64,000 nt of DNA from Liolophura sinensis (lineage: Eukaryota; Mollusca; Polyplacophora; Chitonida; Chitonidae), in the NCBI RefSeq assembly GCF_032854445.1, contig NC_088303.1:3047501-3111500 (forward strand), given 5' to 3'. Shown in pieces: positions 1 through 64,000 of this stretch; within the stretch, counting starts at the first letter, position 1; every line of letters starts with the position of its first letter. A program made the position numbers and the translations under genes. The notes beneath the pieces are model-generated. The model was given only the letters and a program-made list of their open reading frames with translations, searched no databases and was not told the origin of the DNA.

Positions 1-340
1 CGACCGCCCAATGACTAACCTGCATCATGGTCTCACTGCAGCTCACCTGCCACTGACTAACCTGCATCATGGTCTCACCACAGCCGACCGCCCACTGACT
101 AACCTGCATCATGGTCTCACTGCAGCTCACCTGCCACTGACTAACCTGCATCATGGTCTCACCACAGCCGACCGCTCACTGACTAACCTGCATCATGGTC
201 TCACTGCAGCTCACCTGCCACTGACTAACCTGCTTCATGGTCTCACCACAGCCATCTGGCCACTGACTAACGTGCATCATGGTCTCACCACAGCCATCTG
301 GCCACTGACTAACCTGCATCATGATCTCATTGCAGCTGTA
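1..340. repeat. 42-bp minisatellite (cut by window edge)
   Basis: About eight 42-bp units with core CTGACTAACCTGCATCATGG. Two alternating variants end in GCAGCTCACCTGCC or in CACAGCCGACCGCCC, giving an 84-bp dimer. Because 42 is a multiple of three, a 114-codon open frame runs through it, but it is pure repeat (TNLHHGLT pattern) and I do not call it a gene. The array continues beyond the left edge. Confidence 0.9.
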
Positions 341-1040
341 ACTTTGCTTTCCTAAACCTGAGTGCAATCATATAGATGTACATGTAAGTGAGAATAGTGT
401 TCAACACCAACTAATGAAGACACACACTGAATCTGTTCAAGATAAAAATTGGTCTTATCCCTTCCCATTCCTGCGTGTGGAAGCCAAGCACATGTTTTGT
501 ATGGTTGGCCTAGGGGAAAACTTGCCCATACTTTAAGTTTAGCACCCTCTTAAATCAGCAAACTGAAACCAGGAAAGGACTGCCTGAAGGTTACTTTCTT
601 GTTTATGCTCAGTGGAAACCAGTGGTCAGTCGTTAGCTTCAGCAGAATTAGCTACTAAGCAGTGTATGAGATGGTCATCCCCAGCCTTCGCTGCGCTAAT
701 GTAAAATTTAATGTTCTTCCAAATGGAGATCCAAAAGGTTGAGCGAGGAAGAGTCATTGCCTTTTTTGTTTTTTTATGTTTTGGTACATGTATGTGAAAT
801 GCAAAGAGACCTAAAATCACATATAACATGTGTCAAGTAATCAGAATACTCTGTACAAATGTACAAAAGTTTCAAAAAATGATTCTCTGCTGTCTCAAGC
901 ACTCTCAAGTGGCCCTATAAGGTGGATCAAAATCAGCCAAAATCAAACAAAATGTGTTAAAAAAGCTTAACATTTGGTGAAGTAAGTATACATAAAACAT
1001 ACTCTCTTTTTCCAGCTCAAACCTCGTAATAAAACATATA
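341..1040. other. 3' flank of TCF25, no gene seen
   Basis: This AT-rich stretch lies downstream of the TCF25 stop codon. It probably contains the 3' UTR, but I see no canonical AATAAA on the minus strand before the window edge. A minus-strand segment at about 640-705 preceded by TTTTACATTAG could be a distal C-terminal exon, but it does not join in a convincing frame. Confidence 0.4.
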
Positions 1041-4000
1041 TCATCTTACATCAGGATTGAAGTTTGGTAGAAGAGATCGAAGAAACATGGACAAATAGCC
1101 ATCCTCCTGGGCTCTGGTTCGCCTGCAGTAAACAGAATAAGAACAAAACAATATGTAAGTAAAGCAAAGCGCAGATTTACCTTGCAACTGGGCGCAACTG
1201 GGTATTTAACAACTGAAAACAACACACAGTACCTGTGAGGATCTGATCAGATGCTGCTTTTAGTTGATCTAAACAGGTTTGCAATCAATGACAATTGCCG
1301 ACTCAGCAGTAGCTCGGAGATGAGCATGTTCTGTAACTCAAGGCATACCATTGTATCCAGTTCTGATGATCTACGCATGACAGTCGCTTACTGTGGCGGG
1401 CTTTATAAAACTGTTCAACAAAGCTTTACACGTAGGTCAACTTTGTCTACACTGTAGCTGAACCCACTTGCTTCCAATCGCAAGTCTGACCTATACCTGG
1501 CTTAGAACTCCCATGCAGTATACACACACAGGTACAGCTGTACCTTGATAAGCAAATGGAATGCAAAATATGTTTGTAGCTCTCAAGAGTATTGAGTTAT
1601 ATGCCCAAATAATGTTACTGACTACAGAGGAGCGTTCTTAAGATCAACTGACATTTGCTTGAAACAAAAATGTGCCAACACATTAGTGATAAACCCAAAC
1701 TGAAATTAGAGCAAAGGCTGAATACATTGTAGATGTTGATAAAATACATCTGAAGAAACAATAATTCTGCTAGGTTAAATGTACTACCTACATAGCTTAT
1801 ATTTCAGACATTCAGAAAAATGTCAGAACGCTAAATAAGGAGGGAGATCATTTAGCTCGCTTAATTAAAGAATCAAATGCCACCACAAGTCAATGTGCCT
1901 ATACCTTCAGCTTGACTTGCTAAGAGTGCCTTTTTTCACCCAATCAGACAGCCACATGACATGTACCTTCACATCAGATTAAGGCAACTGCTAAGATAGA
2001 CACACAGATACTGAGTGGAGTTTGACAACAATACAAAAATCAGCTGATGAATTAAGCCTCACCTTGCTGGCCTCTCGTAACTGGCTATAGAGTCTAATGG
2101 CGGCAGAGGGTCGTAACTGAATACAGCTCCACTGTTTACCTCCTGCAACAACCACAACGGAACATGAATCATGCACAAAATGTAGCCACATGTAGTATGT
2201 ACATTTACACAGCTGACAGAGCGACAGTTGTACATGTCATTTCCGGATATAACCAGACCCATACATGTATATATCTACTTAATTTATACTGAGGACCATT
2301 AATGGCACAGCTGTCCATGGAGTCACTGTAATGGCAGATCAAGGTAAGTGTTGGCATGACGGCTTCATGTCATTAGGCGTGTCTGGTTCCTCGTTAGATC
2401 TGAGATTACAAGATCTGAGAGGTAGATGTGAAGGAGTGTATATCAAGCTGTACTGATGGAACACTACATGTTGTTTGAATGGAAATGCCATATTATCATA
2501 CAAACTGCACGGCTCTGAATTACCTCCCTTGTCACATGAAACCCCGCTATGACATAATCAAAATGTGCGAATAGCTTTTCAGAATGTAGAAAAAACATTC
2601 GCAGAAATGTCAAGAGATTATAGAGGAAGTAGAAGTTTTTCAGCTGAGATAGAATATCTGTGGCATGTTGTACCTATACAAGTATTTCATTAGGGAATTT
2701 TAAAATTTTTTTGGCTTAAAAATTATATAAAGTTTAGCATGAGCTATCCAGATCAGTTTACACAATTGAACTGTCAGAAAGGAATGTCCTCATAAAGCAT
2801 ATGATGCTTTAACTTTGAATCTTGGCCTTAGCCATTTTCAGAGGTCCCACCCCATGATGGCGTGCCCCTAAAAAGGTGCAACCTCAAGGGAGGTCAGGTA
2901 CGGCCCTATTCACTGCAAGCCGTTTAGTTTTTAAGTATCAATAGATTTCTTCACCTTGAGAAATTGGAGCAAATGAAAGTACAAACCATTGGGAGGACGG
3001 ATAAAGCCTCCTTTATCTCTGAGATTAAAACGTGACGATAAATATTCCTGGGTGTGCCACAATATCTTGTCTTCCTCCTGAAAACAACAGTGATTGTGAC
3101 AGTGATTGTTTTTGTCATTATTTATTTATATGACTGTGGTAAGCGCCACACTCAAAACTTTCTCACTTATATTATGGAAGTCAATTTTATGGGTAGAGGA
3201 AGTAGGACACTCACAGCAATCGTATTAGTGGGTCATTGTACACTGTACTGCGCTAGAGCAGTATTAGGCCATTAACTATTAACCACTGGACTTACCTGGT
3301 ATTGTACTGCTCCACCCTGGGCTCTCCATTCTCCACCTTGTCTAACAGACACCTGACAGTCTGCTCTAACCATGCCACTACCTCAGGCTCCTTCCAACAT
3401 GGCCAGCACCTCCCTACATACAGCGCAAGTAACTGCTTGAGGGCATCAGGGCTGACTGTCACAACAACGAACAACAGATGCATAAGGATGAGAAAACAAA
3501 GATCAACAACAAAAGGTGCATAAAGATGAGAAAACAAAGATCAACACATAAAAAAAAGATAATTAAGTTTCATGGATTTAAGACACATTAACAAGAATAA
3601 TTCTACATTTTCTATTTAAAGACAGAAAAGGTGTACCAAGGATTTGGCACTTCAGATGTATTTTAAGCGATACATGGTTTTAACAAAAATAAGAAAGATA
3701 TGCACCCCCCCCCCACCAAAAAAAACGAGAAGAACATTTTCATGAGACATATTTTATATTTGTTTTGTAACCCTCTATTTTATGCACATTTTTCATCCAT
3801 GCTAGGGAATATTTGAAACAAAGTCATGGATGAACATACTGGGAACAAGAGACCAGCTTAGCACCCCCAATTTGCACTCTCCCTTCAACAAATTTGTTTT
3901 CACAGCTATGGTCGTTCACATCACCATTCCAGGCTACTTAATTTCTGCACTGAACACTGGGGTTTTAGGAGAATTGCAGTATTGGTAGCTTAAAGCCATT

Positions 4001-7000
4001 TTTTTGCACCCCAAGAAAAAAGCTGAGAAGCTTTTTAGCACTTGTATACGTTAGGCCACATTCAAATCTCCATATTAAGAAATAAAAATAGTGTGCAATG
4101 CACTTAAAACTACTCAGCCTTGAGCACATGTACAATGTAACGAATAGATCCAACTTCACGGTGGCTTGTAATAATATGTAGATCATTTCCAGTGGCATTT
4201 AGAAAGTTTTCAAACATAAAGCAGGAGAATACCTTTTAAGGATAACAACTTTTTTATTTATTTCAGACTGTCGTTGCAGCCTCTTATATAAAATTTGACT
4301 TAAATGACCCCTATGACCTTGAAGAAAGAGGTCAAGGTCACTGAAAATCAATAGTGTTCTTCCTCATGCCAAGGTGTAAGTATGGTGTAAGTTTGGAGAA
4401 CTTGCTAAATAGTTCTATAGATAGCATGTCTACAAGCCTTTCATAAAATTCAACTTGCATGACCCCAGTGACCTAAAAGAAAAAGGTTAAGGTCGCTGAT
4501 AATCAATAATGTTCTTCCTCATGCCAGGGTATGTAAGTATGGTGTAAGTTTGATGAATTTGGGCTAAACAGTTCTAGAGATAGAGTGTTTAAAAGGATAT
4601 GGAGGGCCTCCGTGGCCAAGATGGTTAGCACGCCAGTGCAGCACATTGACCCAAGAGCCTCTCACCAGTTTGGTCACTAAGAGTTCAAGTCAAGCTCATG
4701 CTGGCTTCCTCTCCAGCAGTGCGTGGGAAGGTCTGTCAGCAACCTGTTGATGGTCGTGGGTTTCTTCTGGGCTCTGATTATTTTCCTTCCACTACAATGC
4801 TGGCCCCAGTCGAATAAATGAAATATTCTTGAGTATGGCGTAAAACACCAAACAAATAATCCAATCAAAACAAGGATAAGGACAGAGGGACGAATACTGG
4901 CCACGGGGTAAATATCAAGCATTTCATGTATCCTTTACCCTCATCCAAGTTATAAAATGCCAGAAAGTTGCTTTTCAACCAGCTTTTTTGAGCACGACAT
5001 TATTTCCAGCCAACGTTCTCATAGCAATTATTTATCATCATAGTGTTGAAAATCTCAGATCTCATATCCATCTGCCTCAGTACACCAGGCACAGGATACA
5101 GTACAAATCTCAGATCTCATGCCCATCTGCCTCAGTACACCAGGCACAGGATACAGTACAAATCTCAGATCTTATGCCCATCTGCCTCAGTCCACCATGC
5201 ACAGGATAGAGTACAAATCTCAGATCTCATGCCCATCTGCCTCAGTCCACCAGGCACAGGATAGAGTACAAATCTCAGATCTCATACCCATCTGCTTCAG
5301 TCCACCAGGCACAGGATACAGTACAAATCTCAGATCTCATGCCCATCTGCCTCAGTACACCAGGCACAGGATAGAGTACAAATCTCAGATCTCATACCCA
5401 TCTGCCTCAGTACACCATGCAGAGGACAGAGTACAAATCTCAGATCTCATGCCCATCTGCTTCAGTCCACCAGGCACAGGATAGAGTACAAATCTCAGAT
5501 CTCATGCCCATCTGCCTCAGTCCACCAGGCACAGGATGGAGTACAAATCTCAGATCTCATACCCATCTGCCTCAGTACACCAGGCACAGGATAGAGTACA
5601 AATCTCAGGTCTCATGCCCATCTGCCTCAGTACACCAGACACAGGATGGAGTACAAATCTCAGATCTCATGCCCATCTGCCTCAGTACACCAGGCACAGG
5701 ATAGAGTACAAATCTCAGATCTCATGCCCATCTGCCTCAGTCCACCAGGCACAGGATGGAGTACAAATCTCAGATCTCATGCCCATCTGCCTCAGTACAC
5801 CAGGCACAGGATGGAGTACAAATCTCAGATCTCATGCCCATCTGCCTCAGTACACCATGCACAGGATAGAGTACAAATCTCACATTACCTGTATTGTGAT
5901 GTTTGCCCAAACAAGGCACTGTTGGTGACCCCCGAGTCCGGGCTGACTCCACACTTCTCCAGCAGAGGTAACAGCACTCCTGGGAACATTAGCACACTGT
6001 CTTCCAGCTGATGGCAGGAAAATAAACCATCTTAATATGATTAACATATGATCACCAAAGTTGTGTAATGCAGACAACTTCAGCCTCGAAAACTGGAAAA
6101 AAATTTATCTGATTTGTTTGCTTGAATGTCATATATATTATACTATTATGTATTTATATTATTCTACATTTTACGACCTTTATAACAGATTCTGAATGGT
6201 AGCACTTGCACAGAGGAGGCTGATAGTTAGTGAAAGGTAAGTATTTGGGATGCTTGTAACAACAAAACTTTGACTGAATTAGACCCATTGATTATTGGCC
6301 CTAAATCACTTGTATAGCCTCTTAGGTATCAATATCCCTACCCTGAATAATTCTTGGACACTTCGTGCAATATCAACCTTAAAGGATTAACCTCAGAATT
6401 ATGGCAGAGTTTACCATTTCTGTAGCTTTAGCAATATCCTGCCCATTCTGACCGGCCAGCTGGAACATGGCCAAGGGAACGGACAAGGCAAAGTTAGGCA
6501 GCTGGGACAGATTACGATGAGCCTGGTAATGAAAAGGAAATATCTCTCAGGTAATTATTCTTATTTAATACAGATTAACTCAAAGTCACATGAACCTAGA
6601 TTTAATAATTTTTGAAATTACTGAAAGGCTATAAATAATTTACCAGTGAAACCAAACGATGTGCTGGGGGCCCCTAAGGAACGGAATAAATTATGAGCAA
6701 AATTTTGCAGAGAAATTCTGTAAATGAACAGATGTTTGTTAGAAAACAACTTACCTCCCATTCTTCAAACATGCGGACTAAAAAAGTGAATTGTTGAGAT
6801 TTTAAGGCGTAGAAATCAATCATGAGTAAGACACACAGGGGATCTCCTTCAGGATCCAAACTGGAAGTGAGAAAACTGAATATAGTCGAAACAAATAAAT
6901 ATCTTCACATGAAAGATTTCATTTTGGAGACACCAACTTGATTTTGTTTTATGAGTGAGCCAACAGTGAAAAATCCAAATATATTTTTTTAGGATTTTCC

Positions 7001-10000
7001 TGTTTTTTAAGGCTTTCCAATCTCATATAAAATATGTCTTTAACAGGAACAATTGCTGGCAATTGACAAAGATAGTGTAGAGACCGGATCCATTCATTTT
7101 TTTTTCTAGCATTGGCGATTAACCTGTACTTAGGAAATATTTCACTTTTCAGATCGCTGTGAACTATAATAGTTTCAGGAACCTATGAAGAGCTCAGTGA
7201 AAGTTTTCCGGCTGTGCTCTACAAACTATACTATCCGCTATACTATGATTGCCGTTTAATCATTCAATTAACAATACTGCCTTACATATGTGGATAAAAC
7301 ACCTGTGGCAATGAAGCACCAGTGCCTGACTTGTAAGCAGACTTTCCATTTATTACTGACCACGTCACAGCTAGTATCAATGAGGAAGGGGAGGAGTGGG
7401 GGGGGGAGGGCCACAAAGTTTTGAGGTTACCTCAAAAGAGATAGTTTGTAACATATTACCAGGGGTATTTCAAGAAGAAGATAGAGGTGTATGTACATTC
7501 AGGTATAGATGTCATTAAATTAGATAAACAGGGCTTTGTATAACACTTTTAAATGTCTTCATTCAAAGCTTTCTGGTTACGTACCAGATGACCATGAGAG
7601 AATATCAAACTCTGAAGAGTACATATTGCTGTGAAAGGCATCGCTAATTTGACAGAAAGTGCATAAAGAATGTTCACTCAGAAAACAAAGTTTAAGTGGT
7701 TAGTTCCAACTGAAGAAAAGAAGGGCCTGATTTCTCAGTTCCCGGAAGAGACTATAAACCATGTTGATTTCATCTTTCACCTGCAGGTCTGGGACATGCA
7801 ACGGCCTGGAATCATTTCCAGACACAAGAGTAAATATATATGTCTTGTGTCCTAATAAATGTCTAAAGTAAAGAGAAGAACTACCAAACTGTCATGTGTA
7901 TTTACTTACCAATCAGTCTAAAGGTAAGCTCTAAAGTTACGAATGATGCAGTGTATGACATGGTATAAGTAATACATGAACAACTACTTCAACACCTGTC
8001 CCTTAGAAACCTCGTTCAGTTCATTGCGACTGCATTTAAACTGAAGCATCTTGACAAACTCTTCAGCTGAACATTAGTGAGACAAAATATGCAAAGTGTA
8101 TATAGGTATATGGACTGCAAAAATCAAGACTGCATGCAGAACAACTGCTACACAGGTACTGACTTTAGATATTATTACTAAATAATAAACTTACAACAAA
8201 AAAGCTGATCAAAGTTATTATGGAAATTCACAGCTTGTATGTGCTCAGTTGATAATATATTTTTATGCAGCTTTCCCAAATTCAACCTTTAAAAACCTGG
8301 CAGTCAGTCTCGTCTCTCCCTGTCTTGCCGAGCTGGTGAGGCTCACTGAGGTGTGACGGAGTGGTGGACACCTGTGACTGATTGACTCCTAATCTTCTAT
8401 TCCCCACGGTGAGTGTACAACTAATGATAAGCCCTCATAATTCATCATAGTATACATATTCTGAAAATACATCTAAAATTATTGAGAAGATACAGAATAA
8501 AGATGTAAAATTACTAACCTTAGCAAAAGCTTACAGAACTCCAGAGCTGTTCGGTAACATCCCTTCTGGCCCACAAAACACAAGTGTCTAAATAATGCTA
8601 TGTAGAATGCCCTGAAACAGATGGAAAGGTTGACCAATTTTACACTGAAATGCTTGTATGTGAAACACAGCAATATTGTTACAGTGCCATAATAAGTGCT
8701 GCCACGTCTAACAATTAAACCGAACAAGCCCAAGCATAGACTAAAAATGTAAGCTAGCCAGCCAGCCAGCCATCCAGCCAGCAACAAATCACTGTGACTA
8801 CCATTCTCCCTTCAGTTAAATAGGTGTGTATTAAATCTACATAAATCAATATATAAGAAACTAAATTCTCAGTTACTTGAATTAATCACACTGGTAGTTT
8901 TCCGAAGTTCGTACCTGTTTTCTGGTCGTCTGTAGCTTAGACGACAGGTTCCCTGGGTTAGGCTAAACAATGGATGAAATGCGACCTCAAAACTATACAA
9001 AGCTCGTTCTGTGGAAACATAAAAACAATGGATGAAATGCGATCTCAAAACTATACAAAGCTCGTTCTGTGGAAACATAAAAACAATGGATGAAATGCGA
9101 TCTCAAAACTATACAAAGCTCGTTCTGTGGAAACATAAAAACAATACATGAAATGCGACCTCAAAACTATACAAAGCTCGTTCTGTGGAAACATTAAAAC
9201 AATGGATGAAATGCGATCTCAAAACTATACAAAGCTCGTTCTGTGGAAACATAAAAACAATACATGAAATGCGACCTCAAAACTATACAAAGCTCGTTCT
9301 GTGGAAACACAAAAACAATGGATGAAATGCGATCTCAAAACTATACAAAGCTCGTTCTGTGGAAACATAAAAACAATGGATGAAATGCGACCTCAAAACT
9401 ATACAAAGCTCGTTCTGTGGAAACATAAAAACAATGGATGAAATGCGACCTCAAAACTATACAAAGCTCGTTCTGTGGAAACATAAAAACAATGGATGAA
9501 ATGCGATCTCAAAACTATACAAAGCTCGTTCTGTGGAAACATAAAAACAATGGATGAAATGTGATCTCAAAACTATACAAAGCTCGTTCTGTGGAAACAT
9601 AAAAACAATGGATAAAATGCGCCCTCAAAACTATTCAAAGTTCGCTCTATGGAATCACAAAAACAATTTATTTTTTAAATCTGAATCAGGTTTAACACCA
9701 CACTCAATTTTATTCCACTTGTACATCTGTAATCCAATTTATGAGCAGGGGGAATTATACTGCCTGGAAGAAACCATCAGATTTTGGTCAAGAGCTGACA
9801 AACTTTCCTACATGTAATGCACACTATTATCCACTTGCTGGAAGGCAAGTGATTTCCAACAAACTTCACATACAGACACTTTATACATTGCTTGTTAACA
9901 AAAAAAATAATCCCTTGCCCTACCTGCACTCTATTTATGAAGGATTATATCCTAGGGGAGAAATGTAAGTTTTAACACGAAAAGTTCCTGCTATGTTTGG

Positions 10001-13000
10001 TGCTCAAATTCACCACACTGTATTAAAACTAACAAGTAAATGATTGAGCCAAAATATGATGGTTTACCAATAAAAAAGTTACAAATTTCATTCATTCACA
10101 GGCTTAGACCCTCCAGAAACGATCATTTTGATTTGTATTTTATAAAATTTCTTTATGCACGGTCACATTGTTACCTTTAAAGTTTCAGATCAGACACTCA
10201 CCGACAAGCTCTGTGGACATTTGGAGGTCTTCTGACATTCTACACACTTCACTCAGTTGTAACAGGGAATCTATGTGATATGGTTGCAGCTGTAAAATAT
10301 TCTGAAATGCAAAATATCAACTTCAGCGATCCATGTACTACATATTGATGGATTTCCACAATTTATGGTCTGATATACAGAAGCCTCATTAGCACTCATT
10401 AATTTGTCTATCAAATGACACCAGCCCAGTGTTTTATACAGGGCCATGCTGTGTACATCAAAAATCAAATGTGTTAAAATTACAAGGAAAGAAATAAAAT
10501 TTTACCTCTCAACATCAAGTTTTCATTGCTTTCCATTCAAGAATCCACTGACAGATAAATTTCACTTTTTCTAATTTGAAATCAGTGCAATACTGTCTAT
10601 AGAATATACTTTTTTCTAATTTTGATGTTTTTTGCTGGAAAAAATCAAAAAAAATCTTCACTTACATGTATTTCTCTAAATTATTTGCTTCTTCCTTTTG
10701 CTTGGGTTTTAAAAGTTACTACCATCTTTACCATGTACCATGGACACCAGACATGAGACCGTAATCATTCAATGTACTGGTATCCTATTTTTAAATGTTT
10801 CAGCTTTTATGCCCTTATTTGTGCAACATTTTCAAACCAAAAGAACTGCTCTTTTAGCATGTCTTTGTTCAGGTCTTTGTTTCCTTTCACGCTCATATGT
10901 TTGCTTTTAGTAATATATATAAAGTCGTTATTTATTAAGTTTTGCAATTACAATCTGTCAGTTTTTCCTTTATGGTCTTAAATATCTATTATCATTCAAT
11001 TGGTTATCCTCTCTGTATATGTACCTTGCTGTCTGTAGGCGAATGAATAAATAAACTACAGTACGCAAAAAAACAAGTGTATGGTTGATATGTTGGAATA
11101 CCAATTTTCCCACCATTAAGATGACGCTTCAAAAGCACAACCAGGATTAGTCAAGCTCCAGGCTTACTCTAAGTTTGGAAGAATGACAAACCCATGATGA
11201 GTCAGCATAAAACAGTCAGACTTTGATATAATTACCACAATGTTCTGATGGTTGAGGGAGTCCACTGCCTCCCAAAACTGACGCTGTATCTGTTGGTACT
11301 GGGTGCTGTGCTCAAAGTTGAAGTAAAGATTGCCATGATGGGACTCTTGATGTGACATGCTTAAACCTACAAACAGAAAGGTATTTGAACTTTTTTAACG
11401 GTTTATTTATTTATTGATTCAATTTGTGTTTTAGGCTATACCTAGTCTTCTGGCTCAGCTGTATGTTGCTTTATGCAATACACTGGAGAAGAAATTACTT
11501 TTTTTTTTCACAACAATGATGTGACAAGAAGGACGCACCTGTTTTTCCCATTGGGGGCCAGGAATCTTTGGGTGTGGCCAGCCAGGAGGATCTATGGGCG
11601 GGTCTATTACGATTTCTCCGACGATTTCTAAAGACCAATCAAATGAGACAAATTACATGATGTCAGTGAAGTCAAATGGGTAGAGGAATTACAATAATCC
11701 ACATCATATTACATACACAGTGTATGCACCCAGCCCAGGGTTAACAAAAATGTCTAACCAGGCACAATACTTTGCTCAGTTTCAACTAGCGAATTAAAAT
11801 GAGCATCAGGGCCTCGGTGGCCTCGGGGTTAGCATGCCAACGCTGCATAATGACTCAGGAGCCTCCCACTAATGTGTCAACTGTGAGTTCAAGTCCAGCT
11901 CAAGTTGGCTTCCTCTCTGGCTGAACGTGGGAAGATTTGTCACCAACCTGCAGATGGTCGAGGGTTTCCCCTGGGCTCTGCCCGGTTTTCTCCCACCATA
12001 ATGCTGGCTGCCGTCATATAAGCGCACATAAGCGAAATTTTCGTGAATACAGCTGTATCAACTAAATAAAACAATCAAATAAACTGAAGGCTACATACAC
12101 CTGTTCTGCCTGTACTACTCTGGAACCAAATATTCTTCTCATCTCATTGTCCGGAATCAAATTTCTACAATTAAGAAGAAGTCATTACAAGATGGAAACA
12201 CGGAAAAACCTTTGAATAAAACAGAAGCTGCTCTTGAAAAAGTTGGACAGATTGGTGACAATATATTTCTTATCTTCCTTGTTCACGTTCTTGCTTGTTT
12301 GCTACATTGGTGCTTTATATATTAACATGATTTTGTTTAACAACCTGCTTTAAGAAAACCAGAATGTCTTGTCAGGTGCAACATGCCTGAAAATTTTATA
12401 ACTAGGATTTTTTGTTTAAAAAATTTTATAACAAAACTACTGTAAGTACACCTAGGTGTAACCATTAAATACCAAGCAAAGCCAGCAATCATACTTGTGT
12501 TCCACACTCAGCAGAGATCTCATGTCAGACGTTATGAGTGACTGTTCAGAGCTGTCTTCTTCTTGTGAACGGGTCCCTAAATCTCCCAGAAGTCTGTTTA
12601 CCTCACGGATACTTGCATCAATTTCGTCCTCCTCAAAAATGCAACGTTACTTAACATAATTCAACTTTTTCATTGATGGTTTTCACAATATGTGACTATG
12701 TACTGACATTATGATTCAATGTACAAATTCTTGTTGGTTTTACGACTGAGCAGAAAACTTTGCAACAGAATTGCTCAATCATTATTTTTAAGAATGAACA
12801 CTTCTTTCTCTTGTACTGTAAGATGCCAACATAAACATGCAGGTGCAAACACATATTTCAAAATTGAAGCATGACTATTATTACCACAAAACAAATAAAC
12901 AGACTTTGACACTACCTCCACAGTTTGTGACATTTCCTTTCCTGCGGCTGCTGATTTCCCTTTCTTTTTCCTCCTCTTTTTCTTTTTCTGCAGATTTTGA

Positions 13001-15079
13001 TTGGCCCCTTGACTATCCTCCTGATTTGCACTCTCCGCTGTCTCTTCAGTAAGATCACTGTTATTTGAGGCATTCTGAGCTCCTGGGCTGTCTTCTCCAA
13101 CACTGTCATTCAGCTGTCACAAAAAGAAACACACACAAGAGAATTTCACTATTTCAATTTACAACAATATGGTTGGGTTGAGTGTACTGGTTTCTCAACA
13201 TGAAGAAAAGAGTGCCAAGGCACATGTGACTTAAGGATCTGAGTTCTATTTCACCCTTCCCACATTAGTTTTCAGAAATACAGTTAATGAGAAAACTAAG
13301 CTGGGAACATGGCCACCTGAGCCCAGAGTTAAAGATAAACTGTGCGAAATGGTAAGCTGCTTGTCACATTCCTTGTGAGCATGTGCTGAAATGACTGTCA
13401 AAGTCTGTGTGCTTAATCTGTGACTTTACTTCCACATAAGGAATCCAAGATGTTTTTGTATCCATATTTAATAAAGTTCAATTTCTCCGCTCACTGCCTG
13501 GAGGTCAGTAATCTATTGTCTTTAAAAATTTTACTAAGGATCTTAAAGGGGTGAATGGGAGCAAGCTATGCAGCTTTGTGAGCCCTACTGCAAACATAAC
13601 AACACAAACAGTCATCCAGGGCAACCTCAACCTGTTGTTTCAGCAGCATCCACGGTTTCCTCTGCTTTTTTTTATTTGGCGGGCAGGCTGAAAGTTACGC
13701 CGCTTTGTTTCTAAGGAAGTGTTCTTGGCTACGATGACAGGTCTAAATAGTCATATAGCAATGATGAGTCATTAGGTCTGTGTACATATACTGTGTCTTT
13801 CAGCGGCAGGGCACATCCATGCCACCATAGTGCTGCCACCACAGAAATATCATGCCAAGGACATCATACCTGACACCGCAAACAGTCACATTATACTGAC
13901 ACCAGGCCAACCAGTGTTTACTGTTCTAGCCTCCCAGTGCTGAGCACCAAGTCAGGCAGTGTATTTATTTATTTATTTGATTGGTGTTTTACACTGTACT
14001 AAAGAATATTTCACTCAAATGACGGCGGCAAGCATTATGGCAGAAGGAAATTGGGCAGAGCCCGAGAGTAACCCATTACCATCCGCAAGTTGTTGGCAGA
14101 CGTTCCCACATACTACTGGAGAGGAAGCCATGGCCTGGACGTGAACTCACCGAGACCCCACTGAGAGAGGCTCCTGAGTCATTGCGCCGCGCTTGCATGC
14201 CACACAGGCCCCTGAGGCATTATCAAGTACCATTAACCTTAGGAATAATCCCATCAGTGAGGTCACCTCACAAAATAATAACATTTTAACAAAAGTAATA
14301 AACTGTAAAATGTAAACAATTGAATGCAACCTGTGGATGGTTTAAAGTTTCTGTCTAAACCTTGCGGCAGATACTGTGATAAACCTGACAGCATGCTACA
14401 ATTCTAGTCAGAAGTCACTACATTTAGAATGATTAAGAGTTTCCAAACAATGTTGCTAACACTTAATTACCCACCTTATCCTCTTGTTTCACCTACATCC
14501 AAGCACTAAGAATTACAGTCATTCTCACCTTGTCCACAATTAGTTTTTTGTCTGGTTAGTTTATTCTGAACCATCTTTTGACGAACAAAATCTTTGACGC
14601 CTCTTCCACATTCATGCTTTCGCTTGTACCTGCCATTGTGTGTGCATGGACTGCTTACATCACATGTGTCATGCACTGAAACTCTTGACGATTCTACATG
14701 GAGCAACTTTGGCCTAGAACTGCAGCATGTCGTCAGGCTTATCACAGTATCGGCTGCAAATTCTAGTGATACTACGGATGGTCCTTAGTTTCCCAGGGGC
14801 TCTGCCCGGTTTATTCCCACCATAATGCTGGCTGTCGTCGCATAAGCGAAATATTCTTGAGTGCGGCGTAAAACACCAGTCAAATAAATAAACAGCTCAA
14901 CATTATCAATCTGAATTTACCAGTTCGAATGGGTTGGTGACCAAATTTCGTGACTTGGATTTCTTGGACGATGACTTGGCAGCTGGGTCAGGGGCATTTT
15001 CCTCCGAACTATCATCTTTGAGCTCTGGAATGAATATGTCTGACTTCCCCTGTAGTTTCCTCAAGGCTCTGTTTGACAT
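1041..15079 (-). CDS. TCF25: TCF25/NULP1 orthologue (Rqc1 family), 16 coding exons, 602 aa
   Basis: Coding exons, in transcript order (minus strand): 15079-14921, 13113-12916, 12631-12495, 12164-12099, 11627-11539, 11366-11236, 10301-10202, 9008-8915, 8611-8519, 6860-6755, 6522-6415, 6007-5889, 3451-3296, 3077-2987, 2142-2063, 1122-1041. All introns are GT-AG; the joined length is 1809 nt, one open frame. Seen: N-terminal MSNRALRKLQGK, an acidic/Ser region, a Lys/Arg run near residues 96-106 (nuclear or RNA-binding type), then family blocks: YQQIQRQFWEAVDSL (exon 6), ERALYSFEVAFHPLFSL and YRRPENR (exon 8), GDPLCVLLMID (exon 10), AHRNLSQLPNFALSVPLA (exon 11), FPGVLLPLLE (exon 12), RNIYRHVLISEIKE (exon 14), YDPLPP (exon 15), RSLLPNF at the end. 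Known for the family: Rqc1/TCF25 works with the LTN1/NEMF ribosome quality-control complex on stalled 60S subunits; it was first described as a nuclear bHLH-like factor. The human protein is about 70 residues longer, mostly at the C-terminus. Exon 4 uses donor GTATGT (12098) rather than the GTGTAT two bases earlier, because only that keeps frame. The start is the first ATG in frame with the conserved N-terminus. Confidence 0.93.
4255..4585. repeat. Degenerate ~170-bp dispersed repeat, two copies
   Basis: Two tandem copies share ATGACC(C)C..TGACCT..AAGGTCA/AAGGTTAAGG and AATGTTCTTCCTCATGCCA followed by GTAAGTATGGTGTAAGTTTG. This GACCTTGA/TCAAGGTCA type of repeat is common in mollusc introns. 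It lies in TCF25 intron 12, next to a SINE. Confidence 0.65.
4604..4859 (+). mobile_element. tRNA-derived SINE, full length, opposite to TCF25
   Basis: The head GGCCTCCGTGGCCAAGATGG resembles a tRNA A box and GAGTTCAAGTC a B box. The body has GGAAGGTCTGTCAGCAACCTG and GATGGTCGTGGGTTTC; the tail reads AAATATTCTTGAGTATGGCG, then TAAAACACCAAACAAATAAT. The same architecture recurs at 11809, 13962, 14775, 21773, 41848, 42116 and 57771. It sits in TCF25 intron 12. Confidence 0.85.
5049..5886. repeat. 55-bp minisatellite abutting TCF25 exon 12 donor
   Basis: About 15 units of 55 bp with core CTCATGCCCATCTGCCTCAG followed by TACACCAGGCACAGGATAGAG; units are about 95% alike by eye. On the TCF25 strand the array begins a few bases after the exon 12 donor (exon ends at 5889). 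Several overlapping open frames (SASVHQAQD pattern) arise from the repeat and are not genes. I see no exon sequence in the unit. Confidence 0.9.
8968..9665. repeat. 58-bp array made from the TCF25 exon 8 acceptor and exon start
   Basis: Eleven well-kept 58-bp units plus one diverged outer unit. Read on the TCF25 strand, each unit is 15 bp of intron end (TTTATGTTTCCACAG) followed by about 43 bp of exon 8 (AACGAGCTTTGTATAGTTTT onward, coding ERALYSFEVAFHP). Only the copy whose acceptor borders 9008 continues into the rest of the exon. The others are therefore upstream decoy acceptors. Units alternate between GCGACCTC and GCGATCTC on the plus strand. Confidence 0.95.
9666..10190. other. TCF25 intron 7 sequence, no further feature
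   Basis: AT-rich intron with no recognisable exon. The part at about 9690-9860 (GGTTTAACACCACACTC, GAAACCATCAGATTTTGG, CTTGCTGGAAGGCAAGTG) has the look of an old dispersed repeat, but I cannot name it. Confidence 0.35.
11809..12082 (+). mobile_element. tRNA-derived SINE ending 17 bp from the TCF25 exon 4 donor
   Basis: The head GGGCCTCGGTGGCCTCGGGG, the B-box-like GAGTTCAAGTCC, GATGGTCGAGGGTTTCC and a final AACTAAATAAAACAATCAAAT mark a nearly full-length copy of the 4604 SINE family. It is antisense to TCF25 and lies in intron 4; its A-rich tail ends about 17 bp from the exon 4 boundary at 12099. Confidence 0.85.
13962..14214 (-). mobile_element. tRNA-derived SINE, sense to TCF25
   Basis: Read on the minus strand: head GGCCTGTGTGGCATGCAAGC, CAATGACTCAGGAGCCTCTC, body TGGGAACGTCTGCCAACAAC, and tail with GTAAAACACCAATC plus (AAATA)n. 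The copy is diverged from 4604. It is in TCF25 intron 1. Confidence 0.8.
14775..14893 (+). mobile_element. 3' half of the same SINE family (5' truncated)
   Basis: Starts at GGATGGTCCTTAGTTTCCC and runs through GGCTCTGCCCGG, CACCATAATGCTGGCTG and AAATATTCTTGAGTGCGGCG to GTAAAACACCAGTC and AAATAAATAAA. It ends 27 bp from the TCF25 exon 1 donor at 14920. Confidence 0.8.
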
Positions 15080-15753
15080 GTTTCTGTAGTTTTCTTCGTC
15101 TCAACCGCGATTTCCTTCACTTGTCATCGCTTCCGCCGTCTGCTTGTGCAATAGGAAGTGTGAATGCGCAGGCGTGGGAGAGAAAACGTGTGCTTTTGAA
15201 AGACTCCGAGTCAGAGGAACTTCTGTCGATCGTGATAATATGAAATTTAGGTAAATTAAGTTCACTCAGTCGCATGTTCACCCATGAGTGTTCTATGTAC
15301 ATGAAACTCGACATCTAGTTGTTAGCTTAAATGCATGTCAGCTCATCTGATTGAAGGATTGAGCAGTTATGTTCACTTTCGACTGACTGACTGACTGACT
15401 GACACTCATCATTTCTGCATCTAGTCAAGGATTTCTGCTGTGATCTTTTAATATGGGGCTGGGCGTAGATCACAAGGGTGGGCAGCTTTCCGTGTATCAG
15501 TATATATAAGCCACTCTTAAACCCAGGTCTCGGGCTTTTCTCCATCTTCCTGCCAGTAGGGTTGATCCTTTGCTAAAGACTTTGTAACATGTACATGATG
15601 TTGATGGACATTTGCTGACATGATTAAAATGATAATGCAGCTTTTGGCAGGCCACCATTTATATGTACTTTCGTATAACAAATAAGGTGTGCATTTGTTT
15701 CGTAAAAGATACATAGAATACTTGCTTTTTATTTCTGAATATTCATCGTATAT

Positions 15754-15956
15754 GGGTCCCTCGGTGGCCGAGCGGTCTAAGGCGCTCGCCTGGCGATCAC
15801 TGTAACCTCTCACCATTGAGATCACAATGAGGTCGCTTGCCGAGGCTCGTGGGTTTCCTCTAGGCTTTTCCACCCACCATAATATACTGGCGGCCGTCCT
15901 ATGACCGAAATATTGTTAAGTACGGGGTAAAACAACCAATCAAAAAAAAAAAAAAA
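15754..15956 (+). mobile_element. SINE with Ser/Leu-tRNA-like head and poly(A) tail
   Basis: GGGTCCCTCGGTGGCCGAGC then GGTCTAAGGCGCTCGCCTGG looks like a class-II tRNA 5' half, with a clear A box (TGGCCGAGCGG). The body has CTCGTGGGTTTCC and ACCATAATATACTGGCGGCC; the tail has GGGGTAAAACAACCAATC and a run of A. Its head is less decayed than in the other copies. Confidence 0.8.
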
Positions 15957-16049
15957 TCATAGTATATGATGTGATTACAGCTCTCTTATTGCAGTAAAAC
16001 TAGTTTAAACTACAGTTTTCGCAAGTCCCAACAGGAGGTATCAAAAGAA

Positions 16050-16130
16050 CTTTGAGCCCGAATAGGCAGTGCTAATTAAGCCCGAATAGGCAGTGTAAAT
16101 TAAGCCCGAATAGGCAGTGCTAATTAAGCC
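16050..16130. repeat. Short ~25-bp tandem repeat
   Basis: Three to four copies of AAGCCCGAATAGGCAGTG separated by CTAATT or TAAATT, upstream of RBFA. Confidence 0.8.
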
Positions 16131-16497
16131 AGTCATAATTTCCAAATATTTTCGACCATTGATTGAAAGTATGCACAAAAAAAGAGGGGTTTTTATTGTG
16201 AAAATTTTTTTCATTTTCTTTCTTGTTCCTGTGTTCTTCGTTACTTCAAGAAGCTTTTCTTGAACAGCATCAGAGAAGTTTCAAGTCAACATCCTCAAGA
16301 GAGGCTATGTGCTGTAAGCTCAGGCATACATGTAATATGTGATATTGTTGATGCCAAGGCTTTGTATACACCTTGCCACTCGTATAGATCCCTTGACTAT
16401 TATTTGACAGGTACTGGGTATAGGTATTTGTTGATTGAATCATGTCTTTCTCACAATTTATGTTCACATTAATTTTCAGTGATCATCTCCTCTGAAA

Positions 16498-19400
16498 ATG
16501 TTTTCTCTTTGCGCGAGGGTGTGGCTATGTAACCATGGCAACATGCTATGGATACAGACATTTCCAGTGTTGACCACATCCCAACAAGCAATCAGTCTGT
16601 CAACATCCAGAGCACTTGGTGCGAAAGTGAAGATGACAAGAATGCTACAAAAGATGATGGATAAAGGAAACAAGTAGGTTGTATTTAAATGTGAAATGTG
16701 CCCTTCTCTTCTTACATTACATTCTTGATAAAAATTTGATAAAAATGTTGAACTGTCTTCTGAAGATTTCCCCTAAGGATAGAAGTTCACATTTTTAGAT
16801 TAATAATTAAAAATATGTTAAAACTAATACAGGATTTTAAGCAGAAATTTGTTATTTGACTTATTAATGTTTATCTGCTTGACATTTCAGAAGAAAATGG
16901 CAAGGACTAACAGCGGTGAGTAATATTCTGTGTTTATTCTCACTAAGAGGGTTAAATGTTTATAGCTGCATAAAGCGTAAACATTTTAGAGAGCTTAAAT
17001 AAAATACGTCATATTTATACACATAATACAACAAATTAATTTGCTGGATTCTGTACAGTTTGACTTAAATGTAGCCTTCCGTAAAATTCCTATGTGTGTG
17101 ATCTGTTTGTCCGTCAATCAAATCATCCTACCATTGAACAGTACTCCACAGTACTCAGTAGTACTTCACAGTACTCCACAGTACCTCACAGTACTTCTTC
17201 AGTACTTCACAGTACTCCATAGTACTCCCCAGTACTTCTCCGTACTTCCTCAGTACTTCACAGTACTCCCTTAGTACTTCCTCAGTACTCCACAGTACTT
17301 CACAGTACTCCACAGTACTTCCTCAGGACTTCCCAGTACTTCCTCAGTACTCCACAGTACTTCACAGTACTTCCTCAGTACTCAACAGTACTTCCTGAGG
17401 ACTCCCCAGTACTTCCTCAGGACTTCCCAGTACTTCCTCAGGACTCCCCAGTACTTCCTCAGGACTCCCCAGTACTTCCTCAGGACCTCCCACTACTTCA
17501 TCGACTCGGAAATGCAGATCAGGAAAGTGGAGACTCTGACTCACAATGTATGTACATCAAATATTCTTGAGTATGACATCAAGCGTCAATCAGTGAGTCA
17601 GTTTGACACCCACTGCTCCTATTTTCAGAACATCATGGCAAATAATCAAGACACAGATGGGCAGAGGAAGAGCAAGATCACTGAGGGGCAAAGACGTCGA
17701 GCCGTTCAGGTGGGAAAGGTGCTCCATGATTATGTCACAAGCATGATGAATTCCGGAGAGCTTCACCCAAAACTGGTTGAGTGTTCTGTGGAGGTGTCTA
17801 AGGTATGTTCTCACCTGTACAGGACAGGTGTTGTATGATTACATCATCAGTATTATCAACTCTGGATAGTTTCACTCAAAACTGGTTGAGTGTTCTGTGG
17901 AGGTGTCTAAGGTACGTTCTCACCTGTAGAGGACAGGTGTTGTATGATTACATCATCAGTATTATTAACTCTGGAGAGTTTCACTCATAACTGGTTGAGT
18001 GTTCTGTGGAGGTGTCTAAGGTACGTTCTCACCTGTACAGGACAGGTGTTGTATGATTACATCATCAGTATTATTAACTCTGGAGAGTTTCACTCAAAAC
18101 TGGCTGAGTGTTCTGTGGAGGTGTCTAAGGTACGTTCTCACCTGTACAGGACAGGTGTTGTATGATTACATCATCAGTATTATCAACTCTGGAGAGTTTC
18201 ACTCAAAACTGGTTGAGTGTTCTGTGGAGGTGTCTAAGGTACATTCTCACCTGTACAGGACAGGTGTTGTATGATTACATCATCAGTATTATCAACTGTG
18301 GAGAGTTTCACTCAAAACTGGTTGAGTGTTCTGTGGAGGTGTCTAAGGTATGTTCTCACCTGTACAGGACAGGTGTTGTATGATTACATCATCAGTATTA
18401 TCAACTGTGGAGAGTTTCACCCAAAACTGGTTGAGTGTTCTGTGGAGGTGTCTAAGGTACATTCTCACCTGTACAGGACAGGTGTTGTATGATTACATCA
18501 TCAGTATTATCAACTCTGGAGAGTTTCACTCAAAACTGGTTGAGTGTTCTGTGGAGGTGTCTAAGGTACGTTCTCACCTGTAGAGGACAGGTGTTGTATG
18601 ATTACATCATCAGTATTATCAACTCTGGATAGTTTCACTCAAAACTGGTTGAGTGTTCTGTGGAGGTGTCTAAGGTACGTTCTCACCTGTAGAGGACAGG
18701 TGTTGTATGATTACATCATCAGTATTATTAACTCTGGAGAGTTTCACTCATAACTGGTTGAGTGTTCTGTGGAGGTGTCTAAGGTACGTTCTCACCTGTA
18801 CAGGACAGGTGTTGTATGATTACATCATCAGTATTATTAACTCTGGATAGTTTCACTCAGAACTGGCTGAGTGTTCTGTGGAGGTGTCTAAGGTACATTC
18901 TCACCTGTACAGGACAGGTGTTGTATGATTGCATCATCAGTATAATTAACTCTGGATAGTTTCACTCAGAACTGGCTGAGTGTTCTGTGGAGGTGTCTAA
19001 GGTACATTCTCACCTGTAGAGGACAGATGTTGTATGATTACATCATCGGTATTATTAACTCTGGATAGTTTCACTCAGAACTGGCTGAGTGTTCTGTGGA
19101 GGTGTCTAAGGTACATTCTCACCTGTACAGGAGAGATGTTGTATGATTACATCATCAGTATTATTAACTCTGGATAGTTTCACTCAGAACTGGCTGAGTG
19201 TTCTGTGGAGGTGTCTAAGGTACGTTCTCACCTGTAGAGGACAGGTGTTGTATGATTACATCATCAGTATTATCAACTGTGGAGAGTTTCACTCAAAACT
19301 GGTTGAGTGTTCTGTGGAGGTGTCTAAGGTACGTTCTCACCTGTACAGGACAGGTGTTGTATGATTACATCATCAGTATTATTAACTCTGGATAGTTTCA

Positions 19401-21374
19401 CTCAAAACTGGTTGAGTGTTCTGTGGAGGTGTCTAAGGTACGTTCTCACCTGTAGAGGACAGGTGTTGTATGATTACATCATCAGTATTATCAACTCTGG
19501 ATAGTTTCACTCAAAACTGGTTGAGTGTTCTGTGGAGGTGTCTAAGGTACGTTCTCACCTGTAGAGGACAGGTGTTGTATGATTACATCATCAGTATTAT
19601 TAACTCTGGAGAGTTTCACTCAAAACTGGTTGAGTGTTCTGTGGAGGTGTCTAAGGTACGTTCTCACCTGTAGAGGACAGGTGTTGTATGATTACATCAT
19701 CAGTATTATTAACTCTGGATAGTTTCACTCAGAACTGGCTGAGTGTTCTGTGGAGGTGTCTAAGGTATATTCTCACCTGTAGAGGACAGATGTTGTATGA
19801 TTACATCATCAGTATTATTAACTCTGGATAGTTTCACTCAGAACTGGCTGAGTGTTCTGTGGAGGTGTCTAAGGTACATTCTCACCTGTAGAGGACAGAT
19901 GTTGTATGATTACATCATCAGTATTATTAACTCTGGATAGTTTCACTCAGAACTGGCTGAGTGTTCTGTGGAGGTGTCTAAGGGACATGTCTTGTTCTAT
20001 TACATCATCAGCATGATGAACCCAGTGTTTGTGTCTGAAAGCTTATCCCTACTCCCTCAATTTTCAGGTCGAGGTGGTGGCAGATTTTAGTGCTCTCAAT
20101 GTATTCTGGTTAGCCTCAGGAACAAAGACAGATGTGGAAACACAGAACCTACTTGACAGCAATTCTGGCAAACTCAGGTACAGTTGTGTTTAATTTGGTG
20201 ATTTTGGGTTTAAAACTTCAGACATATTGTATGATATGGAGATAAAAACTTGTGTAAAATATTCAAAATGACCTACAAGTGATGTTCTGAAAGAGGTGTT
20301 AATTGTCGTCTGTATTGTAAGACCCAGGATCATTGATATGAAATGATAATGATTTTGATTTGATTCAGCTGAACATATCTGACTTGGAGGATTAAGATTA
20401 CAGAAACCAAAAGCCCTTTGTGGTTTAAAAGTGTTGACTTGCAATTTTTCCCAAGGCTAGCAGACAGAATTGTAATTACAACAGTCATGTGTATATGAAA
20501 AATGGTGAGAAATTGTTGTATGTTGTATTTTTCTTAAATAACACTTAATGTTAACACTTAATTACATACACAGGCCCCTGTTTGTCTTTTGTTTTATAGA
20601 ACTATGTTGATCAGCTTTAGAGCAATTGGTCGTGTCCCAAAGGTTAACTTTGTGAAGGACATGTCAGAAGCTAGGTCTAAACAGGTGGAGGAAATGCTTA
20701 AAATAGCAGACATGGGTCCAGAAGAGGACAGAAATGAGGAGGACCAAGTGTTTACCAATAGCAACGTAACTATGCATCATGTGACAAGATCCACCCAATC
20801 AAGACTGAAGGCTGATTTCCATCGTCTGTCAGAGTTTTCAAATACTCAAGGCATATGGCTGGAATCTGGAGCTGCCCATCTACAGAATCCACCATTAGGA
20901 GAAGTCATAATCTCTGAGGGTGGGGATAAGGGCCAAAATGTTGACTCCATATTGTCAGACAGTAATAAAAAGTATTCAGCAGAGAATAAGCCAGCTGAAC
21001 ATTTGGATGAACCCACGAGGTACCATCCATCACCTGGAACTGCTCACTTCAGGAGCGATATTTATGGCCTGAAACGAGAAGAATTGGTGAGCAAAATTAT
21101 TATGTTGAAAAGGAAGGCAAAGGATAGAAGTCTGAACATTGTAATAACTGATGAGGGTAAGACTGCAGGAATTCCTCCTATTCCAACGCTTCTTGGTAGC
21201 AGTAAAGCCCACAAAGCTGGAAAAAGAGTGCTAAAACAGAAAGATTTTTACACACTCGTGGACGCGGCAAAGGATGATGAAAGGTGGTTACAGGACATAT
21301 GTGGGGATGGTGATTTCGAGAACTTTGAAGAAATGCAGGAAGATTCTTTCTCAGACAAAGACGACCACAAATAG
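16498..21374 (+). CDS. RBFA: Mitochondrial ribosome-binding factor A (RBFA), 5 coding exons, 419 aa
   Basis: Coding exons: 16498-16673, 16891-16915, 17629-17802, 20068-20177, 20600-21374; joined 1260 nt, one open frame, GT-AG introns. RBFA binds the maturing small ribosomal subunit through a KH-like domain; the animal form acts in mitochondria on 12S rRNA. Seen: an N-terminus (residues 1-45) with Arg/Lys, Ser/Thr and few acidic residues, typical of a mitochondrial presequence; KRKWQ (59-63), comparable to the KKVWY segment of vertebrate RBFA; helix VLHDYVTSMMNSGELHPKL then VECSVEVSKVEVVADFSALN (about 98-135), the KH-like core; ISFRAIGRVPKVNFVKD (about 166-182) and VEEMLKIADMGPEED (about 188-202), matching the family's VPPIVFVQD and LLAVADFGP blocks; a long C-terminal extension with IYGLKREELVSKI. 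The tail is acidic (DGDFENFEEMQED). Overall identity to vertebrate RBFA is low, so the call rests on block order and spacing. A tiny 25-nt exon 2 is inferred from splice sites and frame. An AG at 16479 just before the ATG may end a 5' noncoding exon. Intron 3 holds a large exon-derived array. Confidence 0.85.
17140..17505. repeat. GTACT-rich simple array in RBFA intron 2
   Basis: Irregular repetition of CAGTACTTC/CAGTACTCCA with a 16-bp period in the last part (CAGTACTTCCTCAGGAC). It lies just upstream of RBFA exon 3. The self-complementary GTAC core recurs at every step. Confidence 0.9.
17803..20030 (+). repeat. 109-bp array made from the end of RBFA exon 3 plus its donor (20 units)
   Basis: Twenty 109-bp units fill most of RBFA intron 3, starting exactly at the exon 3 donor. 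Each unit is a 25-bp spacer (GTACGTTCTCACCTGTACAG then GACAG) followed by 84 nt starting GTGTTGTATGATTACATCAT and ending GAGGTGTCTAAG|GT. In the exon 3 frame these 84 nt encode VLYDYIISIINSGEFHSKLV plus ECSVEVSK, a close match to RBFA residues 98-125. Seven units (five consecutive at 18046-18565, plus those near 19248-19331 and 19575-19658) are free of stops; thirteen carry TAG (GGATAG) or TAA (TCATAA). The last unit has lost the donor (AAGGGAC). Confidence 0.95.
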
Positions 21375-21607
21375 ATGTGCTTGTTACCTGTTATGCCATT
21401 TCCTGTGATTGAGTACGAGTTGTATTTTTAAGGTTTGTTTTTCATAAATGGTTTACAGTGTTAATTAATGAGATTGAAATTAAGTGCAGTTGTATATAAT
21501 TCAAATGTTTTTGAATCTGTTATTATTTATAGAACTGCTCATGGAAATGGATAAATAATAGCTAAGGCTTTGACTTAAGTCGAATTGCAGTAATGTAGCA
21601 ATTTATT
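21375..21607 (+). other. RBFA 3' flank / UTR
   Basis: AT-rich sequence directly after the RBFA stop. No clear AATAAA appears before the SINE tail at about 21664; AAATAATA at about 21555 is the nearest weak candidate. Confidence 0.4.
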
Positions 21608-21675
21608 GGAAGCCGCCATCCTATAAGTCAAATATTTTTGAATACTACATAAAACGCCGATGAAATAAATAAATA
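21608..21675 (+). mobile_element. SINE tail fragment
   Basis: GCCGCCATCCTATAAGTCAA, AAATATTTTTGAATACTAC and AAAACGCCGATGAAATAAAT correspond to the last 65 bp of the SINE family. Confidence 0.7.
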
Positions 21676-21772
21676 GAAGCCAATGGTTGAAAATTACCCA
21701 GGATGTTGTCATGGCATGACACTTAATAAAAGTAATGTCCACCTGATGTCTCTCAGTTAACTTGATAGGGTT

Positions 21773-21966
21773 ACAGCACAATGACCCAGGGGCCCCCCAT
21801 CCATGCGGTTGCTGTGAGTTTAAGTCCAGCTTATGCTCGCCTCATCTCCGGTCCTACGTGGGAGGGTCTGTTGGAAACCTGAGGATGGTCGTGGATTTCT
21901 TAGGGGCTCTGCTTGGTCTCCTCCAACCATGATGCTGGCCGCAGTCCTATAAGTAAAATACTAAAT
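21773..21966 (+). mobile_element. SINE, 5' truncated and diverged
   Basis: CACAATGACCCAGG, GTGAGTTTAAGTCCAGC, TACGTGGGAGGGTCTG, GATGGTCGTGGATTTC and GATGCTGGCCGCAGTCC follow the family order. The head and the final tail are missing. Confidence 0.8.
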
Positions 21967-22739
21967 TTTTTGGCCTCCACGATGGATCTAGGCATGAAGA
22001 CAGTATTTTGTATCCATGTTTTCTCGCCAAATTAAAACAACCTCGATCATCACAATGTTTCTGTGTTTTGTGCTATAATGTTCCACATCTATGCGTGTAC
22101 AATTTGAAAAATTGTTCATTATATATATTTCACGCAAAAATATACATCTACATACTAAGTTTCTTGTGCGTTTCAGTATTTACGGATATCCGCCAGCATA
22201 TAGGCCTAATTGTTTTGTGTAGGTCGACCTACACACGAGTGGTGTCGGATTGGAATTACGCCGGTCAAAGTGAGTACATCACACTACCGACGTACTATAC
22301 ACATACATGTGGGCCCAATATAAAGTGGAGTGTAATCGATATGTGTGTCCCATGTAGCCCTGTGACGTACTGTGTATATACAGTACACTGCAAGAGGATT
22401 GCTATTGTAGCGCTCATACGCACAGCTAATAGTTCAAAGCAGGAATGCGCTTGTGTTGTGGTCAAACGGAAGTATCAGTGACAGATATTTTAGGTTTGTT
22501 GAAGTTGCATCGTTTTTGTACATGCGTTACAATTAAAGTCCTTGGCTCTGGGCGACCAGCATTATACATAGTGGTATTCGACTGTGTGTGGTGAAACCTT
22601 TAGTGGTAGGAAAGGCATCAATAATTTGGCAAAACAAATGGTAACATCATTATGTTTGCGGACATGGCTTAACCACCATCACTGTTTTAGCAAAAATTGT
22701 ATGTCCATTCTTGGGAAAGTTGTGAATGTAAAATCATCA

Positions 22740-23630
22740 CCATTGTGAGAAAAGTCCTGGATATATAAGCAATGTTTGAATGTATGGGCGGCACTATTTT
22801 AGCGAAAGTTGTCGATGTAGAAGTGTCACTATTCTGGGGAAATCTGTAGACGTAAAAGAATCAGCATTTGTGCGAAGTTTTGGATGTATAAGCATCTCTT
22901 TTCTGGGGAATGTTTGAATGTATGGGCGGCACTATTTTAGCGAAAATTGTGGATGTATAAGCGGCACTATTCTGGGGAAATCTGTAGACGTAAAAGAATC
23001 AGCATTTGTGCGAAGTTTTGGATGTATAAGCATCTCTATTCTGGGGAATGTTTGAATGTATGGGCGGCACTATTTTAGCGAAAATTGTGGATGTATAAGC
23101 GGCACTATTCTGGGGAAATCTAGACGTAAAAGAATCAGTATTTGTGCGAAGTTTTGGATGTATAAGCATCTCTATTCTGGGGAATGTTTGAATGTATGGG
23201 CGGCACTATTTTAGCGAAAATTGTGGATGTATAAGCGGCACTATTCTGGGGAAAGCTGTAGACGTAAAAGAATCAATATTTGTGCGAAATTTTGGATGTA
23301 TAAGCGTCTCTATTTTGGGGACGGTGTTGATATATAAGCATCTCTATTCTGGGGAAGTTGTGAAAGTATAGACATCGCTATTTTAGGCAAAGTTGTGGAT
23401 GTATAAGCGTCACTATTTTGGAGAAAGGTGTGGATATATAAGCATCTCTATTTTGGAGAAAGGTGTGGATATATAAGCATCTCTATTTTGGGAAAGGTGT
23501 GGATATATAAGCATCTCTATTTTGGAGAAAGGTGTGGATATATAAGCATCTCTATTTTGGGGAAAGGTGTGGATATATAAGTGTATCTATTCTGGGGAAA
23601 GTTGTGGTTGTACAAGTGTCACTTATTGGT
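22740..23630. repeat. Higher-order array of ~34-bp units (138-bp HOR)
   Basis: The basic unit reads TGGATGTATAAGCATCTCTA then TTCTGGGGAAAGTTG. Between about 22910 and 23300, four unlike units are grouped as a ~138-bp block (GGGCGGCACTATTTTAGCG, GTAGACGTAAAAGAATCA, and so on) repeated about three times. After 23390 simpler ~35-bp units with GGATATATAAGCATCTC dominate. Confidence 0.88.
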
Positions 23631-23839
23631 GAAACCAATGGTTTTATAAGCAACACGTTTACAAAAACTATGAATGTACATGGATCACTACTAACTTTAT
23701 ATTCTTCTAGAGATGCTTATATTTACACTGGTAACCCTGGATAGTGGCGCACTCGGAAATGTTGACTTCGTAGAGGGAATATATATTTCCCGGATTCACT
23801 GAAACCCGTTGGCCGCATATTCTCATATACACGTCACAA

Positions 23840-24010
23840 GGCACGAGTATTACGTAAATTTATTAATTTCAATTTACCTCAGTCAGGGTTTTATTCTGTT
23901 CATGTAAATGCACAAATAGCAGCAATTTACACCCCCAAACATCATGTCTTAAGCAGAATTAGGTAAACAAAATGCCGTGATGTTAATTGGAATTTATTAC
24001 ACGTCACTGG
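23840..24010 (+). repeat. Dispersed non-coding repeat (family also at 29140, 29465, 31335, 33652, 41965, 54433)
   Basis: TTTACCTCAGTCAGGG, TTCATGTAAATGCACAAATAG and GCAGAATTAGGTAAACAAAATGC recur elsewhere in the window with small changes. No coding capacity is visible, so a non-autonomous element is likely. Confidence 0.6.
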
Positions 24011-24105
24011 TCCAGAATTACTCAACATGCTGTGTTGTCATCACATTTAACAGACAATCATATTAAAACAATGCAAAGGGACGACCAAGATGTAAGACCA
24101 AGTTC

Positions 24106-25046
24106 ATGCACACACACATGGTGCGGAGATGGTGGGGAATACTGCGCAATCATCTCTATCTCCATGTACGAACATTTACCCTTGTTACAGAACACAAACC
24201 CTTGTTTCCATTGTTCAACAAACCCAGCTCGAAACCTCCTGCGAGAATTGAACGCTGGATCTTAAAGCTTCAAGGATACTCGTACAACGTAACATGACAA
24301 TCCAGCTGATTTTCTGTCCAGACACCCTGTTCAGTCACCAGACGCTCCAAGCTGTGAAGAAAAGATGGCTGAGGAACACATAAACTTTCTAACGCAACAT
24401 GCAGTTTCGAAAGCCCTAACACTCGCAGAAATTCAAGACGTCACGCAGGCCGATCCACTATTGTGAACTGTAATGGACTTAGTTAAAGGCAGCAAATGGA
24501 AATCTGCCTACAAACCAAATGTTAACGCAAAGCTTGACAGCTCTACAGCAAGACAGCTTCAGTCTTTTGCTACAGTGCACACTGAGTTATCAGTAAGCTC
24601 TGACGGAAATATTCTCCTGTTTGGTTCCCGCATTGTGATACCAGCCTGCCTTCAACAGCGAGTGTGCGGCCTCGCCCACGTTGGACATCAAGGTATTGTC
24701 AAAACGAAGAAACTGCTTCGTCAAAAGGTTTGGTTCCCTGGTATCGATAAACTCGTAGAGACAACCATTCATAACTGTATCCCGGGCCAGGCCGTTAACC
24801 CCTGAAAACTCTTCCCGTCGAGAACCGCTCAAGATGACTGCGCTCCCGCAAGCACCATGGGAAAACGTCTGTGCAGATTTCGTTGGACCATTACCCTCTG
24901 GAGACTACTTACTGATTGTCTATGACGAATACTCCCGTCACCCTGAAGTAGAAAAGGTGTCTTGCACCTCTGCGCGATCCACCATTCCCGCCTTTGACAA
25001 GATATTTGCCACACATGGTATACCATCAGTTTTGAAAACTATCAAA
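24106..25046 (+). pseudogene. Decayed Ty3/gypsy pol fragment (RNase H end, integrase zinc finger, integrase core start)
   Basis: Three translated blocks in different frames, in the gypsy pol order. About 24118-24300 matches the RNase H C-terminal part (LVTEHKPLFPLF, PARIERWILKLQGYSY). About 24473-24800 holds the integrase N-terminal zinc-binding region (HVGHQGIVKTKKLL, then a CxxC-like site reading CIPG, so the last Cys is lost). About 24834-25045 begins the integrase catalytic core (ENVCADFVGPLPSGDYLLIV, then DEYSRHPEVE). Frameshifts and a TGA near 24466 break the frame, and the core stops before the later acidic residues. Reverse transcriptase, gag and LTRs are not seen. It merges at its 3' end into a tandem array. 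Confidence 0.85.
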
Positions 25047-25049
25047 AAC

Positions 25050-25995
25050 GATAATGTAAGGATCTCGTTATCTCAGGGGTATAAGGCCAGATTCAAGCAC
25101 ACAAACTTGGTGCGGAGATGTGTATGAGGATTTGCGATCTAATGATCTCGTTAACTCAGTGGTATAAGGCCAGATTCAAGCACACACACACGGTGCGGAG
25201 ATGTGTATGAGGATTTGCGATCTAAGGATCTCGTTATCTCAGCGGTATAAGGCCAGATTCAAGCACACACACATGTTGCTGAGGTGTGTATGAGGATTTG
25301 CGATCTAATGATCTCGTTATCTCAGTGGTATAAGGCCAGATTCAAGCACACACATGTTGCGGAGATGTGTAAGAGGATTGGCGATGTAAAGATCTCGTTA
25401 GCTCAGCAGTAAAAGGCCAGATTCAAGCACATACATGTTGCGGAGATGTGTAAGAGGATTCGCGATGTAAGGATCTTGTTCGCTCAGCGGTATTAGGCCA
25501 GATTCAAACACACACACACGGTGCTGAGATGTGTATGAGGATTTGCGATCTAATGATCTCGTTAGCTCAGCGGTATATGGCCAGATTCAAGCACACACAC
25601 ACGGTGCTGAGATGTGTATGAGGATTTGCGATCTAATGATCTCGTTAGCTCAGCGGTATATGGCCAGATTCAAGCACATACATGGCGCTGAGATGTGTAT
25701 GAGGATTCGCGATGTAAAGATCTCGTTGGCTCAGCGGTATAAGGCCAGATTCAAGCACACACACACGGTGCTGAGATGTGTTTGAGGATTTGCGATCTAA
25801 TGATCTCGTTAGCTCAGCGGTATAAGGCCAGATTCAAGCACATACATGTTGTGGAGATGTGTATGAGGATTCACGATGTAAAGATCACGTTAGCTCAGCG
25901 GTGTATGGCCAGATTCAAGCACACATACACGGTGTGGATATGTGTATGAGGATTTGGGATGTGAGGATATCGGCGGTATAAGGTCAAGCTCGCGC
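25050..25995. repeat. ~84-bp minisatellite fused to the gypsy fragment
   Basis: About 11 units with TCTCGTTAGCTCAGCGGTAT, GGCCAGATTCAAGCACACAC, GGTGCTGAGATGTGTATGAG and GATTTGCGATCTAATGA. CA-repeat length varies between units. The segment TAGCTCAGCGG fits a tRNA A-box consensus, but no full tRNA can be folded. Confidence 0.9.
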
Positions 25996-25999
25996 GTTG

Positions 26000-26360
26000 A
26001 CCAAGCCTTAAGTCCAACATGCGAATCTGTCAGTGACTTCATGTCAGGCGATATGCCAAACTTGATGTAGTTTGGTACATATTTTCCTCCGGGTATTTTA
26101 GACTTTGAAATCGTTAAGTATGACTATACGATGTGGCTTCATGCCGTAATATGCATGATATAGGCCCATCAAGTAGGCCTCTGAATATTTCTCATTCAAA
26201 TGTGTAAATCAATTTGGTCACAAACGTCTACGATATATCTCTAAATATTAAAATAAAAGGCTCTACGGGAACTATAAAGAGTTTTGAAGTTAAGTCTGAC
26301 TTAAGGCTAAGACGGCTTCGTATTTTTCAAGCAACTTAAGACTTAAGTTTTATATTGCAC

Positions 26361-26362
<2 letters not shown>
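26000..26362. other. No gene seen
   Basis: AT-rich sequence between the 84-bp array and the TA microsatellite, without recognisable coding or repeat structure. Confidence 0.4.

Positions 26363-26421
<59 letters not shown>
26363..26421. repeat. (TA)n microsatellite
   Basis: About 27 TA dinucleotides flanked by GTACA and TGTACA, giving an overall palindrome able to extrude a hairpin. Confidence 0.95.
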
Positions 26422-26425
<4 letters not shown>

Positions 26426-29139
26426 TTGTCTCTAGATTGTTGTGACAGCTCGAGGTATATGTTGTTATTGTCTTTACCAGCTCTGTCTAATTTTTCATAC
26501 GTTTTTAGTAGTAAGATATCTGAGCTCTTAAACATGCCTTCAAGCTAATTTCTGTTGAGTCATACGCCACAGATTCACAAAAACAAATTCTAAGACACTG
26601 TAATATGCCAGAGTTTGTAACTAAAATTATACAACCTACACAACCGATTTCCTTACATATTCTGTTCTTATATACGATTGAACTTGTTTATGATGAAAGA
26701 TAAAGGTATATGTTGTGTGAATATAAAGGACGAGAGTGTGGCGTACCTGAAAGGGACAGTGACGTGTGGAAAAAAACAAGACTAACCATAAGAAACTTTA
26801 GGAAATGGTCGATTAGGATGGTCGATTGTATTATAGGAGTATACGTCAAACTTGGTTTGCTCTATCTTTTGGATTCGGGTGTAATCATTTTCCCTGTTCG
26901 ACGTATATAGCGTTTTCACGTTGACTTTGGGCTAAATATCTGTTTTACTGTTGCCTAAGGGTTTATGTGTGGAATATAGCAGGATGTGTGCATAACCTCC
27001 TTCGGAATAAACCCACCTAGATATTCCTGTTGGACATTCAACCCGACATGAGCCAAATGACGTGGTTGTTTGTTCATTGAGCTATGATTATTATCAGAAA
27101 CAGGCCTATCTTCGATATTCGTATAAACAGGTGGCGACATGTTCGATGAAACCTGCATGGCTGAGTTTGGCAAATGATCGTATATATTTGTTGCATGTGT
27201 TTTCATTTTTATATATACTAATAACACTAACAGTAACACGGCGAACACCCGTTTACCGGCTTTCACTGCATGTCTTAGACCCGACAAAAATCACGCGGTC
27301 ATCATGCAGTGGAAGCACGTAAACGAGTGGTCGCGGTTGGCAGAGATAAGTGTTACTTCCAGTCAGGAAATGTTAACCCTTACATTTCTGCTGGTATGAG
27401 AGGACCCGTGGGGTCAGCAGTCACGTTAGGTAGATCCAACACGTCCTGATGATGTGACCAGGTAGAGTGGACGTGCCGCAGGTTGCCTCGCTCCCACCCC
27501 TGACCAGTGCCGGACGGCAGGATTCAGGTGGGCAGTTTTGCGGTGTGACCTGCTCAGCAGCCCCACGGAATTTGACATTGTGGGTTCAAGTCACCACAAG
27601 CGGGTCATCAGATAGCCGTTACGAAATCACCACATGTCTGTTAGTTTCAATTCTTTATCCATCTGTGGCTTTCTTCTTTTCCTTTTCTTTTTTCTTGATG
27701 TACTTTTTGTGTTGATAGGCTAACTTTTTGTTTGGTACTTGTTTGTCCTTTCTTGCCTCTGAATTCTGTCTCACGGCTGTAATGAACGTGTAACACTCAG
27801 TGTCATCATAAATGTTTATGCTCACGCTGCCGATATTTATACATATGTATGTGTACAATACCGCTTATATGGATGTTGACCCGTATAAAAGCTCGTCCAA
27901 GATAAGCCATTGGCATATACAGCATAGCTAGCGGTGCATCCGATGTGCCCCCACCCCCTTCTCCCGCTCACCCCACAGCAATATCACAGGTATGCCGGTC
28001 AGGTATGTGGGTAATACAGCATAGATGGGCACGTTCCGCAGTCCATATTGACAGGTGCCCTATCTCTTTGTTTAGACTAACCTGTCTTTGCCGATTTTGA
28101 TTGGGACTTTCCAAACATGTTCTTATAGATCTGAAGAGGATAGGATGTTACATAGCCGAGAACGCAGACTTGAGAGAGAGCTACATTGATTGAGATGACA
28201 TCACATTGTGTGTGGCGGCTGGAGGATATACATACCTGTCGTGTATTTCCTGTCTATGAATTGATGTGAACAGACTCCGACAACGCGAGGCTAACAACCA
28301 CGTTTTTACCAGGATACGATCCTCTACCCGATGAATGCGTCATTTCTTAATACAAGATTAATTAACGGAAGTTTATTTATTCATGGGATAAACAAATCAC
28401 TATAAACCTTACCATACACCTGGAATTCGAAGACTATTTCTCTTCTTGAATTTGTTACCTATACCAAAGTTGTGAAGGTAAGTAAAATTTTACCTGTTTG
28501 TATGTGATGTAAAGCTGTATACAATACATACAGTTTCGGGTATATTTCCCCCTCCTATTTTGACTGGTAATAGACGAGCTGGAATATGTTACCAGTTGTA
28601 AAACTGGACAATGCGTGGTAATCATTCTTCGATAGACAATCAAGACATACAGAACGTAACATACGAGGCTGATTTGTCACTGCAATATAGATAGTAGAGA
28701 AGCAAAACTACCAATGAAGGTTTGAAGTCGTTGTGCCGTATTATTGTTCGTGCAAAGAACATACGAGAGAAGACAAACTACGAATAACCCAAGCAGTTGT
28801 TATTTACGCATAGTGGTCCGTGGTGCGCTTCCTGCGGTGAATTATACATAGTGCCCAACCATGCTATGTGTGTTGAACTGTGTATATAAGATGTAAAACT
28901 AGAGGCAGAATAAATAAATATGTAAGTAGAGAAATATTGTGACCGTATTTGTGGTATTTTGGAATCTGTCATAATCTGTCAACATCAGAAATTAAATGCC
29001 AATGTATTTCCGCCACCATTAGCTGTACAACACGAACATTCACATTCTGTTTTGTATATGAAATATATAAAAATACATGCATTTAGATGAAACAGTTGGC
29101 AGCATTTTTAGAATATATAAAAAAAGATTAATACATTCT
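26422..29139. other. Intergenic, no gene recognised
   Basis: Only short open frames without family resemblance. A small segment at about 27540-27600 contains GTGGGTTCAAGTCACC, similar to a tRNA B box, and may be a relic of another SINE type. Confidence 0.4.
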
Positions 29140-29300
29140 AGACAGTAAAACCAGAGCAACGACGACAATGTGATAATTATGAAATGGCCACTCGTGACTG
29201 GTGAAATGCGACCTAATCTCAGTGAGGATTTTATTCTAAATGTTCATGTAAATGCGTAAATAGTAGCTAATAACGCGCCCCTTAGCGCCATGGCTTCGAT
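29140..29300 (+). repeat. Dispersed repeat, second copy
   Basis: AGTAAAACCAGAGCAACGAC, GGTGAAATGCGACCTAATC, GTTCATGTAAATGCGTAAATAG and CCATGGCTT match the family. A truncated third copy follows at 29465-29590 (AAAACTAGAGCAGGCG, CACACGTAACCGGTGAAATA, TTTACCTCAGTTAGGG). Confidence 0.6.
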
Positions 29301-29464
29301 GGAATGAGGTACAGCAAAAATGCAAAGAAATATTGAAAATGCTGTGTCCATATGGGACAAAAAATAACATTAAAACCATGCAAAGGGGCCAAACCTCGTG
29401 GATGCTTAGTCCACCAGCAAACTCCAGGTTATGTAGATATAATACACGATTTAACAGAGTCAAG

Positions 29465-29590
29465 AGAATAAAACTAGAGCAGGCGGCGACAGCGTGATAG
29501 TGGGCAAATAGTCACACGTAACCGGTGAAATACAGCCTGTCAATTTACCTCAGTTAGGGTTTCAGTTTAGGTGTTTATTAATCTTGAATT
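29465..29590 (+). repeat. Dispersed repeat, third copy
   Basis: Shares GTCACACGTAACCGGTGAAA and AATTTACCTCAGTTAGGG with the copies at 23840 and 33652. The 3' half is missing. Confidence 0.55.
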
Positions 29591-31334
29591 GACTACACAA
29601 GCCATGAACTGTGTGTAAAAGACGAATGTGGTATAAATCTTGTCACAACATCTTGAAGAACCGTTTTTATTTATTTATTTTTTTATTTATTTATTTATTT
29701 TGATGCTCAAAGCACTTAGCTATTGCAGTGCGAAATGATGTCCACACCTCAGGCTGGTACCTGTAAATGATGAATCCAGGTGTCCTGTAACCCACGCCTG
29801 TAGACATGTCGCCAACCACAAGGAACGTTCAAGGGTCAATAATCTCGAACCGAATTTTCAAACCAACGTTTAACGTAAATAACCAAATAACTCTAAAGTA
29901 AGAAACATAGGACAAAGTCTTGTACAGAGAAGTAGGCAGTTCTAAATGATGCCGCAAAGGACGCAAGGAATTTAATCATTTTCCGATTATATACCATACA
30001 GTTTATAAGTTGTTACAAACCCCCAAAAATTATTTCTACTATGGTATGATTGCTTTACAACTGTTCATACCGTATACCCAAATGTGATATCCAACCATAG
30101 AGGCTTCGCTTTAGTCAGAAAAAAACTTTGATTTAATGACACTGAGCTCTGCTTCAAACATTTCTGCCTGTATCCGCTGTCATGTTACTCACAAACCACT
30201 TTACGGCATACAATGATATATACATTAGCAGTCATTCACATGTCGTAATCAAAGGTAAACACGACAACATGGTAGTGATTTTATTCAACAGGATGCGTAC
30301 AAATCCCCTGACTGTGGACTATAAGCCGAATTAGAAACAAGTATGAAGCAGGACGTCATGCAGAGATGGCGGACATTCCGTACATATTTACTCACAAGAG
30401 GATTGTGAAATTATAACCTATATGGTTAGAGTTAAGGCGTTTGGTGGAATATCATTGACATAGTAATTTTTGTAGTTTTATAACTTGTTACATTAATTGG
30501 AATCATTTTCACAACAAACATACAAAATCTATCAAATGATGCAAGGCGAGATGTAAAGAGTGAATTTGTCATTTTTACCTTGGAGCCTTTCCATTCCTTA
30601 TAGATCATCTCCTGTGGTCTAGAATCAAATGGAAAAGAAAATGAAATTCTGTGCGTTTTAACGAGTTTACTAAAGCGCAAAACTCAAATTGAAAAAAAGA
30701 GTAAAATAATATAAATGTTTAAAGTTTTCAAACTTTCTTTCATGTAAATGGCTGAAAATTGGCCGGGATTCATGTCAAAATCGATTATCTAAATAGGATT
30801 AAAGTCGTCATATAAGCAGTGTAAATCTGGACAGAACACAGAGCAGGGGCACTGTGTGGGCTGAACACACAGCGGGGGCACTGTGTGGACAGAACAAAAT
30901 AAAACACATGTGAAGAGCAGGGATCCCATATACGAACGCCAGACACATTCGCATTAATGCCATATGAGGGAAGAAAATGTCTGAATCCAGGCCGCCGAAA
31001 ATAACATGTTCTTTATGACTAGATATATCATTAGGCCTTGCTGCATATAAGATCTTCCTTCTAAAATCAACCAGTTGGCTGACACACTGAAAGGTGCGAA
31101 AACACTTTACAAATTCCGTTTATCGATTGCTCCAGGTTGAAGATCAACAATAAGCTATCTGTACGTTGGAGTTTGACGTCTAATACACTGCAATGCACGC
31201 TGATCACTCATTTATTACCTGATTCTGATTAATCTGTGGAGGTGGGGGTTGTGACTTTAAAGTATTTACATTAACAGGTAGACACATTTAAAGCATTTAC
31301 ATGAACAGGTAGAATAAAAACTTTGAGGTGAATT
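29591..31334. other. Intergenic, no gene recognised
   Basis: AT-rich. A T/TTTA run lies near 29665-29700. At 30835-30900 a short direct repeat of GGGGCACTGTGTGG occurs twice within 40 bp. No coding signal. Confidence 0.4.
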
Positions 31335-31425
31335 GACAAACTGCAGGATTTCTCCTGTTAGAGGCTTGACCTGTGCTCAAATTGTCGTCACTGCTCTAGT
31401 TTTACTGTCCACGCTGTTGTCTTTT
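31335..31425 (-). repeat. Dispersed repeat, reverse-oriented copy
   Basis: The reverse complement gives AGTAAAACTAGAGCAGTGAC at one end and a TCAATTCACCTC motif at the other, as in the forward copies. Confidence 0.5.
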
Positions 31426-31819
31426 GTTGCCGCTGTCCCATGTAATCAAGGGAGAGAACTGATGCGTGCTCCTTCTCGTGTCATTTATTCAGAACCATAG
31501 CTTCACAGAGTGATGACTGTCGTTGACAAACTCAGAAACGGACAACAGACTACAAATGTAGCTTAGCTTGGAATGACTTGCCATGCTCTCAGCCTGCAAT
31601 GTGTTTAACTCTGTAGTTTTCTCCAAATCGCCTTCCTTTGTGCTGTCTGGAACAATCGTTTGCAAAACTTCATTATTCTCATAAAAAGCTTTTGAAAAAC
31701 AGTGCTTATCAGTAGACAGATTCGTCAAGCACCAGATTACGGGCTGCAATTGGTTGATGTACACCTTATCAGAGTATCATTTGGCCTATTGAATTCAATC
31801 TGCTGTACGTATTCGCGCG

Positions 31820-33325
31820 CTTTGTAGATACCTGGTACAGCACCACAGTGTTGACACACTGTATTTATAACGCGCGTTGTGCAAATCCGGTGTTTATACC
31901 TGGCACTGCACCACAGTGTTAACACACTGTATTTATAACGCGCGTTGAGCAAATCCGGTTTTTATACCTGGCACTGCACCACAGTGTTGACACACTGTAT
32001 TTATAACGCGGGTTGAGCAAATCCGGTGTTTATACCTGGCACTGTACCACAGTGTTGACACAGTGTATTTACAACGCGGGTTGAGCAAATCCGGTTTTTA
32101 TACCTGGCACTGCACCACAGTGTTAACACACTGTATGTATAACGCGCGTTGAGCAGATCCGGTATTTATACCTGGCACTGCACCACAGTGTTGACACAGT
32201 GTATTTATAACACGGGTTGAGCAAATCCGGTGTTTATACCTGGCACTGCACCACAGTGTTAACACACTATATTTATAACGCGAGTTGAGCAAATCCGATG
32301 TTTATACCTGGCACTGTACCACAGTGTTGACACACTGTATTTATAACACGGGTTGAGCAAATCCGGTTTTTATACCTGCACTGCACCACAGTGTTGACAC
32401 ACTTTATTTATAACGCGAGTTGAGCAAATCCAGTTTTTATACCTGGCACTGCACCACAGTGTTGACACACTGTATGTATAACGCGCGTTGAGCAAATCCG
32501 GTTTTTATACCTGGCACTGCACCACAGTGTTAACACAGTGTATTTATAACGCGCGTTGAGCAAATCCGGTTTTTATAACTGGCACTGCACCATAGTGTTG
32601 ACACAGTGTATTTATATTGCGAGTTGAGCAGATCCAATGTTTGTACCTGGCACTGCACCACAGTGTTGACACACTGTATGTATAACGCACGTTGAGCAAA
32701 TCCGGTGTTTATACCTGGCACTGCACCACAGTGTTGACACAGTGTATTTATAACGCGAGTTGAGCAAATCCGGTGTCTATATTTGGCACCGCACCACAGT
32801 GTTGACACACTGTATTTATAACGTGCGTTGTGCAAATCCGGTGTTTATACCTGGTAATGCACCACAGTGTTGACACAGTGTATTTATAACACGGGTTGAG
32901 CAGATCCGGTGTTTATACCTGGCACCACACCACGGTGTTGTCACAGTGTATTTACAACGCGGGTTGAGCAAATCCGGTGTGTATACCTGGCACTGTACCA
33001 CAGTGTTGACACAGTGTATTTATAACGCGAGTTGAGCAGATCCGGTGTTTATACCTGGCACTGCACCACAGTGTTGACACACTGTATTTATAAAGCGCGT
33101 TGAGCAGATCCGGTGTTTATACCTGGCACTGCACCACAGTGTTAACACACTGTATGTATAACGCGCGTTGAGCAAATCCGGTGTTTATACCTGGCACTGC
33201 ACCACAGTGTTGACACAGTGTATTTATAACGCGGGTTGAGCAGATCCGGTGTCTATACCTGGCACTGCACCACAGTGTTGACACACTGTATTTATAACGC
33301 GGGTTGAGCAAATCCGGTGTCTTCA
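31820..33325. repeat. 68-bp satellite, ~22 units, with a hairpin dyad
   Basis: The unit contains CTGGCACTGCACCACAGTGT, TGACACACTGTATTTATAAC and GCGCGTTGAGCAAATCCGGT, then GTTTATAC. The segment ACAGTGT-TGAC-ACACTGT is a perfect 7-bp inverted repeat with a 4-nt loop in many units; in others the right arm reads ACAGTGT, making it a direct repeat. Open frames on the minus strand (VINTLCQHCGAVPGINTG pattern) come from the repeat. Confidence 0.93.
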
Positions 33326-33651
33326 TAGAGTAAAGAATTAAATGGAAAACCATACACACGCATTCATCACTACTCATGTCAACATTTCCGTCAGTTTTAC
33401 CAGACAAGAATGATATTTCATTCTCATTGATACCCCATTTTGTCAATCATTTATTTCGCCTTTGACATCCCTCTTAATTGTGATGTAATTGTTTCGTCAG
33501 CGTTCAAATTATGAATATTGGGTGAAGGGAAAGCAGGTAGAATTGTGCCCTTTGCCAGCTACAAACATCTAACAAACATTCTTATACCGATCATCAACCA
33601 TAAAGGATGTTTCAAGTCAATTTTAGGAAGACCAGGATAAAAGGCTACAAC

Positions 33652-33815
33652 ACAGAGAGTAAAATCAGAGCAGCGAGGACATTTTGACAGTGGTCACACG
33701 TAATAAGTTAAGTAGGGCCTCCTGTTCATGCTGAACGATTCAATAGCAGCAATATCACGCCTCATCCCCTGTAGCACCATGGCTTGAGCAGGATTAGGTG
33801 ACAAAAAATGCAGCG
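33652..33815 (+). repeat. Dispersed repeat, further copy
   Basis: AGTAAAATCAGAGCAGCGAG, GTGGTCACACGTAATAAG, GCAGCAATATCACGCC and CCATGGCTTGAGCAGGATTA place it in the family seen at 23840 and 29140. Confidence 0.6.
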
Positions 33816-35439
33816 CGTTATGGTACACATTTCAAGCTTGTATTTTCTCAAGCCTGGTGCCTTTGCATTGGTTTCATGATACGCTTTATTCTTTTAATGT
33901 GTTGTCAAGACAGCCTTTTGAGTAATTCTAGACCAGTGACGTCTAATATATTTTATAATATACTGTTTAAGTCATGTCTGCTTGGGGGTATATAAGTTGC
34001 TACTATTTGCTTGAACAGTTAAAATAAAACCCTATAATTGAGGTGAAATAGCACACTCTCGCAGCCATATCATTTTACACGTAAAGAAGCTTTTGACTTT
34101 TGCTAGGAAAACCAACACAGGCACTGTGCAGATAACACTGAAAATAAGAGGTTTCCGTATATACTGACTGTAAAATAATTAATGAGAAACGCTGGTTTGT
34201 AGTCGTGGGTAGTTTTCGTGGCAACATGGCGTGTGTGCTTATATATTAAGTGCCTTTATAATTCCTGACATGCAGGATGATGGTATATCCCCACAGGGAG
34301 ACTGAATCTGGATCATACGTAACACCTTAACATCGGTAATCTTGACACCATCTCGCTTGGCGCTCATTATAACAGGAATCGACTAAGTACTGATAGGCCA
34401 AGTGTCGGTATGTTGTGACCGAGTGTATAGCGCCGTGACTGGCGTCGTGGCAGTGAGGCTGTTCGATAAATACGTTCACATTGGGGCCGGACTACTACAT
34501 GGAGATTGCGTCGTGATCTGACTGAAATTATGTTGACAGCGACGTTAAACCCCAAACAAACATGTTGAGAATTTATCGCCACCTCTCATTTGCTCATTTT
34601 TAACAATGTCCGGTTGATAAAAGGACGAATCGGTGTATTTATCAAAATTATGGAGACTGAAGTATTTCAGTGTAAGTCTCAAGCGCAGTTAAGTAGTTAG
34701 AAAGGGCAGTAGGAGACATGTGATTAAGCTTCTCTTAGAAGTTAACCATACAGAATTCTGTGAAGTATACATAATGACACGCCAAGGGTTTTTTCCCACT
34801 TTTGTGTGTATTTTACCTTGGTTTAAAATTCTTGTGATTTGCTGTTTCTAATTTAGATGAGAGGTGAACATGTGGCCTCACATAACGCCTTGAAGCCTGT
34901 TTCAACTGAGATATCGATTCTGTTCATCTCTCTTTTAAAAAATCTGAAAAAAATTTAATTAATCGACTAATGAGGAGACATGTAAACTGCATAGTGGCAG
35001 TTTGAGTAGCAGAGTAGTCGTCATTTAAACGATAAGGCACAAGCTAGCATGAAATAGTTCCGGTCAGAGTTCTGAATGGTAAACCATAATTCTGTAAGGC
35101 CCCAATATATTTTTACACTATTTAAGACAACATATAATACAGAGTGTTAATTGACCCATGTGGATGAAGTTATGTAAACTGTCAACAAGCCACCTGACGT
35201 TTTAATATTCTATAAGTATGTCGTCGAGCATGTGTCATGTCTAGATCAGGATTAGGTTAAGAACAATTAGCCAATCATATATCTGAAAATAACTCAGAGT
35301 TGTCTTTGGTGTAAAAATATGCTTAGGTTTGCAGTCGAAATCAGGATAGAATAACAAAACTGTATGTTAAAGGTTCTTCTCTCCTGGTCATTTTATCCAA
35401 GGACTTATAGCCTAACGTGTACGTAATTATTCCATGAAT
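33816..35439. other. Intergenic, no gene recognised
   Basis: AT-rich with only short open frames. A fragment near 34530-34562 (ACAGCGACGTTAAACCCCAA) matches the 3' tail of a lophotrochozoan SINE-type repeat; a similar tail occurs at about 55978. Confidence 0.4.
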
Positions 35440-35665
35440 GATAACCTGGTTACACGAATTGTAACATTATTACCAGCATGAATCTACCTACAATCAGCAC
35501 CTAGTTACACGAAACAGTGATAATGTAATTACGAGCGCGTAACTACTATGCGTTAAGACCTGCAGGTAATTATACGAGGCAGGGATAGCGTAATTACCTA
35601 TACGTAACTGCCATACATTAAGATCAGCGGCTAGTTACACGAAACACTGTTTATTGTAACGTTTA
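35440..35665. repeat. Degenerate ~66-bp tandem repeat (about 3 units)
   Basis: The repeated motifs GGTTACACGAA, TAGTTACACGAAACAGTG, GTAATTACGAGCGCGTAAC and GCGTTAAGACC recur at about 66-bp spacing with many changes. Confidence 0.65.
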
Positions 35666-36619
35666 AGTAGCTGTCGTGGATGGTGACCAGGGGCTGGTTG
35701 ATAGTGAATACCATAGCTACAAGTATTTATTTATTTAAAAATTGATTGATTGATTGATTGACGCCATGCCAAAGAAATCTTCACTTATACTATGTCGGTC
35801 AGTTTTAAGGGTGGACGAAACCGTAGTGCGCAGAGCAAACCCATCGACCCGGTTGGCAAGCTATCAGTAAACCATTCACTGTGGGTTGTACATAATTATA
35901 TATATACTATATTAGTGGGCATGACATATCACGGAGAGAGAGGATACACAACGTCCAGTACTCCACCTCGCATTTCGTGGAATAACGCTACAAGTAAGCC
36001 TACGCAGTCTTCGTGAAACGAGATCCCGATCACCCGCGAGGACACAAGAGCAGCTTTTGAATTCATGGGCGAGGGATATATTTAATGCAGCTGAAATGTA
36101 ACAGTACCGCCTTAGCAAACCTAGTCTTGAAACCTATGTGTGTTTTGTTCGCTTTGTATTCAGTGTATGTATTCGTAATCATGAGTCCAGAAAAGGTGGT
36201 AAATGTACATGGTTTACCCAAAACAAATTCTGACCGTTGTACTGATTTTCCATGGCATACACTAGCTTTTGTTGGTCCGCTTTACGAGGTAGAATTAGTT
36301 AATCAGGTGAAAAACAAACACACCAGTTTGAAATGACGGTACATACGTTTATATCAAGGCTCAAATACCTCTCCCGGATTACTTAAATATTGTTCATTTA
36401 CCGTTTGTTTACAATCTAAAAGAAGCCCTTTCAGCATGTCCCACCGAGTCCTACTCCCGGGCGAGTTTTCCATTCGTACGTAGTTACCACAGATTGAACC
36501 ATGACAACAAGGTCATATGCGATCCGCATACAAGTGTACTAGGCAATAAACTGGAGTATGTCAACTTGCTATAATCAGATATACATAAAGTAGGTTAACA
36601 GACAATGAGTGAAACAGGA
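35666..36619. other. Intergenic, no gene recognised
   Basis: Contains (TGAT)n at about 35738-35760. Open frames here are under 85 codons and resemble nothing I know. Confidence 0.4.
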
Positions 36620-39600
36620 ATATCAGTGCATAATACCCGAGTAACAGTGTGTTATACCTGAGTACCAGTGTGTTATACCCGAGTACCAGTGTGTTATACC
36701 CGAGTACCTGTGCGTTATATCTGAGTACTAGTGTGTTATAGCTGAGTATTGGCGTATTATAACTGAGCAACAGTGTGTTATACCTGAGTATTAGCGTGTT
36801 GTACCTAAGTACCAGTGTGCTACTGAGTACCAGTGTGTTATACCTAAGTACCAATGTGTTATTTCTGAGTATTGGTGTGTTATAACTAAGCATCAGTGTG
36901 TTATACCTGAGTATTAGCGTGTTATACCTGAGTACCAGTGTGTTATACCCGAGTACCCCTGCGTTATACCTGAGCAACATTTTGTTATACCTGACTATTA
37001 ACGTGTTATAACCGAATACCAGTGTGTTATACCTGAGTACCAGTGTTTTATACTTGAGTGCGAGTGCGTTATATCCGAGTGCCAGTGTGTTATACCCGAG
37101 TACCAGTGTGTTATACCTGCGTATCAGTGTAATATCCCAGAGTGCCAGTGTTTTATGTCTGAGTATTAGCGTCTTATACCTGAATACCAGTGTGTTATAC
37201 CCGAGTACCCCTGCGTTATACCTGAGCAACATTTTGTTATACCTGACTATTAACGTGTTATAACCGAGTACCAGTGTGTTATACCTGAGTACCAGTGTGT
37301 TATACCTGAGTGCCAGTAGGTTATATCCGAGTGCCAGTGTGTTATACCCGAGTACCAGTGTGTTATACCTGAGTATCAGTGTAATATCCCAGAGTGCCAG
37401 TGTTTTATGTCTGAGTATTAGCGTCTTATACCTGAACAACAGTGTGTTATACCAGAATACTAGTGCGTTATACCTAAGTACCTATGTGTTATAACCGAGT
37501 ACCAGTGCGTTATACCTGAGTACCAGTGTGCTATACCTGAGTACCAGTGTGTTATACCCGAGTAGCAGTCTGTTATACCTAAATGCTAGTGTATTACAGC
37601 TGAGTATTAGCATGTTACACCTGAGTATCAGTGTGTAATACGCGAGTGCCATTGCCTTATGCCCAAGTACCATTGCCTTATACCCGAGTACTAGGGCGTT
37701 ATACCTTAGTAACAGTGTGTTGTACTTGTGTACCAGTGTGTTATACCTGAGTACTAGTGCGTTATACCTAAGTACTGGTATGCTATACCTGAGTATTGAC
37801 GTGTTATACCTAAGCAACCGTGTATTATGCCTGAGTATTAGCGTGTTATAACCGAGTACCAGTGTGTCATACCTAAGTACCAGTGTGTTTTTCCGGAGTA
37901 CCAGTGTGTTATACCCGAATACCAGTTTGTTACACCTGAATACCCGTATGATATACCGTAGTACCTGTTTGTTATAGCTGAATACAAGTGCTGTATAGCC
38001 GAGTATTAGCTGCTTATACCTGACCACCAATGGTTTATATCCGAGTACCACGAGTTATACCTGAGTACCAGTGTTATAACCGAGTACCTGAGTATTAGCG
38101 TGTTTTAATTGAGTATCAGTGTGTTATACCCGAGTACCAATGTGTTATACCCGGGTACCTGTGCGTTATACCTGAATACCAGTGTGTTATACCCGAGTAC
38201 CGATGCGTTATACCTGAGTACCAGTGAGTTATACCCGAGTACCAGTGTGTTATACCTGAGTACTACTGCGTTGTACCTGAGTACCAGTTTGTTATACCTG
38301 ATTACCAGTGTCTTATACCCGAGTACCTGTGCGTTATATCTGAGTACTAGTGTGTTATACCTGAGTATTGGCGTGTTATAACTGAGCAACAGTTTGTTGA
38401 GTATTAGCGTGTTATACCTAAGTACCAATGTGGTACTGAGTACCAGTATGTTATACCTAAGTGCCAGTGTGTTATACCTGAGTATTGGTGTGTTATAACT
38501 GAGCACCAGTGTGTTATACCTGAGTATTAGCGTGTTATACCTGAGTACCAGTGTGTTATACCCGAGTACCGCTTCTTTATACCTGAGCAACATTTTGTTA
38601 TACCCGACTATTAGCGTGTTATAACCGAGTACCAGTGTGTTATACCTGAGTACCAATGTGTTATACCTGAGTGCCTGTACTTTATATCCGAGTGCCAGTG
38701 TGTTATACCCGAGTACCAGTGTGTTATACCTGAGTATCAGTGTAATATCCCAGAGTGCCAGTGTTTTATGCCTGAGTATTAGCGTCTTATACCTGAGTAC
38801 CAGTGTGTTTTACCCGAGTACCAGTGCGTTATACCTGAACAACAGTGTGTTATACCAGAATACTAGTGCGTTATACCTGAGTACCGATGCGTTATAACCA
38901 AGTACCAGTGCGTTATACCTGGGTATCAGTGAGCTATACCTGAGTACCAGTGTATTATACCCGAGTACCAGTGTGTTATACCTAAATACTAGTGTGTTAT
39001 AACTGAGTATTAGCATGTTAACACCTGAGTATCGGTGTGTAATACGCGAGTGCCATTGCCTTATACCCAAGTACCATTGCCTTATACCCGAGTACTAGGG
39101 CGTTATACCTTAATAACAGTGTGTTATACCCAGGTACCAGTGCGTTATACCTGAGTACAAATGTGTTATACCCGAGTACCAGCGTGTTATACTTGAGTAC
39201 CAGTGTGTTATACCTGAGTACTTTGCGTTATACCTGAGTATTAGTATGCTATACCTGAGTATTGGCGTGTTATACCTAAGCAGCCGTGTGTTATGCCTGA
39301 GTATTAGCGTGTTATACCCGAGTACTAGTGTGTTATACCCGAGTACCAGTGTGTTATACCCGAGTACCAGTGTGTTATACCTGAGTATCTATGTGTTATA
39401 CCTGAGTATTAGTGGGTTATACCTGAGCACAAGTGGGTTATACCTGAGCATCATCGTGCTATACCTGAGTATCACTGTGTTATACCCGAGTACTAGTGTG
39501 TTATACTTAAGCAATAATATGTTATACCTGAGTATTGGCGTGTTATACCTGAGCAAGAGTGTGCTATACCTGAGTACCAGTGTGTTATACCTGATTACCT

Positions 39601-39880
39601 GTGTGTTATACCCGAGTATTAGCGTGTTATACTGGAGTATTAGCGTGTTATAAGTGAGTACCAGCGTGTTATACCCGAGTATTAGCGTGTTATACCTCAG
39701 CATCAGTGTATTTTACCTGAGCCCCAGTGTATTACACGTGAGCTCCAGTGTGTTATACCCGGGTATTAGGGTGTTATACCTGATCATCAGTGTGCTATAC
39801 CTGAACACCTAGCACCAGTGTGTTATACCTATGTACAAATGTGTGATACCTGAGTATCAGTGTGTTACATTTGAGATACC
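36620..39880. repeat. 3.2-kb 22-bp satellite (~145 units)
   Basis: Unit of 22 bp with consensus CTGAGTACCAGTGTGTTATA plus CC. Common variants are CCGAGTACC, GAGTATTAGCG and GAGTGCCAG. Larger blocks repeat at longer range: the run around 37020-37270 closely resembles those near 37270-37490 and 38640-38880. Three units equal 66 nt, so long open frames appear on both strands (LYLSTSVLYLS plus; VLRYNTLVLRYNT minus, up to 292 codons); these are by-products of the repeat. Confidence 0.95.
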
Positions 39881-40796
39881 TGATCCATCATGTAGCGTCA
39901 CGGATGGTTTCGAGGAAAGTACAGTTAGCTGAAGAGAGCAAACATAGCCAGCATGTGCTCAGCATTATCGCATAGGTTTGTCACATCGCCCTGTATACGC
40001 CGTCGTCATTTAGTGGCGGTTGCATGCGAAAATGAAAGGGATGCAAGATTTGAAGACGGAATACATGAAGTGAGTCATTTCCATGATGTAATGTACTGGT
40101 ATGACCCACGGTTGAAATGGATTTATATTAAAACACCTATTTAAATGTTGTTAATAGTACTTTCATATCACTTTTAACTGGCACTCAACAAAGGATACTG
40201 ATGAGGTTTTCGAACCTCTTAGGATCATCTAAACAGAAAACAGTACTCAGTACTGATAGGTAAGAGCGAGGAAAGATCAAAAGAAGATACAATACATGTA
40301 CACACACCTAATGACACTTCGTCGTCATATGACTGAAAAATTGCCAAGTACCACGTAAAACATAGAATGGAGGTTAGGTAAGGGCACCTATTACCATCAA
40401 CACAGTACACAGGGCCCATCTTTAGGATTCAAATATTTAAACACACCTAATTTCATTCAGGAAAGTTCGATCTGTTTTTAGACAGTTTCCATTGCATGGT
40501 TAATCTGACCATTTCCGAGAAGCTTTCTATAAGAGGTGGCATCGTCGCCCAAAGCATTTTGGAATCATGGAATGGGTAACTGGTTTCGTTTCAGGCCGTG
40601 CATATATTGTATGAGTTTGTTGATATATTCACATGTATGTTGTCAGCCGAGAGATTCCAACATCATTTAGTTGAGAAATCCAAAAACATTGCCCCAAAAT
40701 CAAAATTGTTAAAAGTTTTATGGATATAACAAATGTATATAATTAAGTGGTCGATTAATATTGTACTGCCGTGCATATTGATTTTTATCTTTATGA
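39881..40796. other. Intergenic, no gene recognised
   Basis: Unique-looking sequence. One 63-codon frame at 39953-40144 has mixed composition, but no family match and no splice context that I can support. Confidence 0.4.
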
Positions 40797-40974
40797 TGGA
40801 GCTCGGGTTTTTGGACGGAGGGTTGCCGAGTGAACCTCCGCCCTCCTGACAAACATCTAGAGTGAAAAACGAAGCCGAAACAGCGAGAACTGGATTTGAA
40901 CACGCGGACTCTTTGATTAAGGGCCTGATAATGGCAGCCAGCCATCGTTTAACCATCTGAGCCAGCGAGGCCCC
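40797..40974 (-). mobile_element. Second SINE type with tRNA-like head
   Basis: On the minus strand the head reads GGGGCCTCGCTGGCTCAGAT then GGTTAAACGATGG (A box TGGCTCAGATGG). CGCGTGTTCAAATCCAGTTC is a clear B box about 60 bp later. The body has CACTCGGCAACCCTCCG and differs from the 4604 family. Confidence 0.7.
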
Positions 40975-41847
40975 GAAGTATATATAAAATATAAACATAC
41001 TCGTCAACGTCATTCACACTGTACACAGGGCAGTCAGTCCTGACCCCTATCTTTCGAAAAAGAGACGGAACGGATTTCACATTCTGGTCTCGTTCTAACC
41101 ATGGTTTAGGTCGAGCATGCTTGTTTTCTGTAGTGTCAGGGCTTAATTCCAAGGAATGTTTTTGAAGGTCAGGCTACCGTGGCAGAACTGGGTCTAAACT
41201 TTCCTAAGCCAATCGGAGAAGTAGTCCGCCTCTGTGACATAGCCTGAACGTTTGTTTATTGGGAGGCAACGAGATAATTTATTTCACTAACCAGTTGTAT
41301 GTACCGTTACAGACGCATACATGCTATTTCTCATTAGTAAAGGAGCAATGCGGAAGAAGCATTGCACTCATGCTCAAAAATAACCGGTTCCATCAATAAG
41401 CGGCGAAATGTTGGAAAGAGCGGACAACAATGCATGAGTCGTCTAGTATGGATGTAGCTCAAAAGCAGGTTCCCATACACATGGATAAATAGAAATACCT
41501 GATTTCCAACTGTGTAAATTTCTTCGAAACTAGCTTCAGTGATAGGTAAAATTTAAACCCACAAAACTGGAATGAAATAAGTTAATTGTTGGCTAGTAAA
41601 TATAGGTTCTTGAAAAGATGATCACATCAGAAAGGAAAGAAATTCTGAATTTGCAACGTGCCAAGTAAACATTGTTCATATTCGCCAAACTATGTTATTT
41701 TTAAATCTTGAAGCTCCAGAATAATACCCAGGCAAATTATATATGCTTCTTAGTCATATTGTAATTGCTACAGTGTTCACAGAAACACCCTATTGATGTG
41801 GTATGAGAGATGCCTATACGACCACCTCGCCCCTTATCTGCAGGCCA
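40975..41847. other. Intergenic, no gene recognised
   Basis: No coding or repeat signal that I can support. Confidence 0.35.
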
Positions 41848-41942
41848 GGGGCCTCCGTGGCCGAGGGGATTAGGATGCAATCACGACGCAGGAGCCCCGC
41901 TGTGAGTTCGTCCAGCTCATGCTGACTTCCACTCCGGCCATA
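41848..41942 (+). mobile_element. SINE 5' fragment
   Basis: GGGGCCTCCGTGGCCGAGGG, ACGCAGGAGCCCCGCTGTGA and GTTCGTCCAGCTCATGCTGA match the first 95 bp of the 4604 family, then it stops at CCGGCCATAGTA. Confidence 0.8.
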
Positions 41943-41964
41943 GTACAAAATTTTTGTACTATTT

Positions 41965-42112
41965 ACTGATTTACATGGACAATTAGAATAAAACCCAAAC
42001 TCAAGTGAATTGACAACAGGATTTCACCGGGTACACAGGCATGTGACCATTTTACAACTATCGATGCCGTGGCTACTCTGGCTTTGCTCTCATGTTATAG
42101 CCTATTATATTT
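41965..42112 (-). repeat. Dispersed repeat, reverse-oriented copy beside a SINE
   Basis: The reverse complement carries AGAGCAAAGCCAGAGTAGCC, TGGTCACATGCCTG and GGTGAAATCCTGTTGTCAAT, in the family order. It ends where the SINE at 42116 begins. Confidence 0.5.
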
Positions 42113-42115
42113 GAT

Positions 42116-42381
42116 TTGATTTATTTATTTATTTATTTATTTAATGGGTGTTTTGCGCCATACTCAAGAATATTTCACTTATACAACGGCGACCAGCTTT
42201 ATGATGGCAGAAACCGGGCAGAGCCCAGAGGAAACCCACGACAGTTGTCAATTTGCTGACAGAACAATCGGAGGGGAATCCAGCATGAGCTGGACTTGAA
42301 CTCACAGCGACCGCATGGCTGAAAGGCTCTTGGCTCATTGCGCCGCGGTGGCTCGCCAACTACCTCGGCGACGGAGGCTCC
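42116..42381 (-). mobile_element. tRNA-derived SINE, full length
   Basis: On the minus strand: GGAGCCTCCGTCGCCGAGGT, CAATGAGCCAAGAGCC, GTGAGTTCAAGTCCAGCTC, GGTTTCCTCTGGGCTCTGCC, AAATATTCTTGAGTATGGCG and a tail of (AAATA)n. Confidence 0.85.
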
Positions 42382-43879
42382 TGTTATATTTTATACCTTG
42401 GTCTTACATAAGAATCTTGGATTTCATCATAAACGAATATTCGCATCTGCGTGTGCACTTACGCATGTCAATGTACAGACCACATGCACCTTTTTTCAAC
42501 ATCAAGTGCACCTCACATGCCTTCGTGTAAGAAAGATAATTTTATATGAATATTTATAAGTTGCCTTTCAAGAGCTTTATGCATTGTCAGCTTGTGAAAA
42601 GAAGCGCACTTTGTTACCCCAAACGCTGACACATTTTGTGACATTTTTTACAGATATTTATAGAAGATATAGATCAGTTCTTTACATCCAATTGAGATGA
42701 ACTTAAAAACTTGCTGTAAGTGCACATTTTTGCTACGGTCCGTTGAGTGAAGTCGCTTGTAATATTTAAAATTTTTTGGAACTGCTCAAACTTTATTTTG
42801 TTCATTTGTTTTTGAAGAAGTTTTTCTTCGGCGTATGTATGTATAGTGGATTAGCCCAACCTTTTTCTGAAAGAACATCTGAAAAGCAAATGATTGGTTA
42901 CTTTGTCATTACGTCCAGCACGAGTAGGTTTACTTTACTACAGTGCAATAACTCACTCAATGTGATCTTCGAGGGCTCGACTGCAGAAGGCTGTCTTTGT
43001 CGGAGGCGCCATCTACAAGTATCTTATACCTGGTAAATATACTGTCGGTATGCATATGTATTTGCTTCTATAAGTATGGAGGGCAAGGCCCACATGCAGA
43101 GATAAATCAGAGCTGTTTTGAGAAAAATACCTGTCTAGTTTCGTATTTGTTGACCCACGCACCTGCCAGGGGGCTTTTCACACGCAAATCTAGTATACAG
43201 TCGGTACTATGTCGGTATTTCGGAGGCTGTCAGTGTGTGTTGGACGCATGTCGCTCGACCCTCACCAACGTAAGCCTTGTCACCTGTCTACTGTCTACCG
43301 CCCCTCCCCCTTCTCCTGTCCTCCTCTTCCAGCCCCAGCCACCTTCCCTACCACCATTACCAGAAAGTATAGCGATAGATATCAGACACAAAACTTGGCA
43401 ACTGTTGGCCGATGGTGGATTAATTGAGATTTACTGTGCACCTACTGTGGACCTTTATCGTACCATACCTGCACTGGTGGAGAACCTGTAATTCACCATT
43501 ATAGGCCTGCCTGCTGATCCAGTTTCACTTACAGGTAAGCTTACTGAACAGATAAAGTATGTATGTATATACCGGTACCTGTGTTGCTTGTATTCCCTAT
43601 CGTGTACAGGCCTTTGTAACAAACAGGCTTTAAATTCAATATCAGAATAGAAACGCAGAAGGTGGTCTAAGAATAAACTTGCAGGCGAAAAACTGTTTTT
43701 TTTATAACAGTGACATGCCATGGTCTATATTTAGTATTAGACAACTACTAATGTCGATTTGTATCCAACATTCAACTTCCCATTTATTTCTAATTCAGCA
43801 CTTTTTGTATATTTTCACTGAGAATCATGCATATATTCCAGCTTCCTTTGAGCTTTAGAAGTCTTGAACAGTCCCTTAA
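42382..43879. other. Intergenic, no gene recognised
   Basis: A 164-codon frame at 42997-43491 (with a Pro-rich stretch near 43290-43360) is the longest non-repeat frame in the gene-free part. It has no family resemblance and no convincing splice partners, so I leave it as non-coding. Confidence 0.4.
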
Positions 43880-44340
43880 CTCTTGTGACTTCTGATTTAC
43901 TATGTTTACAACCTTCGTAGGTCACCATCCACAGCCTATATTGACTATGATCCACAAATAATGTGATTTACACACCTTCTGATTTATTATGTTTACAACC
44001 TTCGTAGATCATGCTCCGCAGCCAATGTTGACTATGATCCACAAATAATGTGCTTTACAAACCTTCCGATTTACTATCTATACAACCTTCGTAGATACGA
44101 TCCACAGCCTATGTTGACTATGATCCATAAATAATGTGATTTACAAACCTTCCGAGTTACTATCTATCCTACCTTCGTCGATCACGATCCACAGCCCACG
44201 ATGACTACGATCCACGAACTGTAAGTTTCATAAAACACAGACTGTGTTGTTCAAGAGCTACAAATTGTGTTGTGCACGATCCACAGGCTGTAAGTTTCAT
44301 AAACCACAAATTGTGTTGTGAAATCATTACAAACAAAGGT
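43880..44340. repeat. ~85-bp degenerate tandem repeat
   Basis: Four units share TGATTTAC, CTATGTTTACAACCTTCGTAG, GATCCACAGCCTATGTTGAC and TATGATCCACAAATAATGTG. It then degrades into a 62-bp pair with CTGTAAGTTTCATAAA. Confidence 0.85.
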
Positions 44341-44344
44341 GCTT

Positions 44345-44640
44345 TGATGCCATGTTTTATGGGCGGAGAAAACGGAGGGTTCGGTAGAAACCACCGACCT
44401 TAGGCAAATTGCGGACTAACTTTCCCATGCGCGACTTACAGATATGAACACCATATTGGTGAAAAGCATGGAATTGTTTGATGTTGATAGCTGTCCCGTG
44501 GGTTTAGTGTACCACTTCCTGTTGTCTTTGCCTCACAAACTGTAAGGGCGGGTAAGTCTACAATTCCCCGTCCAACGAACAGCTTGAACCCTCGCCTCGT
44601 GTGTCCTTGCGATTTTGTCACGAATTTGATCTTTCACTTC
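44345..44640. repeat. Probable dispersed element fragment
   Basis: GGGCGGAGAAAACGGAGGG, GGTAGAAACCACCGACCTTA and GCAAATTGCGGACTAAC resemble a dispersed repeat type seen in mollusc genomes. Ends are not definable from this single copy. Confidence 0.4.
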
Positions 44641-44937
44641 ATAACGATGTCCGGACCTGCACAAAAACCGTCGTGCGCAATAAACCCAGATATTATCTGT
44701 ATGAGATCAGTGTTGCTTCCTGTCAGCTCTATATAGTTCATAAATGCACTGCACACTAAACCGACGTGCTGTCTGCGAGAAGTCTGCAGTAACCATTTAC
44801 ACCACCACTGCACGGCTCCACAACGGCGTATGTATGTTACTTTTCTGTGATGTGTGGATGAAGGTTGTGGAGTTGCATTCAGTGCCTTAATTGCGTTTAT
44901 TATATAGGACTTCTTCCCCAGCTACATGTATATGTGA

Positions 44938-45715
44938 CTGTTGTATCATCTACTGTTGCACAACCGATTGTTGTACTACCGTGAGTTGTACCACTGACTC
45001 TTGTACCACCGACTTTTGTACCATCAGCTGTTGCACAACCGATTGTTGTACTACCGTGAGTTGTACCTCTGACTCTTGTACCACCGACTTTTGTACCATC
45101 AGCTGTTGCACAACCGATTGTTGTACTACCGTGAGTTGTACCACTGACTCTTGTACCACCGACTTTTGTACCATCAGCTGTTGCACAACCGATTGTTGTA
45201 CTACCGTGAGTTGTACCTCTGACTCTTGTACCACCGACTTTTGTACCATCAGCTGTTGCACAACCGATTGTTGTACTACCGTGAGTTGTACCTCTGACTC
45301 TTGTACCACCGACTTTTGTACCATCAGCTGTTGCACAACCGATTGTTGTACTACCGTGAGTTGTACCTCTGACTCTTGTACCACCGACTTTTGTACCATC
45401 AGCTGTTGCACAACCGATTGTTGTACTACCGTGAGTTGTACCTCTGACTCTTGTACCACCGACTTTTGTACCATCAGCTGTTGCACAACCGATTGTTGTA
45501 CTACCGTGAGTTGTACCTCTGACTCTTGTACCACCGACTTTTGTACCATCAGCTGTTGCACAACCGATTGTTGTACTACCGTGAGTTGTACCTCTGACTC
45601 TTGTACCACCGACTTTTGTACCATCAGCTGTTGCACAACCGATTGTTGTACTACCGTGAGTTGTACCTCTGACTCTTGTACCACCGACTTTTGTACCATC
45701 AGCTGTTGCACTGCC
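44938..45715. repeat. 75-bp higher-order array of 15-bp units (~10 copies)
   Basis: Five 15-bp monomers form the block: TTGTACCATCAGCTG, TTGCACAACCGATTG, TTGTACTACCGTGAG, TTGTACCTCTGACTC, TTGTACCACCGACTT. Ten copies are nearly identical; two have CACTGAC in place of CTCTGAC in the fourth monomer. Because 15 is a multiple of three, long stop-free frames appear: Cys/Thr-rich on plus (286 codons), Gly/Thr-rich and Val/Gln-rich on minus. There is no signal peptide, intron support or composition to choose a coding one. Confidence 0.95.
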
Positions 45716-46415
45716 GACTGTTATACCATCCACTGTTGTACCGTCGACTAACTACCGTTGTACCACCGACTGATGCACCATCGACTGTTGTACCACCTAC
45801 TGTTGTACCACCGGCTGTGGTACTACCGACTGTTGAACCCCCGAGCGTTGTACCATCGACTCTTGCACCACCGACTTTTGCACTATCGATTGTTTTACTA
45901 CCGACTCTTGTACCATCAACTGTTGCCAAACCGACTCTTGTACCATCCACTGTTGTACCGTCGACTAACTACCGTTGTACCACCGACTGATGCACCATCG
46001 ACTGTTGTACCACCTACTGTTGTACCACCTACTGTTGTACTACCGGCTGTTGAACCCCCGAGCGTTGTACCATCGACTCTTGCACCACCGACTTTTGCAC
46101 TATCGATTGTTTTACTACCGACTCTTGTACCATCAACTGTTGCCAAACCGACTCTTGTACCATCGACTGTTGCACCATCGATCACCGACCGTTGTACTAT
46201 TGTACCTCCGAGCGTTGTACCATAGAGAAGTGTCCCACCGACTGTTTGTTGTACCATCACCTACCGAGCGTTGTACCGTCGACCCATGCACCATCGACTG
46301 TTGTGCCACTGAGTGTTGTACGACCGACTGTTGTACCACCGAGTGTTTTACCACCGGCTGTTGCACCATTGACTCTTATACCCCCGACTCTTGATCCTCC
46401 TGTCTATAAATATGT
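45716..46415. repeat. Diverged 15-bp array with a tandem 217-bp duplication
   Basis: The same TTGTACCACCGACTG monomers continue with more variety. A 217-bp segment beginning CCATCCACTGTTGTACCGTC at 45727 is repeated at 45944 with a few changes. Since 217 is not a multiple of three, the frame shifts between the copies, which argues against protein coding. Confidence 0.9.
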
Positions 46416-46724
46416 TATATTTGTGTTTCCTTGCACGATATTTAACGCAGTGTCCAATATTATTTCTGTCAGATAACGCAGGAAGATGGCAATTCCGTTA
46501 TATTATGGTGCTTCCTGACTAAAATCCCATGTCAAGCCACCAGTCATGTATCCACACCTAAATATTGTCGTGACTTGACGGAAGCAATGTCGAAAGTGAC
46601 GTTCAGTTTACACGAAAACAAACACGATTCGGAGAACTATGGTCCAGACTTCTCTGTGTGGATGACATCCACTTCATGTTAGGCTTCATTTTGTTTGAAA
46701 ATTATATGTGGGAGAAAACGGGGT

Positions 46725-47410
46725 TATCTGGATTAACACATACTGTGTTATCTAGGTAACAACTGCTGGTTATCAGGTTGCTGAGTATTAGAACAATGTA
46801 TTAGCTAGGTTATAACCTGATGTTACCTGCCTTGTTACTGAAAGTCAAATCAGTGTGTTAACTACATTAAAACTAAGTGTTATCTGACTTGTAACTGAAA
46901 GTCAAATCAGTGTGTTAACTACATTAAAACTAAGTGTTATCTGACTTGTAACTGAAAGTCAAATCAGTGTGTTAACTGGGTTAAGACTCAGTGTTACCTG
47001 GCTTGTACCTGAAAGTCAAATCAGTGTGTTAACCAGGTTAAGTCTCACTGTTACCTGGCTTGTACCTGAAAGTTAAATCAGTGTGTTAACTAGGTTAGAA
47101 CTAAGTGTTATCTGACTTGTAAATCAAAGTCAAATCAGTGTGTTAACTGGGTTAAGTCTCACTGTTACCTGGCTTGTACCTGAAAGGCAAATCAGTGTGT
47201 TAATTGGGTTAAAACTAAATTTTACCTGGCTGGTAAATGAAAGTCAAATCAGTGTGTTATAGCTGGGTGTCATTGGGCTGAAAACTGGGAGTTAGAACAG
47301 CATGTTGTTTTCAGTATTAACTGGGTGTTATCTGGCTGATAACTGACTGTTAAAACAGCGTGTTTTTAGTTATACCTGGGTGTTATCTAGATTAAAACTG
47401 GGAAATTATC
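46725..47410. repeat. ~57-bp minisatellite
   Basis: About nine units with GAAAGTCAAATCAGTGTGTT, AACTACATTAAAACTAAGTG and TTATCTGACTTGTAACT. Units degrade toward both ends. Confidence 0.9.
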
Positions 47411-49185
47411 TGGTAAATTAGTTTATATCTCGTTTAAAACAGTCGTCGGTCGCTGTGAGTCCAGCTCATACTGTAATACTGTATTAATCAATGATTAATA
47501 AAAGTGAGAAATGAAGCGGAAAGACTCGCGAAAACGTCCTGGCGAATAGCCGTAAACAACCAAGAGAAAGTTTGACTTTTAGAGGTAATATCGTGACAAA
47601 TTGCTCAACTAAAGCTGTTGTTGCCTTAGGGCTGTTTTCAACATTATCAATAATATAAAAGCTGATAATAAAAAAACGGTCATTAGTTTGTATTAATTAG
47701 TCATTTTTATTTCTTGAAATTCCCGAGCAAGACATAATTTTTCAAAATTTTTGGGACATCTTTTCTTACGCTTATCATTGCTTACAGCATTTGACCTAAA
47801 AATATGACTTATTTGTTGCACGAGTCCTCTGAACAGTTGTACAATATCAGTGTCAAATTAGTTCCGGCTGAAAACTCTCTCTTAAAAAATATAAAAACAA
47901 ACGGAGAATGTTGAAAAATACGGTGATGCCCGGGATAGCGTGACACCGAAAAGAAGGGTAAAAAAAATTCCTACTTGTTAAATTAAGCCACATCCGTTCA
48001 TGCCCCGGGGCCGAATGCCAAACAAATGTGTATTTTCGCCGTCACTGAAGCTGGGAATAAATGAAAAGGTTATTTGTCCTAATCGTTCATAGGTTAGTGA
48101 GTGTTCTGGTATAACACCGGTAATATAAGGTATTGCTCATGCTTCGTGGAACATAGCTGCGGTATAGCCTGCTAGATATAACTCACGTGATTAATCAACA
48201 CGAGTTAGAGCCAAGCACACAATGGGCTGACAAGGTGTAAATCTGTAGTACACGCTTCAAGTTACTTCAACCTCATGTGTATATAGAGCGACAGGTAGTA
48301 TGTGTTTGTAATGTCTTTCTCTTTAAATTTTTATTGCCCGATACTACAAACACAAAATGAATAGAATACTATTTTATAACAGTCATGTTGATTTTCGCCA
48401 GCCATGTCTAACTTGACCGAAATCTCTCAGGCAAGTTGAGCATTGATACACCTCATACGAATAGGAAACCACGGCATCGTTAAACTCTCCGTATTTTAAG
48501 CCTCTGATGATTCATTCTTACTTGAACAGAGCCCATTTACGATGTATATAATTACATTACAATACGCAAAATTATTAAAATCGTGTCGTATTTATATCAA
48601 CGCACATAGGCGATTTGATTTTAATTCTATTGATGTAATACGTACACTGCAGATCTTGTATGGGCCTACCCCTTGTGACAAAAAAAACGAACATAAGTCA
48701 TTCAGGTATAGTTTTCTGTGAGGTCTGTGAATCTTTTTACTAGTTCACATTGCAAGCTCACAGATGAGGAAAAACAGGTTTATTCTGGTGAGGTGCGATG
48801 GTTTATCCAACTCTCAAATTCCACGTGCAAAACTGAAACATTTTTGAGTAAAACATAAAATGACTTTGGTAAAATAAGGGCTTCAGGCTTTATGGACTGT
48901 GTAAAGCAGTCCAAAAATCGTCGGATACTGAGAAATGGATAATCTTTCCCCTTGACAAATATTTAGACCTAAATCCGGAGTCAGACCAGTGAGGGCTGGA
49001 TTCTAACCTGTGACCTCATTTGTCATCAGACCACCCCAAGAGCGAGGGTTTGTTATATGAATGACGAAGGCCTGTTCAATTATTATACAGATTGAGCATT
49101 CTGTTGGATGGGATATCAGGAACTGTCACTTCGAGAGAGGTGATATTTAATTTGTCGTGTACTGATCAATGGAAACCTAGAGTCA
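47411..49185. other. Intergenic, no gene recognised
   Basis: AT-rich, unique-looking. A short SINE relic near 47450-47475 (GTCGGTCGCTGTGAGTCCAG) is the only element I see. Confidence 0.4.
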
Positions 49186-49189
49186 CTGT

Positions 49190-50130
49190 GTGAGGTATAA
49201 TAAAACTGTTGGTTATTCGTGAGTGGATTTAGTGCTGTATAAAACTGTTGGTTATACGTGAATGGTATAGTGCTGTATAAAACTGTGGGTTGTTCGTGAG
49301 TAGGTATAGTGCTGTATAAAACTGTGGGTTATTCGTGAGTGGATTTAGTGCTGTATAAAACTGTTGGTTATTCGTGAATGGTATAGCGCTGTATAAAACT
49401 GTGGGTTATTCGTGAGTGGATATAGTGCTGTATAAAACTGTGGGTTATTCGTGAGTGGGTATAGTGCTGTATAAAACTGTGGGTTAATCGTGAGTGGGTA
49501 TAGTGTTGTATAAAACTGTTGGTTATTCGTGAGTGGGTATAGTGCTGTATAAAACTGTGGGTTATTCGTGAGTGGGTATAGTGCTGTATAAAACTGTTGG
49601 TTAATCGTGAGTGGGTATAGTGCTGTGTAAAACTGTGGGTTAATCGTGAGTGTGTATAGTGCTGTATAAAACTGTGGGTTATTCGTGAGTGGGTATAGTG
49701 CTGTATAAAACTGTGGGTTGTTCGTGAGTGGGTATAGTGCTGTATGAAACTGTGGGTTAATCGTGAGTGGGTATAGTGCTGTATAAAACTGTGGGTTAAT
49801 CGTGAGAGGGTATAGTACTGTATAAAACTGTGGGTTAATCGTGAGTGGGTATAGTACTGTATAAAACTGTGGGTTAATCGTGAGTGGGTATAGTACTGTA
49901 TAAAACTGTGGGTTAATCGTGAGTGGGTATAGTGCTGTATAAAACTGTGGGTTAATCGTGAGTGGATATAGTGCTGTATAAAACTGTGGGTTAATCGTGA
50001 GTGGGTATAGTACTGTATAAAACTGTGGGTTAATCGTGAGTGGGTATAGTGCTAAAAAAACTGTGGGTTAATCGTGAGTGGGTATAGTACTGTATAAAAC
50101 TGTGGGTTAATCGTGAGTCGGTATAACGTT
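49190..50130. repeat. 39-bp minisatellite (~24 units)
   Basis: Unit core GTGCTGTATAAAACTGTGGG, then TTAATCGTGAGTGGGTATA. Variants TTATTCGTG and TTGTTCGTG prevail on the left, TTAATCGTG on the right. Confidence 0.95.
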
Positions 50131-50935
50131 GTTCATAGCATAAGTCGCTGCATGGGCCCACGGTTGTATTCTGTAGCTCGCAGCCAATGACTTACATGTA
50201 GGTTACCACGCAGGCAAAGGTCATTTTAGTACTCACTGCATGGGTAGCCTCCCTGTCAGCATCGCCATAATCAGCTACCTGGCGTCCGGGAATTTCATTA
50301 AGCGAGGTATAATAGGCCGACCACTCTCAAGTCGCTGGGTTCAGGGACCGACGTAAACACCTTACTTACTGTTGACTAAGTTCAGTACAAGTGTTCTATC
50401 CAAATATTTCCTCACGTCTACCGTACTTTCCAGTTGACCCTGGGGTACATCTGACTCTACGTCCCTCCCGGTGTGCACACACATTGTATCTGATAAATCT
50501 GATATATCTGGCAGTTTTCCAGGTTTCTCCTGACACTGTGCCTAACGTCATCGATTGTAAAGCTGTAAAACAGGTATGACATGTCATTAAAATCACACAA
50601 CACACAAATCGGTCAGTGACTCCCGTTTGTTCTTCTCTGTGTTAAAAGTAAAATACTTAAAAGCTTATCCTTTGAGGGCCTTATATTTAAGTCAGTATAT
50701 TATGGCCATACTTATCCTTAAGAAAGCGTTTGTGGATTTTCATTGTAATCTATACCACAATTATTAATTGTTTTATACGTGCTTTGCGTATAGATTTAAA
50801 AGTAATTCGTAACAAAGTGATGATGTTGTTGTTTTTCTTTTTTTTTTTCATTTTTTATGAAAATACTCATCCGTAAATGGATTTCATACCCCCATAATGA
50901 AACTCATTGTCTCATATTGTCAGGCTACGGTGGCC
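50131..50935. other. Intergenic, no gene recognised
   Basis: No coding or repeat signal that I can support; a poly-T run lies near 50838-50850. Confidence 0.35.
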
Positions 50936-51545
50936 ACAGAGATTTAAGTGGCCCGGCCAATCCGCCATTTCCTCATACAGTTGAGCAAACGATATCCGGA
51001 GAATAACTCAATGACTTCTTGACCAATTGCTTTCAGTTTTGGAAAGTGATGTGACAGGAATGAGAGGATAGCTATGATTGGTTTCCAGACGTGCTGAACA
51101 ATATTCCTGTCGCCGCCTTCTTTGTTTTCAGTTCTTTCTGTTCTGTGTGTGGACAATAACTTGGAAACACTTAGACCGATACTGTTCTAACTCGGACAGT
51201 GGTATGACAGCACTGAGAGGACACCCACATGCGACTGGATGTCAGACACCTTTGTAAAACAATATTGCGGCGTCTGCCATCTTTGTTTTCTACTCGGTTA
51301 GCTTTCTCTGGACAATAACTGGAGAATATTTTGAATGATTGCTTTCAAACTTGGTAAGTGGTATGACATCGACGAGAAGGCGGATGGGATTGGTTGTCAG
51401 ACATGTGCGAAAAGCAATATGATCACAAGAACCGCCATCTTTGTTCCAAACTGTTTTAAATCTGTCCGGGTATTCTTTGCGAAAGCTTGGACTGGTTCCT
51501 TCAAACTTGGACCGAGGTCTAGAATCTCCAATTGGATTTAGGTGG
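50936..51545. repeat. Dispersed repeat, three tandem ~190-bp copies
   Basis: Each copy has GGACAATAACT(T/G)GAGAA, a TTTCAAACTTGG(T/A)AAGTGG-like block, TATGACA, GATTGG..TCAGACA, and ends in CGCCATCTTTGTTTTC. Divergence between copies is substantial. The layout recalls a repeat common in mollusc genomes. Confidence 0.7.
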
Positions 51546-53185
51546 TAGGGGTTTGGAAACCTACATAAGAACGGTCAGCCCCTGAATATTTCATAGCGAT
51601 GAATTAGTAGGAACTCGTTGACTGGCGTACGCCTTTGCAGACGCGGACCTGTCTAAGCCAAATCGGCAAACCTGTTCACTTATTGTCAATAAATGTTCAG
51701 AACTGTATTCCCTGTGTTTCTGGCTTCTTGGCGGGTGCCTGGCAAACCGTGAGCCAAGGCCCGGTCTCACAACACCCTATCCCTGGAAGTTTATTGTGTT
51801 CAAGAATCCGTAACAGTACAACAATAGTGACAGGGTGATTGCAGGCTTATTTGAGTGGTTCTTCACTATGTACGTAAAATGATTTATCTACTACATCTGA
51901 TAAATATCATTTGTATATAAATCTGAGCACTTTCAACGGATTGTATTCAAACATGGACTTGTACGCTTCGCTCTGACTGCAAAGGACAGGCGGCAACCAA
52001 CAAGCTTTGGTTTCCTCTCACCAGGGGCGTTGGTTTTCCTTACCCTCCTCACCATGTACATTGCTGTACATGGGCCAATCAAGCCATCGTACCGCTACCT
52101 GAACAGTGTTATCCCGTTATGAGTGTGCACAGTTACCTGCCCACACATGCCGCTGTTGCTTCCTGCTTCAAACATCCATGTTTATCTTATCTCTACATGT
52201 AGTGTATTTGGCTGTTGACTTTGAACTGATCTAGTCGAATGGTTGTAGATTTTGCCACGGGTTAAGAATAGGGCTAAGATATGTCATAGTTGCTTAATAA
52301 GGCCTAGACAGGTCCTAAGTCAACATACTTGCACGACATAACCCGTATACACAGCTATGGTGTTTGCCATAGTGCTGCCCAAGAAGGCGCATGTTCTTTA
52401 AGCATCAAGTACAAAAGTGTAGTTAAGTACGAATAGCCTGAATAACATGATGAAAGACCAGAGTAAGAAGCACATGTAAACCTGTACCCACCAGCTGCAA
52501 TTATCATGGATTCTTCATTCTACTGCTTGTATTCTCTCCCATGAAGGAGAGAACACAAATCACAAAAATCCACGCAAAATCTTGGATAAAATTGCTGTTT
52601 TTTATTTCACAAATTCGATATGTACAATTAAACCTGATCACTGTGGCACCACAGTTTTCCTATACCGATTTTTTCTATTGTTAGAAACCACACTGCGCAT
52701 ATGTTGCGACTCATCTCTAACTTCACTTCACTTCACTACACTAGGTGTTTTCACTCATGCGATAAGATGAGGCTATGATGCTTTAGAACTATGAAGAAAC
52801 GAATGATGTTTGCCACAGTGGCAAAATGTCATCACAGAATCAAACATAAATCCATCTTTCTTTGAATGGCCTTGAGGGTTAAACATAAATAGTCTTATTT
52901 TCCAGCTGTAAGTGGGTTCAAAGGTCTGCTGCAATTCAATGACGAATAGTGAATAGTGTCTTTGCGTTCGCGTGCATGTAAGTTTTGGTGTTAGTTTACC
53001 ATTTAAGGTGGTGTATTGCTCCCTGTCGCTTCTACGTCATTATTTCGACCATGTTACCAAAAAGAGTAGATGTTAATCGGCCCTATGAGTTAGCAGGTCT
53101 TGTTTTCTGGCTCAGGTTAAAGGGAAGAATTCACGCCACAACAATGTCTGCAAGGGTCATAGTTACAAGTTAAAATTCAGTCATG
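51546..53185. other. Intergenic, no gene recognised
   Basis: Only short frames without family resemblance. It probably contains the upstream region of UNC93A and perhaps its 5' noncoding exon, which I cannot locate. Confidence 0.35.
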
Positions 53186-53640
53186 ATCATCCGTTGCTAA
53201 GCGAGTATCTCTCGTGGCAACATGTCATGTCAGTTCAGTAACGTGTCACATGTTACTGAGCGAGTGTCTAGGGTGGCAACAAAGCACATCATGTCACTTC
53301 AGTAATGCGTCATGTTGCTGAGCGAGTATCTCGGGTGGCAACAAAGAATGTCATGTCAATTCACTAATAAGTCATGTTGCTCAGCGAGTATCTCGGGTGG
53401 CAACAAAGCATGTCATGGCAATTCAATAATGCATCATATGTTGCTAAATGGGTATCTCGGGTGGCAACAAAGCACGTCATGTCGTGTTAAGGTTATACAT
53501 GTAAGCAAGAATTCAGTAATGCGCCATCTTTTGCCAAGAGTAACTCCTGTGGCAGCAACGGATGTCAATATTATAGTTATAAGCAAGGTTCAGTAGTGCA
53601 CCTCGTGTGGCAATGTGCTTTGTTGCCACACGAGTTGGGT
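53186..53640. repeat. ~59-bp degenerate array just upstream of UNC93A
   Basis: About six units with CATGTTGCTGAGCGAGTATC, TCGGGTGGCAACAAAGCATG and TCATGTCAATTCAGTAATG. The array ends about 45 bp before the putative leader acceptor at 53685. Confidence 0.85.
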
Positions 53641-53702
53641 TCTGACTTGTCGTTTAAGACCTTATCATTCATTTCATCGTTTCAGACTAGACACGAAGCA
53701 CA

Positions 53703-56700
53703 ATGACGGAGAAAAGCAAAGACGGTGCGGAGATCGGCAATGAGAAATTGGAGATGGAGAGAGTGGAGTACAAGATGTCTAGACTGAAGATCCTGAAGAA
53801 CGTGGCTGTTGTCAGTTTCGCGTTCATGTTTCTGTTCACGGCCTTCCAGTCGATGAGCAACCTTCAGAGTAGCCTGAACAAAGAGGCGAACCTAGGAACG
53901 GGCGGACTGAGCATCCTCTACGGCGCCCTCGTCATTTCCTGTATGTTCGTTCCCACTTGGCTCATCTCCGTGCTCGGATGTAAGTGGACGATTGCCGCCT
54001 CTATGGTTTGCTACATCCTGTACATGGCCGCTCAGTTCTACGCCACATGGGGTCTCATCGCCCCTGCCTCTATCATAATTGGTCTGGGTGCTGCCCCACT
54101 CTGGTCCGCTAAGTGCACCTACCTCACCCAGACTGGAGACTGGTACGCCCAGATGACCAAGAGCGACAAGGACGACATCATCAACAGATTCTTCGGAGTT
54201 TTCTTCATGCTTTTCCAGACAAGTAAGGTTCCGGGGGTTTGTCAAATCCAACAGTTACGTAAACTCAATCAGTGAAATCTTTTGTGTGTCTGTTTGCCTT
54301 TTTTGTTACATTGCTTGTCAATTTACGACTGCGTCCTTAAATGAGATCAGAACATGAAATCCCGCTGTATATTTGGGGTAGACTGGAGAAATTTTAAAAA
54401 TTAATAGGTCTGGGAGACGAAACATATGTAATATAAAAAGACTTGCAGCAAAGATAGCAAAACCAAAGCAGGGGTGACAGTATTATAGTATTATCGTCTG
54501 GGCTTAGGTTGTGTTTGTTTTGCAGGTCAAATCTGGGGTAACTTGATTTCGTCTACGGTTCTGGCCACAAAGCCAGACGAAAACCTGACGGTGGAGTACG
54601 AGAAATGCGGAGCTAATTATTGTCCACGGACAGAACAAGGCAACAGCACCCAGCTACAGGAGCCCGACTTTAAGAAGGTGACGACCAGCAACATCATACA
54701 TCCCCAATCCCAATTACAATTCCCTCAGGAGTGTACAAGTTGTTTTCCAATCCAATTACAGTACCCTTGGGGGTGTACGGATTGTTTCCCAATCCCAATT
54801 ACAACTCCCTCAGGGGTGTAAAGGTGTTTTCGAATACCAGTTACAACTCCCACAGGAGTGTACAAGTTGTTTCCCAATCCCAATTACAACTCCCTCAGCG
54901 GTGTAAAGGTGTTTCCCATTCCCAATTACAACTTCTTGAGGATATACAAGTTGTTTCCCAATCCCAATTACAACTACCTCAGGGGTGTACAAGTTGTTTC
55001 ACAATCTCAAATACAACTCCTTCAGCTGAGTACAAATTGTTTCACAATCTCAATTACAACTTCATCCCGAGTGTACAAATTGTTTTCCAGTCCCAATCAC
55101 AACTTCCTCAGGAGTGTACAAGTTGTTTGACAATCTCAATTACAACTTCATCAGGAGTGTACAATTTTCAGTTAATTCAACCAATGGCCTGAGAAGTGAC
55201 TTTTACGCCTTGGGCCTTCCACTCTGTTTACTCTTATATGCTTTGCTGTTCTTTCGGGATAATATACTTATCTGCCATTTCGTATTATAGATTTACACGA
55301 TGCTGGGCATCTATCTGGCTTCAGCCGTAATTGCCTTCTTTGTCATTGTTATCTTTTTGGATAACATTCAACTGGACAAACACGATGAGAAGCGAGAGAA
55401 ATTCTCACCCAAACTCCTAATCGAGACTTTCCGCCATTTCTGGAGGTCCCCCGCACAGAAGCTCCTGGTCCCCTTGACTATTTACAGCGGCATAGAACAG
55501 GCCTTTGTCGGAGCAGACTACACCAAGGTACACTATGAATCCTGCTGACTCTTTATTGTCAGTATTGTATTTACAGAGAAGACATTAGGACGATTCGTGC
55601 TTGAATGTGATCATAAGTATTAAGATACGGCAGAATAAAAAGATAACCTGTGCTGTGTTGTTGGTGTTCACGTCATGATCAAATAACTGGCTATCGTAGA
55701 TACTATTATATCTGTCCTAATTTTTATAATGTTTTTGAGGCATCTTGAAGATACTAAGTCTTCTTGACAAAAATCTCATGATTTCTCTTGTTTCAGTCCT
55801 TCATCACGTGCCCGTTAGGCGTATGGAATGTGGGTTACGTGATGATCTGTTACGGAGTGGCAGACGCCATCTGCTCTCTCCTATTTGGTCGTCTCGTCCA
55901 GTACTTTGGCCACATCACCTTTTTTATTCTTGGTAAGGTGGAAATTGACCATGACAGGCAAAAGTCTTAATTCTCAAAAAGCGACGTTAAACCCCAAGCA
56001 CTCACTCACTCGAAAAGCGTTTCGTTATGCATGCACCATGTCAGAATATTCCATTTCCAAACACCTAATATCACATTTATCTCGAAAATGAGACTAAGTG
56101 TCCTTAAAATACATACAACCAAGGAATATTCATTCGATCGTTTCATAAGTCACATTGGAAATCTGTAGCCCTTCTCATAAATGTTCTTCATTGTGTAATT
56201 TTTCAGCTGCCCTGATCCACTTAGGGGTCCAGATCACTCTACTGCTATGGATCCCAGACCCAAACATGATGTTTGTCTTCTACCTGCTCGCCGCACTCTG
56301 GGGCATGGGAGACGCTGTCTGGCAGACTCAGATCAACGGTAAGTAGGCAGACTCAGGTCAACTTTATATAGGCAGAGTCAGATCAGCGGTAAAAAGGCAG
56401 TCTCAGGTCAACATTAGGTAGGAAGAGTCAGATCAGCGGTAAATAGGCAGTCTCAGGTCCATGGTAGGCAGGCAGTCAGATCAATGGTAAGTAGTCACAC
56501 TCAGATCAACTATAAGTAGTCACATTCAAATCACTGGTGGGTAGGCACTCTCAGGTCAACGATAAGTTGTCACACTCAAATCAGTGGTAGGTAGGCACTC
56601 TCAGTTCAATGGTAGGTAGGCAGTCTCAGGTCAACGGTAGGTAGGTAGGCATACTCAGATCAACGGTAGGTAGGCACTCTCATGTCAGCGGTAGGTAGGC

Positions 56701-58784
56701 AGTCACAGGTCCAAGGTAGGTAGGCAGACTCAGATCAACGGTAAGTAGGCAGATTCAAATCAACGTTATATAGGCAGAGTCAGATCAGCGGTAAATAGGT
56801 AGTCTCAGGTCAACGGTAGGAAGGCAGACAGATCAATGGTAAGTAGGCACTCTCAGGTCAACGATAAGTAGTCACACTTAAATCAATGGTAGGTAGGCAC
56901 TCTCAGGTCAACGGTAGGTAGGCACTCACAGGTCAACGATAAGTAATCACACTCAAATCAGTGGTAGGTAGGCACTCTCAGGTCAACAATAAGTAATCAC
57001 ACTCAAATCAATGGTAGGTGGGCAGTCTCGGGTCAACAGTAGGTAGGCAGTCTCAGGTCAACGGCAGGTAGGCACTCTCAGGTCAGCGGTAGGTAGCAAG
57101 TTACAGGCTAACGGTAGGTAGGCAGACTCAGATCAACGGTAAGTAGGCAGTCTCAAATCAACGGTAAGTATGCAAATTCAGATCAACGGAAAGTAAGCAC
57201 ACACGTAAATCAACGGTAAATAGTCAGGCTCAGATCAACGCTAGGTAGGCAGAGTCAGATCAGCGGTAAATAAGCAGTCACAGGTCAACGGAAGGTAGTC
57301 AGACTCAGAACATCGATTAATAGGCAGACTCAGGTCAACGGTAAGTAAACAAACTCAAATCAACGATAAGAAGACACACTCAGATCAACGCTAGGTAGGC
57401 AGAGTCAGATCAGCGGTATGTAGTCACACTCAGATCAACGGTATGTAGTCACACTCAGATCAACGGTATGTAGTCACACTCAGATCAACGGTATGTAGTC
57501 ACACTCAGATCAACGGTAAGAAAGCACACTCAGATCAACGGTAAGAAAGCACACTCAGATTAACGGTAAGAAGCCAGGCTCAGATCAACTGTAGGTAGGC
57601 AGTCTCAGGTCAACGGTCAGTAGGCAGACTCAAATCAACGTTATATAGGCAGAGTCAGATCAGCGGTAAATAGGTAGTCTCAGGTCAACGGTAGGCAGGC
57701 AGTCAGATCAATGGTAAGTAGTCACACTCAGATCAACTATAAGTAGTCACACTCAAATCAATTGTAGGTAGGCGGTCGCTCTGAGCTTAAATCCATGCAG
57801 CGTATGCTGACTTCCTTTCGGGTCGTACGTGGTAAGGTCTTCCAGCAACCTGTGGATGATCGTGGGTTTCCCGTTGGCTTTGTCCGGTTTCCTACCACCA
57901 TAGCACTGGCCACCGTCGGATATGTGAAATATTCTTGCTTTGGTGAAACAGTTTGAATCCTTAAAATGCTTTGTATGCTTGGCTCGGGTTTAGTGTTGTT
58001 TTCGCCATTATATTCACAGAAGCGAAAGGCTCAGGAGCCCCACCCAGCCACAATATACTGACGACGGCTTAGTAATGCCTCTCACGAGAAAGATTTCTGG
58101 CTTTGACGTCCTTTGTCCAACCCACGTTCCACATAAGATGTGTACTTCTTAATCATTCCTGAAATTCTGATTCAGCGATATCTGTGTTAACATTGAACAT
58201 CATCAAAGGAAATGGGGGGAGATTCATAGATATCTGTGTTAACACTGAACATCATCAAAGGAAATGGGGGAAGATTCAGAGATATCTGTGTTAACACTGA
58301 ACATCATCAAAGGAAATGGGGGAGATTCAGAGATATCTGTGTTAACATTGAACATCATCAAAGGAAATGGGGGGAGATTCAGAGATATCTGTGTTAACAT
58401 TGAACATCATCAAAGGAAATGGGGGGAGATTCAGAGATATCTGTGTTAACATTGAACACCATCAAAGGAAATGAAGGGAAAGGGAAATAAGCACAAGCCT
58501 ATATTTTTTCATGTCTATTTACCCTTCAATGCATTGATTTCCTTACACTTTCAGCCCTGTACGGCTACCTGTTTAGCAGTAGCAGCGAAGCGGCCTTCTC
58601 TAACTACCGCCTCTGGGAGTCCATCGGTTTCATCGTGGCGTTTGCCTATGCCGGGTTTCTCTGCACGCGGGTCAAGATTTTCATCTGCATGGGTGTTCTC
58701 GTCACTGGCATGCTTGGATACTTTGCCGTAGAAATTTACGAGCACAGAGGGAAGTCACATGATCTTAAACACGAGAAATCGTGA
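53703..58784 (+). CDS. UNC93A: UNC93A-like multi-pass membrane protein, 6 coding exons, 468 aa
   Basis: Coding exons: 53703-54222, 54526-54677, 55291-55527, 55797-55932, 56207-56338, 58555-58784; joined 1407 nt, one open frame, all GT-AG. The length is close to vertebrate UNC93A (about 457 aa). Seen: a charged cytosolic N-terminus, then about 11-12 hydrophobic segments of an MFS-like fold; first helix near residues 31-52 (ILKNVAVVSFAFMFLFTAFQ); LGAAPLWSAKCTYLTQ in exon 1; a hydrophilic loop in exon 2 with two N-glycosylation sequons (NLT, NST) and two Cys, probably lumenal or extracellular; exon 4 GYVMICYGVADAICSLLFG; exon 5 ends DAVWQTQIN, and exon 6 continues ALYGYLF and EAAFSNYRLWESIGF, all family signatures; a short Lys/His-rich tail. 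Known: UNC-93 proteins regulate K2P-type channels in worms, and UNC93B1 traffics Toll-like receptors; UNC93A transport function is not settled. The AG at 53685 just upstream implies a 5' noncoding exon whose position I cannot place. A polyadenylation signal lies about 200 bp after the stop. Introns 2 and 5 hold tandem arrays that begin at their donors. Confidence 0.92.
54433..54500 (+). repeat. Dispersed repeat fragment in UNC93A intron 1
   Basis: AGCAAAACCAAAGCAGGGGT then GACAGTATTATAG resembles the 5' end of the copies at 29140 and 33652. Short and diverged. Confidence 0.4.
54700..55175. repeat. 43-bp minisatellite in UNC93A intron 2
   Basis: About 11 units with CAATCCCAATTACAACTCCC and TCAGGGGTGTACAAGTTGTT. 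The array starts about 25 bp after the exon 2 donor (GTGACG at 54678). Confidence 0.92.
56339..57770 (+). repeat. ~25-bp array made from the UNC93A exon 5 end plus donor (~55 units)
   Basis: Exon 5 ends GGCAGACTCAGATCAACG|GTAAGTA. The intron then repeats this 25-bp segment: units such as GGCAGACTCAGATCAACGGT plus AAGTA, with variants GTCTCAGGTCAAC, CACACTCAAATCA and GGTAGGTA. Many units keep GTAAGT, so the intron opens with dozens of donor look-alikes. A few deleted units shift spacing. Confidence 0.95.
57771..57948 (+). mobile_element. SINE, 5' truncated, at the end of the exon 5-derived array
   Basis: GCGGTCGCTCTGAGCTTAAA, GTACGTGGTAAGGTCTTCC, GATGATCGTGGGTTTCCC and GTGAAATATTCTTGC follow the 4604 family. 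It replaces the last array unit, so it may have inserted within the array. Confidence 0.8.
58165..58475. repeat. ~52-bp minisatellite before UNC93A exon 6
   Basis: Six near-identical units with GAGATATCTGTGTTAACATT, GAACATCATCAAAGGAAATG and a G run of 3-6. It ends about 80 bp upstream of the exon 6 acceptor. Confidence 0.95.
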
Positions 58785-58979
58785 GATGTAGACACGATGC
58801 TATCTTTGGAGAAGGTGGGGGGGGGGGGCATTTACCAGAAGGTTCTTTAAAGCCATTTGACATTCAAACATTTGACCTTCACGACAAGAATGCAGCCTGT
58901 TTAAAACTTCCATTACTGGACCCTTACCAAAAAACATTTGCAAATTATATAAACATACGCGTTTAACTGGTGCATGTAT

Positions 58980-58985
58980 AATAAA
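58980..58985 (+). promoter_or_regulatory. Polyadenylation signal AATAAA of UNC93A
   Basis: AATAAA occurs 196 bp after the stop codon in AT-rich context. A second AATAAA is at 59109-59114. Confidence 0.6.
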
Positions 58986-59214
58986 CAATTCGATCTATCT
59001 GACATTCATAAGATTTATTTCGAATATGTGTTAATGATAATGGACATTGTGCGTGCATTGATGTGGTCATCGGCGACATCTGACTCAGACAATGATACCG
59101 GTAGTTTAAATAAAGATAGTCGAATGTTAATGATTTGGTTTATCTCGTATAATCATAATGTGACATGTTAATCCGAAGGTTGATATATCTTTTCCTCTAA
59201 TGATCAGGTATGAC

Positions 59215-60945
59215 ATGGTTGGTCAGTTGTGATACCCCTTATCACCTATATGTACTGGTTGATCACGCATGGCATGTGTGCGCTGGTTATACATGTTTGT
59301 ACTGGTTGATCAGGCGTGGCATGTGTACTGGTTATACATGTATGTGCTGGTTGATCAGGCATGGCATGTGTGTGCTGGATATACATGTATGTGCTGGTTG
59401 ATCAGTCATGGCATGTGTGTGCTGGTTATACATGTATGTGCTGGTTGATCAGGCATGGCATGTGTGTGCTGGATATACATGTATTGCTGGTTGATCAGGC
59501 ATGGCATGTGTTTGCTGGTTATACTGGTATGTGCTGGTTGATCAGTTACGGCATGTGTGTACTGGTTATACATGTATGTGCTGGTTGATCAGGCATGGCA
59601 TGTGTGTGCTGGATATACATGTATTGCTGGTTGATCAGGCATGGCATGTGTTTGCTAGTTATACTGGTATGTGCTGGTTGATCAGTTACGGCATGTATGT
59701 ACTGGTTATACATGTATGTGCTGGTTGATCAGGCATGGCATGTGTGTGCTGGATATACATGTATTGCTGGTTGATCAGGCATGGGATTTGTGTGCTGGTT
59801 ATACATGTATGTGCTGGTTGATCAGGCATGGCATGTGTGTGCTGATTGTACAAGTACGTGCTGGTTGATCAGGTATGGCATGTGTACTGATTATACAAGT
59901 ATGTGCTGGCTGATCAGGCATGGCATGTGTGTGCTGGTTATACATGTATGTGCTGGTTGATCAGGCATGGCATGTATGTGCTGGTTATACATGTATGTGC
60001 TGGCTGATCAGGCATGGGATTTGTGTGCTGCTTGTACAAGTACGTGCTGGTTGACCAGGCATGGCATGTGTAGTGGTTATACATGTATGTGCTGGCTGAT
60101 CAGGCGTGGCATGTGTGTCCTGGTTATACATGTATGTGCTGATTGATGAGGCATGGCATGTATGTGCTGGTTACATATGTATGTGCTGGTTGATCAGGCA
60201 TGGCATGTGTGTGCTGGATATACATGTATTGCTGGTTGATCAGGCATGGCATGTGTTTGCTAGTTATACTGGTATGTGCTGGTTGATCAGTTACGGCATG
60301 TATGTACTGGTTATACATGTATGTGCTGGTTGATCAGGCATGGCATGTGTGTGCTGGATATACATGTATTGCTGGTTGATCAGGCATGGGATTTGTGTGC
60401 TGGTTATACATGTATGTGCTGGTTGATCAGGCATGGCATGTGTGTGCTGATTGTACAAGTACGTGCTGGTTGATCAGGTATGGCATGTGTACTGATTATA
60501 CAAGTATGTGCTGGCTGATCAGGCATGGCATGTGTGTGCTGGTTATACATGTATGTGCTGGTTGATCAGGCATGGCATGTATGTGCTGGTTATACATGTA
60601 TGTGCTGGCTGATCAGGCATGGGATTTGTGTGCTGCTTGTACAAGTACGTGCTGGTTGACCAGGCATGGCATGTGTAGTGGTTATACATGTATGTGCTGG
60701 CTGATCAGGCGTGGCATGTGTGTCCTGGTTATACATGTATGTGCTGATTGATGAGGCATGGCATGTATGTGCTGGTTACATATGTATGTGCTGGTTGATC
60801 AGGCATGGCATGTATGTGCTGGTTATACTTTATTTTCTGGTTGATCAGGCATGGCATGTGTTTGCTGGTTATACTGGTATGTGCTGGTTGATCAGTTACG
60901 GCATGTGTGTACTGGTTATACATGTATGTGACTCCGAATGGCTGA
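59215..60945. repeat. 47-bp minisatellite with 605-bp higher-order duplication
   Basis: The basic unit has GGTTATACATGTATGTGCTG, GTTGATCAGGCATGGCATGT and GTGTGC. Sequence from about 59640 to 60230 recurs 605 bp later with almost no change, including rare variants such as GCATGGGATTTGTGTGC and GATTGTACAAGTACGTGC. The open frames here (CWLIRHGMCVLDIHV pattern) are repeat-derived. Confidence 0.93.
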
Positions 60946-63900
60946 TCAGTCATGACACATTTATTGTTTTTTGCTTGTTGATCAGGTATGGCACAAGTCA
61001 TACAGTGTGATATGTCATGTATCTACGTACTTGTACGGCGTGATCAAACGACAAACACATCGTATGCTTTCCTTCTTCTCGGCGTATGGCATGGCTGGAG
61101 GGCATCCAAGACCATGTACGGTGTCACAAACATTCACAATGAAATATAATACGATCACGAGAACACGGATACTTACATGCACAGGTATAAACAGAATAGA
61201 TTCATCAGAGAAAATCATCTTCTTATCTGCTATCTTTGTAAAAACCAAGATTCTCCAACAGGTTTTAATAAAAGCAATAATATTAATATGAGGAGGAAAA
61301 TGAAATAAACATTTCATTCATTATGGTGTTCCATGTATTGTCTTCTCTTTGTACACTGTCGTGCATTCACACTGTATATACGTTATTTGTGATTTACGCA
61401 GTTACGGTTAGAAAATGAGACATCGTTACAGTGCAATGGCGACTCTGCTCCAAGCTGGATTGCCCAGTATGTTCTTGCAGTGCATAGGTAATACGTTACG
61501 AGCTTTCAAACAACACGTCACAACACGAGAAGTCGGAAAAGAACAACATACTACACAGTACAGACCCGAATGACTTTGGCTGGGAAAGGCTCATTGTTAT
61601 GGTGGTCAGTGGCTTTGGAATTGATGATCGATAATTAATCTCTTCTATATAATAGAGGTTGCTGAATCCATACAAAATACGTAATCCAATGGAGGATATA
61701 AAGGGGCAAAGACGAGGAAATAAGTGTTGATTTTGGGGTGTTGAATTGAATTTCGTATCACGAAATTGCCTTCAAGACATCATTAAAAATGAACGAGTGA
61801 GTTAAGAAACAAAACTGCCATCATTTTTCACTAAATGCTGTGGATGTATATAATGACACAGTCACGGAGTTAAAGTGGATGAGGTGAAGGCGGCGGTGTA
61901 TTCCACCGACTTTTTGCCATTCGCTATGTGAAAACGCTCGCTACTAGATGGTCAGGCTGACAAATGAGAAGCCCGCAAACAAGACTGAATGTTATTGTAT
62001 GCTTTGTTTCTTTTAGATCAAACACGTTCATTCGGGCAGTTCCGGAACTTTCTATTTTTTTTACACATAATCCTTCCCATATGAATGTACATGATTTTGT
62101 CTGTAGCATGCACGGTTGCAGACAGAAACAGGTGTGGTACATCTCAGGCATGTTTTTGATACATTGAATTTGTTATTAACGGACAAAGGTCCCCATGTAA
62201 ACACTGACAGTATTCACTGTAAGAGTCTGTACCAGTGAGCCGACATCCGGGAGCTCTTAGGGTGGGATAACCACATCATTCTTCACACAATGGGAGTGTT
62301 CTTCCAGGAACTCGGGCCCGGGTGGCAAATATAACCTTACTTGGCAGCTCAGCAGGGGGATGTCTCGGAATGTACTGACGTCTGTTAGCGTACTTGAGCT
62401 CAGAGGTTGACACGCCAGACAAACACAACTACAAAACTTCTAGACAGGTACTACGTCATCGTTTGTTCATTAATCAAGCGGTTTTACAGGCATTTTTAAA
62501 ACCCATGCATGAAACGAATGGGCCAGCACATGGTCTTCATGGCACAAATGTTTGTGTTACCATTATATCTTATAAGAGAGAACGAAAGTGACAGGGTATG
62601 CATTGATGGAGTCACGTTTTGAATGTGTGGTGTTGGTTTAGCAGAGGACTGAATCGGCAATGTTTTTCTCCCGACATTTTCCGACAAAAAAATTGAGTTA
62701 GCTACTCGCTAATGTTATCCGCAACCAAGATTTATTTAAACAACAGCTTGGCCGCATCACAGGAAGTGAGACCATTTTGTATCATGCAGCTAAAGACTGC
62801 AAACATACAACACTAAACTTCATTGTAAAAAAAAAAGACATAATTTGACCTGTATTTTATGAAGTAAGTATTGTGCTTCACAATAGCGATGCTCTAGGCG
62901 GGTTTACAAACCCCAATAGAAGTAAACCTCAATGAGATGCTAAAGCACACTGCGTCAGCACTGTATAAAACTGGAACTATTTTGGTAAATCGGTAACAAT
63001 TGCCAACACCTCAAAAATGCCGTCATAGAACTCCGTCCACTTCGCTTCCCGACCCCAAAAAGATTTCATATAATAAACGATTAGTTTTACATGTATAAAT
63101 ACTTGTACATCAGATCATGTAATTTTAAGTAAAAACGGTGCGACTGAACATTATTCTCATTTCAAGCGATGCCAGAATCGAAGGTTTATGCACGTTGCCA
63201 TACAACCCATGCATTCTCCGCTTTTTTTGTTCATATTCCATAACTTGAGGGATAATTGCATAGTGTATAATTGCATGGCCCCCTGAAAAGGAATTCTTTA
63301 TTTGTTGATGATTTCTGACTTTTTTATTTTGATTTAACTTAAGAATATTTCAAACGGCAGTCAGGTTTATAGGTGGAGTACACATGGGTGCATGCCGAGT
63401 ACACATGCAGCCGACCTTTATATAGCAAGTACTTGTAAATGACGACATTTCAAACACGTGCCACCCAAACTACTACACTGATGGAAGGCACTCATCTCCA
63501 AAAAAACCATGTTATTGTCCACTTATTAACTATCATACAAGCGCTGTACATATCGACCAACGGCCGGAGAACAGTACAGAAAGCGGGTCAATGGGATGAA
63601 ACCCGGTCCGGAAGGTTTCCTGTAGATGAGTCGGATTTGGAAGCTCAGGTATCGCGTAGCTTTAAATATAAACTTTCTACATTTTAGCTCAGGGTAAGCT
63701 GATTTTTTGATGAAATCAATCTGCTTTTTTTTTCTCTCCAGCATAAAGAGAGTATAACTAGTCTTACAAATGAGTCTGAGGACCACCCGACTTTGGGATC
63801 AAGTGACTTTTGCAAACCGCTCTACCCTGATATACTTACACAAATCGGTCTGAAGAGCACAGGAACTGGAGAAAATCAAAATAAATAAACCTAGTTACTT

Positions 63901-64000
63901 AGGAGAGCAAAGGATCAAAGAGCTACTATCAATTGGAAAATCTATTTCCCCTACAGATGCCTTGGTACTGGGCTTTGGAAGCACCTGGCTGACACTTCAT
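60946..64000. other. Right flank, no gene recognised
   Basis: AT-rich with frames under 110 codons on either strand and no family match. No arrays or SINE copies seen. It may be intergenic or an intron of a gene outside the window. Confidence 0.4.

Follow-up and report, generated by a model that had tools for sequence, protein, structure and literature searches.

A tandem array across the exon 3/intron 3 boundary of a chiton RBFA gene, probably an inert minisatellite, and arrays at other splice junctions

What are twenty near-identical copies of the end of an exon doing inside the intron that follows it? The question is raised by a gene lying in the 64,000-nucleotide stretch of Liolophura sinensis DNA analyzed here (the window), in which an earlier reading made from the letters alone (the sequence-only reading) saw a series of phase-0 pseudo-exons, with an inert by-product among the options that it offered. 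The locus is RBFA, as that reading had it: the product matches Pfam PF02033 in a profile search (E 4.3e-13) and human-type mitochondrial RBFA chains among known structures (E 3e-12 to 8e-12). Exon 4 also starts where it had been placed, at 20068, as seen in the sequence and by splice-site scoring. Intron 3 (17803-20067) is nearly all tandem array, and its surroundings are organized as follows.

17629..17802, + strand: RBFA exon 3, 58 codons with a phase 0 end, source of the repeat unit
17719..17802, + strand: final 84 nt of exon 3, the part that was copied (register comparison with the units)
17803..19982, + strand: 20 tandem units of exactly 109 nt each (Tandem Repeats Finder and unit-by-unit cutting)
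18021..18565, + strand: units 3-7, stop-free in the exon frame
19220-19328, + strand: unit 14, stop-free in the exon frame
19547-19655, + strand: unit 17, stop-free in the exon frame
19983..20037 (end approximate), + strand: degenerate, shortened last unit, which keeps the exon-like AGCATGATGAA; the donor of unit 20 is lost
20068..20177, + strand: RBFA exon 4, with an ordinary acceptor

Tandem Repeats Finder gives a period of 109, 20.4 copies and 96% matches over 17755-19983, a start which means that the array extends into exon 3. Each unit opens with the 25 nt of the 5' end of intron 3, or a copy of them, and continues with an 84-nt copy of the end of exon 3; the units run head-to-tail and straddle the exon 3/intron 3 boundary. 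The number and length of the units and their origin from this boundary, both proposed earlier, are thus borne out, as is the division into seven stop-free units (3-7 and two later ones, which are 14 and 17) and thirteen that carry TAG or TAA. The flanking motifs had been given for every unit and are less constant: GACAG precedes the copy in 19 of the 20 units, with GAGAG in unit 13, and GTACGT follows it in only 11, the remainder having GTACAT (six), GTATGT (one), GTATAT (one) and, after unit 20, GGACAT. A GT donor follows 19 units, i.e., the splice signal itself is reiterated, and 18 units have both the donor and CAG, the exceptions being unit 13 (GAG) and unit 20 (donor lost). When two of the units were used to query the assembly, at least 12 matches came back, those listed all lying at the RBFA locus.

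Fourteen sites vary among the 20 units, falling at codon positions 1, 2 and 3 as 5/28, 3/28 and 2/28, and at 4/25 sites of the intron part. A codon-position pattern was looked for across these 14 sites and is absent; the array varies like non-coding DNA. The mean difference is 3.37 sites between neighboring units and 4.51 over all pairs, with a maximum of 11. Units 2 and 9 are identical, as are units 8 and 16, and mean differences are low at lags of 7-8, which together suggest the exchange of blocks inside the array. The earlier claim that the units have been homogenized finds support in this block structure, in the identical units and in the closeness of neighbors.

The exon itself seems to bear a similar mark. 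Compared with the unit consensus, the source sequence at the boundary shows 15 differences in the first 49 nt of the copied exon part and a single one in the next 60, a step in divergence whose strength was matched by none of 2000 shuffles in a change-point test, and which delimits one further feature.

17768..17827, + strand: 60 nt, 35 of them exon and 25 intron, of which 59 agree with the unit consensus (change-point test)

The step is sharp, and the final ~35 coding nt of the exon seem to have been homogenized with the array, which would make them effectively a copy of the unit. Since selection on the protein cannot explain the near-identity of the intron part, exchange between the exon end and the array appears to be the simplest reading. 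The 15 differences divide into 6, 1 and 8 over codon positions 1, 2 and 3; given how few touch position 2, part of the divergence looks as though it was made under coding constraint, and seems to have arisen either in exon 3 or in an early unit. Exon 3 and the decayed edge unit both have AGCATGATGAA, where the other units read AGTATTATTAA or close to it. This agreement between edge unit and exon indicates that the changes from AGCATGATGAA to AGTATTATTAA probably arose within the array and then spread. The edge unit at 19983-20037 lies outside this concerted evolution, but on the exon side the 3' portion of the edge seems to have been drawn into it.

Splice signals and array frequency were assessed against exons of two gene families: 15 dynein regions with AAA_6 exons (137,415 bases, 84 of 90 matches listed) and 10 myosin regions (98,010 bases, 41 of 81 matches listed), i.e., 125 exons that provided 120 donors and 121 acceptors. 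By matrices built from these sites, which are somewhat circular as the sites were chosen by consensus near the ends of profile matches, the exon 3 donor stands at percentile 77 among the sampled donors, and the unit donors at 73 in 11 units, 44-45 in seven and 77 in one, unit 20 having none. On the acceptor side, 19 units stand at percentiles 22-26 and unit 13 at 0 among the sampled acceptors; the acceptors of RBFA exons 3, 4 and 5 reach 52, 40 and 88. A rival AG lies 3-13 nt upstream of the acceptor in all 20 units, compared with 11 of the 121 sampled acceptors. Neighboring exon copies are separated by only 25 nt. When units are included singly in computed transcripts, the frame stays open for seven and is stopped for thirteen, and PF02033 is still recognized in a hypothetical RBFA that carries one extra unit. 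If the donor of one of units 1-5 (the five computed) is used, or the intron is retained, reading from the exon 3 start meets a stop after 69 codons, 11 past the 58 of the exon.

RBFA intron 3 is not the only place where tandem repeats meet a splice junction. Arrays with RBFA-like anatomy were found at unrelated genes, namely UNC93, dyneins and myosins, and another enters RBFA from the acceptor side.

56321..57773, + strand: donor-side boundary array of UNC93, the second clear one in the window, 25-nt unit, ~58 copies
17138..17500, + strand: array entering RBFA exon 2 from the acceptor side, ~21-nt units with CAG
5737-6158 and 7122-7941 of the sampled dynein region L008: boundary arrays, one acceptor-side and one donor-side

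The UNC93 unit joins the last 18 nt of the exon to 7 nt of intron carrying a GTAAGT donor. The repeat at 17138-17500 precedes and partly composes RBFA exon 2; it reads YFLRTPQ-like and is open in the exon frame for much of its length, and the acceptor taken for exon 2 here is putative. Among the sampled regions, the L008 array at 7122-7941 (65 nt of exon, 18 nt of intron, 9.9 copies) comes nearest to the anatomy seen in RBFA. The exon parts of these other arrays range from ~14 to 68 nt without a phase rule. Of 15 RBFA and UNC93 junction words, three recur at least 10 times in the window and 12 recur 0-1 times, several of the UNC93 words among these 12 being placed 1-2 bases off.

To count as recurring, a junction needed two or more additional copies of its 18-nt word within 2.5 kb. 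Such words were found at 7/120 donors, 1/121 acceptors, 1/120 mid-exon controls and 10/119 intron positions at +150 nt; the difference between donors and acceptors has a p of 0.036 and that between donors and mid-exon words a p of 0.066, with small numbers and two chosen gene families. When one further copy suffices, donors (9/120) no longer differ significantly from acceptors (4/121; p 0.25) or from mid-exon words (4/120; p 0.17). Donors are not enriched in arrays over introns in this sample (7/120 against 10/119 words at +150), and no attraction to splice sites is therefore claimed. Acceptors and exon interiors seem to be spared, and donors to be affected about as often as intron sequence. 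The lone mid-exon control with two copies falls inside the L008 donor array. The weakest of the seven donors counted, at 3912 in L015, has two further copies at irregular spacing; another L015 array (4700-4962) repeats a donor with only ~6 exon nt and lies outside the set of recurring junctions.

Several candidates were set aside. Two arrays beside exons in L012 were judged by eye and left out of the clear boundary arrays, as were the array in L025 and one in L028, which start at or just inside the intron, those in L013, L017 and L005, whose units are short or unrelated, and those on the acceptor side in L029 and, for its second array, L028, whose unit lacks the acceptor. Donors in L020 and L023 and three acceptors with a single further copy were treated as chance.

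Tandem arrays occupy ~29% of the window (18,442 of 64,000 bases in a list of 19 larger arrays); their share of the sampled dynein and myosin regions, counted somewhat differently, is 6.8% and 21.6%. A 3.2-kb minisatellite at 36633-39867 (21-nt units, ~154 copies) has long open frames on both strands. The 83-nt unit of an array at 25054-25960 holds GTTAGCTCAGCGG, which we take to be a tRNA-like string; no tRNA gene is called by ARAGORN anywhere in the 64-kb window. A retroelement integrase fragment (24467-24805) is found near this array.

Three explanations compete with that of an inert array. The repeat could be an assembly artefact, collapsed or inflated, as tandem arrays are generally error-prone; we regard this as extremely improbable, since units that differ by up to 11 sites are present and HiFi reads with a mean of 8,347 bp at 14x, according to passages of PMC11068029, can span the 2.2-kb array (the species of that assembly was renamed Liolophura sinensis in the correction PMC12441733). 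The units could also belong to a switch in which one or a few of them, or their donors, are occasionally used in splicing, with the stops lowering RBFA output through NMD. Thirteen of the 20 would bring a stop if included alone, the donors of units 1-5 or retention would do so after 69 codons, and donors at percentiles 44-77 and acceptors at 22-26 might allow such use. Nevertheless, seven units lack a stop, every unit has a rival AG that few sampled acceptors show, the variation has no coding pattern, the same anatomy recurs at unrelated genes, and comparable amphioxus arrays seem to be normally spliced (PMC3087553 and PMC3902484, in the passages that treat them). A poison-exon switch is thus unlikely.

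The stop-free units might instead be alternative coding exons that duplicate a helix-strand segment of RBFA, an idea compatible with the seven open frames and with the PF02033 match of the one-unit insertion. It is nonetheless highly improbable: a purifying pattern is absent, thirteen units are closed, and an inserted unit would presumably repeat a helix and a strand of a compact KH-like domain. Animal introns are not known to be as short as 25 nt, so adjacent units should not be usable together. A design of the units as phase-0 exons, among the possibilities raised by the sequence-only reading, is not supported, given the lack of a codon pattern, the stops, the rival AGs in 20/20 units and the lack of a phase rule elsewhere. 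Because the exon parts of the other arrays (~14 to 68 nt) follow no such rule, the 84-nt exon part of the RBFA unit and its phase 0 look like chance. Low-level use of the pseudo-exons is possible on paper, judging from their signals, and nothing found points to it.

The explanation that we favor with considerable confidence, from the anatomy and variation of the array, is that of an inert minisatellite spanning the boundary (a ‘mirage’), spliced out whole, whose exchange overwrote the exon end. The by-product option voiced earlier is thereby preferred, on the strength of the non-coding-like variation and of recurrence at unrelated genes, although the donor and acceptor percentiles (44-77 and 22-26) and the seven units that keep the frame count against it, as does the scarcity of differences from exon 3 at codon position 2. 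As its anatomy suggests, the array would go back to a tandem duplication with one end 84 nt into exon 3 and the other 25 nt into intron 3, and slippage, unequal exchange or conversion would have expanded it to 20 units and a decayed edge unit. By analogy with the amphioxus RT-PCR results, splicing from the exon's own donor at 17802 to the acceptor before 20068 would remove the whole array. Exchange may then have reached back over the donor, replacing ~35 nt at the coding end of exon 3 with what is effectively unit sequence. Mechanistically the array would be an ordinary minisatellite that happens to lie on a splice junction, and the genome holds repeated cases.

Boundary minisatellites may form a genome-wide class in chitons (7/120 donors, 1/121 acceptors), in which exchange between intron and exon rewrites the coding ends of exons and feeds amino-acid and donor-site changes into genes; we put this forward tentatively, at somewhat less than even chances. 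Mirages, so far a curiosity of lancelets, would gain a second animal group far removed from these. The features of most interest are the frequency, of which a first rough figure is supplied here, the possible difference between donors and acceptors, and the apparently overwritten exon end, a hint from RBFA that coding sequence may be replaced by intronic repeats. Such arrays would moreover offer many natural tests of how the spliceosome settles on a single donor when dozens of nearly identical ones are present, and of why donors may tolerate copying and acceptors hardly at all.

Among known systems, Dscam-like mutually exclusive exons are tandemly duplicated, and exon-like repeats lie between two constant exons there as in RBFA. 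The RBFA array departs from them in its 25-nt spacers, its stops in 13/20 units and the lack of a coding pattern. In the Rogers model, intron gain proceeds by tandem duplication of AG/GT segments (cited in passages of PMC3087553). The RBFA array has in common with it a duplicated exon segment with splice signals, but here the intron pre-existed and was filled, and no new intron is shown. No earlier account of boundary arrays in chitons or other molluscs was found in searches of open-licence papers, an absence that is provisional, and the words tandem repeat, minisatellite and satellite are absent from the chiton genome paper PMC12005716.

The closest relatives are found in amphioxus, where tandem repeats across exon-intron boundaries were named ‘mirages’ in Adh3 and also occur in globin genes. 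According to passages of PMC3087553, they contain AG/GT signals, RT-PCR suggests regular splicing, unit numbers differ in two haplotypes and edge units escape homogenization. PMC3902484 describes similar repeats of 60 and 108 bp in lancelet PGBD5 and mentions troponin C; by both papers, amphioxus mirages seem to leave splicing undisturbed. The RBFA array differs in its host, a mollusc and not a cephalochordate, in having 20 units of 109 nt, each including 84 nt of exon, which leaves 18/20 with both a GT donor and CAG, and in the coding end itself, which seems homogenized. As far as those sources describe Adh3, BflGb6, BflGb9, troponin C and PGBD5, both systems span the boundary and repeat the splice site, are homogenized inside with the edge excluded, and affect several genes per genome. 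With boundary span, reiterated signal and concerted evolution, the features examined, all in agreement, the RBFA array would belong to the mirage-type minisatellites.
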